Source: Ochotona curzoniae | Taxonomy: Eukaryota > Chordata > Mammalia > Lagomorpha > Ochotonidae | Length of the DNA: 64,000 bases | Direction of reading: 5' to 3' | NCBI RefSeq assembly: GCF_017591425.1 | Contig: NW_024465746.1 | Span: 1,860,001-1,924,000, forward strand | Shown: positions 1-64,000 of the stretch, piece by piece | Numbering within the stretch: the stretch's first letter is position 1 | How the letters are laid out: the number at the start of each line of letters is the position of its first letter | The notes under the pieces: model-generated | Seen by the model: only the letters and a program-made list of their open reading frames with translations | Told to the model about the DNA's origin: nothing | The model's database searches: none | Position numbers and translations under genes: made by a program

Positions 1-281
1 TGAATGTCTGCAGCTTTATGTGTGTGTCCCGGTTACTCGTTGCATGTCTCTTAGGATAACTTACATTGCTGGGGAAGCTGGGACATAGGTCTTCAGCTTA
101 ACGGATGGACTTGAGGGTAATGACCATTTGTTCCTCTTGGGGTTATGTTTGATTGGATTGTGATTGGTACTTGTGATTTGCTATTTCTAATATGCTCTGT
201 TATCACCAAGCTTGATTAATAAAGACTCCTTAATAAACCTTAGACATGTCTGGTGTGATCTTGCTCGCACCGCGTAACAGG
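1..281 (+). mobile_element. Possible 3' part of an LTR, cut by the window start
   Basis: Contains AATAAA at about 220 followed by CTTAATAAACCTTAGACATG, TCTGGTGTGATCTTGCTCGC and ACCGCGTAACA, a layout seen at LTR ends (poly(A) signal, short R/U5, terminal CA). The family is not recognised. Confidence 0.35.
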
Positions 282-807
282 ATATGATTGGAGGTTGTGG
301 AGAGGGACCAGAGTGTTTGATCAAGCATGGGCAAAGTTAGGATGTGCAGAAATGATTAGTTCTTGGAGTAGTACTTCTTAAAGGCAATAATATGTTAATA
401 TCTTAGAGAAGGGTGAAGTGTGTTGAAGAGACCCTAGACTTAAAGTCTCTCTGTGGAATACCTTTTCATTAGCAAATACTAATGAATGTGCCTCCTATAG
501 GTGTGCTGAACGCTTTTAGGTAATGAGACTAGCAGGATAGTCTTTGTCTTCAGGGAATTTGTGTGCCTAAAGAATGGGTGGGGTAGAAGACAAAGATAGA
601 AAACAAGCACTGCAGTTGCTGGCTGAGTGAAAATAAAGGCTCCCTTGGCAGTAGGAAACTCAGGACAAAGAAGTCTTAATTAGAAAGAATGGGACTGCTA
701 CCTGCATGGTTTTTCTAAGAGGTTAAAGAGAAGGCTAGAGAGGAGTGAAAAGGGAGGCTCAGACCACAGACAGTGGGGCGTATTGTGGGGGATTGACTAT
801 TGCATGA

Positions 808-1003
808 GCAGCCTGGGGCCCCGTGGCTGGGGGGCCACAGCGGGGCAGCCTGGGGCCCCGTGGCTGGGGGGCCACAGCGGGGCAGCCTGGGACCCCGTGG
901 CTGGGGGGCTACAGCAGGGCAGCCTGGGACCCCGTGGCTGGGGGGCCACAGCGGGGCGGCCTGGGACCCCGTGGCTTGGGGGGCCACAGTGGGGCGGCCT
1001 GCG
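808..1003 (+). repeat. 37-bp GC-rich minisatellite, about five copies
   Basis: The unit CAGCCTGGGACCCCGTGGCT + GGGGGGCCACAGCGGGG starts at about 809, 846, 883, 920 and 957, with a degenerate sixth start near 995 after a one-base insertion. The period is not a multiple of three, so it creates overlapping open frames on both strands that are not genes. Confidence 0.95.
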
Positions 1004-2274
1004 ATTCTGGTGGAGGCTGCCTGGGAGGGTTTGCGTCAGGGGGCCGAGTGAAGCAACTGTCATTTCAGGCACACTGAAGAGTCTGACAGGGAGGCAGGAT
1101 GGGAGTAAGGGAAATTTAATAGTATAGGACAGTGGACTTCAAATTTCATTGTTATTATACTTCCTAAAATAATTTGAAAAATTCTGTATCATTCATTGTA
1201 ATTTCTAACATGTCGTAAATATTGCTATTTTGAAATAAAAAATATCAGTTTTTAAGAGGTGGAAGGCAGAGAAGCAGCAAGGGCCTGTTACACATATTGA
1301 GGGTGGGTTGGGAGCGGATACAGAAAAGAACTTGAGGATGGGGCAGAAGCCAAGGCGTTGGAAGGCAAAGGGTTTGACTAGTGAAGGGATACCCTGCACA
1401 GGCGCAGCGTGGGCAGGTCTGAAAGGTGAGCTGCTGACTGCCTTAGGCTGAGGAGTCCGTCCTGTTCTTTTTTTGGGGGGTTCAGGCACTCACCTGCTGT
1501 GAGGACCTTTACCATGTTCTGGGTCGGTCTTTGAGGAGGTGCAGTTAGATAATGTGAGGAGACACAGCTTGCATGTTTCATTAGCATTTCAGTCCCCTCA
1601 CCTACCCTGTGTTTTACCTACTGTGATGAGGCGAAGGTTGATTGGCTGTCTAGATGGCCTCTCGGTTTGATCCAAAGCAGTTTTTGCTTATAAGGAAGCA
1701 GTTGGAGTCTGGCAGTGAATTATTGATAAGAGAGTGGTGACTTCATTCATGTTTGTGGCAGGTGGAGTCGCCCGCCTAGGCCGGTTACTCGCCTGTCCCG
1801 TCTCAGTGTCCTCCCTGGCGATTTTTGCTGAGCGAGGTTGGTCTCAGTGTGTCTACTTCAGGAGGCCAGAGCTTACTGGGCAGCTTATTTCGATTCTAAG
1901 CAGCCAGGTAGGTTGGTGGAGGTGGTAAAGAACACTCAAATAGTTGGTTGGAAGAGTTGTTCCAGAACTCCCACAGCCGAGCGCAGCCACCTAAAACAGG
2001 GTGTACACAGGTCAGCCCCCAGGCTATGTCACAGCTTAGCACCCTGAGACTCCTCAGTAAGCTTACTGGGGTCCTGTAGAAATCTGCCCAGCTTTCACTG
2101 CTGGTTTAGGTCAGTCATAGGGAAAGATGTGTGCTTACTGTCCCTCATCACCATTGGCTCCTTCCCTTGGGGACAGAGATTACCTGAATCGCGATGACTG
2201 AAGGCTCGACTGTGAGAGGCTAGCTGGGCGGGTTTTTAGCGGAGGAGTATGATAGAGTAAAGTATGGGAGACAG

Positions 2275-2502
2275 CACTGTTGAGGCACAGTGAGTTAAAC
2301 TGCTGCCTGCAATGCCAGCATTCTGTATAGGTGCCAGTTTGAGTCCTGAATGTTCTACTTCAGTCCAGCTCCCAGCTGATGACCTGGGACCTTTGAACCC
2401 ACAGGAGAGACCAGACTCAGCTCCTGGCGTTGGCCTGGCCCAACCCAGGCTGTTGCAGCTGTTTGGAGAGTAGACCAACAGATGGGAGAACTCCCTCCCT
2501 CC

Positions 2503-2534
<32 letters not shown>

Positions 2535-2565
2535 GACTTTGCCTACTAAGTTAAAAAAATAAATA
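2275..2565 (+). mobile_element. CSINE (old copy)
   Basis: GGCACAGTGAGTTAAACTGC head, B-box-like GGTGCCAGTTTGAGTCCTG, body and (CT)n tail ending in AAATAAATA. Confidence 0.85.
2497..2534 (+). repeat. (CT)n tract in a SINE tail
   Basis: Runs of CCCT then CTCTCT, the expanded CT-rich tail of the surrounding SINE. Confidence 0.9.
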
Positions 2566-3917
2566 TGGGGATTAAAAAATCCTGGTTTTGTCAAACTTAT
2601 TCCAGCAGTGAGTCAGCGAGAATGGATAAAGTGTTGTCCGTGACTGAGTCTCTTTGTGACTTGAGAAACTAGGATTAGGGGGCGTGCCAGCTTGGCTGGA
2701 GCCTCGTGCTGCTCTTGGGGGAGGTGGACTGGACCACTGTGAATGTCCCTGGTCAGATGTGGAGACTGACCTGGGGTCTCAGCATCTTCTGGGTGCAGTC
2801 CAAGTGCCACTGTGCAGGCATGTTGCTCCTGGACGACTTCTGGAGGAGGGGTGGGGTTATGTCTGACCCTGCTAGTCCTTGCCACTTGATGGCCTGTGTG
2901 GTACTGTTGGCTTGGTCAGTATTTTTTTTTTCTCATCATTAAACATGTCCAGGAGCATCCTGGCAGTAGACATGGGGGCTTGTCACATAGCAGAAACTCA
3001 TTTTGGGGGGCATTACCGAGGGTGTGGAGGGTGGCAGCAAAGCAGCAGGTGCAGGACAGAACAGAATCTTAGACTGAGCAAGAAGGAGCCAGTCCTGTAG
3101 GTGGATAAGCCAGGGGCACCCAGGGGAGTCCAGGGCTCAGGTGTGGCCAGAGTTCTCTGCCTTTTGGTAGCAGAGAGGCCTGCTGCCTGGGGGCTGAAGC
3201 CTTGGGCCAGGACTGCCATGCTGCTGGAGCAGAAGGTGCCCCTAGCACCTGCTGGGTCACCACCTTGGCCATCACCTATAGTACCATGCTTCTGTGAGCA
3301 AGGCCTGGGGCGGGTGCGGGGCACTGAGGAACCAACCCCTGGGGAAGCAAAGGTTGAGACACTTGCTGCTACGTGCCAGGTACTTCATTAGTGATGGCTA
3401 CAAATTAAAAGATGGAACAGTTATGTTTTAGGAACAGGAAGTAGGGGATGGAAACTTAGAAAAGGTGCAAATGAAATAGAAGTTAAGAAGTGTAGCAAGT
3501 TGCAAGTTCACAGTAGATGGAAATTGACAGGCCCTTGGGGTGCCTCATGGCATGGGTACAGGTGCCGGGTACAGGTGCTAGGTACCCTTACACACTGTAG
3601 TGGGAGGGGCTTACTCTCTAGCACCAGAAAGGTGAGAGAGAGAAAACATACTAGCCGGTGTCTGATTGGGCTTTTTTTTTTATGTCCTGAGGGCTTCCTC
3701 TCCTGTGGGCCTTTGCTGGTTACCCACAGGTGGTAGAGGGAGGGAGCAGGGGGGTGTAAGGCCTACACAAAGTACGCAGGATTTATTGACAGTGAAGCTA
3801 CACAGCCTGTGGGCAGTGGGGTGGGGGGGAAGCATAGGCCCAGAGGATGAGCTCCGCAGGGCCTAGGGGCTTTGGTTTCTTCTTTCAAGGTGCAGTTTGT
3901 TTTCTAAGATTTTTTTT

Positions 3918-4235
3918 TTTAAGATTTATTTTATTTTTATTGGAAAGGCAGATATACAGAGAGGAGAGATAGAGGAAGATCTTCCGTCCGATGATTCACT
4001 CCCCAAGTGAGCGCAACAGCTGGAGCTGAGCCAGTCTGAAGCCAGGAGCCTCTTCCTGGTTTCCCACGCGGGTGCAGGGTCCCAAGGCTTTGGGCCACGC
4101 TTGACTGCTTTCCCGGGCCACAGGCAGGGAGCTGGAAGGGAAGCAGGACTGCCGGGGTTAGAACTGGCACCCATATGGGATCCTGGCGTTCAAGGCGAGG
4201 ATCACCTTAACCACTACGCCATCGCGCCTGGCCCA
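3918..4235 (-). mobile_element. CSINE (young copy)
   Basis: Starts AAGATTTATTTTATTTTTAT (reverse A-rich tail), body CAGATATACAGAGAGGAGAG, ends with the reverse head CGCGCCTGGCCC. Confidence 0.92.
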
Positions 4236-4530
4236 GATTATTTTTTTATTTTATTTTTTTTTGACATGCAGAATTAGAGGCAGAGATAGACATCTTCCTG
4301 GTTCACTCCCCAGATACCTGCAGTAGCTAGGGCTGGAGCAGGCTGAAGCCAGGAGCCAGAAGCTTTCTCTGGGTCTCCCACAGAGTGCAGGGTCCCGAGG
4401 AGGTGGGCCATCCTCCACTGCTTCTTCAGAGCTGGATTAGAAATGGAGCAGCTAGGGCAAGAATTGGCACACAGATGGCATGTGGAAGTCAAAGGTGGAG
4501 GATTAAGCTAATACGCCACTGTGCCAGCTG
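4236..4530 (-). mobile_element. CSINE (old copy), adjacent to the previous one
   Basis: T-rich start, GGTTCACTCCCCAGATACCT, GGGTCTCCCACAGAGTGCAG and an end at GCCACTGTGCCAGCTGG. Confidence 0.8.
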
Positions 4531-4832
4531 GTTTTTCTCTTCTGATCACTTGCAATTTTGTACATAGTTTGACTCTATTAAGTTTTTATGCTTGATAGTT
4601 TTGATTGCCCCATTATATTTGCATCAAAAATATGTGTATAAAATTTAATTTCTTATGGCCACAAAGCTAATATTTTTCTTTATTGTGAATTCCTTTATTA
4701 TTAATTTGCTTTGTTGTTATTAATAGTTGATCAATCAAGGATATTTTACAAATCATAATTAATAGTAACCAAAATTTTATCAAAATGGTAACCCTTGATG
4801 ATTTAGATGAGACCTTTAAAAAGTAATTTACA

Positions 4833-5140
4833 TTGCACAGTGTTGTGACACAGTGCCGCTGCCTACAATGTTGGTACTCCATAAGGCTGCCAGTTTGAGT
4901 TCTGGGGAGCTGCACTTCCAGTCCATCTCCCTGCTAATATTCCTGGGACAGCATGGAAGACGGCCCCAGTTGTGGGCTCCTACCACCCACTTGGGAGACC
5001 TGGGTGAAGTTCCAAGCTCCTCGTTCTGCCTGGCATAGATAGGGCATTGTGGCTATTTCAGGAATGAACCAGAAGATGAAAGATTTAACGTCTTTGTCTC
5101 TCCCTCTCTCTATATTACTATGCCTTTTAAATAATTTTTT
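4833..5140 (+). mobile_element. CSINE (old copy)
   Basis: Head GTGACACAGTGCCGCTGCC, middle CACTTGGGAGACCTGGGTGA, CT-rich tail and AAATAA end. Confidence 0.8.
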
Positions 5141-5231
5141 AAGAAAATTTTAGTATTTATGAATTAATAAGATTTATTAACATGAGAATATTCAATATCA
5201 GTTTCTAGTTTTCATTTTAAGACTGTAAGTC

Positions 5232-5547
5232 GGGCCCGGCGCAATAGCGTAATGGTTAAAGTCCTTGCCTTGAATGCGCCAGGATCCCGTATGGGTGCCG
5301 GTTCTAATCCCGGCAGCCCAGCTTCCCATCCAGCTCCCTGCTTGTGGCCCAGAAAAGCAGTGGAGGACGGCCCAAAGCCTTGGGACTCTGCACCCATGTG
5401 GGAGACCTGGAACAGGCTCCTGGGCTCCTGGATTGGCTTAGCTCCAGCCATTGTGGCCACTTGGGGAGTGAAACATGGGAAGGAAGATCTTTCTCCCTGT
5501 CTCTCCTCTCTGCCTTTCCAATAAAAATAAATAAATGTTAAAAAAGA
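5232..5547 (+). mobile_element. CSINE (young copy, intact)
   Basis: GGGCCCGGCGCAATAGCGTA head, A box TAGCGTAATGG, B box GGTTCTAATCC, ends AATAAAAATAAATAAATG. A good reference copy for the family in this window. Confidence 0.95.
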
Positions 5548-7179
5548 AGGCTGTAAATCCTGAGGAATCTGTGGATATAAGTATCGATGGGGATAGGAAG
5601 GGTTTTGTTAGCAGTGCCACTCATTTTCTTGAACTTTTCCCATCCTACAAGCCCAAAATTATTTGCCATGGCCTTGTGGTATTTCAGTTTTCTTTGTAAA
5701 GCGAAGGATCAGATAGCACCTGGCTTGTGAAACTCTTTCCTGCAGTGCTTACAGTTGGTCTTACTGTTCGCATCCATGCTTCCAAGGGTTCCTTTGTTTC
5801 TCAGGAAACCTTTCCCACTGAAGCACCACTAACAGGTGGTGATTTTACGGTGTGCATCCTAGGAGCCTTGAGACAGTTTAGAGACGTCCTTGGTTATACG
5901 ATCAGAAAGGAAACATTTTGAGGGGGAAAAAAACCTCATTTGCAAACCTTCCAGACTTGTTCTCTGGATAGAAATTCCTAGAAGTGTGGATCATGTATTC
6001 GGTCATGTATTCCAGCTGCTCTATGATTTGCAGAACCTGTGTGTTGTATTTGCTGCCACACATTCCCCAAACTGGATGCATGTGTCCCGCGCAGAGGAAG
6101 CCATTGCGTCCCTGACAGAAGGATGGTGTGGGGAAAATCCAGTGCTTATCATGAAGTGCAGAGCCAGGATTGCTGATTCCTGGCTGTGAAGGGCAGCGGA
6201 ATCAAATGCTGGGCAGTGAGCAGCGCCTTATCAGCTCGTGGGCCTTGGTGGGCCCCAGCACACACGGTCTCCCTGGACTGGGCAGTGATGAGATGCTGCG
6301 TGTTCTTTTGAAGGTGTTGTGGTGGTATGGGTCTTGGTGGTCTCCTTGGACTAGGCAACAAGTAGCGAGTTAGAGAGAGGGAGAGAGGCAGGCAGGCATA
6401 GGGAGCCTGCCTTACATAAAATGATTAGAAAAAGCAAGAATAGTCTAGGAGGGCAGATAAATACTCAGGGTTATACACTGCCAGAAAACCTGAGAGTTTG
6501 AAAAAGAAGGTGTTAGAAAAGTTGGGTGTTAGTATCCCTGTAGTGTAAGACAACAGATGTGAGAAGGGACTTGTAAATATCAGTTGCAGTTGATTTTTGA
6601 GAGAAGTCTGAAACAGGGCACATTGCATTTGTCTTGAAGGCTTGAGGCTATCAAGGTAAGCTTATTGAGGAGTCTATGAAAAAAAAATATTTTTTAGAGA
6701 ATAGCAAGGTTAGGTTCTCAATTCAGTGTGAAAGAAAAAGCTTGTAAAATCAGACTTGTCATTAAATCCTTGTTTGTTGCATCTCCTGAGCAATGACAGT
6801 GTTCCCAAGTCTGCCAACATTTTGTGTGCCCCTGTGACCAGAAAGTGTGCCCAGGTTCTTGATGCTGCTGCCACAAAGAGTTCTAGGAGGTGGCAAGGCT
6901 GCAGTGGGGTGCAGGAGGCTCAGGGGGCGGTGGTTTTTGCCCAGAGGGTCCTGGTGGATTTCTCCTTCGTCGTGTAATTATTGGAAGAGATGTCGACTAC
7001 GTTGAGAGCAGAGTTCTAAGCACAGAACAGGGCTTTCCTGCAATAGGTGTGTCACCTATTTTTCTTGTCTATAAGGTCCGTTTGGATCAATCAAGGTGAT
7101 TTTGGAGAGGTTGATTGTAATTTCACCCACAGTGCTATGACGTTATAATGAGTCTTGGGTAATGTTTTCCTGGAGATTC

Positions 7180-7476
7180 GATTTCTTTAAGAGGCAAAGT
7201 GACAGGGAGATACAGAGCAAGAGATCTTCATCCATGGATTCCTCCCGCCCTTCCCCCCCCCACGCCCCCCCCAATGATTGCAGTAGCTGGGCCTGTGGCA
7301 GGAGGCAGGAACTCCGCTGGGTGTCTGCCGTGGGTGACGGAGGCCCCAGCATCTTTCCCAGGTGCATTAGCAGGGGGCTAGATCAGTAGAGCAGCTGGGG
7401 TCTAAATCAGCGACCAGATATGGGGAGTTGATGTCACAAAACGTGGCTTACCACACTGCGCCACAGTGCCAGCCCC
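7180..7476 (-). mobile_element. CSINE (old copy)
   Basis: TTTCTTTAAGAGGCAAAG start, AGAGATCTTCATCCATGG, C-rich insertions near 7252-7275, end CACTGCGCCACAGTGCCAGC. Confidence 0.75.
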
Positions 7477-8324
7477 AAGCCTCTGGTAATTAAAGTCACG
7501 GTAAGGCTGGCAACAAGATTGCCCTTTGAGTCACTGCCATGTGGCAGGTTGTTGAAACTTTCTGGACTTCTAGGCTCTCTGTTCCTAGAGCTGTGCTTAC
7601 TGTAACACCCTCACCACTGTAACAGTGCTTCTGTAGCTGAGGCCTGGATAAGGTGCCTGGCATTTAAGGGTTTTGTTGGTAGAAAAATATGTCATTTGAT
7701 CTTGGCGGAGAGCTGCTCGTCCTTTGGGAAGAGTGTGGGCAGACTGAGGAAGGAGTGGTGTTTTCTCACCTCTTCAGCATACAAGAGTATTTAAGGTGCT
7801 CATAGAAAAAATGGAATTAGAAGGTAAACATAGTTTGCTGTAAATAAATGTGAAGTCTGTACACAGCCATTTCGCAGTGTATGTTTTACGCGCACTCTTT
7901 GAAGGGCCTGCAGAGACGTGGCCGTTGAGTGGCCCTTGCTCTCGTTCTCACGGGCTCTCGTTCTCGTGGCTGCTGACGCTCTCGCTCGCCTGACAGGCAT
8001 TGCTGAATGCAGCGACTCATTCTTGTAGCAAGGTAGCAGTGGAAGTTGACTTTTCCTGTAAGGTGTTTGATTACTCTATCTTGGTCTGTTTTGCTTGCTC
8101 TTGAGTTATCCAATCCTTGACTCTGTGGGCGGATCAATTACTTTTACTTTTACCGGATTTTGAAAAGTGTTTTCCATGCAAAATGTTAGGGAATTTGAAG
8201 CTTTCCTACAGTTAATTGATGCTGTTCTCTTGGGTCCCCAGTGGTTTTGTTTGTTTCACTTGGAAAAGTTTTCTCTCATGGTATGTCTTCCCTCCGATAT
8301 CGTTGGTGTTTTCTTCTGTCATGT

Positions 8325-8575
8325 TTTTAAAAAATTATTGAGGCAAATGGAGAGACGTCCTGCACTCACTGGTTGTTCCGCGGGTGCCCATAGTGACTGC
8401 AGCTGGGCCAGGCTGCAGCCCGGAGCAGAGCTCCTGCTGGGTCTCTCCTGCTGGGTCTCTGCTGGCGGTGCTTGAGCTGCCTCCCCGGGTGCACATTAAC
8501 AGGAAACTGAAGCAGAAGCTCATTAGCTGGGCTCAACCAGACACTCTGATAGGGGATTCGGCGCCCAGGAGACCA
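8325..8575 (-). mobile_element. CSINE-related fragment
   Basis: AAATGGAGAGACGTCCTGCA, CCATAGTGACTGCAGCTGGG and GGGTCTCTGCTGGCGGTGC match the reverse body only loosely. Local duplication of CTCCTGCTGGGTCT. Confidence 0.5.
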
Positions 8576-8929
8576 CCAGTGGGCCACCTGCATGTCCTGC
8601 TTTGTGACTGTGAATTTTGCTGTTAGTTTCATCCAGTGTGTTTTTCATCTCATTGTTTTCATTTCTACAAGATTGATTTGGATCTGCTGGAATATCTCCA
8701 TGTCTCTTCTTGCATGCTCACACTTTTTGTTTTATATGTTTGGAATACAGTTACAATAACTGTTTTTAGTATCCTTATTTTGTCACCTTTTTAGTTCTGG
8801 CTGTGTTTCTGCTGTTGTGTTTCCCTTTATAGTTTGTATTTCTCTGCTTTTTGCATGGTTATTAATTTTTATTGGATAGCAGACATGGTGTGGAGTTTAC
8901 CCTGTAGGTTTCTAAAGCACTTATTTTCA

Positions 8930-9085
8930 TCTGTTTAAAATCCAGAGTGACAGAGATATCTTTGACTTGCAGGTTCATTCCCCAAATCCCCAGGAGCCAG
9001 GAGCCAGGAGCTTTGCCTGCCTGCCTGTTACCGGAGGTCCAAGCCTTGCCAGTGTGGGGTGCAGGCATCCGAAGTGTTAAGTCCT
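8930..9085 (-). mobile_element. CSINE fragment
   Basis: GTGACAGAGATATCTTTGAC, GGTTCATTCCCCAAATCC, then triple GAGCCAG. The head half is missing. Confidence 0.55.
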
Positions 9086-10189
9086 GCCTCACTGGGTGTT
9101 TTATATTATTTTATCGTTTATATTGTTTGTATTCATCATCTTATATTTTGTTATTTATATTTCTGGGACACAGGTAAATTAGTTGAACACAGTCTGTACC
9201 TTTCGAGGTTTGCTGTAAGCTTGGTTGGGCCAAGCCAGAGCAGCCTTAATGCAGGACTAATTGGTGACACTTCTGAGGCAATACCCTCGTGAGTACTCTG
9301 CCTGTCGCTCTGTGTATTGGGTTATTTTCCATTTGGGTTGGCAGTGACGTGAAGTATTTCTGATCTGTAAGGCATTGGTCTACCTCATCTTCTCAGATCT
9401 CGGCAGGTAGTTCTTAGTCCCAGATAACTCTGCTCTGTGTTTATTATTCCAGTGTTCACCTAATATTGAAGGCGGGGCACCATTTGCAGCTCTCAGCTGC
9501 TCTTTCTGTGACGCTGTTCCTTCTGCAGGTGCTGTGGCCTTCAGAATCTTGCAGCTCAGTCAGCCTGCGCTGAGGTTTGCGGACCCTCGGGGTCTCTGCA
9601 GGCAGTGAGCCTGAGTAACATAGGGCTCATCTGGTTTGTTTCCCCTGGCGGGATTCCAGTTCTTCACTACCTCCTGTCGAATCTGTGAAAGCATTATGTT
9701 CACTTTTTTTTTTTTTTTAAAATCAACCAGGGTGTGAGGGCTTTTGCTATTCCATCTTTGTCAGAAGTTAGAAGAGTCTTTAGGTATTTTTTTAAATACA
9801 GAAATTATTTCATTTCTTTCCTAGCAATTAAAACAAATTTTAATATTGTTCACATAGTTGAGAAGGATGCATGCCCATGTGGGTTTCTGATCAGGGTGGG
9901 GAGGGTCAACTTATGGAGGAAGATGGGTGGGACCAATATTTCAGTTCTATTTTTTTCTGTTTCTTCTCCTGTGTCCAGGACTGGGGTGGTGGTGGTAAGG
10001 GGACGGAGTTGCTCCTTGCTGTCAAACTACATCAGCGCCCTTGCATGAAGGATGGTCATTTGATGACACCTTAGAGACTTTGATGTGGGGAAGAATGTTC
10101 CAAGGGTGTACTTGAGTAGTCTTGATAGTTCTGAGACATTGTCAGCTTCATTGCACTTGGGTTGAGAAAATCTTTCCAGGGTCTGTTGG

Positions 10190-12260
10190 CTTAGCATATC
10201 CACAGGTCCAGACACGTGATGCAAAGCCTGGCTAGGAGAGTTGTCCACCTGTTGTGCTTTCCATCCTCTGATGAGGCACTCGGCATCCCCTGCTGACCTG
10301 GTCCACACGTGAACTGATGCATGCTGCCACCTTGTCCAGCATGGCCCAACCCCAGCCCTGGTTCACAGACTTACTAGTGGGATCTGCAGCGTAGCAAAGA
10401 AGTGCCCACAGTTTCCCTCCCAGGCCTGCTCCCAACCCTGGATCTTGTCACTTGCCAGGGACTACTCACTGTGGTCCAGCCTGATAACAATTCACGTGCA
10501 GTCCCAGCACTTGCCAACAGGTGCTTTGGCCTAGCCCGGCTGGCCTGCACTCATTTTGGTTCTCTTGCATGCCAGTGGGTGCTACAGTCCTGCCCAGACT
10601 GGTTCCCTTCCAGTCCCAGTTCTCATGCTCACTAGTGAAAACGGCAGCCTACCAGAGGAGTCCTTGAAGATTGGCTACCTAGCCTGTTCCCAGCCCTGAG
10701 TCTTGAACCTGCTGGCAGGTGCTGCATCCCAGTCTTGTATAGCTTGTTTTGAGTCTTGGCATTTGCTAGCAGGGGCTGCAGCTTGGTTCAGCACAGCCCA
10801 CTCCCAGTCTCAGGTCTTGCCAGTGGGTGCATTAGCCTAGCCCAGCCTGGCCCACTCTTAGCCCTGGCCCTCATGTGAACTTGTGGGTGTTGCAGCCCAA
10901 TCCAACCTGTGCTGCACCTTTTCCTGGCTCTTGCTTGTGCCCATGTGTGCTGTGCCCTGGCCCAGCCCAGTTCGCTCCCAGACCCGTTCCTTGTTAATGG
11001 GTACTGCAGCCTGGCCTGGTTTGGCCTATCCCTAGCCCCTGGTCTCATGCTCATTAGCATGAGTGGCAGTCTATTAGGTGAGTTCCCCAGGTTGCCCTAC
11101 CAGAACTGTTCCCAGCCTTGGATCTCGTGTTTGCCTGTGGCCCAGCCCGATCAGCCTGCAGCTGTTCTGGCTCTTGCTGGAGGGTTCTACAGCCTAGCTG
11201 AGCCTGGTTCACCCCCAGAAGCCGCACTTAAGTGAATTTGAGTTGGTGTCATCTGTTTGTGTCCATTCGGGCTCTTGTGAGCGCTAGCAGATACTTAGAC
11301 CTAGCCTTATCTGGCTGCCCTCACACCCAGCCCACATGCATACTAATGGGTGCTACTGTCTTGCCCAGCCCAGCCGAGCCCAGCATAGTCTACCCTCAAC
11401 CCTGGTTTGCTTGCTCCCAGCCCTGAATCTCATCTGTGCCATTGGCCCTGCTTGGTATGGTCTGCCCTGGCCTTTGCCTGTGCTGGTGGATGCTGTGGCC
11501 TGGCCCAACCTGGCCTCCTCCCAACTTCAGGCTCCCATGAAGTGTTGATGTGTTCTGTGGTCCAGTTTGGCTCGGCATGTCACCACCCCCAGCTCATGTA
11601 CAGCTCATGTGCTGCATTCCCACAGAGGCAAGCTTACAAGTCTCCGGCACAATCTGCCTCAAGATCTGATTTTCTTGTGTTCTGGTGGGTCCTGTGGCCC
11701 AGTCTGATGTGGACTGTGGCAGGTGATGCTGCAGTCTAGCTCAGCCAGGTGCAACCTCCAGCTCCAACTTCCATGTGTACTGGTGGGTGGTAGGCGATGC
11801 TGCTTAGCCAAAAGCTAGGTCTCCTGTGTGGGCAGGTACCTTGGCCTGACCTCTGCATGCCCTCCACTTCCGTGTCTCTAAGCCACTCTGTCTCAGCATC
11901 CTTGCCTACCTGTGAGCACAGCGGCCTGGTTCGTGGAAGCTCCCAGAAGTCACCCTCATGTTTCCAGCATGCCCTCAGGGAGCCACCACTCCATCATATC
12001 CCTTGGCACTCTTCCCTGGACATTCTGTAGCCCCCACACTGCATGGCGACCTGCAGTGTGCCTGGGGACCAGGGCACACTCACATTTCCTGCCTTCTGTA
12101 GCTCTGTGCCCAGAATTTCCAGCATGTTTTAGAGAAAATAGAATAGACAACTAGACTAGTATAGTTAACACAGATTAGGCATTAATCAGATCCAGAATAC
12201 ATGCCAGCTCTTGGGTGTTTTTCTTGCCTAGGTACAAAGCAAACTAGACAGTTACCTACA
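10190..12260 (+). repeat. GC-rich degenerate tandem repeat element, unknown family (copy 1)
   Basis: Same type of sequence as 46.1-49.3 kb: recurring CAGCCTGGCCCA, CCCAGCCCTGG and GGTGCTGCAGCC phrases at intervals of roughly 60-75 bases between 10.3 and 11.8 kb. It then passes into a less repetitive tail ending with TGCCAGCTCTTGG and ACAGTTACCTACAGCTGG, which resembles 49190-49300. Short open frames in every phase are a by-product of the base composition. Confidence 0.55.
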
Positions 12261-12359
12261 GCTGGTGTTCATTTTGTTTTATTTAAAGTGTCTGTGTGTG
12301 TGTGTATGTGTTAGATGATGTTTACATAGTCAATCAGCGTGGGAAGCATATGGGGTTAG

Positions 12360-12880
12360 GGAGAAGCGGGTGTGATCGTTGTTTCCAAGCTTTCTATTTC
12401 TTGTTCCCATTTCTGGGGGAGGGAAGAGATAAGGGCATAGGCCGTACCCAGCCTCCCCACCCTCCCAGTACCCGAGGATGGGGAAAGGCCACCCGATATC
12501 AACCCAGGGTCACAATGGTGCATGTTCCGAATGGTCTGCTCAGGTGGATGCGATAGTTTCCAAATGCTGTGCATCTCACCGATCTATGGATGAGGAACCC
12601 CTTCCAGTGTGCATTGGTTGACACCATCGACTTTATAGTCTCCAATCACCCAGATATTTGCTGTCATTGTTTGGCTGTGATAGTTGTCCGTATGTTTTGT
12701 TCTCCATTCTCTGCTATGGCACCAGATGCCCTCTGCAGGCCCCAGTGAGCTGCCATGTCCTCCATGTGCACCATGGTCTGCCGTCCAGCACTCCATCCTC
12801 TATACTATGGAGGACCAGTTCTCCTAGGTGGGCTCATGGTCCTGGGCCATGCGACCCAGGCCCTGCTGGACTCACACCTG
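12360..12880 (+). repeat. Segment related to the left end of the GC-rich element
   Basis: Contains CCCTCTGCAGGCCCCAG and GCCATGTCCTCCATGTGCAC followed by GTCTGCCGTCCA, resembling 46260-46350. Here it follows the element rather than precedes it, so the order of blocks is permuted between the two copies. The similarity is estimated by eye. Confidence 0.4.
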
Positions 12881-12969
12881 TGGGCTCATAGACCCAACAC
12901 CCACTGTGTAGGAGGGTTGTAGGACCTATGCCATGAGATTTAGGGCATCTGGTATGCTTTACATGTTTT

Positions 12970-13272
12970 TAAAATTAAATTTATTTTTATTTAAAAGGAA
13001 GATTTTGCAGAGAGAGGAGAGCTAATAGGTAGAGAGAGATCTTCCATGTACTGGTTCACTCTCTAAGCAGCCGCAATGGCCAGATCTGAGCTAATGTGAA
13101 GCTGGCAGCCAGGAGCTGCTTCTGGTTTTCCCACCTCCCAAGCATGTTGCTTTCCTAGGCCACAAGCAGGGAGCTGGATGGGAAGTATACCAATTGGGAT
13201 ATGAACCAGTGCCCATATGGGGTGCCAGTGCACAGGGTGGAGGATTAGCGTGATACACAACCACCTTGGCCT
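12970..13272 (-). mobile_element. CSINE
   Basis: AATTTATTTTTATTTAAAAG start, GAGAGATCTTCCATGTACTG, AGGGAGCTGGATGGGAAG, and end ACAACCACCTTGGCC. Confidence 0.85.
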
Positions 13273-13333
13273 CATTGCACCTTCTTTGTAATAGTATTAA
13301 CATTGGAAGTAAGATTTCTTATCCATTATCTCT

Positions 13334-13615
13334 TTGGGGGTAGACGTTTGGCACAGTGGGTAAGTCACTGCTTGGGACACCAGTCGAGTGCCTGGTTCTA
13401 GCCTGGTTCCACTATGCACGCCCAGGTGCCAATTGCAGTGCTTGGGCCCTACCACCTATATGAGAGACCAGAGTGGAGTTCTAGGCTGTTGGCTTCGGTT
13501 TGGTCCCCGCTGCTGTGGGCATTTGAGGGATGAATCAGCAGATGGAAGATCTCTGTCCTTTTGTCTCAGTTTCTCTGCTTCCAACTACATTGAAAATAAA
13601 GTGAATTTTTTTTTT
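13334..13615 (+). mobile_element. CSINE (old copy)
   Basis: GTAGACGTTTGGCACAGTGG head, ATGAGAGACCAGAGTGGAG body, AATAAAGTGAA tail. A second head-like fragment (13628-13700, CATCCCATATAGGAGTCACC) follows. Confidence 0.75.
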
Positions 13616-14099
13616 CCTTAAATAAAGGACACTGTTGGGACACCTGCATCCCATATAGGAGTCACCGGGTTCAAGTCCAGGCTCTACTTCTAATCCTACT
13701 TACTGTAAAGAGAATGACGAAGTGAGAGCAGCTGAAAGCCATCACGTGGTAACAGATCAGTTAAGCAGAATGGAGTCAGAAGTGTTGGGACATAAAATTA
13801 TGAGCTGTTTGTTTAGAAGCTCTCAGAACTTTAGACAAGGCCTTAAATTCCTTACTATTTATTTGTGTCATCATTTACCTTAGCTCTGCGTTCTGTTTTC
13901 TTCCATGCTGCTAATTTTTGCTCCAGTTATATCCTCTTGTTCCTAAAACTTCAGTGTATTTATTTGTTCACCACGTTCTTGTATGTGTTTTTATACCATG
14001 AACTTAATTTTATCTTGTATGTCCTGGTTAGTAGACTGAGTCAGCCTATTATTTGTGCTGCATTTCTGGGACAGCTGTGTCGTGTTCATGGCATACTTT

Positions 14100-14402
14100 A
14101 AAAAAATATATAATATATTATTTGTTTGAAAAGCAGAGTTGAAGAGAAGTGGGCAGAAGGAATAGGAAGAAGGGACCAAGGGAGGGAAAGAGCATGAGCT
14201 GCTGGCTCACTCCCCAAATGGCTGCAATGGCTGGAACTGGGGTGTTCTGCAGCCAGGATTCTCCCTTGGGCCTCCCGTGTGAGTGCAGGGACCCCTAGCA
14301 CTTGGGTCATCCACCACTGCTTTGCTTGGCAGATGGGTCTTGTCCTAGCACCCATATGCTGCCAGCGACGGCTTGACCTACTCTGCCACACTGCCTGCCC
14401 AG
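14100..14402 (-). mobile_element. CSINE (old copy)
   Basis: TTATTTGTTTGAAAAGCAGA start, GCTCACTCCCCAAATGGCTG, end CTCTGCCACACTGCCTGCCC. Confidence 0.8.
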
Positions 14403-15132
14403 TGTTCACTGCCTGTGTGTTCCACCCCCTCTTCATGCAGGGAAGTTTGCGTCTCCACTCAGAGTGCAAGATGTCTCTTTTTTAGGTGGTGTAGGTGCCA
14501 TTGTCACAATCAGCAGGCCCCTTTCAGGTGGACCTTGCTGCCCTTAGCCATCCACACAGCCTTCAGAGCTCTGGTTAGTGTCTGTCCTCTCTTGGTTCCT
14601 CCTGCATGCGGCTGGGTGGGTTTCTTGTCTGTTATTTGTATGTACCTCTGTTGCAGTAGTCATTTTGAGATTGTTTGCTTGATAGGATGGTAGCTCTTGG
14701 AAGGTGGAGTCATTTGTATTTCATTGTTTTTCCCACAGTGTTTAGCTTACTTAGCACAAGTGTATTTAATAAATACTTGTTTGATGCATGTAAATAAGCT
14801 AATGGTGTTTAGCTTTATTTTCTTAAGTGAAACTTACTGGTTGCATTACATTTATTTTCTGCAGTGAACAGTTAACTGTTTCCGTGCCTGATGTTGTGCA
14901 TATCTATTCCTGAGTTGTTCATGCTCTGACTGGCACCCTGCTTCCCCGCATACAGGATTCCTGTGGCCGCTGACTATTGGGCTGCAAGAGGCAGTTAGGG
15001 ACAGGCTGCGCCCTGGGGTTGTCCTGGCCCTGGGCAAATTGAAAACTGTCTTGCAGATCTTTGTTCCGGACAGGCAAGGGGTGCTTGGTGGTTTCAAAGT
15101 GGTGTAAGGAGTATTTCTGATGTCTCTGCTAG

Positions 15133-15268
15133 TTGGTGTGGATGACTACAGCTCAGAGTCTGATGTGATTATTGTACCTTCAGCCCTGGACTTTGTCTCA
15201 CAAGATGAAATGTTGACGCCACTGGGGAGACTGGACAAGTATGCTGCAAGTGAGAACGTGTTTAACAG
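15133..15268 (+). CDS. PPP4R1: PPP4R1 coding exon E1 of the window
   Basis: Acceptor AG at 15131-15132, donor GTGTGT at 15269. It starts with the last two bases of a Leu codon and encodes GVDDYSSESDVII through SENVFN, the acidic N-terminal segment before the HEAT repeats. It ends with AG of a split Arg codon. The missing upstream exon should supply the start methionine. A run of 12 G lies 31 bases past the donor. Confidence 0.95.
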
Positions 15269-18200
15269 GTGTGTGCATATTCCTTTAAGTCATGTGGCGG
15301 GGGGGGGGGGCTTAATTCATTTCTTTAGGAAAAAATAAAATTATCCAGCAAGCAGTCCAAACTGCCAGGTTTTGATAATCATGGCACGAACTGTTTGAGT
15401 TGTTTGCCCCTTGGTGCTTGTACACAACAGCACTGATCCTTTGCTTTTTGGCAAAAGGAAAAAAAAAATCCATTTTTCGATTAGGCCTGATTTTGAAATT
15501 TGTGTAACTTGCTGAATGGAAAGTCTGTGACTCTCCCTTGGGTGATGCCACATGCCTGCTGCGAGCGGAGCGGCTCGCGTGGGCTCGCGTGAGCGTGGAG
15601 ACACAGTGAGCAGCAGCTGGCGCCCCGTGCTCCTGTGTGCCCAGGCCGCTGCATCAGGCTGTTGTGGGAAACCAGAGTCTCTGCTCAGAGTTCAGATGTG
15701 GAATACTACTGAGATACAGCTTATACAGTGAGGAGTGAGCATGTTTGTCCTTATGTTAATGGTAATCCAAGGGAACTGTTGGGAGTGAGATTTCAGTGAC
15801 ACAAGAAACTCACTAAATCAGTTAGAGTTAGATAAAAGTAATTCTGAAGTTTCGCTGAATACGGAATCTCATCTTGTTAAAGTCAGTTCTGATATTTCCC
15901 ACTTAGGAAAGTGCAAGCTTAATATAATAGCTTAAAAAAAAATGCATGGGTTTTGTCTTTCACCTTCTTAAAATGTTGCTGCCATTGAATGCCGTCTAAT
16001 TTTCTCTCTCTGTAGACAGATGGTGGCCCGGAGTTTGCTGGATACGTTGAGGGAAGTCTGTGACGATGAGAGAGATTGTACTGCTGTTTTGGAAAGAATT
16101 AGCAGATTAGCTGACGACTCAGGTATGTGTTTATGTAGAGAAAGTTGACTTTACTGTTTTAACAAATCTGTGTTTCTAAAAATGGAAGTTACTGTAAAAA
16201 TTTCTCTAAAAGATTTCCAAGGTGAATGGTTAAGTCGCTCCTTAACAAGGAAAATGTATTACCATGACCCAAACCAGGCCTGTTAGTTTAATTTTGGAAA
16301 TTCTTCATCAAAACAAACCTAGGTACCTTGTTTATGTTAATGTTTTAGGACTAATAAGGAATTTTAAATATATCTGCCTTTCCTATGTATATTTATTTAT
16401 TTGAGAGGAGGAGATCTTCCATGTGCTGACTTACTTACCAAATGGCAACCGTAGCCAGGGACTGGGTCAGTCTCAAGCCAGGAGCCAGGACCTGCATGCA
16501 GGTTTTCCCTGTGGGTGATTGGGGTCGTCCTCTACTGCCTTCCCAGGCACCAAGAAGGAAAGCTGGACAGGTGCGGGAGAGCCAGAGCTTGAACTGGCAT
16601 TCCAGTGTTAGATGCTGGCATCCCAGGTGGCAGTGTAATGTGCTGTGCTACAGCACCTGCAACCAAGATTTGCTTTTTAGTGAGTAAGCTGTACATAACA
16701 AAACTTAATGTTTTGAAGTCAGTACTAAGTTTCAAATGTATTTCACACTTGTTTTTACAAACAAGGAAATTAAGTTAGGGCCCTCTTACATTAATTTAAA
16801 CGTTTTTAATTATATATTTGTTTGGAAACATAGCCAGTCTGCTCCCCAAATGCTCACACAGCTAAGATGTGGCCAGGAAATCCATGCACATTCTCACGTG
16901 GGTGGCATAGGTGTGAGCTGTCTTCCCAAACACGCTGGCTGGAAGCGGCCTGGGGAGGAGAGTAGTTAGCGTGTGGTCCGGCCTGCTGCTAGGGCCGGGG
17001 AGATCTGAAGCACTGACCCAGGCTGCTGGGCCAAAATAAAGCTTTTATAAAAGTTTCTTCTCTGTCTTTCAAAGATTTATCTGTTTATTTGAAAGCATTC
17101 CAGACCAGGGGGACATAGATCTTCCACCCACTGGTTGACTCCGCAGTTGACCACAACAGCTGTAACTGGGCTGGGCATGTTAAATTTACTTACATGGCAG
17201 GAAATGCATTTGTAAGTTTACTAACATCTCCATGTAAATAATTGTTACGGCCTATGCCTCTTTTAGAATGCTTCTCAAAGTCTCTTCTTTTTGGTTTCAA
17301 TTAAAAAGCTATAGTTATGTGACATTTGTGTTTGTTAGGTGCAGAGAACAGAAAGGGCATCTACGTGGGAGAGGAAAAGACACTGCTAGAAAGTTGAGGC
17401 GTTCAGAACGATGGCCGTTGGTCAGCACTGGGGAGCTCCTTGGTCTCAGAATGAGAAAAAGAGGCTGTAAGCTTCGTGAGGTCCACATTGTAAAGATGCG
17501 TAGTAGACCCTTCTAGAAGGTGGCAGGAAGACTGGGAGACTGGCACGAGAGCAGGGGCAGCTGCAGAGCTGACGTCAGTGGTTGAGCTGAGTGAAGAGGA
17601 GTGAGGGGTGAGCCTGAGGTCTCTGAATTGTGAGCTGGACTCTTTGGGGTGTCCAGGGGAGACAGACTTGAATGCACAATCAAAGACTTTTATTTTTATT
17701 GGAAAGGCAGATCTACAGAGAAAAAGAAAGACAAAAAGATCTTCCATCTGGTGGTTCACTCCCCAGATGGTCACAATGGCTGGAGCTGAGCTGACCTAAA
17801 GCCAGGAGCCTGGAGCCTCCTCTGGGTCTCCCCCCATGTGGGTGCAGGGCCCTGGGCCCCAATGGATCAGCTTTCCCAGGCCACCAGTAGGGAGCTGGAT
17901 GGGAAGTGGAGCAGCTGGAACACAAACCAGCACTCGTATGGGTTTCTGGCAGTGTCTGAGGTGTCCCCAGGAAGCCTGATGGAAAGCATGGGGTAGCCAG
18001 TACACGAACCAGGCACTCCAGCGTGGGATGTGTGTGTCCCACGTGCTGGCTTCACTTGCTGTGCCACAATGCCTGATAGCTTATTCCAGCTGGGATTTTC
18101 TGTGTTACTTAGAATTGAAGATGGTTGTCTCAGGCTAGGTCAGGCTACAATACAACCGAAAGATCCCTCCAGCAAGGGCTGGGGCTAATTTTAGGTGCTT

Positions 18201-21200
18201 TTCCAGGAGCATAAGCAGGAGCTGGGTCAGAAGTGAACAGCATAGCTTCAAACTGGTTACCCATATGGGCTGTAGCACCAGTCCCCAAAGTTACTTTTTA
18301 TTTTAGTAGATATTTGAGACAGCGCTGGTTCACTCCCCAGATGGCCACAATGGCTGAGCTGAACTGATCTAAAGTTAGGAGCCAGGAACCTCTTCTGGGT
18401 CTCCCATTTGGGATCAGAGTCCCAAGACTTTGGGCCATTCTCTACTGCTTTCCTAGGCTGCCCCAAGCAGGGAGCTGGATGGAAAGTGGAGTAGCCGGGA
18501 CACGAACCAGCACCTGTATGGGATCCTGGCGCTGCAGTTGAGGGATTAGCTAATTGAGCCATCAAGCTGGCCCCAGAGGCATGTAAAATGCTTTGTTTTG
18601 ACATTTTTTTCTTCTCTATTTTCATTGTGATTTGTATTTCTTTTCATTGTGTCATTAAAGTGTTTGAAATGATTGAAACCTCAAAAGATTGTCTACAGGG
18701 CCTAGTGCGACAGCGCAGCTAATTGTCCATTTTACAGTGCCGGCGTCCTGTGTGGATGCTGGTTGGTGCCTGTGGTCTGGGCAAGCAGTGGAAGATGGTC
18801 CAAAGCCTTGGGTCCCCGCATCTCCATGGGAGACCTGGAAGAGGTGTCTAGCTCCTGGCTTCATTTGAGAGAATTAGAGAAAGCTTGCTCTCTCTCTGCT
18901 TGTTACTCTTAATGTTCCTCCCGTGGTGGTGGGTGCTGTTAATTTAAAGGGTTAAGTCACAGCCTGTAGCTCCTGCACTTCCTGTAGGTGCTGGTTGGAG
19001 TCCTGGCTGCTCTATTTCTGATCCAGCTCCCCGCTGGTGGCCTGGGAAAGGCAAGAAGCTCCTCCTGCAGCTTTGGAGCAACTTAACTCTGGCCATTGCT
19101 CCTATTTGTGAGTAAATCAGCAGATGAAATACTCTCTCTGTATCTCTCACCCTCTCCCTAACTCTTCCTTTCAAATAAATTAATTAATAAAAAAATGTAA
19201 AGCCCTAGTGGCCGGGGTGGTGTGGAGCATAGAAGGCTAAAGCTGTGAAACAGGAACTCAATCCAGGTCTCCTACGTGGGGATATAACTCGTGTACTTAG
19301 GCCGCTGCTTGCCAGGGTCTATACTGGGAAGAGGGTGGAGTCGGGCTGCAGGCGGGTATTCCAGACTCTGTGATGTTGGACCATGGGCATCTCGGCCATC
19401 AGCTGAACTGCTGGGCACACACCTGCCTCGGGGGTGTTGTTGTTGAATGTGCAAGTTTCCTTTTACAATTGACCGTCTCTGGGATATTTAGGAACCCTTC
19501 GCTCTGCACGAGCCCCATGTCACTTTTCTGCATTGCAGGCATCTTTCCCATTCCGTAGTCTGTCTTTGCACTCCCCTAAGGATCCCTCAGTTATTTACTG
19601 TAGAAGCCAGGTTATTTTTGTCTTTGACATTTAGATAATTATTTCCTACAGAACCTACTAGTGCTTTAATTGACAAATAGAAATTATGTCTATTCTGTAC
19701 AGCATAATGCTGCTGGAGTTGGTTCCTGCGTACAGTATGAAAAAGGGGCAGATCTCATTTTGTGTGTTTATTTTTTTGTGTGTTTATTTTTTAATGTGAG
19801 CAGCCAGTCGATGCGGCACCACTGAAGACTCCTTTCTGGCTAGCAGGTCAAGGTGTCATATCTGTGGTTCTGTCTCGTTGAGGGTTCTGCTTCCTTGGTA
19901 CCTTTGCGTAAGTGTGGCTTTCAAGAAGGAATAGTTGCTGGTTCGTTCCCCACGTGGCTGCAAGAGCAGGGCTTGAATAGGCCCACACCAGGAGCTCACG
20001 TGGGTGTGGAGGCCTGACCACTGCTTTCACAGGTGCACTAGCAGGAATCTGAATGGGGAGCAGATCCAACAGGAGTCAGACGCTCACTCTGACCAGGTCA
20101 ATCTCTTGAGTTGTGGCCTGACCCACCATGACGCAAAACGGGCGAGTGCCCTTGACGTAACAGCTGATTTTCCCGTTGTTATTTGTTGGACAGTTATCAT
20201 CCTATAAAAAACCCTAGGGAATCTGAAATGCCATATTTCTCATATTTAAATTTGCACATGCTTCACTTGGGTCTTTTCAGGTGCTTCTTGTTTTCCTTAA
20301 GTTGAATTTTCTGTGCTGGGATTCATTTACTCTTTTGTAGTCTTGTGTCAGCTTAATAAATCTTGTGTTTATTGACTGCATTGAGATTAGGAGTCAGTTG
20401 CGACTTGTCTTGGATTTTTTTTTTAAGATTTATTTATTTTTTATTACAAAGTCAGATGTACAGAGAGGAGGAGCAATAGAGAGGAAGATCTTCTGTCTGA
20501 TGATTCACTCCCCAAGTGACTGCTATGGCTGGTGCTGTGCTGATCTGGAGCGGGAACCAGGAATTTCTTCCGGGTCTCCCAAGCGGGTGCAGGGTCCCAA
20601 AGCTTTGGGACGTCCTCTACTGCTTTCCCAGGCCAGAAGCAGGGAGCTGGATGGGAAGTGGAGCTGCTGGGATTAGAACTGGCGCCCATATGGAATCCTG
20701 ATGCGTTCAAGGCGAGGACTTTAGCCGCTAGGCCATGCCACCGGGCCTGATTTGTCTTGGATTTTTACATAGTGGTTATGGATATATAATACTCTATTGT
20801 ATTGATTTAAATATTGGGTAAATTTTAATTTTTTCTGTCTCAGTGTAGTGCATTGTTTGTAGGTGATGTTTACATTCTTTTTTTTAAATTTAAGATTTAT
20901 TTATTTTTATTTGAGGTGCAGATTTACACACCAACATGGAGAGACAGAGAGGGAGGGAGATCTGTTTGCTGGTTCGCTTCCCAAATGGCTGCAACTGCTA
21001 GAGCTGGGCTAGTCCATCCACACATGGGCTCCTGGCGCCTCAGGACGTAGGCCGTCTTTCACTGCATTAATGGGGAGCGAGATTTGAAGTGTAGAAACAG
21101 TGACCATATGGGATGCCAGCACTGCAACTGGAGACTTAACCTACTATGTCATGGTGTCAGGTGCAAACACGTTCATTTTAGGAAGTGATGTAATTAATAC

Positions 21201-24200
21201 AAACCACGAAGGATGGGTGCCCATGTGGGGGCAGTAAGCTCCTCCTCCCACTTAGGACAGTTTCACTTAAACATGGCTGTAAGAAGAGTTGCAGAATTAG
21301 CGTTTCACCAGGTCCTGTTTACACTGAGGACCACAGTCTGGAACCTGATTACAAAGCCTGAAGCTCAGAGTGATTGTGTTGCTATGGGACAGTTGTTTGC
21401 TCACAGTTCTCTTGTTTCAATAGAACCGACTGTGAGAGCAGAGCTGATGGAACAGGTGCCTCACATTGCATTATTCTGTCAAGAAAACCGCCCTTCGATT
21501 CCATATGCTTTTTCCAAGTACTTACTACCCATTGTGGTCAGATACCTTGCAGATCAAAATAATCAGGTAAGACTGCTGTGTACATGTTCTTAAATGGCAT
21601 GGCGTGGAATGTCTGTAGGACAGTCCAGCCTACACAGTCTCCTTTGAGTGTTTTCTCTTCGTGGATTTGTTACAAGCTGTGTGTGCCCTGGCAGTCCAAC
21701 AGGTCTCCTTCGTGCCCTGGCAGACAGTCTGCAGAGCTGCCCTCTGGCTGGCCGCTGCCCCGGCTGTTGTGTAGCGCTTGTTGCTTTGTTCGATATCTTC
21801 AGCCAAGTTCTGTCTGTGTAATTGTGGAAGAAAATAAGCAAGATACTTACTTGCTGGGTCCTGCCAGTTACAGGTCCTTGAAGTTGAGGTCACAAGTTGG
21901 CACGTTTGCAGAAACAAAGGGATAGTTTTATTACATTGTGTGTGTTCTTCCTGCTGCACTGCTTTCCTAGGTGAGAAAAACAAGCCAGGCGGCGTTGCTG
22001 GCTCTGCTGGAGCAGGAGCTCATTGAACGGTTTGATGTGGAGACCAAGGTGTGCCCTGTGCTCATAGAGCTCACCGCCCCGGACAGCAACGACGACGTCA
22101 AGACCGAGGCTGTGGCTGTGAGTACATGCTGGGAGACTGGGCTCACAGGATGTTGGGACTGATTTATCTCGCTTAACATGCGTCAAAGTTATCTACACCG
22201 AATCTGAAATTTAATCATGGGCTAAGGGAAAGGCCTCTTTATACACTAAGAAAATTATAAGTAACTGTAAATTCACTATCAAATGCAAGAATCAGCTGGT
22301 TATTACCACTATGGCTGCGTGGCTGATTTTCCTTTTTGAACGCTTAGACACACATGCACACAGACTCCCCCCAGATGCCCTGAGTAGCAGGAGCTGGGAG
22401 CTCCCGTCAGAGTGGCTGACGTAGGTGCTGAGGTGTGAGGTATTGAGCCATTCGTTACTGCCTCCAGGGTGTGTGTCAGGAAAGAGGCTGGGATTGAGGC
22501 ACTTCGGAATGTGGGCATCCTACATGACATCTCAACGACTGTACTCACCCATCCCCAGTGTGGTTTGAAAAACAAAGTATCCTGGGCCCAGTGCTATAGC
22601 CTAGTGGCTGAAGTCCTTGCTTTGCATGCACCGGGATCCTATACAGCTGCCGATTTGGGATTTGTGTTTTGGCTGCTCCACTTCCCATCTGGCTCCCTGT
22701 CTGAGGCCTGGGTAAGCAGTCAAGGAACAGCCCGAGGCCTTGGGACCCTGCACCCATGTAGGAAACCCAAAAGAAGCTTATGCTTCTGGCTTTGGGTTGG
22801 CTCAGCTCTAATCATTGTGGCCACTTGGGCAGTGAACCAGTGGACAGATCTTTCTGTCTCTCCCTCCTTCTGTAGATCTAACTTTCCAACAAAAATAAAT
22901 CTAAGAAAAAAAAATCCTGTATTGAATGAAGAAACGTTTGAGTCCAGATGTTCTTATGTGTGCTTGGTTAAGTGTAGGTATTTCAGTGGAAATAAAAACT
23001 CCTGGCCCTCGCCCTTGGCGTGGGGTTTTTGGGGAAGGGCTGCCAGACACGCACACGTGGCTTTGCTGTGGTCGGTGGCAGCAGCAATGATCATCAGAGG
23101 AATACGGATTTTTTTTTTAAAGATTTATTTTTATTATTTTTTTATTGGAAAGGCGGATATACAGAGAGGAGAGACAGAGAGGAAGATCTTCCGTCCGATG
23201 ATTCACTCCCCAAGTGAACGCAACGGCCGATGCTTCACCGATCCGAAGCCAGGAGCCTCTTCTGGGTCTCCCATGCGGGTGCAGGGTCCCAAAGCTTTGG
23301 GCTGTCCTCAGCTGCTTTCCCGGGCCACAGGCAGGGAGCTGGAAGGGAAGCGGGGCTGCCGGGATAGAACCAGCGCCCATGTGGGATCCCGGGCGTGCAA
23401 GGCGAGGACCTTAACCACTTGCGCCACCACGCCAGGCCCGGAACACGGATTTTTAAGCTTTGTGTACTTAATACAGTCAAGTGTGGCAGTAGGGTTCCTG
23501 GTAGGTTTTGTTTCTTGCGCGTTGGTAGTGCTGTCCTTGACGGCCATTCTAAGCTGCAGAGAGTCCCTGCTAAGGCCTGAGTTACCCTTGTGGGTCACGT
23601 CCCTGGTTCCTGAGTTCAGGCACGAGGCTTCTGATAGTGGATCGGAAAGGTGGTCAGTCACCGGAAGTGTGCTCACATCTGTTTGGCTAGAGAGTTTGTA
23701 TTGAAGTCTAAAGTAATATATTCACCTTTGTTGATATAAAAATAATGTTCGGTGTTTTGGGGTCACCAGTAGTAGGACAAATTGGACATTTTCTCTAATC
23801 TTTTGAAAATCTCCAGTTTTTAAGATACCCAGTTACCAGATAATACTGAAATTCATATGACAAAAGTTAATCCTTTCATGTGTACAGTTCAGCAACAGGA
23901 CATTTCCATGCTGCGTAACTGTCACCTCTGCCTGCTTCCATTGCCTTGAGCAGAGTTCAGCTTCCTGTATTATATCTCCAGCATTAGGAGGAAATCTGTG
24001 GTTCTCTTGCAGTTGTTTTGCATTTCCTTTTTCATGTACTTTATCTTGGGAAGAGTTGATTCTAATAAGGTAACACGAGGTCAGTGAGACTGTGTAACTT
24101 TGGATTTTTGGGGGTTGCAGATTCTTACTGAAATAAGAGAAGTGGCTGTGGGATTTACAAAATGTGGGTGCTATTTCCTCTTCTGATGATGCTGAGATTT

Positions 24201-27200
24201 TTTTTTTAAGTTTGATTTATTTATTTGAAAAGTCATAGAGAGAGAGAGTTTCCATACTGATTTGCTCTCCAGATGGCCACTGTGGCTGGGGCTGGGTTAA
24301 GCTGAAGCCAGGAGCTTCTTCCAGTTCTCTAATGTGTGTGCCAGGGGCTCCAAAACTGGGGCTGTAATGCTGCTTTTCCCGGGCTGTTGGCTGGGAGCAG
24401 CCAAGACACTTAAATGGCACTCATGGAGTGTGTGTCTTCCTATATTGAATGTGAGGGCGCTTTCGGTGACAGCTAGTTTTCAATAGTTAGTCCTCATGTG
24501 GTCCATTTCTGTGCTAACAGACCATGTCACGTGGGAACTCTGGAATATTCAAAAGTTCTTATCCAAAATGTCTGTGAGTGGAAACACAGTGGTTTGAGCT
24601 GTCCGCATAAAGAAGTAGACTTAGCTTTCTTTATGGAAGAAACCAAATCCAAGGTGAGCTAGTGACCAGAAAACCTTGAGTTCCAAGGAAGGTTCTGTGA
24701 AACTTGCCCGTAGGAAATTACATGTATTCACTAAATTTTAGGGAAGTTTTTGTAGGGGTTGTGCATATTCTAAAAGAACAGATATACCTGCTATTACATA
24801 TTGGGGGCAGAAATTGAAGCATTATAGTGAAGGGAGTTGGTCTTCTACATTAGAAGGTGAGGTTGAAGGTATGATTCACACTTGTGTGCAGGCTTCTAAA
24901 ACTAGCTGCAGTTCAGTCGGACTTGATGAAGAAGCCACAGGTATTGAACTGTGTCTTCATGCAGGCAGCTACCTTGTGTTCGTCTCAGGAACATATTGTT
25001 ATTTTCAACTTGGATTTAGTAAAGGTTAGGTTACTTTTTCTTTTTTTTTTTAAGATTTATTTTTATTATTTTTTTATTGGAAAGGCGGATATACAGAGAG
25101 GAGAGACAGAGAGCAAGATCTTCCGTCTGATGATTCACTCCCCAAGTGAGTGCAGCAATGGCCGATGCTATGCCTATCCGAAGCCAGGAGCCTTTTCTGG
25201 GTCTCCCACACTGGTGCAGGGTCCCAAAGCCTTGGACTGTCTTCGACTGCCTTCCCGGGCCACAGGCAGGGAGCTGGATGGGAAGTGGGGCTGCCGGGAT
25301 AGAACCGGCGCCCATATGGGATCCCGGGCGTGCAAAGCGAGGACCTTAACCACTTGCGCCACTGAACCGGGCCCAAGGGGAAGTTTTTCTAGGAAAGGAG
25401 GAATGTTCCTAGCACCCAAAGTTTTACCAGATCACCACAGAACTGCGCATGCAAGGCTAGTGCTTTTTCTCAGCAGTACCTGTAGCGCTAATCCAGAGTT
25501 GCCTTGAGGATAATCGCTTTTGAACAGTCATTATTTGTTTTGTTACTGGAAAAAAGTAAATTTTTCTTAAAATTATCAGGCAAAACAAAGAAATGAAAAC
25601 CATAAACAAAAATGAAATTTCTGTGGGTTTATGGTTCATTTAGTGTTTTATTGTTTAATTTATTGGCAGTGGTTAATATTTTTCTGATTGCTTATTGGAT
25701 AAATAAGGTGAAATTAGACATTGGCCATCTATGTTTTTGTGGTATGTACAATGTAATGATGCTATAACTAGTATTTTGTATTTCCTTGAAGTACATATTC
25801 TTATGTTGCTAACCCTAACTAAAGAAGCCTTACAGATATTTTCAGTATGTTTTTATTCTTGTTTATTTTAGATAATGTGCAAAATGGCTCCCATGGTCGG
25901 GAGGGACATTACTGAGCGGCTCATCCTGCCCAGGTTTTGTGAGATGTGTTGTGATTGCAGAATGTTTCATGTTCGGAAGGTAATTTTTATAGTTCTTTTT
26001 TTTTCTGTTTGAGCACACAATTTTAGTGGTTAATATAGACTGTTTCTGAAGGACTCTGCTTTTAGTGTTTTGAAATATCAGTGAATTTTTTTTGTTGTCA
26101 GGTCTGTGCTGCCAATTTTGGAGATATTTGCAATGTGGTTGGCCAGCAAGCCACTGAGGAGATGCTGGTAAGTGTCTCAGATGCCAGGGCGTAAGTAAGC
26201 TGGTGGTAAAGGCGGCATGCTCATGTGCAGCCCGAAACTTTACTAGTGTCCGCTGAATGCAAGTCTCAATGGTAATTGTGAGTTTGCGTTTAGGAGTTTA
26301 ACTGTTTTATCTGTAACCTGGGCAGGTGAATTTTCTTGAGGACTGTTAAAAATATGTGTATGTGAGAACCTTTAATTCATTTTTACCTTTCCTTATTATA
26401 TTAAGTATATCCAGTTCTTCAGTTTAGTCTTTAATTTATTGCAAACCTAAAGCATTTTGGTGGCATATTAATTTAAGACAGTGGTGCATCAAATGTTCGT
26501 GGTATAACACTCAAAATGTTTCTGAAACCATTTGTTAGGCAAAGTAAGCTCAAATGTAAGGTCTTGAATGTCAGTAAGTTTTTTTCTTTTTTGAGAATAT
26601 CTACTTTTACATATTTAGTTATAAGATGTGATTAAATAGACATTCCTATGTATTGAAATTAAGTTATTTTTCCTGCTTTTTAAGAAACCCCATTCTTTTA
26701 AACACAGTGGGAGCAGCATTTGCAATGGAAGTTGTTGAATCTGAATTGTGTGTGTGTCTAATACAACCCTGTCCTCCCGTGCAGCTGCCCAGGTTTTTCC
26801 AGCTTTGTTCTGATAATGTGTGGGGAGTCCGAAAGGCTTGTGCTGAATGCTTCATGGCGGTTTCATGTGCAACATGTCAAGAAATTCGGCGGACTAAGCT
26901 ATCAGCACTGTTTATTAATTTGATCAGTGATCCTTCACGCTGGGTAGGTTTTTGTTGGAGTATCATTTCTATAAAACAGTAAATTTAGTCTGCTTAAAAG
27001 CAAATATGCATTCATAATTTAAGAACTAATTTGTGAGGGCCAGTGGCTTAGCAGGTAAAGTCAACTCCGGTGACACCAGCCTCCAGTATGAGCACCAGTT
27101 TGAGTCCCGGGTGCTCCACTCCCTTGATGCGCCTGTAAGGGCAGTGGAGGACAGCCCACGTCCTTGGGCCCCTGCACCCACGTGACAGACCTGAAAGCAG

Positions 27201-30200
27201 TCCTGGCTCCTGGATTTAGACTGGCCTAGCTTTGGCCGTTGTGACCATTTGGGAAATGGACCAGTGATGAAAACTTCTGCGTCTCTTTCTTACCCTCTCC
27301 TTGTAACTCTGCCTTTCAAGTAAATAATTAAATCTTAAAACAAACAAACAACAACAACAAAGAATAAATAGTCTTTAAGAAAAACAGAAGAAGAAGGCCC
27401 GGCGCAGTGGTGCAAGTGGTTAAGGTCCTTGCCTTGCATGCCTGGGATCCCATATGGGTGCCGGTTCTATCCCAGCAGCCCCGCTTCCCTTCCAGCTCCC
27501 TGCCTGTGGCCCGGGAAAGCAGTGGAGGACGGCCCAGAGCTTTGGGACCCTGCGCCCACGTGGGAGACCCAGAAGAGGCTCCTGGCTTCGGATAGGCATA
27601 GCATCGGCCATTGCTGCACTCAACTTGGGGAGTGAATCATTGGACGGAAGATCTTCCTCTCTGTCTCTCCTCCTCTCTGTATATCCGCCTTTCCAAAAAA
27701 AAAAAAAAACATAGTAAAAATAAATCTTTAAAAAAAAAAAACCAAATGAATGAATGAATGCATGATTTACCAGGGTTGTGGTATAGTCAGCTGAGCCATT
27801 GCCCACAGCATCAGCATTGCTATGAGCACTATTTTAGTTTGAAGCTTCTCCACTTCTGATTCTGTTCCCTCACGTTGTCCTGGGGAAGCGGCGCAGGATG
27901 GCCCAAGTGCTTGGGCCCCTGCACCGTGTGAACATGCTAACTTAGCAGTGTTATCATAGGTTTGTGGGTTTCAGGATTTTATTCCAAAGGCAGATTTTAC
28001 ACAGAGAAGGAAAGATAGAGAGAGGTCTTCCATCTGCTGGTTCACTCTCCCAATGGCTGCAGTGGTCAATGCTGGTTTCACTGGATTTTCTGTTTATCTG
28101 TTAACTGTTTCCTTAATTTCATCTCTATTGTATTTTCTCTTTGGCTTGCCTTTGGTTTAGTTTGTTCATCTTTTTCCAGTGTCTTAAGGGCCAAAGGGTA
28201 GGGTGAGTGTGTGTGTTTTAAGATTTACTGAATTTTTACTTGAAAGGTCGGTTTTACAGAGAGAGAAAGAGAGAGGAAGAAAGACGGTTTTCCACTGCTG
28301 GTTCACTCCCTAAAAACCCACAACACAAAGGCTACGTCTGACCTGACTCAAGGCTGGGAGCCAAGGGCTTCTTTCAGGTCTCCCCCAAGGGTGTAGGGTC
28401 CCAAGGACTTGAGCAGTCCTCCTCTGCTTTTCTAGGCCATAAGTAGAGAGCTGGATTGCAAGTAGAGCGCGCAGGACTGACACTGGCTGCTCTGTGGCCT
28501 GGCAGCACTGGCAGGTGCAGTTTGGCCATGCTGTCAGTCTTAGTACCAGGAGCTCTCTGTAAGGGCTGTGTTGCTTTCCTCTTGCTGCTTTCCAGATTTT
28601 CTCCTTGCCTTTGACTTTGAGCATTTTTATTCGGATATTATTGTCTGTGGATCTGTTAGTTCTCTTTGGAGGTTTTTTGAATGTCCCCAAATAGGTTTTA
28701 TTTTTCAATAAATTTGGGAAATTTTGACCAGTTATTTCTTCAAATATGACTTCTCTTTTCTCTTTCTCTATGATCCCCATCACACATTGCTTGATATTCT
28801 TACTGAACTTCTCCATTTATTTCTCCAAGGCTGTATTCATTGGTTTCCTAGTCTTTGTTCTTTGTCTTGTGTGTTCTTAATTGCTGTATCTTTAGTAGCG
28901 CAGTTTCTTTTTTCCCACCAGTTCACATCTAGTATTGAGGTGGTAAACTTCTTACATTAGTTGTATGTCTGCGCCAGGACTTTTTTTGGTAATTTCTCTT
29001 TAATGGTATGGTTCCCTGGCTGTTGCAACATTGTCCTCATAACTTTGTTTACTTTTTAAATTGTGTTTTCTTTTAGTCATGCTAACACATTTATATTGAT
29101 TAGCTGAAAGTCTTTAAGTCCAAAATCTGATTGGTCTCACAAATAATTTCTGTTGCCTGATCTTTTACCATCCAGGGAATGGATTTTTCTTTGCATGCTT
29201 TCTATTTTCTGTTGGAGAGTGAGCATTTCATTTGTGTTTTAAAAGGTTGACTTATTTATTTGAAAGGCAGAACAACAGAGTGAGAGAAAGCAAACTATAC
29301 CAAAGGCAAGTGAAAGGGAGACTACGGTAGACTAGAGATGAAGCTAATGAACTAGTTAACAGGCAGAAAAATGAACTAGTTAACAGGCAGAAAAATGGCC
29401 CCAGCAGCCAGCTCTCGGTTATGCCAAAGCCAGGAGGCAGGCTGAAGTACTTGGTCCTTCACTGTCCTAGTCACATCAGCAGGAGGCTGACCCCGAGCAG
29501 AGAGGCAGGGACAGAAACTGGCTCACTGTCGTTGCAGGTGCTGGCTTAGCCTGCTGTTAAAAGCCAGCCCTGGAATCTAGAGCTGGTGTTGTAGTCTGTA
29601 GTCGTCCTGGGATGACGGTGTCTTGGCTGGCTGGGAGGACAATTCCATGAGGGCTGCTTGGCTTCTCTCCTGCCCGAGGGGCTCAGCATGCCACACTCAA
29701 GGCAGAACCTCTGTTCCATAAGTGATAGAGAGAGTCCCTTCTCATGACCGCTCTTGCCAAGTAACTGGGGGGAGCCAAAGAAATAGCTTATAAAGCCCTG
29801 TGTCTGGGAACTGGTATGGCTTTGGACCTGGGTCTCTTACCAGTATAAGTACCTCCTGCTCCACTTTTCATCCAGCTCCCTGCAGGTGTGCGTGAGACGG
29901 CAACAGAAGAGGGCCCAAGTATTTGAGTCGCTCCTACCCATGTGGGAGACCAAACTTCTGGCTGCAGCTTGGCGCAGCCCTAACTATTTGGGCATTGAGC
30001 CAGGAAATGAAAGATTGGTTCATGTCTCGTTGTCTCTGTAATTATGCCTTTCAGATAAATAGTTTTTAAAAACCATTTTATTGGTTTGACTTTGGCATAT
30101 GGAAAGTTGATTATTAAACATACGTAAATCTATGTACACACATGCACACACAAACATGTGCATAATGTTTAAAAAAAAGTCCTTATTCATGTTTCATTCT

Positions 30201-33200
30201 TGTCCTTTTTTATTCCTAGGTTCGCCAAGCAGCATTTCAGTCTCTGGGACCCTTCATTTCTACTTTTGCTAATCCATCTAGCTCAGGCCAATATTTTAAA
30301 GAAGACAGCAAAAGTTCAGAAGATATCTCAATAGAAGATAAAAATAGGTATTATTTTAAAAGTTGATTTCCAGTTTGACTGCTTGTATACATCATTTGCA
30401 GTAGTTGGCACTAAGTGCTCTTTTTAGGACAGTGCTCATAGGTACAGAAATTGGCAAAACTTTTTTTATACAAAGTTTAAGTGTCTTCTGTTAGTTATGT
30501 AATGCATAAGGAGACATATTTCATGCACTCTTATGTGTGGCACATAGAATAGGATATGAAAGAGTCTAAAACATTTGAGTAAATTCATTTAATACATTAT
30601 CTACTTAGTGAGCTGTTTGTTGGTGTTTAGAATATCCAGGGTTAATGATGATGTTATTTAAATTCTGATTTATGAATAATGAATTTGGGGCCCGGCGCGA
30701 TGGCACAGTGGTTAAGGTCCTCTGCTAAGGTGCATCTGTTAAATCTAACAGGGTACATTTTAAAATAAATTTTAAAGATTCATGTTTGAAATAAGTTAGC
30801 CAAAATATAAGTAAAAAAAACTTTACTGTGTACATTTTATAATTGAGCATATGCTTAAGGAGGATGCAGTTCAGACGAGGACATGAGCAGTGTGCAGACA
30901 CGCATGGTAGCTTGTTTGAGGACGTGTTCTGCAACAGTCCCTGCTGGGATGCTTGCATGGCCGTGGCGGCTTGTCTGGCCCTTGTCATGACGCTAAGGGA
31001 CGTTTTCTGCTTGGTCTTGGTCCTGTGAGATTTGCTTTCTTGGTGTTTGGGTCTGGCGGTTCTTCCTTTCCTCTGCCTGGTTTTACCTTTTTGCCGTTCT
31101 CCTCCTGTCCTGCTGAATAGCCAAGCACACCTGAGGTACTGTTTTTCGTAAAGGAGGAAAAATCGCTCTGAATCTGTCCGTCTAGCCAGCCCAGGCTGTG
31201 GGGTCCTCTGAAATCAGCTGCTGATGGGGGAGAATGATCTGCTGCTAATTTTTGACGCCAGGGTACTCTTTTACTTTGTATTTAAGTGTGCTGAAGGTCG
31301 TGGCCTGACTTTAGCTTCAAATCTGGAGAATGAGAACGTAAATGTTCAGAGAATTGTAAGTGATGGAAGATGATACGCCTTCTGTAAAAGGCCAGATAGG
31401 TGTCAGTCACTCGGCTCTGCCTTGTCGTGTGAACACAGATGTCGGTGTTAGAGAATATGGATGGGGCTGTGGGCCAATACAGCCTTATCAATTAAAGATG
31501 GTTGAAGATGCTGTTGCCAAGGCCCCCTTTTGTAGCATTATTGGAAGATACATTGATTCATTAATTCCTCTCCTGTTATGATGAGATGTCTTATTAAGTT
31601 CTATTCATATATATATGTATATATATAATTTTTTTCTATATTATCAGACTTATATGGTGTGTTAAAAAGAGTTCTTCGCCAAGAAAAAAGTTGCTTTAAA
31701 TATTGTGAAAAATAAACTAGTCCTGGGTAGTGTTTCACGTCAGGGTCGCTGGTTTGATTGCTCTCCTGAAATACTACAGCGGCTTTTGTTCTCAAGCTGC
31801 CTGAAGCCTGTTCCGTGAGAGCGTTGATGCACACAGGAAGTGAGCATCTGCTGGGAGCCAGGTGGGACACCACGGGAGCCTCTCTGTGTCCTAGGATTCA
31901 GGTTTCTGAAAAGTCAGCAAGGTGCCGCTTGTATGTGTGTGTTATGTGATGCGTCACCCACATCTTGCATTGATCACAAACACCTGACCTGTTGAATCAA
32001 GTGTCTCTCTCCCTCATCCTGAAAATGTTGATGAAGACTGGTCAGTGACAAAATTGAGTGTTCAGCTTTGCGCTTTACCATCAGAGAAAGATCAGTGGGA
32101 CCTTGAGAGTGCTCCCTGTGTGTGCTGCGAGCCTGTCTGGCCCTGCTCTGCTTTCTGCTGCTGCTGGGAAGCTGCCCCGTGCACAGGTGCTGTCGCCCAG
32201 CCCAGCCTCATCACTTGCAGCAGGTGTCTCGTGGTTGTCCAGCAGGCCGGAGGTTTTGTTTTGCCCTCAGCGGCACTGGACGTGCAGCACTGAGCTTTAG
32301 TCATAGCGTGGATCTTGCATTTGCTACAGCAGAGCCCCCAGTCGACTCTGAGCTCATCTGGTGGGGCGGTCTCGATTTTTATCTTTAGTTATATGAACAT
32401 CATCACTAGCCTGGCACATTATGGATTGTTCTGAGAAAATGTGGATGTGATAAACCTAAAAATAACTTTTTTTGGTCAACGTAACATCGTGCCAAGTATG
32501 TGAAAATACAGTGGGAGACTGTTGGAATTCATCCAGAAGGATTTCACTAATGTTAAAAGTTCGTTCAGCAGAGTTTAGAAAATGGCAAGTTTGTTTTCAT
32601 CTCAGAACATAGCATTGCTGTAAACAGGTCCACACTTGTTTTCACTTTGAAATACTTGCACTTGATTCTCTGGGATGCTCATGGTGAACATGTGGGCACA
32701 AAAAGTTCAAAGTTCACTTTTGAAAACTTCTGGTCTACCCACTGATGCTGTTAGGAAATATAGTAATTCTCTCATGTACAATTTTACATCCCCTTAATTT
32801 CAAAAGCATATTTGTTATGTGCAAATCCATTTAGGAATAGGATTAGGGGTCCTGGCGCAGTAGCCTAGCAGCCAAAGTCTTCACCTAGCACGTGCCAGAA
32901 TGCCATATGGTGTTGGTTCATGTCCCAGAGGCCCTGCTTCCCATCCAGCTCCCTGCTTATGGCCCATGAAAACAGTCAAGGACTGCCCAAAGTCTTGGGA
33001 CTCTGCGCCAGCATGGGAGACCCAGAAGCAACTCCTGGCTTTTGGGTTTGGATCGGCTCAGTTGCAGGCGTTGTGGTCACTTGGGGAGTGAATCATTAGA
33101 GAGATCTTCCTCTCTGTCTCTCCTCCTCTCTGTGTATCTGCCTTTCCAATTAGAAAAAGGAATAAATCTTAAAAAAAAAAAAAAAAGAAAAAGAAGTATG

Positions 33201-36200
33201 ATTAGGGTTGGCATTTGCCCTTGTCCTAACAGGACGTCTGTACCCCGTGTGCTGGCTTCGGGTTCTTCCTCAGTTCTGGTTTCAGCTCCTGCAGGCAGCA
33301 GCGGCTCCATGGCGAGGCTGGGTTAAGTGCCTGCCTGCCGTGTTGCCTGGCCCGGCCCGCACTACGTGGGCATTGGGTGCAAGTCCATGCTTAAGAATGT
33401 CTGTGTTTTAAAGTTGGCAGTTTGAGCTTGCGTTGACTTGTACCCAGCTGCAAGAAATTGGAATGTAAAAAATGTCTGCTTTTCTCAGTCTGAAGCTGTG
33501 CAAGCAGTAATTCCTCCCAGATTTTAGTGCAGGAGTTTTTCGTGTGTCTTCTATTTTTCTCTTTAAAAACATGCTGCAAGTTTGAAGTTTTGAGAAACTA
33601 ATACACTCGTGTTTTTTAGACAACTGAGTGACCTAACTGGTGACTTTGCTTCTAGTTTCGCTGTTAAGAGTGTTAAAGTTTAATCTCTTTAAAGGCAGGT
33701 CACAGACAGTGGGAGAGGAAAAAAGAGGGAGAAGGAGAGTGCTCATCCATGCGGGGTCGGGAGCCAGAGCCAAGAAGCCAACCCAGGCTGTCCAGTGTGG
33801 AGTGCAGTGTTGTAACTGCTGGCTCAGCAAGCCCCACAGGATTTCAGACTAAACCAACATAAGCTATCTTCTCATTCCATTTTTTCTGTGTCCTTTTTGC
33901 AGTCCACTCATGATTTCCTTAATTCACGTATTAACTTGTTTTAGCACACAGGCCAATTGCACAGGTATTGTGCGCTATAGTAACACTTGCTCGTTCTTAG
34001 CTGTTTTCTGATGCCTTGTGGCTATTCTGTTAGCTAGCTCTTCCTTGAATGACATTTTTCTTCCCCTTGCCCTCTTAAATACTTACCAGTTCCTCTATTT
34101 TTAAAAGATTTAGTTTATTTATTTTTTTGTTGAAAAGGCAGATATACAGACAGGAGAATCTTCCCTTCTGATGATTCACTCCCCAAGTGGCCACAACGGC
34201 CAGAGCTGAGCTGATCCGGAGCCAGGAGCCAGGAGCTTCCTCTGGGTCTCCCATGCTGGTGCAGGGTCCCAAGGCTTTGGGCCATCCTTGACTGCTCTCC
34301 CAGGCCACAAGTAGGGAGCTGGATGGGAAGCAGGGCCCCCAGGAACAAACTGGTGCCCATATGGGATCACGACACATGTAAGGTGAGGACTTCAGCTGCT
34401 AGGCTTCTGCACCAGACCCTTACTAGTTCTTTTAAATTCAGCTCATGTCATTTCCTCCAAAGCTCACCTCCTCCCCACAGGTGTTTTGGGACACACCCCT
34501 GCGTCTGTGAGCTTTGTCTGTGTGTTCCCATCCATGTGCCTCCAGTAGTGATCTTAGCAATTTCTGCATCTCATTCAAATTGCAACTTTTAGTACTGATT
34601 CCATTTCTGGCTGCTAGTAGGTGCTCAACAAACACTAAAATGTTAGATTTAATTAAGCCCCAAAGTACAAGAGATAATAAGCTTTAGTCCTCTAGTTTAG
34701 ATAATACATGCCAATATTCAATGATGACTAGCACCATTTGTTCTTATCAATTAAGTCAAGAACTTTGTGCGAACTTTTTGGAGTAGAAATGAAAATTGTA
34801 GAAGAAACAGAATCAATCTTTTATTTATGCTTGAGCAGATTTTGATATACTCTGAGTGAATTAGCGTCTTTTCTGTTGTTAACATCCTTTTATGATGTAA
34901 GGAAGTGAACAGACTCTTACCTCGCTGCTGTCATTGGAGCGGAGTAGCAATACAATGAAGTGGTATGTGCGTTTCTGCACTATTTTTCTTTGGTTATTTA
35001 GTATTCAAATTAACGTGTAGTATAGAATCCTAGGATTCTGAAATGGTATGTTCTGTAATGTTATATATAATGTTTGTATATCTAGACTTGCAGGTAGCAG
35101 GTATTTAGCTGAATACAGAACAACTGGTGGGAAAAGAATCATTGAGTCATGCACATGAGGTTCTCAGTTTCAGTTGAAACTTGCGTGCATTATCTTTTTT
35201 CTAGTAGTTATTTTTATATTTTCATGTTCTTTCTCCCCCCAAACGAAACAATAAAAGGCTTCAAGATCCTGAGGCTGCAGAGGACGTGCTTGCCAGGCCA
35301 GAGGATGCCCTTTGCGACCTCAGAGGCAGCAGCTGCAGCGTGGCCCTGCCACACAGGGCCCAAGACTGTGCTGCTGAGGTGTGTACGGAAGCTGCAGGTG
35401 AATTCAGTGTTCCGGTGGACAGTGCTGCACTTTGTACTTTGTCCTCAGAATCTCAAGACGCAAGTAGTAGTGAGAGCAATGAGAATCTCGTTGACTGCAA
35501 ATCGGCATCACAAGCAGAGGCTGGCAGCAGTTCCCAGGAGTCGGCTGTCTTAGATCAGGAATTATACAACTCTTTCCATTTCTGGAGGACTCCTCTCCCT
35601 GAAATAGATCTGGATGTGGAGCTTGAAGAGGACACTGGGAAAAACCTCAGCTCGGAGGAATCAGAGGCAGCACCTGAGATCCCTGGGCCAGCTTCTCCAA
35701 ACATCACCGTGGCCAGCAGACGGGAGCTCGAGGAAATGATCGAGAATCTTGAGCCCCACATGGACGATCCAGATGTTAAAGGTGAGGGAGAGTCGGGTGA
35801 TGCGGATGATCCAGATGTTAAAGGTGAGGGAGACTTGGGTGATGCAGATATGGACACAGTGGTGGTTTTTACAGAAAAAACTGTAGGCTTTAACAGGTAA
35901 AAATGCTTGTTTTCCATGGAATGTGGTGTTGTAAAGGGTTGAAGTTTGTTGTTTTTCTCATTGAGAGATGCAAAGTGAGAGGGCACTGGTAACCGATTCA
36001 CTTCCTAGTCCTAGAAGCCTGGGAGCAGGCCCAGGGCTCTCCCAGGGAAAGTGGCACAAAGAGTTCCTTCACTGTTGACCTTCCCCTAGCATTTCTGCAT
36101 AAAAAGAAAGCTGGAGTTAGGAGAAAGAGATTTCCCCCAACCATTGGTTTACTCCCTAGATGGCCTCACGGTGAGGGTTGAGCCAGAACAAAGCCAGGAG

Positions 36201-38582
36201 CCAGGAGCTTCTTCCAAGGTCTCCCATGAGGCTGAGGGTGGTTTTCCACGGCCATTAGCTGGGATCAGAAGTGGACCAAGCAGGATATGAACTGGCTCAT
36301 ACTGCAGCTTAACTTGCTCTGTCACAGTGCTAGCCCCCTTATGTTGAATTTATCTCGTTTATTTGAGAGGTAAAGAGGTGGCGTTTTTTTAGTCTGATAT
36401 CTTTTCCTTGAGTTGCGTGTATTTTTACCTGATTCCTCTTAACAAAAGCCTTACTGGTTATTCCTAAAGCTCATGTCTGGAAATAAAACATTGTCTGTTA
36501 TTAGATGAATATGTGTTCCAAGTACGGCAGTAGGGAAAAAAATGAAGAGACATTTCTCATTCATTGTAGAAAAGAGTTGGAGTAGAAAAGAGTTGAAGTT
36601 AGTCGGCAGGTGCCTGGTGAAGATGTTGTTTCCTCTTCTTGGAAACTTTAACTTTCTTGGTAACTGTGTAAGCCCTCGAAAGAAATTTATAATGTCGTTT
36701 ATAGCAGGAAACAACTTTGAAAAATCCATGACTACAGCTCTTTTCGAGCTCATATCACTGAAGTTTTTCTTTTGCAGAATTACATGTAAGGAGAAGTAGG
36801 CAGCAGGTACCCGCCTTGAGGCTGTCACCTCCCCTGACGTGTTTAGGTTGGCTCTTGTGTCAATGGTACCTTGCTTTTCATTTTTTCTAAAGCACAACAA
36901 GCAAAGTACTGAGTATTTTCAGGGACTCTTTCCCTCTTACAGTGGATACCTTAAAGCTTTATTGTCGTAGCTCCACTCCTCAGTTTGAGCTCATGTCTTT
37001 TTTTTTTTCTAAGATTCACTTATTTGAAAGTAAGCATTACAGAAAGAGGCAGAGACACGGGGAGAGAATCTTCGCCTGCCGATTCACACTCTAGGAACTC
37101 ATGATAGCCAGGACTTAGCCAGGACAAAGCCAGGACAAAGCCAAGACAGAGCCAGGACAAAGCCAGGAGCCAGGAGTTTGCTCCGGGCTTCCCACATGGG
37201 TGACAAGGGCCCAGGCATTCAGGCCATCTTTTGCTGCTTCTCCCAGGCCCTTATCAGGGAGCTGGGTTGGAAGTGGATCAGCCAGGACACACACACAGCA
37301 CAGGTTGGCTGCCAACATTGCACACAGCTGGTAAGGGGCTTTACTTGCTGCCCCACAAGGCTAACCTCCCCTTCCCCATATCGTTGGCGCTTGCCCCCAC
37401 CAGTTTCTGCATTGTATGACAGCTCACAGTACAGGAAACACTGAGATTTTGTGTTATTTTTTTTGCTTATTTTTAAAATTTTATTTTATTTGGAGATTTA
37501 CAGAGAAAGAAGGAGGGAGGGAAGAAATAGATATCTCCCATCTGTTCACGCCTCAGATGACTACATTGGCTTTGTCTGAGCACCCTGACATGGTCCATCC
37601 TCTGCTGCTCCCCGGTGCATTAGCAGGGAGTTGAATGTGAAGTAGAGCAGCTGGGAATGCAGCTGCCGCTTATAAGGGATGCAGATGCAGCAGGCAGCAG
37701 CTTAATCCACAGTGCCACAATATGGCCCCTCTTATTTTTTTCTTGAAGTCTGTTTTTGATGGGAAATAGAGGTTACCAGCGGTAAGCCTGCTCTGGGAGT
37801 TGTCATGGTAGGCAACTGGGTCTCTGACATAGCAGTTTGTTCACAACTAGTAACTGAAAATAAAGTACATGGTTTAAATGGTTTATTTTTTTGTTTGCTT
37901 GCTTGTTTTGTTTTTGCACCCGAACAAATCAACTGTGTTTGTTTTTGAAGAAGATGTGTGTGGATGTATGAGTTTCAGTATATGACTTTATCTCAGATGA
38001 CATACACTGTTGAAACTAAAGTTGAGCTGTAAGTTTAGAAGCAGCAGTGGAGAAACTGGAAGACAAATGCCATTTCTAACTCGGCTCTTGGACCTGCCGC
38101 ATTTAAGCTTGCCACCAGCGTTTGTGTTTATAGCGCTGCTATGCCTGTGACATATTCAGCAGCTCTTGTCTTGTGCTGCTGTGTGCCAGGCACCGTCCCA
38201 AGCAGCAGAAGGAGAAGACACTTAAACTGTACCTGGAGTTTGTCAGTGCCAGGTTCCCCAGGGACGCGGGAGGGGAAGTGGGCAGTGTTGGCAGGGTCTG
38301 CCCATAGGCTGCAACATTCCTCCAATGCTTGATGTTACAGAAATCTTGGGACACGGTTAGTCCCTTAAGTAATGGTGCCTTGGTTTCTCTACGTTTTGGA
38401 AGGTGTTCTGAATTTTAAAGGGGTGCACCTTGGTTTTTTTGGTGCTTTATGTTTTCTAATTCTGCCGTTGTGGTCAGCCATTGTCTTCTGACTGTCAGGA
38501 GTTATCTTTGTCTTTTCAAGTCAGAACTTTAATCCACAATTGAGAATTAAGCTCTGACTAGGAAGTGTACTAAAGTTAGGTT

Positions 38583-38629
<47 letters not shown>

Positions 38630-41600
38630 TGCCTGCCTTGATCAGTACTGTGGGAGAGTCAAGGAGGACTCCCAGCTGGATGCCCAAAAGGTTATATGTC
38701 TGTCAGCCCCTTGTGTCTGCCCTGGCCAGAGCCATGGGAAGCAAGAGAAGATTTAGGATTGTCCTTGTAAGGGCAGTTTTCATCTTCCTGACTTAAATCT
38801 CACCTTGCTAAAAACAGGTGGATCACTTTGTTTTTCATCTTTTAAGTTCTTAGGGTTTTTTTCTCTTTAAAAATATGCATTCATTTGGAAGGCTGGATGC
38901 CAAAAGGGAGATTGTGGATCTATTTTCCATTCCCTGGTTCACTCCCAAAACAGATGCAGTAGCTAGGGCTGGTCCAGGCCACAGCCGAGAACTTGGAGCT
39001 ACATTGAGGTCTCCCACATGGCTGTCCAGTACTTGGGCTCTCCTCCACTGCTGCTTCCTGGGGAAGCTGGGATACTTCAGGCGTCCCAGGCTGTGTCTGA
39101 CCCCCCTGTAACAACGCCTGTCCATTTGTGGGTTTCAGACATAAAATTGACCAGTATTTTCGTAGTGACATAAGATGTCCCTACAGAGGAAGCGGTACAA
39201 AGAGTGAGAGATGTCCTTTGCCAGACTGCCTGGGGACGTTTAGGTTTTTCTTTGTGAGGTTTTCAGAAGCCTGTTCTTCGGGTTGGCCAGCTTTGTTGAG
39301 GGTTTAGCTGAGCCCCTTGAGAATATGAGCAGAGTTGTCGATGTCAGGCTTGTTCTCCCACAGCTGTATTTATAGGCTGCCGAACGGATGAGCTGCCAAA
39401 GCTCCCAAGATGTGAATTCGCAGGGCAGGCATCTGTCACAGTGGTGAAGACTGGAGATTGGTGGTGTGGTCCAATAGGTGGAGTCCCTGCTCGTGACACT
39501 GCATCTGCAGGAGTGCTGGCCGGCACCCCAGCTGTCCAGCTTCCTGCTGATATAACTGGGAAGGCAGCAGTAGATGGCCCAAGTGTTGGGATCGCACCAT
39601 CCCACTGAGAGCCTGGACGGAGTTCCTGCCCTGTACACCACCCAGCCAGGCCATTTCAGCCATTTAGGGAAGAAGCCAACAGATGACAGATGTCTCCCCT
39701 CCATCTTTGGAAGTAGAGATGTACATTGTACATTGTACATTGTATCCTCACATCTGGATATGACAGTTTCCATTTCACGGTTACTATACATCCCCTTAAA
39801 TGAAAAATCACAACACAAAATCAGCAACAGGAAGAAAAATAGAAATTTACAATGCCATGAAGTTAAATAACATGCTACTAGATATGACAGTCTCCATTAC
39901 ACAACTACTGTACATCCCCTTAAATGAAAAGCCACAAAACAAAATCAACAACAGAAAGGAAAAAGAAATTAACAATGCCATGAAATTAATAACACGCTGC
40001 TGAATGACTCTTGTGTCCCTGAAGAAATGAAAATCAAGAACCTTCTTGAAGAAAATGATGCTACTATATGATCTGTTTTGAAGAGATAAATATTTAAAAA
40101 GACCAAAATCCCTGAGATTAAGTTTCCGTTGGTCTTTGTTGGTGAGATATGTCTCCTGTAGGCAACAAATAGATGGGTTTTGGCATTTTTTTTTTTTTAA
40201 ATCCAGTTCACTAATCTGACATTTGATTGATGAGTCTAAGCCATTTACATTCAGGGTTAATATGAATGGGTGGTAATTTGGTCCTGTCATTTTTTAAAGA
40301 TTTATTTATTTATTGGAAAGTCAGATATACAGAGAGGAGGCGATACAGAGAGAAAGATCTTCCATCCGATGATTCACTCCCCAAGTGAGCACAACGGCCG
40401 ATGCTATGCCGATCTGAAGCCAGGATCCAGGAACTTCTTCTGGGTATCCCACACGGGTGCAGGGTCCCAAAGCTTTGGGACATCCTCTACTGCTTTCCCA
40501 GGCCACAAGCAGGGAGCTGGATGGGAAGTGGAGCTGCTGGGATTAGAACCAGTGCCCATATGGGATCCTGGCACATTCAAGGTGAGGACTTTAACCACTA
40601 GGCCACGCCACCGGGCCCTGGTCCTGTCATTTTAGCAATGGGTTGTTCATTGATTTAGTCTGCTGTTGTTATTTTACTGGGATTTTCTTCACATATGCCT
40701 TTTCTCTGTGGAGAACATCTTGAAGTATCATTTGTAGGGCAGGTTTGGAAGAGGCATATTCTTTTTTAACTTTACTGTGGAGGAATTTTATTTCATTTTC
40801 AAAGACAAAGGAAAGTTTTGCTGGGTACGTTATCCTGGGCCGACAATTTTTTGCTTTTAAAATCTGGAGTATGTCACTCCATTCTCTTCTTGCCTGTAGT
40901 TTCCTGTGAGAAATCTCCTGTGAGTTTAATTGGCATTCCTTTATATGTCAATTGATTTTTTTTCATGTGCACATTTAAGGATCTTTTCCTTATGTTTAAT
41001 TGAAGAGAGCTTGATGATCATGTGTCTTGGTGAAGATCACTTTTGATCAAGCCTGTTGGGAGTTCTGTGCCCCTCCTAGATCTTGTTTCCCAATTCTTTC
41101 TCTAGATTAGGGAAAATTTCCCTTATTATTTCATTAAATATATTTGTAAAACCAGTATTTCTTTCTGCATCTTCTGGGACTCGCATAACTCTTACATTTG
41201 GCCTCTTAATAGTGTCTTTCAATTCTTGAATACATTTTTTGTCCTGATCCAGCTCTGCTTCCAGCCTTTTGTTTGCTTCCCCCTCATGACAGGAAATATC
41301 TTCTGAGATTCCTTCTTCTGCCTCCTGCATTTTATTTTGGAGACTCCCCAGTGTGCTTTTAGTTTGCTCCACTGTATTCTTCATTTCTGATATATCAGCT
41401 TTCATTTGATTCACTGCTGTTATTTGCTGTGTAACATAATCCTGCTTCATGTACTTCTCATTGTTTTTCAGAAGCTATATAACAAGTATTTTTAATTCTG
41501 TATCCCCTTTTTCTCAATGTCTTCCTCAGTGAATTCTGAGGTTGTCAGAATTCTGAGGTTTTGCTCCTTTGCAGGAGAGTCTTCAGTAATATTCATTGTG

Positions 41601-44600
41601 CCACAGTCTCTCTTGCTTTTGGTCATTGTATTTCTGGTTATCAGATTTTTCTCCTTGGGGCAGGCTTCTAAACTCTGTCACCCACACGTCTACAGTTCAA
41701 TTTTACTTATTGCAGTTGGTACCTGGTACTTTGTTTGCAGTCACTTGTGCCACTCCCTCCAGCGAGTTCCAGGTCTGGGTTCTTCTTATGTTAGACTTCC
41801 ACCATAATCTCCACAGCCCCAACTCCTGACTCGCCACTCTCCACCTCCTGTAATAGTGTGTTGAGGCTGCACTGTTGTCTGTAGATAGATTCTTTCTAAA
41901 ATAGATTCTTTTCCATTTTAGGCTCAATGGAAAAGCTGAGCTTTTTAAGCACTCCTGGTTAGAAAAATCATTAAGATTTTAGGGATTTGTGACTAATCCT
42001 TGGTACGGTTTATGAAAGAGTTAGAGATCAGAAAAGATGAGCTCAGCTCCGCTGACCACCTCAAGGAAGGAGTAAATACAGTGATCCCAGAAGGTACCCA
42101 TTACCAAGCGTGTGTTACTTGGGACTGTGGCTCTTCATAATTCTTACACTGCAATGAACCAAATCTGTTTGGCTGGTTTCTGCCGTCATGGGTCTTCTGT
42201 AAGTGTGTGCCTAAGTTCTTTGGTTTTTCTCACTGGGATTATATTGACCTGTGTGTGGTCAGCAAAGCATGGACAGTTTAAAACTTAAGAAAACCAGCAG
42301 CAGATGAGGCTCCCTGATGTGCATTTCCGATTCGTTGCTGCCTGAGTAGTTTCTGGATTTCAGTCTGTGCTGCAGGTGAAGTGCAAGTTTTGACCAAGAC
42401 GTGACGTGTGTGTTGCGTTCCTTGTACCCTCCTGGGTGGACTCTGAGCACGTTAGCAGCCACTGAGCTGGATGGCAGTGTGCTCACTGGGCTCCGCTGTC
42501 TTTTCAACACTTAATTGATGCTGCCAGGTTCACATTGTAGGTCACTTTGTGTCAGCAACGCCAAGCGGAGGGAGTAGGGTTACAAAGAAGACAACATGCA
42601 CTGGGTCATTCCTGCAAAGAGAATGCCACTTTATTGAACTGCAGTCTGCCTTTTATGCTCTCTAGTTCCTCCCAGTGCTTTTCCAATGCTCAGGCAGCTC
42701 CTAACCCCGGGGGGCATCTTGATAAAGGGGAAGTAGGAACTTGTGGTCAAGCAAGGAGCTAAATGTATCAGGCCAAGATTACACATCCTGTTACCTCTTG
42801 AGAAACAAGCTAAGCTGTGGTGTTAACCCTTGGGAGACCTGGTCCTGCAACCTTGTGTGATTTTACAAACAGGATTAACATAGGCAGAATCATGGCCTAC
42901 TAGTCAGTTGCCTTCTGTGAAAGCTCTGATTGGGTACTTCCCAGGGCACAGAGCTGCAGTGCCACAGGGCACACGCACACACCTTGTGCCTGTTTGTATC
43001 GCAGTGTTTTCACACCGTTTTATTTTGGTTGGGGAGCAAGGTACAAACTGCGGCTACAGTTCTGCCAAGAATGAGGGTTCTCCGTTAGGACTTTGCACAA
43101 CACTCAGTTACTGGATTTAGCCAATAATGACCTTCTAGAGAAGAACTTGTTTCTGTCTGTGTCTTGCCTCTCCATTACCACTACTTAATGCATTTAGACA
43201 GAAACATTTTGTTAGACTGTCTTCATAAAGCACTTAACTGATTCATTAAAATTTTTTTTAAAATTTGTGGTCACTGAAGCAGTGTTATAGTATTTTTTTA
43301 ATTTTATTTTTAAAAAATTATTATTAATTACATTGTTTATATGACTCAGTTTTATAGGTACTGGGATTCCCCCTACCCCTCCCCTAACCCTCCCCCCCAT
43401 GGTGAATTCCTCCACCTTGTTGTGTAACCACAGTTCAAGTTCAGTTGAGATTTTTCATTGCAAGCATATACCAAGCATAGAGTGCAGCATCTTATAGTCT
43501 AGATAAGTTTAACGGCTTCTTAGGGAGACCTTCTCTGGTCCCCGTTCAGCTGGTGGTTGCAGTTGCTCGGTTGGTTCCATCTTGAGCCTCAACTTCCACT
43601 GGAATCAATGGGTATTGTAGTCCGTCCTGGTTCTGCTCATCACGTACTTGGCCATCACATCAACCTCTGGGAGCTGTATCCTAGTGGGAGAGATCCCCAA
43701 TAACCCCCACCTGGCCCGCCCCTGCCCTGATTTGCCAGCATGTGTAGCAGCATAGTTCAGTCTGCCCCACATCCCATTCGGCTCTCGTAAATGTTGAGGG
43801 GCATGATTCATTTAAATTTGCATGTTAAGCATTCCTATTTGGAGCCTCCAAGTGAATTGTTATTTAAAATAAGTGGTAAGCAGTTGTTTTTGTGTTTTGT
43901 TTTTGCTGAATTTCAGATTTATTTATGGGTGGAGGTTAAACAAGTTTTTTTTTTTTCATAATTTTTAATCACCTTTGTAAGGAGATTTAAGAACCACTAC
44001 TTTTCTGCAAGCAAGACAGTGTTCTTTGGGGATCCCTAAGTTTGGGACAAGGTATGAGTTTCGTTTTCAAAGAGAAATTATGGGAAGATGGAGTGGGATG
44101 GAGCTGTGAGATACTGAAACTGTTGTCATTGCCATTGTTTTGTGTTGGCAGGGTGTGTGTGGCTGCTGCTCTGCTAAGATAGCGTAGTAAGTAAGCCTTG
44201 CTGGTCTGATTCCCGCACTACCAGACCTAGTGACTCACCCTGAACGCGACTCGGCTAATACCCTGGAGGTGCCTCCAGCGATTAGATAGCCTCTCCTCAT
44301 ACTAACGCAGAATCATGTACAGTAGTGGATACACGTTTCATCTCATGAAAGCATAATTCGTTTTCTACTTTTTCCTCTGGAGAACTAATGATTTACTACA
44401 GTAGAAGTTTTTTTTTCTTTTTTTCAGCTTTTTGATGACAAAACCAAAAATTTACACATTTCATTGGTAGTGTATAAAGCAAGTGGAGAAAGACCCGTTT
44501 GACCTGTGAGCGTGCTCACCCCGTGTCCTCCTTATTCCACAGCCCAGGTGGAGGTGCTGTCTGCCGCACTCCGCGCATCTAGTCTGGATGCCCATGAGGA

Positions 44601-47600
44601 GACCGTCAGCATAGAGAAGAGAGGCGATCTGGAAGATGATCTGGGTATAAATGAGCTACCAAACTGTAAAATAAGCCACGATGATACTGTGCCTTTAATC
44701 AGCGATGCCATTGAGGTAAGGAGCCCAGTCCAGTGTTACCCACGAGTGGGAACTGCTGCTGTCAGAAGTCTCTGGGCCTGGAGTAGTTGCAGCTCATTAC
44801 CCTGTCCTTCACACCTTCTGTTTGTTGCTAGGTCTTCAGCTCTTCCTTTTGCACAGAAGAAATTGATCCTTGGTCACCAGGGCCAGTCCTTTTAAATGCC
44901 TGGGGGGTAAATCCCAGTCCTGGCTCCTGTCAGTTGACATAACTCACTATAGTGAAATCATCTTACTGCAAACAAAGCCCTTTATCAAGGATAATTAACT
45001 CTGTCCTTTTCTCTTTGGAGAGATGCTTTGTTTCCAACGAGACCATTTCACTGCAGTGAGCAGCAGTTTTCTGAGCGGAAGATCGGGACTTGAGGCCATG
45101 GTGCGGAGGGCCAGTGGCATTATCTGGACTCTGGAGTGTGAGGGTGGCTACCGAAAGGCACTGGCACGTCTGTGCTGCCAGCCTGTAGCGCTTCTATACA
45201 GCCCTTCCCCCATTGCCCTGCTCTGTTCGTCAAGCCGCATGATTTTGCTAGGGGTATCTCTTACCCCTGCCATGTACGCATACAGGAGGAAAACACCCCT
45301 GCTTGTTAGGTGTGGAGGCCCCAGGTCATAGCTGGTTCACAGGAGGCCTGCACACACAGCAGGTGGTGGGAGGCTCCGAAGGGCATGTTTCTGTTTGGAT
45401 TTCATTAGATGACATCTGCTACAGTTAGGAAGCTTCTGAATAAAATCCTGAACCTTGATTTGGAGATTTGAGCACTATGACCTGTCTTGCTTTTCAGGAT
45501 GGTTGAGGTTTTGCTTTTTCACTGTTAACACGGGCATTTGTGAAAGTAGACAGTTACAGCCTTGGTTCGAAAGAGTAGCAGCAGCACTGTATCTGATGCC
45601 TGATGTCTCTAAAGCAGTTAACTAAAAGAGCCCTCTCAATGCCATTACTCTTGTTTCCTGGAACTATTTTCATACCTTCTAGCAAGTTTGATTTAAGGGA
45701 AAGGACACTTAGAAGAAACTAGTTATCTTTATAAACTCTGAAGCAGTACAACATCGTTAGCTGTCAGTGTTTGGGGCGTGCTGCTGAAAGGTGAGCAGCT
45801 TAGTGAGATGAAATGGAGCAGGCGTGGACACAGGACAGCACGCTAACCAGGCGTTCTTCCCTAACAGACTATGGACTCCTCCCTTCACTACATCCACAAT
45901 GATTCAGACTTGAGCACCAGCAGCAGTTTCAGCCCTGATGAGGAAAGGAAATCCAAAGTCCAAGTAAGTGACCAGCCCTGTCTTCATTAGAGCTGTTTGT
46001 TTTGAGTTTTAATGATAATTCTTTGTTTTTGGATGATATTTGTATAGTTGAAAGAGATACTTGCCCGAGTTGACCATCAATTAAGACTAGAAAGAAATGG
46101 AGGAAAGTGGATGAGACAACTGCCTCCAATCTCTCTCTCTCTCTCTTTTTTTCTTCCTGTTATCTGGGGAAAGTGTGGGGAGGAGACAGGACCGCTCCCA
46201 GTCTCAATTCACCCAGAAACTTGCTGTGGAAGCTTGACCAGGAGAGCTTTCCGATTTGTTCTGCCTTCTATGGTACTAGCTATCCTCTGCAGGCCTCAGA
46301 AAAGAGGTTGTCATGTCCTCCATGAGCATCTGGGCATGCTGTCCACTATACAGATCTCAGCAATCATGAAGACCTACTTATGACATGCACAGTCAAACTG
46401 TGAACCCGTAACTTTCCCCGTGGCTGTTCTTCCGAGCTCAGTGATCCAGTTGGGGAGTTTAGGAATCCCCAAAGAAACCTTGCCTGAGGTGATCCCAGCC
46501 CCAGCCCCTGTGTGTGCTAGTCGGTGTGGGGTCGGGCTCAGTCCATCACTGACATTAGCTTAGATACCTGTTGCAGTCAATCTGATCATTTCTGTTGTCA
46601 GCCCCATCTCATATGCAATGCAATGGATGCTGGGGCCCAGCCTTGCCCGCCACGCACGCCAGTGGAAACTGCAGCCCAGTAACCCCCACCAGACCTGCCC
46701 CAGCCCTGCTTCTTGAGCATGCCATTTGGCTTTTATATACATCAATGGGCATTGGAGCCTAGCTCAGCCCGATGACCCCACTGTCCAGCCCACATTCATT
46801 CACTGGTGGGTGCTACCATCTGTCCAGCCAAGCCCACCTCCAGCCCTGGTTCTCATGCTCACCTGTGGGAACTGCAGCCCATCAGATGGGTACTGATCAT
46901 GTCCTTATTGGGCCCATTCCCAGATCTTGCACTTTCCAGGTGTTTCTGTGGTGTAGCCTGACAGGACTTGCCACCCCCTTCTCCCCCCCCCCCCCCCAGT
47001 CCTAGCACCTGGTAGCTAATGCCGCAGCAGAACCTACCCAGCTTGCGCTTACCCTGGCTTGTGCATGCACCATGGCTATGGTCACTTAGCCCAGCCTGTA
47101 CTCTTCCCCCTAACCCAGCACACATGTAGGCCAGTGGATTTGTAGTCCTGCCCAGCCTTATCTGCCCCCAGTTCCAGCTCTCATGCTCGCCAGCGGAAGT
47201 GGTGGCCCAGCTGGGGAACCCCCACCGCTCCTCATTGGGCTTGTTCTTCATCCTAGATTTTATGTGTGCTGATAGGAACTGCAGCCCAGACTGGCATGGC
47301 TTGCCTCACCTCGGAATTCACCAGCAAGTGCTGCAGCATGACTGCCTGGCCTGCCACTAGTCCCAGCTCATGCTGGCGGGTGCTTTAGCCTTGCCCAGTC
47401 CAGCCCTAATGTGAACTGGCTGGGACTGTGGCCCAAACCAGCCTGTCCTGCACTCTGTCCTGGTTCTTATAGCTGCCAGTGGGTGCTGTGAACTGGCCTG
47501 GCCGGGCTGCTCCCAACCTTGATTCTTGGGCTCTCCTGCAGGGACGATATCCTGACAGTGGAGTTCTTTACATTTCTTTATCAGGTCACCTCCCTGTGAA

Positions 47601-50600
47601 AGATCTCATGTAAACCTGTGGTTTTTTTTGCCCTACATGACTTGGCCCACTTCCTATCCTGGCAGGTACACCCATTTTGACTCTTGTTGGGTGTTATAGC
47701 CCAGTGCTGCCTGGTCCATCCCCCAGTCCCAGCTCTTGCGTGGTCTTACTGGGTGCCAAGACCTAGCCCAGCCTGTCCTACACCCACCTTGGCTCTTGGG
47801 AGCACCACTGGAAAGCTTACTCCATCCAGTCTAGCACATCCCAGAACCAGTCCACACCTGTGCCAGGGGATACTGTAGCCATGTCTAGCATTCTGACTCA
47901 CCAGTGGGAACTGCAGCCCAGGTGGCACACCCCTTTGGCTCCCCAACCAGGCTTGCTCCCAGCTACTGGTCTTGCACAATGCTGATGGTTGTTCTGCCCC
48001 AACCCGGCATAGCCAATCATCCATCTTGGCCTTTACCATCAGATGCTGCAGCCTGACCTAGCCTGGCCCAACCCCTGTCACAAGTCTTGCCGGTAGGTGG
48101 TGCAGTCAAACCCTGCCAGTGTGCCCCATCCCTGGCTTTTACACAAACTGGTAGGTGTGATAGCCTGGCCTAGCCCTGTCTGGTCTGCCCCCTTACCTTC
48201 AGAACTAACCCACACAAGTGCCAGTAAGTGAAGCAGCTGTGCCAGGCCTGCCCAAAACCCAGTCCTAACTTGGTGTGCTCACCTGTGAGAATGACGGCCG
48301 GCCTACAGGGTTGTTCCCCAAGTCTCACCAGGCCCACTCCCAGACCCAGCTCTTAGGCTTGCCTGCAGGTGCCAGGCCCTTACCCAGCACAGTCTGCCCC
48401 CTATTCTTGGCCTTTGTGTGTGCTGTGGGTGCTGTTGCCTAGGCTGCCCCACACCCAGTTCTTGGGTGCACCTGTGGGGGCTGCAGCCTGTACCAGCCTG
48501 GGCTGTTCCCAGCCACAGCGTGCCCATGAGTGTTGGTGAGTTCTGTGGTCATGCCCAGCTCCGCCCATCACCACCCCCAGCTCTTGAGCATACCAACAGT
48601 TATTGCAGTTCCACAAGGGTGAGGCCCATGATCCTCCACAAAATCTGCTCTTTTACTCAAGTTTTCTCATGATCTGGTTAGTGTCTTGGCCCAGCCAGAC
48701 ATGGTCCACCCCCGTCCTGACACTCACCTCCAGCTATGGCTTTTGTGTACACCAACATGCAGTGGTTGATGTGAAGCAGCCCAGCCCAGGTCTCCCTTGT
48801 GGGCACGTGTGTTGGTTTAGCCTCAAAAGGTCCTGTGGTTTCTGTCCTCTAAACCACTTGATCTCAGCCCCCTGGTTTATTTTCAAGTGTAGTATCCTGG
48901 TTGGCAGAAGTCACTCCGTGTCTGCCACATTCCCCCTCAACAGCCTCTTCCCTCCCACACATCTCCAGACCCACTTCCTGAGCAGTCCACAGCTTCCATT
49001 CCTGGTCCTCTGGTGATGTGCTGTGCTGTGTCATGCCAGCCTGGGGCCCTGCCTGCCTGTCTGTGCCCACACACACTCACACATGGGTCCCCTGACCCTG
49101 TCTGCTGGCGTGGGGGCATCTGCTGCCCACATGTCTTAAATATATATATATATATATGTACGTAGGCAACTGTGCTGGCACAGTGATATAGCTAATGCAG
49201 ATTTGACCAGGCCCAGGATGCCTGCCAGCTATTACCTGCCTTTCTCCCAGCAGTGGAACACTTACTTAGCTACAGTGCAACCTAGGCAGTTGCCTGCAGC
49301 TAGGAAATTTCCTTTCCTCATCAGGGCTGAAACTGCTGCTGGTGCTCAAGTCTGAATCATTGTGGATGTAGTGAAGGGAGGAGTCCATAGTCTGTTAGGG
49401 AAGAACGCCCGGTTAGCGTGCTATCCTGTGTCCACGCCTGCTCCATTTCATCTCACTAAGCTGCTCACCTTTCAGCAGCACGCCCCAAACACTGACAGCT
49501 AACGATGTTGTACTGCTTCAGAGTTTATAAAGATAACTAGTTTCTTCTAAGTGTCCTTTCCCTTAAATCAAACTTGCTAGAAGGTATGAAAATAGTTCCA
49601 GGAAACAAGAGTAAGTAGAACAAGTAGTAACCCCTTACAACAAGGCATTGAGAGGACTCTTAATTCCTCTTAAAAGCCGCTCAGACCTGGTTTAGTCTTT
49701 CTTTACAATGAGTGTTTTTAATGTTGAGATGAGCTTGCTGGGGGTCCTATGCTCCCCGTTGCTCTCGGTCCTGTGCTTTCCTCAGTGCGCCCCGGGTCTC
49801 AGTTCCTGGGCATCCCCCACAGATGCTCTCATCCCTTGGTTCCTCATATTTGTGGAAATATCCATGCATACACTTACGTGTTTTATAAAAGATAGTTAAA
49901 TTTCCATCCAGTTCAGACACTTTGGTTTGGTTTTTTTAAAAACAAGTTGCTCGTTTTTCATGAGAGTGACTGTTTCACTATTATTAAGGCACACATCCAA
50001 CTCCCATCACCTGTGCCTACCTTGGAACGTGAAGGTCTTATTTTTATTATGTCTTTTTAATTTACTTATTAATGTATATACTTATAAGAATCATGTGAAA
50101 GAAGGAATGTCATTGGGCTTTTAGAATTATGTGTTCAAACCACATTGAATCTGTTAAATACTAATCAAAGAAAGGGGGGAAAAGAGAAAAACAGAATCGT
50201 TTTGCATGGTTTCCGGTTTGCGTGTCTGCAGCTGTGTCACTGTCGCCCCCGTAGGATGTTGTTCCCCAGGCCTTGCTAGATCAGTACCTGTCCATGACGG
50301 ATCCCTCTCGGGCACAGACGGTCGACACGGAGATCGCCAAGCACTGTGCCTACAGCCTCCCAGGGGTGGCCCTGACGCTCGGCAGGCAGAATTGGCACTG
50401 CCTGCGGGAGACCTACGAGACCCTGGCGTCCGACATGCAGGTGAGGAGGCCCTGGAGGAGCGCCAGCGCCTGGGGAAGCACGAGCGTTGGCTCTCACTTG
50501 CCGAAGGACTCCTGTCTGTCCAGCACACGCTCAGGGTTTAAGGAGTTACGTGTGGCAGAGCTTGGAAGTCGTGCCGAGCTTGCTCCGATCCCTCGGTCGA

Positions 50601-53600
50601 GCTGCAGCTCTTTAAAGGCTCAACTTCTTAGAAATTGTCATCATACCCTAACTTACAAACGGATCATTAGCATCTGAACCTTTATCTGTGGGTTCATCCA
50701 TCAGAATGTAGGGGTTAATCCCTTTCCCCTGAAATTGATTATTTTGCACCAGGTCTCGGCCTGCAGGACAGCTGTGGCGTGGTAAGCACCGCGCGGCCTC
50801 TGCCGGGGAAGCAGAAGCGAAGTGGCCCTGCCCGTTCCTGGTGCTCCCACATGCTGTCCCCACTTCCACACAGGAGCACAAAAAAGCAGCCATTGACCTA
50901 GGTCATTGTTCAGTGTCTGGGAGTGGTTTTCTTTTGCTGTTTCAGGGAATTTCCAGGCTCCCTTGGGAGCCTCACAGCCAGGCTCTTGCTGGCGAAGTCC
51001 TGGAGACACCTTTCCTTTGAGAAGTTTCTCAGAGCTGGGGAGGGGGCAGGCCCTTCCTGGGAAGTGCTTGTCAGATTTTAAATAACAATGCAAGAAAATT
51101 AAGATAACATGAGGGAAAAGATATTTTTAACAGAGTTTTCAGCAAAAACAAAATTTCTGGGTTCTTTCCCAGGCCTATATGAAGATTTCCTAATGTTGCG
51201 TGTCTTAAATTGTCAATTCCTCATAAACAAGTTTTGCTTTTTTTTTTTTTTAAACCAAGATAGGCAACCTAAAATCTGCCAAACAGTGAAGGTGGGAGGA
51301 CCCCAGGGACTAGAAAGCCAGGGCTGGACCTGTCAGCTCAGACCCAGCGTGTGAGAGCCACGAAGCTGTTGTTTCTGAGATGGGATTTCCGACTGTTAGT
51401 TTTATTATGATTAATTTCTTGTTAATAATACTCGGAGCGCTAGCTAAGCGCTTCCTGTTGAGCTTACTAAAGCAGTTTTCATTTCTGCAGTGGAAAGTTC
51501 GAAGAACATTAGCGTTCTCCATCCACGAGCTTGCAGTTATTCTCGGAGACCAGTTGACAGCTGCAGATCTGGTTCCAATTTTTAATGGATTTCTGAAAGA
51601 CCTCGATGAAGTCAGGATAGGCGTCCTCAAGCATTTGCATGATTTTCTGAAGGTAACTGGGAAGTTATTTTGCTTGGAATTGTACTGTAAGTCTCAAATC
51701 CTTTTTGCTGTCACCAAGGTGCGCGTCCGTATGTTCCGGTGTGAGTAGGTTCAGTCCTGACGATTCTAAGGCGTGACTTACACTGGTCCTATTCCTTTCT
51801 GTTTTGGTGATGTCATTGTAACATTTTTAACAAATTAAATTTTAATGTATTTATTTGATAGTTTTCCACCCCCTGAATCTCCCATGTGGCTGCCAGGGTA
51901 CTCCTTAGCAGGAAGTTGGAATGGGGTGGGTGCTTTGGTATGGGATGTGATATCCCACAAGTGGCTTTACCTGTGGCACCAAACACCTGCTCCCCATTCT
52001 AAGTTTTGAGACAGCATTTTAAATTTCACTTTTAGATGATGTTACATCATAGTTTCAAACGTTTGTACATTTTTTCCCTCAAAATTAATAAAATACTTGT
52101 AAAGAATGCTTCGTAGACATTAAATTTGGAGTTATTTTGGGAGTTTTTTGGTGTGGGATCTGGTCTCCTTGGTGTCAGGGTTTGACTTTCACTGAAGTGT
52201 TTATAACCCTGGAATGCTCTTATTAGATGTCAGCCTGAAAATGCTATCCTACATTTTAAAACCACTGTGTTAGATTTCTGTGTTGTTCTGAGTGGAATTT
52301 CCCTGCTTGTTCTAATGAGATCCTGTCTGGCTTGTCAGAATCTGTCAGAAGTTCACCTGAACTGTTACATCTCCTCCATTCTCTGAGTCCAGGACCTGTT
52401 TCCCTGGATTTTCTGCCTTTGATTTCATTAACATTTTTAAGAGTCCGGTTCAGTTCTGCACAAAGCTCCATTTGAATTTGATGATACGAGCCCGTTTGAT
52501 TCTGCTTCAGTGGGTTTTTGCAGACACGGTGACGTCTGGGCTGGCACTCTCCCCCTTCCACGTCCATAAGGTCGGAAGGACCTTTCACAGTCGTGGCTGA
52601 GAGGCACCTGATGAGGTGACGTCTCTGTGGTCTCATCCTGCTTCCTGAGCGGGTGACCAGCCCTCGCGGTCCACGCAGGACTCCAGCCGAGCCAGCCGCC
52701 ACGGTGTGCCTGGGAAAGGCTGATTGTCTGCCCAGCTCCTTCGACTTCTGTGTGTCAGGATCCAGATGTGCTGTCCTTTCTCTGAAAGTGGAGGAGCGGT
52801 GCAGGATCTCAGTGTGTGTGTGTCATTTGAGGAATGGCGGTCACGCTCTCAGTCACCAGCAGGGGGCAGGAGAGCCCACTTCCCGCCAGCAGCACTTACC
52901 TGCTCTGAAGGCCCAGGTGTTGTAGCTCCTTGTTTATTTTCTTTCCCCAGATGCTAGGGAGGTTGAGCATATTTTCCAACCATTTTTAATTTTCTAAATT
53001 TTAATCTATATTTGTTTTTTCACTTCACTTATGCCTGAAGTCGTTTTTGCTGATTTGTAGGAGCGTGCTGTATACTATCTTTTCTCTGATTTTTCACTTT
53101 AAGTGCCTTCTTCAAGGTTCTCAGTTCAGATTTAATCAGATTTGCAAAACTTTTTTTTTATGATCACATTCCATGTTTCTCTAAGTTCTTTCATGCCCCA
53201 AGTCAGCAGTTTTTTCTTCTGTATTTTAGCGATCTGTGTTGTACGTAGTTCATTTCTGCTGTTTTTGATGTTATTTAAAACAGCTACCTTCCATTTATTT
53301 GTGAAGTTGTGTTTTGAGTTTGGGGAAGCTCATTCATTAGACATCACTTTTATGTGCCTCTTAAGGGTCTACGGGGGTGCTGAGATTTTAACTCTGCTGT
53401 CCCGGGCAGAACTGTCTTGCTGTTGTTTGCACTCCTCTGTGGAGGAGCCGGTGCTGGGTGGAAGATGGCACCAGGCTGGGCTGGGCACGGGAAGCAGGGT
53501 GGCAGGTGAGGCTGACTGTGAGTGTGTGGGGCACAGCCACGCGGGGGCGGTGGGATGGGCACACACTCCTGGGTGCTCCCCCAGCCCTGCGCCCTGAGAG

Positions 53601-56600
53601 TGAGGGCAGGCCCCTGTGCACCAGGCACTGAGTGCTCGAGAGTGCCTGTCCCTCGGGGCCTGCCCTCATCAGGCCTTTGGCTCCTGGCCCGTACTGCCTT
53701 GTGTCTGTCGGCCTCACGGTGCTGGGTAGGTGGCTTTGCAGGCCTGTGCGTTCACGCTGGCCTGATAGCCTGCAGGGGCTGACAGCTGGCTGTGAGGGCA
53801 TCAGCTGTCCTGGCAGTGGCAGTGTGGGCTAGCACTGCCCACCCACTTGCATCATCCATGTCTCCTTATGGTGTTGTACTCAAGGAAAGAGGCCTGGCGC
53901 GGTAGCCTAGTGGCTAAATCCTTACCTTGTCAGTGCCGGGTTCCCTTACTGGCTCGCTATTCATGTCTTGGTGGCCCCGCTTCCCATCCAGCTCCCAGCT
54001 TGTGGCCTGGAAAAGCAGTCGAGGATGGCCCAAAGCCTTGGGACCCTGCACCCGTGTGGGAGACCAGGCAAAGGCTCCGGGCTCCTGGCCCTGGCCGTTG
54101 TGACCATTTAGCAAGTGAACTAGCACAATGAAGATGTTTCCTTTTGTCTGGAAATTTGCCTTTGTGATAAAAATAGATCTTTTTTAAAAAAAGTAGGAAA
54201 AGGTTAATATGGACATGTATTTCAAAAGAAGGTGCTGAGGGACCAAACGATTAGCCTGACAGGATGCCAACTTGGTGTTGCTTGGACCCACTTCCTGGTG
54301 ACGTCCCCAGGGAAGCCAGCAGGGGGTGCCTGGGGTGGTTGGGTGTCTGCTGCACCATGGGGCACATGGGGCTGTGCTCCGGGTCTGGCCCTGCTCCTGC
54401 CCCGGTGCAGATGTGGCCGTCGTGGGCTTCAGGAGAGCGAGAGGCAGTGTGTGTGCTCGCGTCCTCTCACCTGCTCTCACTGCCTTTCAAATGGAAAGTA
54501 GGAACTGAAACTTTTTATAAAGTGGCAGTTCTAGAAAATAAGTGGAGCTGTTTAGGAAAAAGATGAATTTAATACCCACCTATTTTAAAACCATTAAGCA
54601 CAGGTACTACCCTTATTTCTAAAAGTTTAGCCCTAGTACAGTGCATTTTCAGTCTAGTAAGAGAAATAATGTCTGTAGCTTGTCCTGATGATATGAAAAC
54701 GTTTTTATTTCGCTCCCTCAGCTGCTTCATATTGACAAAAGAAGAGAGTATCTTTATCAGCTGCAGGAATTCCTGGTGACGGATAATAGCAGGAACTGGC
54801 GCTTCCGAGCGGAACTGGCTGAGTAAGTCCTGCTGGTCTGTCTGCCTTGAGGGAGTGTGTGCTAACCTCGCTGGTACCATTGTGTCACCCAGCTTGCCGC
54901 CTGGAGGCCTCCTCGCCTCCCCTCTCTGGCAGTGCAGGTCTTGCCAGCGCTGCCCCGTGAGTGTGACGTTGGGGCCCTCTGCTCGGAGGGCATCTGGGTT
55001 TGTGCTCGGCAGTGTGCCGTCATTGCTGGTGCGGCAGGTGGCAGCTGGAGTGCCTGTGGGCTCTGTTGTGTGTCGGCACCCCTTTGCGCTGCCCCTGCAC
55101 TGCTGTGTGATGGGCATCCCACTCTGATGATCTGTTGTTCCCGGTGGTTCCTCCTGGGTGGTATGGCTTTGGGGGTCCCGTGCCTGAGCCTGCCCAGGGC
55201 TGGCACCCGGCTTTGGTCCTGCCCCTGCTGGGACCGTGTTCTGCCCCTGGCTGCAGTATCTCTCTGTTGTCCCTCCTGTACCACACCTCTCCTGTTTGGG
55301 CCCTGATGTCTGACATCCGGGAGCCGTCCCCTTGCTTTGCTGAGCTGGGAAGGCGCTGCCGCCCTTGAACATGAGCGTGGTGCCTGCACATCTCGGCCGA
55401 GGTTGCAGCTTTCTCCCAGACTTCCGCTGCTGTGCAGCCCGTTGGGTCTCAGATCTCCCTGTTGGGTGTCTGGTGGGCAAGAAGAGATTTTGTGGTTTGC
55501 CCCCCGAGTTGGCATCATGGTGACACTGTACATACCACACTGAACCTGAAGAACTTTCAGGGTTCTTATGTTGAACTTCAGTGTATGTCACATCATTGAG
55601 GAAGTGTGTGTGTGTGTTGCCGGGTGTCTGTTCCGTTCGCTGCCTAGACGAAGTCTGAGGGGCGGCAGTCCCAGTCCTGTGCCAGCTGCTTTCTCTGGGC
55701 ACTACTGTAGCCGCTCAGGCCAGCCTGTGGAGTGTTGTGCCATCTTGGGCCATCCACAGACATGGGTGGCCTTCTCGCTGCTGCCCTCCCTGGCAGCCAC
55801 CTGCTTGCTCAGAAGCCACTCGGAGGCTAGATGAGCACACAGTAGGCCTGCTGCTGCGACTGGGGCTTTGTTCCTGGGATAGTGCATCTGCAGGAGAAGG
55901 TTCTGGAAGGTTCTGTTAGCCCCTGCTGTGGGGGAAACCTGGGCTGCAGCGCGGCAGAGTGGAGCAGGAAGGGCTTCCTGTGCCACAGGAAGAGGCACTG
56001 CCTGAGCTTGCTGGCATCCTACTGCACTTCCCAGAAAGGCAAGGCCCGCGGTTTCAGTAGTGGCACGGGTGCCGCCTCCCAGCGACCCGGCATCCGGCAC
56101 TGGCCCCTTCCCATGTGTCTGACCTGTAGCCTTGCGTGTTTGTAGGCAGCTCATCCTGCTGCTGGAACTCTATAGCCCCAGGGACGTTTATGACTACCTA
56201 CGCCCCATCGCTCTGAATCTGTGTGCAGACAAAGTGTCTTCTGTTCGCTGGATATCCTACAAGTTGGTATGTCTAAACTTTATGTAACTCAGTCTTTATT
56301 TTACTCAGTAAGCTGTTGTGTGTGATCCTGGAGCACAAGGGGTCCTTAACCCCTCGCCTTGCCCCGGCAGGTCAGTGAGATGGTGAAGAAGCTGCACACG
56401 GCCACCCCGCCGACCTTCGGAGTGGACCTCATCAACGAGCTGGTGGAGAACTTCGGCAGATGCCCCAAGTGGTCTGGGCGGCAGGCCTTCGTCTTTGTCT
56501 GCCAGGTGGGCCCCACTTCCTGCCTCTCCCGCGCCCTTCACCCTTTCCCTAACCTTAACCCCAAGGAGCAGAATGGGACCAGGTGGAGTCTGACCAGAGC

Positions 56601-57641
56601 TGAGCATGTCTGGCCCATCTCCCTGAGTCGGCACTTCCTTCTCAAGCTGAGCTTGTTCTAAAGCTGCTGTGGACTACATGCCACACATCCGCATGTGGAC
56701 CATGCCGTGCACCTGCGTGCGTGCTGTGCATGCTGTCCTCCGGACACGCCACGTCTCCCACAAGTGAGCCCGTCTGCCCGTGGGGCTGAGCCCAGAGCTC
56801 CGCAGAGTGGTTTCAGAAACTGTGAATGACACAGGGGCGGTGGAGGGGGGTTCTGGAATGTGAGTTAAAGAGCAGGAAGTACAGGGTGTGGCTGACAGTG
56901 CGGGTGCCACGGTCTCTCTCTGCCGTAGACTGTCATTGAGGACGACTGCCTCCCCATGGAACAGTTTGCTGTGCATCTGATGCCCCACCTGCTGACCTTG
57001 GCCAATGACAGGGTTCCCAATGTCAGGGTGCTGCTCGCAAAGACGCTAAGGCAGACTCTGCTCGAGAAAGGTAGGTAGGAACTAACTCAAAATAGACCGG
57101 GGGTCGGCTGCGGAGGAGGGAGGCCTGTCGGGGGTCAGTTAGTGCTTCTGCTTTTCTCTCAAGGTTCTGTGAGATGATAGAACCTTCGTTAGTGTTCTGT
57201 CATGCCAGAGGAGCCTTTTTATCAAGGACACACATCATTTTTGTCATTTAGAATGTTAAAAACTTCAGTAACTTTTAAAAATTGGGCAATTACATGATGG
57301 AAGAGTCATGGCTTTGTTGCATGCTAGCCAGTGTCTGGGGCCGGGCTGGGAAGCACAATTGCTCATGTTCCTCCTTGGCGGGCGTGGGGCAGGCGCTGGA
57401 GGGCTGCCGGGCCAGTGGGGAGCACGGTTGCTTATGGCGGGCATCGGGCAGAGGCCAGGCGTTGGCAGTCCTGGGCAGCAGGTTGTAATGCAGTGCTCTG
57501 GGGAAGCCAGCCGACTCTGCGTACATAGTGGCTGCTGGGTGTAAAAGTCAGCTGAGCTTTGGAGGACATGGGTGTCTCTCGCTGCCTTTGAGAGATTGCA
57601 GTGCCAATGAAATAGTTCCAGGAGAAGGGGCTTGGTCTTTG

Positions 57642-57677
<36 letters not shown>

Positions 57678-58155
57678 ACATTCAGGTGGCATTTGGAACT
57701 GTTATAAGCTAATAATGACAAAGAAGTGTATGTAAGTTTAACACTCCTTAGCTGCCATCGACTGTCATGAGATTTAGTTGGTCGGGAAAACACACCTGTA
57801 GACCTCACAGCGCTCACTGTGACACACCTGTAGACCTCACAGCGTGCTTGCTGACACACCTGTAGACCTCACAGTGTGCTTGGATTAGTGAGTGTGATTG
57901 TGCGCGTGCTTGGGTTAGTAAAACAGTTGTGTTTGTTGTGATTCGGGACTCACGCCTGAACCCTCCTGTCCTGTGCGCTCGTTCTGTGCAGACTACTTCC
58001 TGGCCTCCGCCGGCTGTCACCAGGAGGCCGTGGAGCAGACCATCATGGCCCTGCAGATGGACCGCGACAGTGACGTCAAGTATTTTGCCAGCATCCACCC
58101 GGCCAGTACCAAGCTCTCCGAGGACGCCCTGAGCACGGCTTCCTCCACCTACTAG
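15133..58155 (+). CDS. PPP4R1: PPP4R1, protein phosphatase 4 regulatory subunit 1 (18 coding exons, first coding exon missing)
   Basis: Regulatory subunit of the Ser/Thr phosphatase PP4. In mammals it forms a dimer with the catalytic subunit PPP4C and directs it to targets such as HDAC3 and the IKK complex, damping NF-kB signalling. Eighteen exons bounded by AG and GT join with compatible phases into 2798 bases (about 932 residues plus TAG); the human protein is about 950 residues. Recognition rests on near-identity to mammalian PPP4R1 throughout, for example 'VDDYSSESDVIIVPSALDF', 'LPRFFQLCSDNVWGVRKACA' and the C-terminus 'STASSTY'. The N- and C-terminal halves are HEAT-repeat alpha-solenoid, and exons E9-E11 encode an acidic Ser-rich linker. 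The first exon here starts with two bases of a split Leu codon, so an upstream exon carrying the ATG is required; I did not find it in the window. Oddities: a duplicated donor at E9 and an inverted copy of E11 in the following intron. Confidence 0.97.
15299..15310 (+). promoter_or_regulatory. Intronic G12 run downstream of the E1 donor
   Basis: Twelve consecutive G start 31 bases after the GT of the 15269 donor. G-runs close to 5' splice sites are known binding sites for hnRNP H/F and can promote use of a weak donor (here GTGTGT). Function here is inferred from position only. Confidence 0.35.
16016..16122 (+). CDS. PPP4R1: PPP4R1 coding exon E2
   Basis: Preceded by CTCTCTCTGTAG and followed by GTATGT. 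It completes the split Arg codon and encodes QMVARSLLDTLREVCDDE and VLERISRLADDS. This is the start of the first helical HEAT-like repeat. It ends in phase 1 with G of the Glu codon. Confidence 0.96.
16384..16668 (-). mobile_element. CSINE (old copy)
   Basis: TATTTATTTATTTGAGAGGA start, AGATCTTCCATGTGCTGAC, end GTGCTACAGCACCTGCAACC. Confidence 0.8.
16808..17033 (-). mobile_element. CSINE fragment (old)
   Basis: ATATATTTGTTTGGAAACAT start, CTGCTCCCCAAATGCTCACA, diverged head end. Confidence 0.6.
17072..17185 (-). mobile_element. CSINE fragment
   Basis: AAAGATTTATCTGTTTATTT and ATAGATCTTCCACCCACTGG, then the copy breaks off. Confidence 0.65.
17684..18078 (-). mobile_element. CSINE, extended at the head side
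   Basis: ACTTTTATTTTTATTGGAAA start, CTTCCATCTGGTGGTTCACT and AGGGAGCTGGATGGGAAGTG, ending at GCCACAATGCCTGA. About 395 bases, longer than a normal copy, so a second head fragment is probably fused. Confidence 0.8.
18150..18288 (-). mobile_element. CSINE fragment (old)
   Basis: AAGCAGGAGCTGGGTCAGAA and CATATGGGCTGTAGCACCAG resemble the reverse head half. Confidence 0.5.
18290..18576 (-). mobile_element. CSINE
   Basis: GGTTCACTCCCCAGATGGCC, GGGTCTCCCATTTGGGATC, AGGGAGCTGGATGGAAAGTG, end ATCAAGCTGGCCCC. Confidence 0.85.
18697..18905 (+). mobile_element. CSINE, internally deleted
   Basis: GGGCCTAGTGCGACAGCGCA head, GGGAGACCTGGAAGAGG and a shortened tail. Confidence 0.75.
18932..19200 (+). mobile_element. 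CSINE (old copy)
   Basis: AAAGGGTTAAGTCACAGCC head, GATCCAGCTCCCCGCTGGTG, ATTTGTGAGTAAATCAGCAG, AAATTAATTAATAAAAAA tail. Confidence 0.75.
19915..20125 (-). mobile_element. CSINE fragment (old)
   Basis: TTGCTGGTTCGTTCCCCACG, ACCAGGAGCTCACGTGGGTG and GAATGGGGAGCAGATCCAAC follow the reverse CSINE order. Confidence 0.5.
20420..20751 (-). mobile_element. CSINE (young copy) with target-site duplication
   Basis: T-rich start, full reverse body, end GCCATGCCACCGGGCCTGA. Flanked by 15-base direct repeats TTGTCTTGGATTTTT at 20405-20419 and 20752-20766, the hallmark of L1-mediated insertion. Confidence 0.95.
20890..21166 (-). mobile_element. CSINE (old copy), just upstream of exon E3
   Basis: TAAGATTTATTTATTTTTAT start, GATCTGTTTGCTGGTTCGC, end CTATGTCATGGTGTCAGG. 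Confidence 0.8.
21424..21566 (+). CDS. PPP4R1: PPP4R1 coding exon E3
   Basis: Acceptor TAG at 21421-21423, donor GTAAGA at 21567. It encodes EPTVRAELMEQVPHIALF, then RPSIPYAFSKYLLPIVVRY and ADQNNQ. These are two amphipathic helices typical of HEAT repeats. It ends in phase 0. Confidence 0.97.
21971..22117 (+). CDS. PPP4R1: PPP4R1 coding exon E4
   Basis: Acceptor CCTAG, donor GTGAGT at 22118. It encodes VRKTSQAALLALLEQELIE through DSNDDVKTEAVA. The VRKT/VKTEA pattern is the inter-helix signature of HEAT units. Phase 0 at both ends, 49 codons. Confidence 0.97.
22587..22916 (+). mobile_element. CSINE
   Basis: GGGCCCAGTGCTATAGCCTA head, GGCCTTGGGACCCTGCACCC, AAAATAAATCTAAG tail. It creates part of a long spurious open frame. 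Confidence 0.88.
23113..23439 (-). mobile_element. CSINE (young copy) with target-site duplication
   Basis: Reverse tail, CTTCCGTCCGATGATTCACT, end CCACGCCAGGCCC. Flanked by GGAATACGGATTTTT (about 23099) and GGAACACGGATTTTT (about 23440), one mismatch. Confidence 0.93.
24199..24450 (-). mobile_element. CSINE (old copy)
   Basis: AAGTTTGATTTATTTATTTG start, TTGCTCTCCAGATGGCCACT, AGCCAAGACACTTAAATGGC, head end diverged. Confidence 0.75.
25038..25373 (-). mobile_element. CSINE (young copy)
   Basis: TTTAAGATTTATTTTTATTA start, CTTCCGTCTGATGATTCACT, end GCCACTGAACCGGGCCC. Confidence 0.94.
25872..25979 (+). CDS. PPP4R1: PPP4R1 coding exon E5
   Basis: Acceptor TTTTAG, donor GTAATT at 25980. It encodes IMCKMAPMVGRDITERLIL and CEMCCDCRMFHVRK. 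Phase 0 at both ends, 36 codons. It forms one HEAT repeat. Confidence 0.97.
26102..26167 (+). CDS. PPP4R1: PPP4R1 coding exon E6
   Basis: Short exon of 66 bases after TTGTTGTCAG, with donor GTAAGT. It encodes VCAANFGDICNVVGQQATEE plus ML. Phase 0 at both ends. It is too short to show as a separate long ORF and is recognised from the protein. Confidence 0.96.
26785..26943 (+). CDS. PPP4R1: PPP4R1 coding exon E7
   Basis: Acceptor CCGTGCAG, donor GTAGGT at 26944. It encodes LPRFFQLCSDNVWGVRKACA, then MAVSCATCQEIRRTKLSALF and INLISDPSRW. Phase 0 at both ends, 53 codons. HEAT repeat region. Confidence 0.97.
27035..27360 (+). mobile_element. CSINE (old copy)
   Basis: GGGCCAGTGGCTTAGCAGGT head, GGGCCCCTGCACCCACGTGA, tail AAATAATTAAATCTTAAAAC followed by (CAA)n. 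Confidence 0.85.
27395..27741 (+). mobile_element. CSINE (young copy)
   Basis: GGCCCGGCGCAGTGGTGCAA head, CACGTGGGAGACCCAGAAGA, TATATCCGCCTTTCCAAAAA tail, then AATAAATCTTTAAAA. Confidence 0.94.
27760..27935 (+). mobile_element. CSINE 5' half (old)
   Basis: GTTGTGGTATAGTCAGCTGA head and GGGCCCCTGCACCGTGTGA, then lost. Confidence 0.6.
27970..28075 (-). mobile_element. CSINE fragment
   Basis: GGTCTTCCATCTGCTGGTTC and CTCCCAATGGCTGCAGTGG, reverse 3' half only. Confidence 0.65.
28215..28479 (-). mobile_element. CSINE inserted at the edge of an L1 fragment
   Basis: TTTTAAGATTTACTGAATTT start, GACGGTTTTCCACTGCTGG, AGAGAGCTGGATTGCAAG. The head is truncated against L1 sequence. Confidence 0.75.
28480..29235 (-). 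mobile_element. L1 ORF1 fragment, minus strand
   Basis: The minus frame around 28550-28780 gives EEITGQNFPNLLKNK, NRSTDNNIRIKMLKVKGKE and KIWKAARGKQ, the C-terminal half of L1 ORF1p (consensus IIKMPKVKDKEKILKAARE). It is degenerate and truncated by a SINE at its 3' side. The 5' limit is approximate. Confidence 0.7.
29237..29572 (-). mobile_element. CSINE (old, with internal duplication)
   Basis: GTTGACTTATTTATTTGAAA start, AGCCAGGAGGCAGGCTGAAG, end TTAAAAGCCAGCCC. Carries the 24-bp duplication noted above. Confidence 0.75.
29346..29395 (+). repeat. 24-bp tandem duplication inside a SINE
   Basis: AATGAACTAGTTAACAGGCA occurs twice in a row, 24 bases apart, identical. Confidence 0.9.
29790..30080 (+). 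mobile_element. CSINE (old copy)
   Basis: CTCCACTTTTCATCCAGCTC, CCCATGTGGGAGACCAAACT, TTTCAGATAAATAGTTTTTA tail. Located about 140 bases upstream of exon E8. Confidence 0.75.
30220..30347 (+). CDS. PPP4R1: PPP4R1 coding exon E8
   Basis: Acceptor TTCCTAG at 30213-30219, donor GTATTA at 30348. It encodes VRQAAFQSLGPFISTFANPS and then SSGQYFKEDSKSSEDISIED. It closes the N-terminal HEAT block and enters the disordered linker. It ends with AG of a split Arg codon. Confidence 0.96.
30687..30722 (+). mobile_element. Isolated CSINE head (about 36 bases)
   Basis: GGGGCCCGGCGCGATGGCAC and AGTGGTTAAGGTCCT match the first bases of the young CSINE exactly, then unrelated AT-rich sequence follows. Confidence 0.8.
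31603..31628 (+). repeat. (AT)n-type simple repeat
   Basis: Imperfect ATATAT run with one GT interruption in the intron before E9. Confidence 0.85.
32846..33196 (+). mobile_element. CSINE (young copy)
   Basis: GGGGTCCTGGCGCAGTAGCC head, GCCTTTCCAATTAGAAAAAG and AATAAATCTTAAAAAAAA tail. Confidence 0.92.
33690..33838 (-). mobile_element. Possible CSINE fragment
   Basis: AAAGGCAGGTCACAGACAGT, GAGAGTGCTCATCCATGCGG and TGGCTCAGCAAGCCCC follow the reverse order weakly. Confidence 0.4.
34102..34420 (-). mobile_element. CSINE (young copy)
   Basis: AAAAGATTTAGTTTATTTAT start, CTTCTGATGATTCACTCCCC, AAGTAGGGAGCTGGATGGGA, end TCTGCACCAGACCC. Confidence 0.92.
35258..35781 (+). CDS. PPP4R1: PPP4R1 coding exon E9, long linker exon with two possible donors
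   Basis: The longest exon (524 bases). The acceptor is AAAAG at 35253-35257. It encodes a poorly conserved Ser/Glu-rich linker, then the conserved patch ELYNSFHFWRTPLPEIDLDV and RRELEEMIENLEPHMDDPDV. The call ends it at the first donor (AAAG|GTGAGGGAG at 35782), which joins to E10 as Lys-Ala-Gln exactly as in other mammals. An identical second donor at 35824 lies in a 42-bp tandem copy and would add 14 codons in frame. If neither donor is used, the frame runs to a TAA at 35898-35900. The linker is the least conserved part of the protein, which is usual for this family. Confidence 0.93.
35763..35846 (+). repeat. 42-bp tandem duplication spanning the E9 5' splice donor
   Basis: Two adjacent copies (35763-35804 and 35805-35846), each containing GATCCAGATGTTAAAG|GTGAGGG. 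They differ at a few positions only. The period is a multiple of three, so reading through keeps the frame (DDPDVKGEGESGDA then DDPDVKGEGDLGDA). The donor dinucleotides are at 35782 and 35824. Confidence 0.93.
36090..36338 (-). mobile_element. CSINE fragment (old)
   Basis: CATTGGTTTACTCCCTAGAT, AGCCAGGAGCCAGGAGCTTC, end CTGTCACAGTGCTAGCCCC. Confidence 0.7.
37005..37367 (-). mobile_element. CSINE with internal 11-bp expansion
   Basis: AAGATTCACTTATTTGAAAG start, GGAGAGAATCTTCGCCTGCC, AGGGAGCTGGGTTGGAAGTG, head end near GGGGCTTTACTTGCTGCC. Confidence 0.8.
37095..37170 (+). repeat. 11-bp tandem repeat inside a SINE
   Basis: AGCCAGGACAA-type units repeated about six times, a local expansion of the normal 'GCCAGGAGCCAGGAG' part of the CSINE body. 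Confidence 0.85.
37470..37730 (-). mobile_element. CSINE (old copy)
   Basis: AAATTTTATTTTATTTGGAG start, GATATCTCCCATCTGTTCAC, end CAGTGCCACAATATGGCCCC. Confidence 0.8.
38585..38629 (+). repeat. (GT)n microsatellite
   Basis: About 22 uninterrupted GT units in the intron before E10. Confidence 0.98.
38865..39122 (-). mobile_element. CSINE (old copy)
   Basis: AAATATGCATTCATTTGGAA start, CCCTGGTTCACTCCCAAAAC, GAGGTCTCCCACATGGCTGT, diverged head. Confidence 0.65.
39455..39716 (+). mobile_element. CSINE (old copy)
   Basis: GGTGGTGTGGTCCAATAGGT head, AGTAGATGGCCCAAGTGTTG, CATTTAGGGAAGAAGCCAAC. Confidence 0.6.
39717..40074 (+). mobile_element. L1 ORF2 fragment, plus orientation, with internal tandem duplication
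   Basis: Plus-strand sequence near 39975-40060 reads LLNDSCVPEEMKIKNLLEEN, resembling the L1 ORF2 stretch around LLNNPWVNNEIKAEIKKFFE. It abuts the minus-oriented L1 at about 40075. A 124-base segment is present twice (39757-39880 and 39881-40004). A 7-base (GTACATT) triplet lies at about 39721-39745. Confidence 0.55.
39757..40004 (+). repeat. 124-bp tandem duplication in L1 sequence
   Basis: Both copies begin GATATGACAGT and share CATCCCCTTAAATGAAAA and ACAATGCCATGAA. They differ at many positions, so the duplication is not recent. Confidence 0.8.
40075..41950 (-). mobile_element. L1 fragment, minus strand: ORF1 remnant and start of ORF2, split by a SINE
   Basis: The minus frame 41076-41450 encodes an L1 ORF1p-like coiled coil and RRM start (EAEEGISEDIS, ELKDTIKRPNVRVMRVPEDA, IIREIFPNLEKELGNKI). 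Lower down, minus 40140-40290 encodes the beginning of the ORF2 endonuclease (LTLNVNGLDSSIK, PSICCLQETYLTNKDQRKL). The frames are broken and no complete ORF remains. A CSINE at 40294-40618 interrupts it. The 5' limit near 41950 is approximate. Confidence 0.8.
40294..40618 (-). mobile_element. CSINE (young copy) inserted in L1, with target-site duplication
   Basis: AAAGATTTATTTATTTATTG start, full reverse body, end CCACGCCACCGGGCCC. Flanked by the perfect 15-base repeat TGGTCCTGTCATTTT at 40279-40293 and 40619-40633. It lies inside the minus-strand L1, so it is younger than that L1. Confidence 0.96.
42548..42905 (-). mobile_element. Solo LTR of an endogenous retrovirus, minus strand
   Basis: Read on the minus strand there is a TATA-like ATAAAAGG (about 42648-42656), then AATAAA (42630-42635) 13-26 bases later, then a short U5-like end finishing near TGACACA. 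This compact promoter plus poly(A) layout is typical of ERV2-like LTRs. No retroviral genes flank it. The outer limit on the right is uncertain, and I could not identify a clean target-site duplication. Confidence 0.5.
43290..43540 (-). mobile_element. L1 3' end (minus strand), lagomorph type
   Basis: A T-rich stretch (poly(A) of a minus-strand element), then CCCCTACCCCTCCCCTAACC and GGTGAATTCCTCCACCTTG, then AACCACAGTTCAAGTTCAG and GCAAGCATATACCAAGCATA. I recognise this as the antisense of the lagomorph L1 3' terminal region. Confidence 0.6.
43540..43815 (-). repeat. Short piece of the GC-rich repeat joined to the L1 3' end
   Basis: TAACCCCCACCTGGCCCGCC and CATTCGGCTCTCGTAAATG match 46681-46755 (TAACCCCCACCAGACCTGCC, CATTTGGCTTTTATATACAT) in the same orientation. 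This suggests the GC-rich family may belong to, or travel with, a lagomorph L1. Confidence 0.4.
44543..44715 (+). CDS. PPP4R1: PPP4R1 coding exon E10
   Basis: Acceptor TTCCACAG, donor GTAAGG at 44716. It completes the Ala codon split with E9 and encodes QVEVLSAALRASSLDAHEET, then the acidic stretch DLEDDLGINELPNCKIS and VPLISDAIE. It ends in phase 0. Linker region. Confidence 0.96.
44716..45644 (+). other. PPP4R1 intron between E10 and E11, part before the inverted duplication
   Basis: Plain unique-looking intron sequence; no SINE seen. Confidence 0.85.
45645..45952 (+). repeat. Left arm of a 308-bp inverted duplication (intron + exon E11)
   Basis: Aligned base by base against the reverse complement of 49307-49614. 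The lengths are equal, with no gap and two mismatches (45836 and 45849), both in the intron. It includes the 3' splice site and 85 bases of E11. Weaker homology continues out to about 45626. Confidence 0.95.
45868..45963 (+). CDS. PPP4R1: PPP4R1 coding exon E11 (in-frame cassette, also present as an inverted copy)
   Basis: Acceptor CCCTAACAG, donor GTAAGT at 45964. It encodes TMDSSLHYIHNDSDLSTSSS and FSPDEERKSKVQ, a Ser-rich phosphorylatable linker. It has 96 bases with phase 0 at both ends, so skipping it would remove 32 residues without a frameshift. Its first 85 bases, its acceptor and 223 bases of upstream intron recur in reverse orientation at 49307-49614, with no mismatch inside the exon part. 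Confidence 0.96.
46130..49300 (+). repeat. GC-rich degenerate tandem repeat element, unknown family (copy 2)
   Basis: About 3.2 kb built of variants of a unit of roughly 60-75 bases with phrases like CAGCCCAGCCTG, AGCCCTGG and TGGGTGCTGCAGCC. It starts with a CT-rich stretch and a segment carrying CTCTGCAGGCC and TGTCATGTCCTCCATG (46270-46325), and ends with a segment containing TGCCTGCCAGCT and GGCAGTTGCCTGCAGCT (49150-49300). Both end segments have counterparts near 12.2-12.8 kb. It lies exactly between the arms of the exon inversion. I see no coding capacity; a poly-C run sits at about 46984-46999. Confidence 0.6.
49139..49158 (+). repeat. (AT)n microsatellite
   Basis: Short uninterrupted AT run followed by GTACGTA, within the tail of the GC-rich element. 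Confidence 0.9.
49307..49614 (-). repeat. Right arm of the inverted duplication: antisense copy of PPP4R1 exon E11 and its acceptor
   Basis: The reverse complement reproduces PPP4R1 intron 45645-45867 and exon 45868-45952. The last 11 exon bases and the donor are missing. Beyond 49614 a 29-base non-matching segment (49615-49643) precedes resumed similarity up to about 49661. As an exon copy on the wrong strand inside the next intron it cannot be spliced into PPP4R1, but it can base-pair with the real exon in the pre-mRNA. Confidence 0.95.
49662..50254 (+). other. PPP4R1 intron before E12, part after the inverted exon copy
   Basis: Plain AT-rich intron; no repeat recognised. Confidence 0.85.
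50255..50440 (+). CDS. PPP4R1: PPP4R1 coding exon E12
   Basis: Acceptor CCCCGTAG, donor GTGAGG at 50441. It encodes DVVPQALLDQYLSMTDPSRA, then HCAYSLPGVALTLGRQNW and LRETYETLASDMQ. Start of the C-terminal HEAT block. Phase 0 at both ends, 62 codons. Confidence 0.97.
50441..51490 (+). other. PPP4R1 intron between E12 and E13
   Basis: About 1 kb without any SINE, GC-moderate, with a T-rich run near 51238-51252. Nothing else seen. Confidence 0.85.
51491..51652 (+). CDS. PPP4R1: PPP4R1 coding exon E13
   Basis: Acceptor TTCTGCAG, donor GTAACT at 51653. It encodes WKVRRTLAFSIHELAVILGD, then LVPIFNGFLKDLDEVRIGVL and KHLHDFLK. A complete HEAT unit. Phase 0 at both ends. Confidence 0.97.
51845..51995 (-). 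mobile_element. CSINE fragment
   Basis: TGTATTTATTTGATAGTTTT start and TCTCCCATGTGGCTGCCAGG, end GGCACCAAACACCTGC. Confidence 0.6.
53889..54192 (+). mobile_element. CSINE (young copy)
   Basis: AGGCCTGGCGCGGTAGCCTA head, CACCCGTGTGGGAGACCAGG, TGATAAAAATAGATCTTTTT tail. Confidence 0.9.
54722..54822 (+). CDS. PPP4R1: PPP4R1 coding exon E14
   Basis: Acceptor CCCTCAG at 54715-54721, donor GTAAGT at 54823. It encodes LLHIDKRREYLYQLQEFLVT and DNSRNWRFRAELA. It ends with GA of a split Glu codon. Confidence 0.97.
54823..56145 (+). other. PPP4R1 intron between E14 and E15, GC-rich
   Basis: About 1.3 kb with no SINE and high GC. A long minus-strand open frame here is judged spurious. Nothing else recognised. 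Confidence 0.8.
56146..56266 (+). CDS. PPP4R1: PPP4R1 coding exon E15
   Basis: Acceptor GTTTGTAG, donor GTATGT at 56267. It completes Glu and encodes QLILLLELYSPRDVYDYLRP and IALNLCADKVSSVRWISYKL. The VRWISYKL motif is a typical HEAT second helix. It ends in phase 0. Confidence 0.97.
56371..56505 (+). CDS. PPP4R1: PPP4R1 coding exon E16
   Basis: Acceptor CCCCGGCAG, donor GTGGGC at 56506. It encodes VSEMVKKLHTATPPTFGVDL, then NELVENFGRCPKWSGRQAF and VFVCQ. Phase 0 at both ends, 45 codons. Confidence 0.97.
56929..57070 (+). CDS. PPP4R1: PPP4R1 coding exon E17
   Basis: Acceptor TGCCGTAG, donor GTAGGT at 57071. It encodes TVIEDDCLPMEQFAVHLMPH, then LLTLANDRVPNVRVLLAKTL and RQTLLEK. It ends with G of a split Asp codon. 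Confidence 0.97.
57640..57676 (+). repeat. (GT)n microsatellite
   Basis: About 18 uninterrupted GT units in the last PPP4R1 intron. Confidence 0.98.
57791..57884 (+). repeat. 32-bp minisatellite, three copies, in the last PPP4R1 intron
   Basis: CACACCTGTAGACCTCACAG recurs at 57791, 57823 and 57855. It lies about 110 bases upstream of the last coding exon. Confidence 0.9.
57992..58155 (+). CDS. PPP4R1: PPP4R1 last coding exon E18 with stop
   Basis: Acceptor TCTGTGCAG. It completes Asp and encodes YFLASAGCHQEAVEQTIMAL, then DRDSDVKYFASIHPASTKL and SEDALSTASSTY, followed by TAG at 58153-58155. The C-terminus matches the family end exactly, so the stop is genuine. Confidence 0.97.
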
Positions 58156-58992
58156 GGAGCGGGGACCAGGCGTCCCTCCTGCTCTTGTGGGGCCGAGGCC
58201 CCGCCGGTGCTCCCCACGCGCGGCCCTGGGCCAGCCTCTGGGGGAGAGGCCTTCTCGTGCAGACTTCACAGCAGGCACCAGTGGCCTCCGCCTGACACCA
58301 GGGATCTGAAAGGCGAGAGCAAGCACAGTAAACACTATTATCTTACCTTGACTTGAAGGGAAAATAATTTCTCAGAGGATTATAATTGTCACCGAAGCCT
58401 TAAACCCTTCTGTCTTCCTGACTGAATGAAACTTGAATTGGCAGAGCGTTTTCCTTGTGGACGAGATGAGATTCCCAGAGACCTGCATTGCTTTCTCCTG
58501 GTCTGCTTTAACCAGCGATATATGAAATTCCTACAGCCGGAAGGCGGCCGTGCGCCCAGACGGGAAGGAGACCAGTGTTAGCCCTAAGCGCGCTCCTCCG
58601 AGGCAAGGACCTGCGGTCGGGGGCCAGCTCCCCACCCGGCCCCACGTGTGAATAGTTTTTTGACGTGTGTAAATGAGAAAGGACGTTTTTGGATTTCTCC
58701 CAAGGGCTTGATGCTAACACTAAAGTAGACTGATTTTAACTAGATGCAGCACATTGCTGCGCACACTCACAGGACCTTGCTGCGTTTCTCTGTCCTCATG
58801 TTCTTCATGCTGGTCATGACCTGAAGGAAATTTATTAGCACGTAGATTGTATGTCAGGTGTTTTTAACTTGATCATGATCAGCTCTGAGGTGCAACTTTG
58901 TTCACATACTGTGCGGACCTGTGACCACTCCTGGGAGTGTTGCAGTCTAATCATGCTGTTGAAAACCGTTGGGGCACATGTTCTCTTGTCCA

Positions 58993-58998
58993 AATAAA
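58993..58998 (+). terminator. PPP4R1: Poly(A) signal AATAAA (PPP4R1, proximal)
   Basis: Canonical hexamer 838 bases after the stop codon in an AT-rich stretch. Confidence 0.65.
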
Positions 58999-59061
58999 GT
59001 TTATTAATAAGATCTATATAGAGAGATATATACACTTTTGATTGTTTTCTAAATGTCTACA

Positions 59062-59067
59062 AATAAA
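59062..59067 (+). terminator. PPP4R1: Poly(A) signal AATAAA (PPP4R1, distal)
   Basis: Second canonical hexamer 69 bases downstream of the first, followed by a GT-containing stretch. Either signal could be used. Confidence 0.5.
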
Positions 59068-60751
59068 TGCAATTTGTGACCAGTGTAATGGCTTAGTATA
59101 AACTGGGGAAATGAGCTGAACACATTAATCTCTTCAGGATGCTGCCGGTCCCCCGAGGTGGGCTGTGGTTCTGGGCAGTGGGCTTACTGAGCTCCCAGGC
59201 TTCCGCCTGCCACGTCCCTGGGGTGAGAGAGGTCATGCATGGGGGTGAGAGCATCCAGGAGCCTCAATTTCCTCATCTGTAAGATGGGAAAGGTGAAGAC
59301 TTGTCCTGCACCCAGAAGGGGCTCTGCGTGTTGACCCAGGTCACTCCCATGAGCCTGTGTGAGTGCCTCTTGGGAGCTTGGGTTTGGCTGCTCAGCTGGT
59401 GAGGCCTCCCCAGTCAGACCGAGCATGTCCCCCTGAGCCCAGGTGTGCACTGGAGAGTGACCGTGGGGGCCACTCGGGGGAGCGGAGAGTAACAGTCGAA
59501 TGTCACCTAGCCAGAGCAGTGCTGGGCCCTTCGCGTTTTGCACCCGGTGGCAGTGCACCTGTCAGCTTATGTAGTCACCCTGGTGTTTACACCGTGAAAT
59601 CACCTGGTGTGTTTCTCAGAGCGGGACCCTGTCCTCAAGCAGTACATGATTCCAGGTAGGCTGTGTGTTAACAGGGCAAGCGGGAAGGCAAGAATAGGCT
59701 CTGGGTGTTGGATGGTGGTCCAGCTTGCCAGAGCAGACATTGAAGGACAGGTGGCCTCTTGGCTTACTTCTGCCTCATTTCTTTCAGTATAAATTGTCTG
59801 TGCGCTTTGGCCTCTCGGGATTTCAGTTCTGTCTGTGATATCAGAATCACACTGTAATCGTTGTACTTTCTGAAAGCAGAAGCAGCCACTGAATGGATGT
59901 GAACAGAAAGAAAAAACCCGAAGTGCCCAGGCCAGGTCTCTGCTGCCCGGAGCAGCTCCAACACTGCCCTGGGGCATCCCAGGGGCTCCAGAGGCCAGAA
60001 AGGCACCTGCACGCTTGAGCAGCTTCCTGGTTCCAGTCACCCCCCTTGGCGTGCCAAACAAGCAGAAGGCAAGAGTGGCTCCTGCGCAGTTTAGCTGGGG
60101 GACCCCCTGCCTCACGGGAGCTCCTTCATGTGAGCACGTGGCTTCCAGAGCCAGAACCGGTGACAAACCTGAGTGAACGGGTGATGGCACAATTGGTGCC
60201 CTTGAAAAATGGACGAAACGGTCATCTCTGAGCACGAGGTATGTGGTGAGTAGCCCCTCAGGATGAAGAGCATGGCTCCATTCCCCAAGGGCCGCCCAGT
60301 GCCTTGCGGTCCCTCCCTGGCCTGGGAGTGTGTGATAACCAGCTGTATGCCTCGGCTTGCCCTGACTGCCCAACACCCCAGAGCCGTGCGTGCTGCCCTG
60401 CGCCAGCCTCCTGTCTGCTGGATGGCCCTCCCTGTACCATCAATGTGGGTCCCCCTTTCCATGGGTGGGGCTGTGCCAGCAGGGATGGCCTGGGCCAGGC
60501 ACTGGGCTGGGTCGGGCTTTGACCCTCACAGCCCTGCGGTGTGGCAGTGCTGTCCTGCCAGTTCCCACCAGGCTGGGAAGTGGTGAAAAAACGGCTGGAT
60601 GGAGGGACCCCAATAACTTGGTCTTGGAAAAGTGACTTTTGAAATGGATCCTGACAAAACAAATCTTGACTCGGAGAAGACATTGAGAATTTGAGCCTGG
60701 AAATAAACATGAACAAACAAGCCTTTGTGGTTTCTCTTGTATTATTTTGTT

Positions 60752-60985
60752 TAAACATTTATTTTTATTAGAAAGGCAGATTTCCAGAGAGAAAGAGGAA
60801 GATATTCCTTCCCGTTTCAGTGGCCGGAGCTGAGCCACAGTGGCCAGAAGGCAAGAGCTTCTTCTGGGTCTCTCTTACAGGGGCCCAAGGCTTTGGGCTA
60901 TCCTCCACTGCTTTTCCAGGTCACAAATTGGGAGCTGCGTGGGAAGTGGAACAGCCCAGATGCGAACCAGAGCCCTACCTGCTTT
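60752..60985 (-). mobile_element. CSINE, in the PPP4R1-RALBP1 intergenic region
   Basis: AACATTTATTTTTATTAGAA start, GCAGATTTCCAGAGAGAAAG, TTGGGAGCTGCGTGGGAAGT. Confidence 0.8.
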
Positions 60986-61929
60986 CCCTCTGTACCTATC
61001 TGTGGGGACCCTGACGGAGCCCCTGGGCCCCAACAGGAGGCAGCGCACACCCCTTCTCCCCTCGGCAGCATTTCTGCCCCGAGTCTGTCTCCCACTTCAG
61101 AAGGGCAGGCAGGCTGAGCAGGTCACTGGGTTAACCTAGGTCCTGTCTGTGCACCATGCGGACCGTGTCCCAAAAGGCAACCTAATGTGACGGGACGCTC
61201 GAGCCCATGCTTTAGCTGGCCTCTAGGAGGTCGGTGTGACCTCACCACGTTGCCATGACGAGACCAGATGGGCAGCAATCTTCCTGCAGGTTTCGGAGAA
61301 CAGTCCTTGAGGTAGTTTTCCAGCTGAAGCCCACGCTCTTAATGGGCACAGCAACATTTCTGTGGATACCAGTCAACTAGGCAGGGTGTTCGGAACCTCA
61401 TGGAGGACAGGATGTGGTCCTGGGGTTGAAGCTTGAGTCAAGGGGAAGAATTTTCTAGAACACAAGCTAATGTCTGCTGCAAATAAAAGCTCTCATGCCC
61501 TGGCTGAACTACAAGTCTGGTGGCTTCAGGGTCTCAGGACTTGAGGGAGTGGCATTCCCACGTCTCAGGCCATGGGGCAGGCAGGGATGCCCTCATGGAA
61601 GGCTCCAGAAAGCACCAGTCTGCAGCTCTGCTCGCCAGGCTAGACTTACAAATGTGTCCCAGTGTTGACAAAACCCAGGGACACGCCAACTTGGTAAGTG
61701 TCCAGTGCTGCCTTTAACGGGCAACCAGCTGCTGTGCAAGGGAAAAACCCCTGCAGACACTGTCCGCCTGGCAGCCGACCCTGGGTCCCCGACGTCATGC
61801 CAGGGTGCCCGAGACCTTCAGGAAACAAGATCATTACTCCTGTGTTTACCTGGATCAGGTTAATGCTCCAAAACAGAGAAGCCAGCTGTTGGTCTAGGCT
61901 TGAAATGACCATTTTTAAATTGTGCAATA

Positions 61930-62135
61930 TTTTGTTTTACTTGAAAAGGCAGGGCTACAGAGAGAAGGGGAGGGCGTTCAGCCCTGAATGGCTGCAGTGA
62001 CTGGAGCTGGGCAGTCGGAGCCAGGAGCCTGCTCCAGGTTGCCCTGTGGGTGTAACAGGGCTGTGAGCATTCGGGCCACCTTCCACTACTTTCCCAGGTG
62101 ACTGGCACCCAGATGGCATGCTGGTCCTGCAGGTG
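61930..62135 (-). mobile_element. CSINE fragment, intergenic
   Basis: TTTTACTTGAAAAGGCAGGG start, CTGAATGGCTGCAGTGACTG, diverged head. Confidence 0.65.
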
Positions 62136-62409
62136 GAGGCCCTGAATCAGAGTTCCTTACAGTGTGGAACTGTAGGAAGAGGAACAAAAAGCACATGGGC
62201 GGTGCGGCTGTGAACTGCCTTGGAGCTCAGCACTGCGGCGAGCCGGGTTGCCTGAGCCTGTGGCGCCTCCGAGGCCAAGCTCTCGTCCCCTGCAAGAGAG
62301 AGCGCAGTGCCAGGCTCGGGCCAGAGCTGCAGGCACCGTGGCCTGCGGTAGCAGCTCAGGGAGGCCTGACTTGCCACAGGCCCGCAGAAGAAGCGCTGAG
62401 ACACCATCT

Positions 62410-63734
62410 TTTCCCAAATGGCTGTTGAATTTATTTGCTTGATCAGTATGGTCCTGGCAGAAGTGAGTTAACCAACGCAGAGACCTTGGTCATGAAATAC
62501 TAAATTTAAAAACCCAGGATAACCGTGATAGAAATTAGGAGTTTACACAAACAAAAAGGAACCCTTCACTCTTGCCAGCGAACAGAAGATGAATGGAGTC
62601 TGACAGGACAGCTATAAGGAGCTGATACATTTATATTTGACACCTGACCATATTTTCAGTCACTGTAATATCTTCTCTCCAGATTTAAAAAAATAGTATG
62701 CTGATTTCTATAACAAACTTTTTTTTCCTTGTACAAAAATCAAATAATGGCCAACAATTCACAACAGTGCAATAGGTAGAGGATAAAAAACCGCGTTAGA
62801 CAGGTGCTGAAAATAAATACTAACTGGGAGGGGCGAGGGGGAGGAGGAGAGCCCTCGGTGGGATTTGAGTTCATCACCTCTGTGTGTGGGCCCCAACCTG
62901 CGCATGGGGGCCTCGCCTGCCTTCACTGTGGGGTGCCCAGCCAGCTCCCCCGGCTGCAAGGGGCCGTTGCCTGTTGCTTCCCTGTTGGTGGCAGCTGCGG
63001 GCAGCGTCAAGAAGACATGGTGACCAACAACTTGGAGACATGTATCTGCCTAGATATATATATGGCTTATTCGGGCAGAGACCTGTGCACTTCAGCCCAA
63101 GCCGATGACCCGAGCCACTCCGGTTCTCAGGGAAGGCAGGGGGGACACAGCTGCTCAGGGCAGCAGCCGTGGCGGGGAAAAGGCCTTAGCTGATCCGCTG
63201 CAGTCCCGCCGGGGCTACCTGGCTGTGAGCACAGCAGGCCGACCATCGCAGGGACTGGGGAGGGCCACGGGGCCAGGGAGGCGGGCCAAGGCGGCCCCGT
63301 GACCGTGATCTGCACCGAGGTGGTGTGAAAGGCACGAGCAAGAGTGACTCGGTGGGCAGAGGGCCCTTGGGCCGTGACGGCAGGTGGCCACCAGGGACCG
63401 GGTTTGGTTCCCCCCCCAACCCCCCCTGGAATGAGAAAGAGGTCCTGATTCTGCTGTGATACAAAAGCAAAAGACAGACAATTTTTGGTTTAAAAAGAAG
63501 CCACTCAAGGGTTAAAATAGTTACTTTAAGTTAACAAAGAAAATTCATCTTCAAAGAAAATTAATCTTCAAATAAGCTGACACTATCTGGAAAACTCACG
63601 TGTCCCCTGCGAGCCCCCGTGGGCCCGTGCTGTGTCCTCGCCGCGCGTGGGCCTGCATGGAGGCCTCTGAGAAGATGACTTTACATAAAGTCCAGCGCCG
63701 CAGGCCGCCCGCCGGGCTCAGGACGCGCAGATGC
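62410..63734 (-). other. RALBP1: Probable RALBP1 3' UTR
   Basis: Minus-strand sequence after the RALBP1 TGA with no SINE insertion and AT-rich patches, as usual for a 3' UTR. The first good minus-strand AATAAA is at 62430-62435 (TTTATT on the plus strand). The 3' end is inferred from that signal. Confidence 0.55.
62430..62435 (-). terminator. RALBP1: Poly(A) signal AATAAA (RALBP1)
   Basis: Canonical hexamer on the minus strand about 1.3 kb after the RALBP1 stop. I saw no better hexamer between it and the stop. Confidence 0.5.
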
Positions 63735-63998
63735 TCAGATGGGCGTCTCCTTCCTGTCCTTGCTCGGCGATGGCTTGGCCGCCTCCTTGCCGGCCTGGGG
63801 CTGCTCCTTGGCGGCCTTGGTCTCGGGGCCGCCGCTGTCCCGGGGCGGCTGGCCAGCTGCCCCGCGCCGCTCAGGCTCCTCGTCGTCGGGCGCAGGCGGC
63901 TCGGCCTTGGCACGCTGCAGCAGGCGCAGCTGCACGCGCAGCTCGATGATGGCCTCGCGCTCCTCGTGGATGGCCTGGTTCAGGTGGTTGTTCTTTAT
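63735..63998 (-). CDS. RALBP1: RALBP1 (RalA-binding protein 1), C-terminal coding part, cut by window edge
   Basis: Read on the minus strand, the frame entering from 63998 gives NNHLNQAIHEEREAIIELRV, then QLRLLQ, then a charged Pro/Glu-rich tail ending in PSPSKDRKETPI and TGA. This matches the C-terminus of mammalian RALBP1 (RLIP76), a Ral effector with a RhoGAP domain active on Cdc42/Rac and an ATP-dependent transport role proposed in the literature. Only the end of the coiled coil after the Ral-binding region and the disordered tail (87 residues) lie here; the catalytic RhoGAP domain is beyond the window. Whether the exon boundary is just outside 64000 cannot be seen. The tail is very GC-rich and Ala/Pro-biased. 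From memory, the human tail has two more residues after LRLLQ and ends in RKETSI. It faces PPP4R1 tail to tail, the arrangement known on human 18p11. Confidence 0.93.
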   Translation of the reverse strand: MKNNHLNQAIHEEREAIIELRVQLRLLQRAKAEPPAPDDEEPERRGAAGQPPRDSGGPETKAAKEQPQAGKEAAKPSPSKDRKETPI

Positions 63999-64000
63999 CT

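Follow-up and report, generated by a model that had tools for sequence, protein, structure and literature searches.

An inverted, near-identical copy of a PPP4R1 exon region in the following intron of the pika Ochotona curzoniae: a probable recent template-switch duplication

Introduction

How does a conserved coding exon come to face its own reverse complement in the next intron of the same gene, and does the resulting RNA structure affect the exon? This question is raised by the PPP4R1 gene of the pika Ochotona curzoniae. A preliminary description of the locus noted the inverted copy and suggested that it might hide the exon from the splicing machinery or provide a substrate for ADAR. We analysed the copy within a 64,000-nt stretch of contig NW_024465746.1 (hereafter the window; all coordinates are window positions), in the surrounding contig and in the whole assembly.

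Results

Anatomy of the inverted copy

The left and right arms (Table 1) are identical at 306 of 308 positions without a gap (99.35%; BLAST E-value 2e-160 within the window), reproducing by sequence comparison the coordinates, the two mismatches and the spacer length of the preliminary description. That description was also right in naming the gene as PPP4R1, in defining a 96-nt exon with phase 0 at both ends, and in dividing the arm into intron, acceptor and exon. Both mismatches are intronic (45836 and 45849), and the exon part of the arm, 85 of the 96 bases, is identical in the right copy. The arms lie inside PPP4R1 on opposite strands, an intragenic inverted pair that exceeds both 300 bp and 96% identity.

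Table 1. Features of the PPP4R1 inverted pair and its host exon (window positions)
Feature	Position	Strand	Description or basis
Preceding exon (E10)	44543..44715	+	
Left-arm outer extension	45626..45643	+	17/18 bases match reversed 49644-49661
Left arm (putative source)	45645..45952	+	223 intron nt (upstream), acceptor and exon nt 1-85; sequence match
96-nt PPP4R1 exon (E11; TMDSSLHYIHNDSDLSTSSSFSPDEERKSKVQ)	45868..45963	+	phase 0/0; flanked by cag / gtaagt
Spacer, 3354 nt	45953..49306	.	last 11 bases of exon + donor + GC-rich stretch; between arms
Right arm (putative copy)	49307..49614	-	reverse complement in downstream intron; 306/308 identical
Filler, 29 nt	49615..49643	.	against 1 base on left side (net 28); alignment of arm flanks
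Right-arm outer extension	49644..49661	-	counterpart of 45626-45643
Following exon (E12)	50255..50440	+	

The copy extends beyond the 308 nt first described, with homology resuming behind the filler in an 18-mer that is equalled in only 1 of 3000 random flank pairs. Within the filler, AACAAGTAGTAA imperfectly repeats the end of the arm, AACAAGAGTAA, and neither of the filler's two 17-nt pieces has a second copy in the window when up to three mismatches are allowed. Beyond the arms only the 18-nt block stands out: in a search for diverged homology past the arms, 8% of 150 random pairs extended equally well on the outer side and 40% on the inner side. The GC-rich stretch of the spacer (about 46150-49130) is related to 10288-12787, and no clear tandem-array period was found in the spacer. 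A comparison with Rfam returned nothing at gathering score. As a separate observation, the right arm contains a possible pseudo-exon.

Rarity in the contig and the genome

The arm pair is the only inverted match of at least 95% identity and at least 100 bp, both in the window (1 of 59) and across 264 kb of the same contig (1 of 2391). The same-strand control over the 264 kb gave 1 of 2586 matches at 95% and 100 bp, with partners more than 20 kb apart, and 0 of 2586 at 96% and 300 bp. Among the remaining strong matches, many fall on the same few places and resemble SINE copies. Within the 2.08-Gb assembly the arm sequence occurs at exactly two places, both at the PPP4R1 locus, and a 456-nt query found no further copy of the region in the whole assembly. 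The inverted pair is real and uncommon.

Host exon and predicted RNA duplex

The exon is flanked by introns of 1152 nt (upstream) and 4291 nt (downstream), with 3343 nt separating its donor from the right arm. The PPP4R1 protein is 97% identical to that of Ochotona princeps, which bears out the lagomorph origin implied in the preliminary description and narrows it to a pika. The exon is retained in 165 of 168 proteins examined, the record of O. princeps (a different species) included, in a set whose clustering at 90% identity can conceal skipped isoforms; two frog records lack precisely this exon. Loss of the 96-nt exon preserves the reading frame, as the preliminary description stated, and creates no stop. 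When the splice sites of 16 exons were scored with general splice-site frequencies, this exon's acceptor ranked 4th and its donor 8th, and thus neither site is weak.

In the minimum-energy fold of a 4.26-kb segment, 305 of the 308 left-arm bases pair in register, and the fold energy is -1839 kcal/mol, as against -1408 kcal/mol after a single shuffle of the right arm. The long duplex envisaged earlier is therefore feasible on paper, and in the computed fold it lies at and next to the exon.

Discussion

Origin and age of the copy

The likeliest reading is that the pair is young and largely neutral. We consider it probable that it arose by a recent template-switch (TSM/MMBIR-like) inverted duplication whose arms can pair in the pre-mRNA, with little or no change in splicing as the likeliest consequence. 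A replication-based template switch would have copied ~326 nt, comprising the 3' end of the preceding intron and the greater part of the 96-nt exon, and the copy would have landed in reverse complement in the downstream intron, leaving the source exon intact and adding filler at one edge. Reverse-complement copies are known to arise by template switching (PMC8794818), and MMBIR leaves inverted templated insertions (PMC8421209). The locus shows the corresponding arrangement of a nearby reverse-complement copy with its source retained. That the left arm is the source and the right arm the copy is suggested by the left arm being the conserved exon. The right copy ends abruptly on both sides, and its 25-nt flanks share words of at most 3 nt, none of them abutting. 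Junction microhomology, inspected by eye, is weak, and the filler carries an imperfect local repeat. No poly(T) precedes 49307, and hence the copy has no poly(A) tail.

Assuming 2-4e-9 changes per site per year, two differences in 308 positions correspond to an age of 0.1 to 5.9 My, which would be a minimum if gene conversion had occurred. Dating by lineage-specific exon residues was tried and rejected, residue 18 varying among 119 orthologs (57 with S, 44 with N). The excerpted part of PMC9635661 supplies no date for the divergence of pika species.

Consequences and alternative readings

Before the transcript is spliced, its two arms can form a duplex of ~308 bp, which may attract ADAR and may somewhat reduce exon inclusion. 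Our model nonetheless favours little or no change in splicing, because transcription passes the acceptor over 3.3 kb before it reaches the pairing partner: given a distance of 3343 nt from the donor to the right arm and an upstream intron of 1152 nt, the acceptor may be committed first. Duplexes generally obstruct splice sites beneath them (PMC8052449), and so this expectation of little effect may be wrong. The stronger proposal is a self-targeting exon mirror, in which the duplex hides the branch site, the acceptor and 85 exon nucleotides and causes sizeable in-frame skipping, giving a PPP4R1 isoform that lacks 32 linker residues. The acceptor and exon do lie inside the predicted duplex, skipping would be frame-preserving, and it is precisely this exon that the two frog records lack. 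There are also precedents, in that an inverted Alu pair near an exon makes the RABL5 minigene exon alternative (PMC2533698) and in C. elegans reverse complementary matches favour exon skipping (PMC8330042). In the minigene, an inserted distance of at least about 68 nt restored inclusion, and skipping increased with a longer gap between both Alus (PMC2533698). Set against these points are the late arrival of the right arm behind the donor, splice sites that do not score as weak, and the retention of the exon in nearly all examined proteins of other species, clustered at a level that can hide skipping. We therefore regard sizeable skipping as a possible but rather unlikely outcome, and the preliminary interpretation as a whole as partly supported.

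The near-identity of the arms could instead go back to an older inverted repeat that gene conversion has homogenised over a tract of ~308 nt bounded by the filler. The match of 17 in 18 bases past the filler is consistent with such a history, and yeast inverted repeats are homogenised via template switching between arms (PMC8604942). However, the arms are not embedded in significant diverged homology, either outward or inward, which makes conversion unlikely as the source of the pattern.

It is more doubtful still that the intronic copy acts as an editing-complementary sequence through which the exon is recoded by A-to-I editing. The paired exon part has 26 adenosines, 23 of which change a residue when read as G, each of the two arm mismatches would set A against C in the duplex, and editing sites are abundant in conserved paired regions (PMC8052449). 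A duplex this long and near-perfect would, however, be expected to be edited promiscuously, and chiefly in unspliced RNA.

During assembly, a chimeric or fold-back read might have introduced a second version of the exon region into the following intron, and the division of the assembly into 1389 contigs makes such an error conceivable. A real, recent template-switch duplication is favoured over a fold-back artefact because of the two substitutions, the filler with its resumed homology and the 3354-nt spacer; the 456-nt query, moreover, finds no additional copy in the assembly. The artefact reading is weakened rather than removed, and we judge it improbable. Still less credible is the possibility that a young inverted mirror has turned a constitutive exon into a regulated, self-silenced cassette in one pika lineage, where recombination between the arms could also flip the 3354-nt spacer and thereby remove the exon's donor, a DNA-level off switch. 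Finally, a mobile element is barely worth entertaining: long inverted arms do flank a 3.35-kb interior, but one arm is formed by a conserved exon, no further copies were found in the genome, a TIR DNA transposon is rejected by the lack of an abutting target-site duplication (25-nt flanks share at most 4 nt for 45645-49614 and at most 5 nt for 45626-49661), and an L1-type retrocopy of unspliced RNA by the missing poly(A) and a longest common flank word of 3 nt, not abutting.

Either outcome of the probable template-switch duplication would be informative. If the duplex acts, the locus is a natural experiment on how a single copying accident can render a constitutive exon alternative or subject to editing, and the gene of related pikas provides the control. 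If it is inert, a near-perfect duplex of ~300 bp over an acceptor is tolerable as long as transcription of the second arm comes late, a finding of relevance to kinetic models of co-transcriptional splicing.

Comparison with known systems

Exon-intron editing duplexes, of which GRIA2 is an example, use an editing-complementary sequence. The pika locus shares with them the pairing of an exon to the downstream intron, but its predicted duplex is far longer and near-perfect. With the inverted duplicated sequences of Barak et al. 2020 (PMC7006430) it shares arms that exceed 300 bp and 96% identity within one pre-mRNA; across 49 organisms, pre-mRNAs held 54,479 such structures and mRNAs held 4. Whilst the repeats in the example of Barak et al. 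pair inside introns, one pika arm comprises a conserved coding exon and its acceptor. Intronic inverted Alus and reverse complementary matches that alter splicing likewise form an intramolecular duplex near an exon (PMC2533698, PMC8330042), whereas here the exon itself lies within a duplex that we have deduced from the DNA. The DUP/INV-NML local inverted copy-number variants are also inverted duplications split by copy-neutral DNA, but these were described in patients and are larger, the pika pair being much smaller and present in a reference assembly (PMC10766186). Among the matches listed from the open-access literature, as excerpted, neither this locus nor an intronic mirror of a constitutive exon is reported, which is weak evidence of absence; the one listed for PPP4R1 or its exon 11 is a GWAS and off topic. 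Template-switch and MMBIR insertions differ from the pika copy in scale, as it is 308 nt long and more than 3 kb away, whilst the insertions sought in PMC8421209 lay at most 100 bp from their template, and the derived state of the pika copy is putative. The copy shares with them a reverse-complement copy of a nearby source, retention of that source and filler at a junction (PMC8794818, PMC8421209).

An inverted copy of a PPP4R1 exon

A guide protein sequence located PPP4R1 exons in order in the window, from 15135 to 58152; it also matched the exon's inverted copy and, weakly and by chance, one further site. The first 18 guide residues were without a located match, and the acceptor chosen at 35258 has a poor score and may not be the right one. 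The joined exons form an open frame of 931 residues. Among the best 120 of 1661 proteins, the closest named mammalian ortholog is that of Ochotona princeps (97%), from which the differences are scattered, followed by Lepus europaeus (91%). This points to a pika as the source of the window, most likely a species other than O. princeps. Elsewhere in the gene, the exon that ends at 35781 has its donor inside a tandem duplication, which places another in-frame donor 42 nt further downstream; using it would add 14 residues.

BLAST within the window reproduced the arrangement given in the preliminary description: the end of an intron, the acceptor and most of a 96-nt exon (left arm) recur as a reverse complement in the next intron (right arm), with 2 mismatches, no gap and a 3354-nt spacer. 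This arrangement is rare within the stretch examined. At thresholds of at least 95% identity and at least 100 bp, the arm pair is the only qualifying inverted match among 59 in the window and among 2391 over 264 kb of the same contig. Among 2586 same-strand matches over the 264 kb, taken as a control, 1 reached 95% and 100 bp, its copies separated by more than 20 kb, and none reached 96% and 300 bp. Five inverted matches reach 93% and 150 bp in the 264 kb, and only the arm pair has its copies less than 20 kb apart. Against the whole assembly, a query of 45645-46100 gave five matches: one to each arm, and three short matches to intron part 45996-46083, outside the arm. Most of the spacer is a GC-rich stretch related to a second intronic one.

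Features of the PPP4R1 region and its inverted exon copy (window positions)
Feature	Position	Length (nt)	Remarks
PPP4R1 exon	45868-45963	96	phase 0 both sides; 85 bases inside left arm
Left arm	45645-45952	308	
Right arm	49307-49614	308	reverse complement of left arm
Filler	49615-49643	29	beyond right arm's outer end; left side has one base there
Outer extension	49644-49661	18	17/18 bases match 45626-45643
Tandem duplication	35766-35849		42-nt unit, 39/42 identical
GC-rich stretches	46150-49130; 10288-12787		same strand, 58-73% identity among the 12 matches listed of 13
Putative pseudo-exon	49325-49583	259	right-arm antisense copy
Donor-like site	45790		AAAG/gtgagc, intron part of left arm
Direct repeat	808-1001		near window start; offset 37 nt, 157 bp at 95%

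Origin of the inverted copy

The copied segment had been described as ending with the 308-nt arms; the arms stand, but homology resumes behind the filler. Of 3000 random flank pairs, 1 contained an 18-mer as good as this extension. Within the filler, the end of the arm is imperfectly repeated (AACAAGAGTAA, then AACAAGTAGTAA); neither half of the filler recurs elsewhere in the window at up to 3 mismatches. No significant homology was found farther outward or inside the arms.

A simple fold-back assembly error fits these marks less well, given the filler and the homology that follows it. The same is true of a retrocopy, since the inverted copy has neither a poly(A) nor a duplication abutting its ends, and of a transposon, since no duplication abuts the ends of either the copy or the whole unit of arms and spacer. 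Together, these features are better accommodated by a replication template switch, with stutter at one edge, that would have made the inverted copy. As judged from sequence, the arm pair is probably a young template-switch duplication.

Predicted consequences for DNA and RNA

If the arms recombined, the spacer would be inverted. The simulated product continues from exon base 85 into the other intron sequence, and the normal donor is lost. Exon loss would be likely rather than certain, because a GTAAGT noted by eye ~45 nt further along is a candidate cryptic donor.

In the minimum-energy fold of 45500-49760, 305 of 308 left-arm bases pair in register with the right arm, so the long near-perfect duplex previously proposed is possible. 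The fold energy is -1839 kcal/mol, versus -1408 with the right arm shuffled (one shuffle); the two arms alone give -614 kcal/mol. Both mismatches form A.C oppositions. The predicted duplex would cover the acceptor, an upstream CTAAC that we take to be a branch-like motif, and most of the exon, whose paired part holds 26 adenosines, 23 of them residue-changing if edited. By position frequencies, the right-arm antisense copy has sites resembling an acceptor (before 49325) and a donor (after 49583), which would bound a possible poison pseudo-exon (length not a multiple of 3), and the donor-like site at 45790 scores 7.07 versus 5.29 for the true donor.

When the exon is omitted, the joined exons stay in frame, in line with the original reading, and no new stop arises. 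Since the right arm lies 3343 nt past the donor and the upstream intron is 1152 nt, commitment of the exon may precede transcription of its partner. Given this late arm and splice-site scores ranking 4th (acceptor) and 8th (donor) of 16 exons on position frequencies, we expect skipping to be weak or absent and editing to occur mostly in unspliced RNA. Function of the arm pair is unproven, with a small effect, on kinetics, likelier than a large one.

The exon segment is kept in 165 of 168 examined proteins (best 120 of 1661 plus best 120 of 1191, lists overlapping). It is missing from one record flagged as unverified and contaminated by its source, and exactly this segment is missing from two poison-frog isoforms (Ranitomeya imitator and Phyllobates terribilis), so an exon-less PPP4R1 exists at least in annotation. 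No exon-less mammalian form occurs among the 168, in which 90%-identity clustering can hide such isoforms.

Comparison with known inverted structures

Long inverted structures are a known class tolerated mainly in pre-mRNA, as indicated by the counts of Barak and colleagues for structures >300 bp and >96% in 49 organisms (54,479 in pre-mRNAs versus 4 in mRNAs; PMC7006430). Reverse-complement copies arising by template switching are likewise reported (PMC8794818, PMC8421209, PMC8604942). As to splicing, an exon near inverted Alus is reported to be able to turn alternative (PMC2533698), reverse complementary matches to promote skipping in C. elegans (PMC8330042), and conserved pairings, which avoid branch points, generally to obstruct the splice sites they cover (PMC8052449). 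The PPP4R1 pair is unusual in having a conserved exon, together with its own acceptor, as one of its arms.
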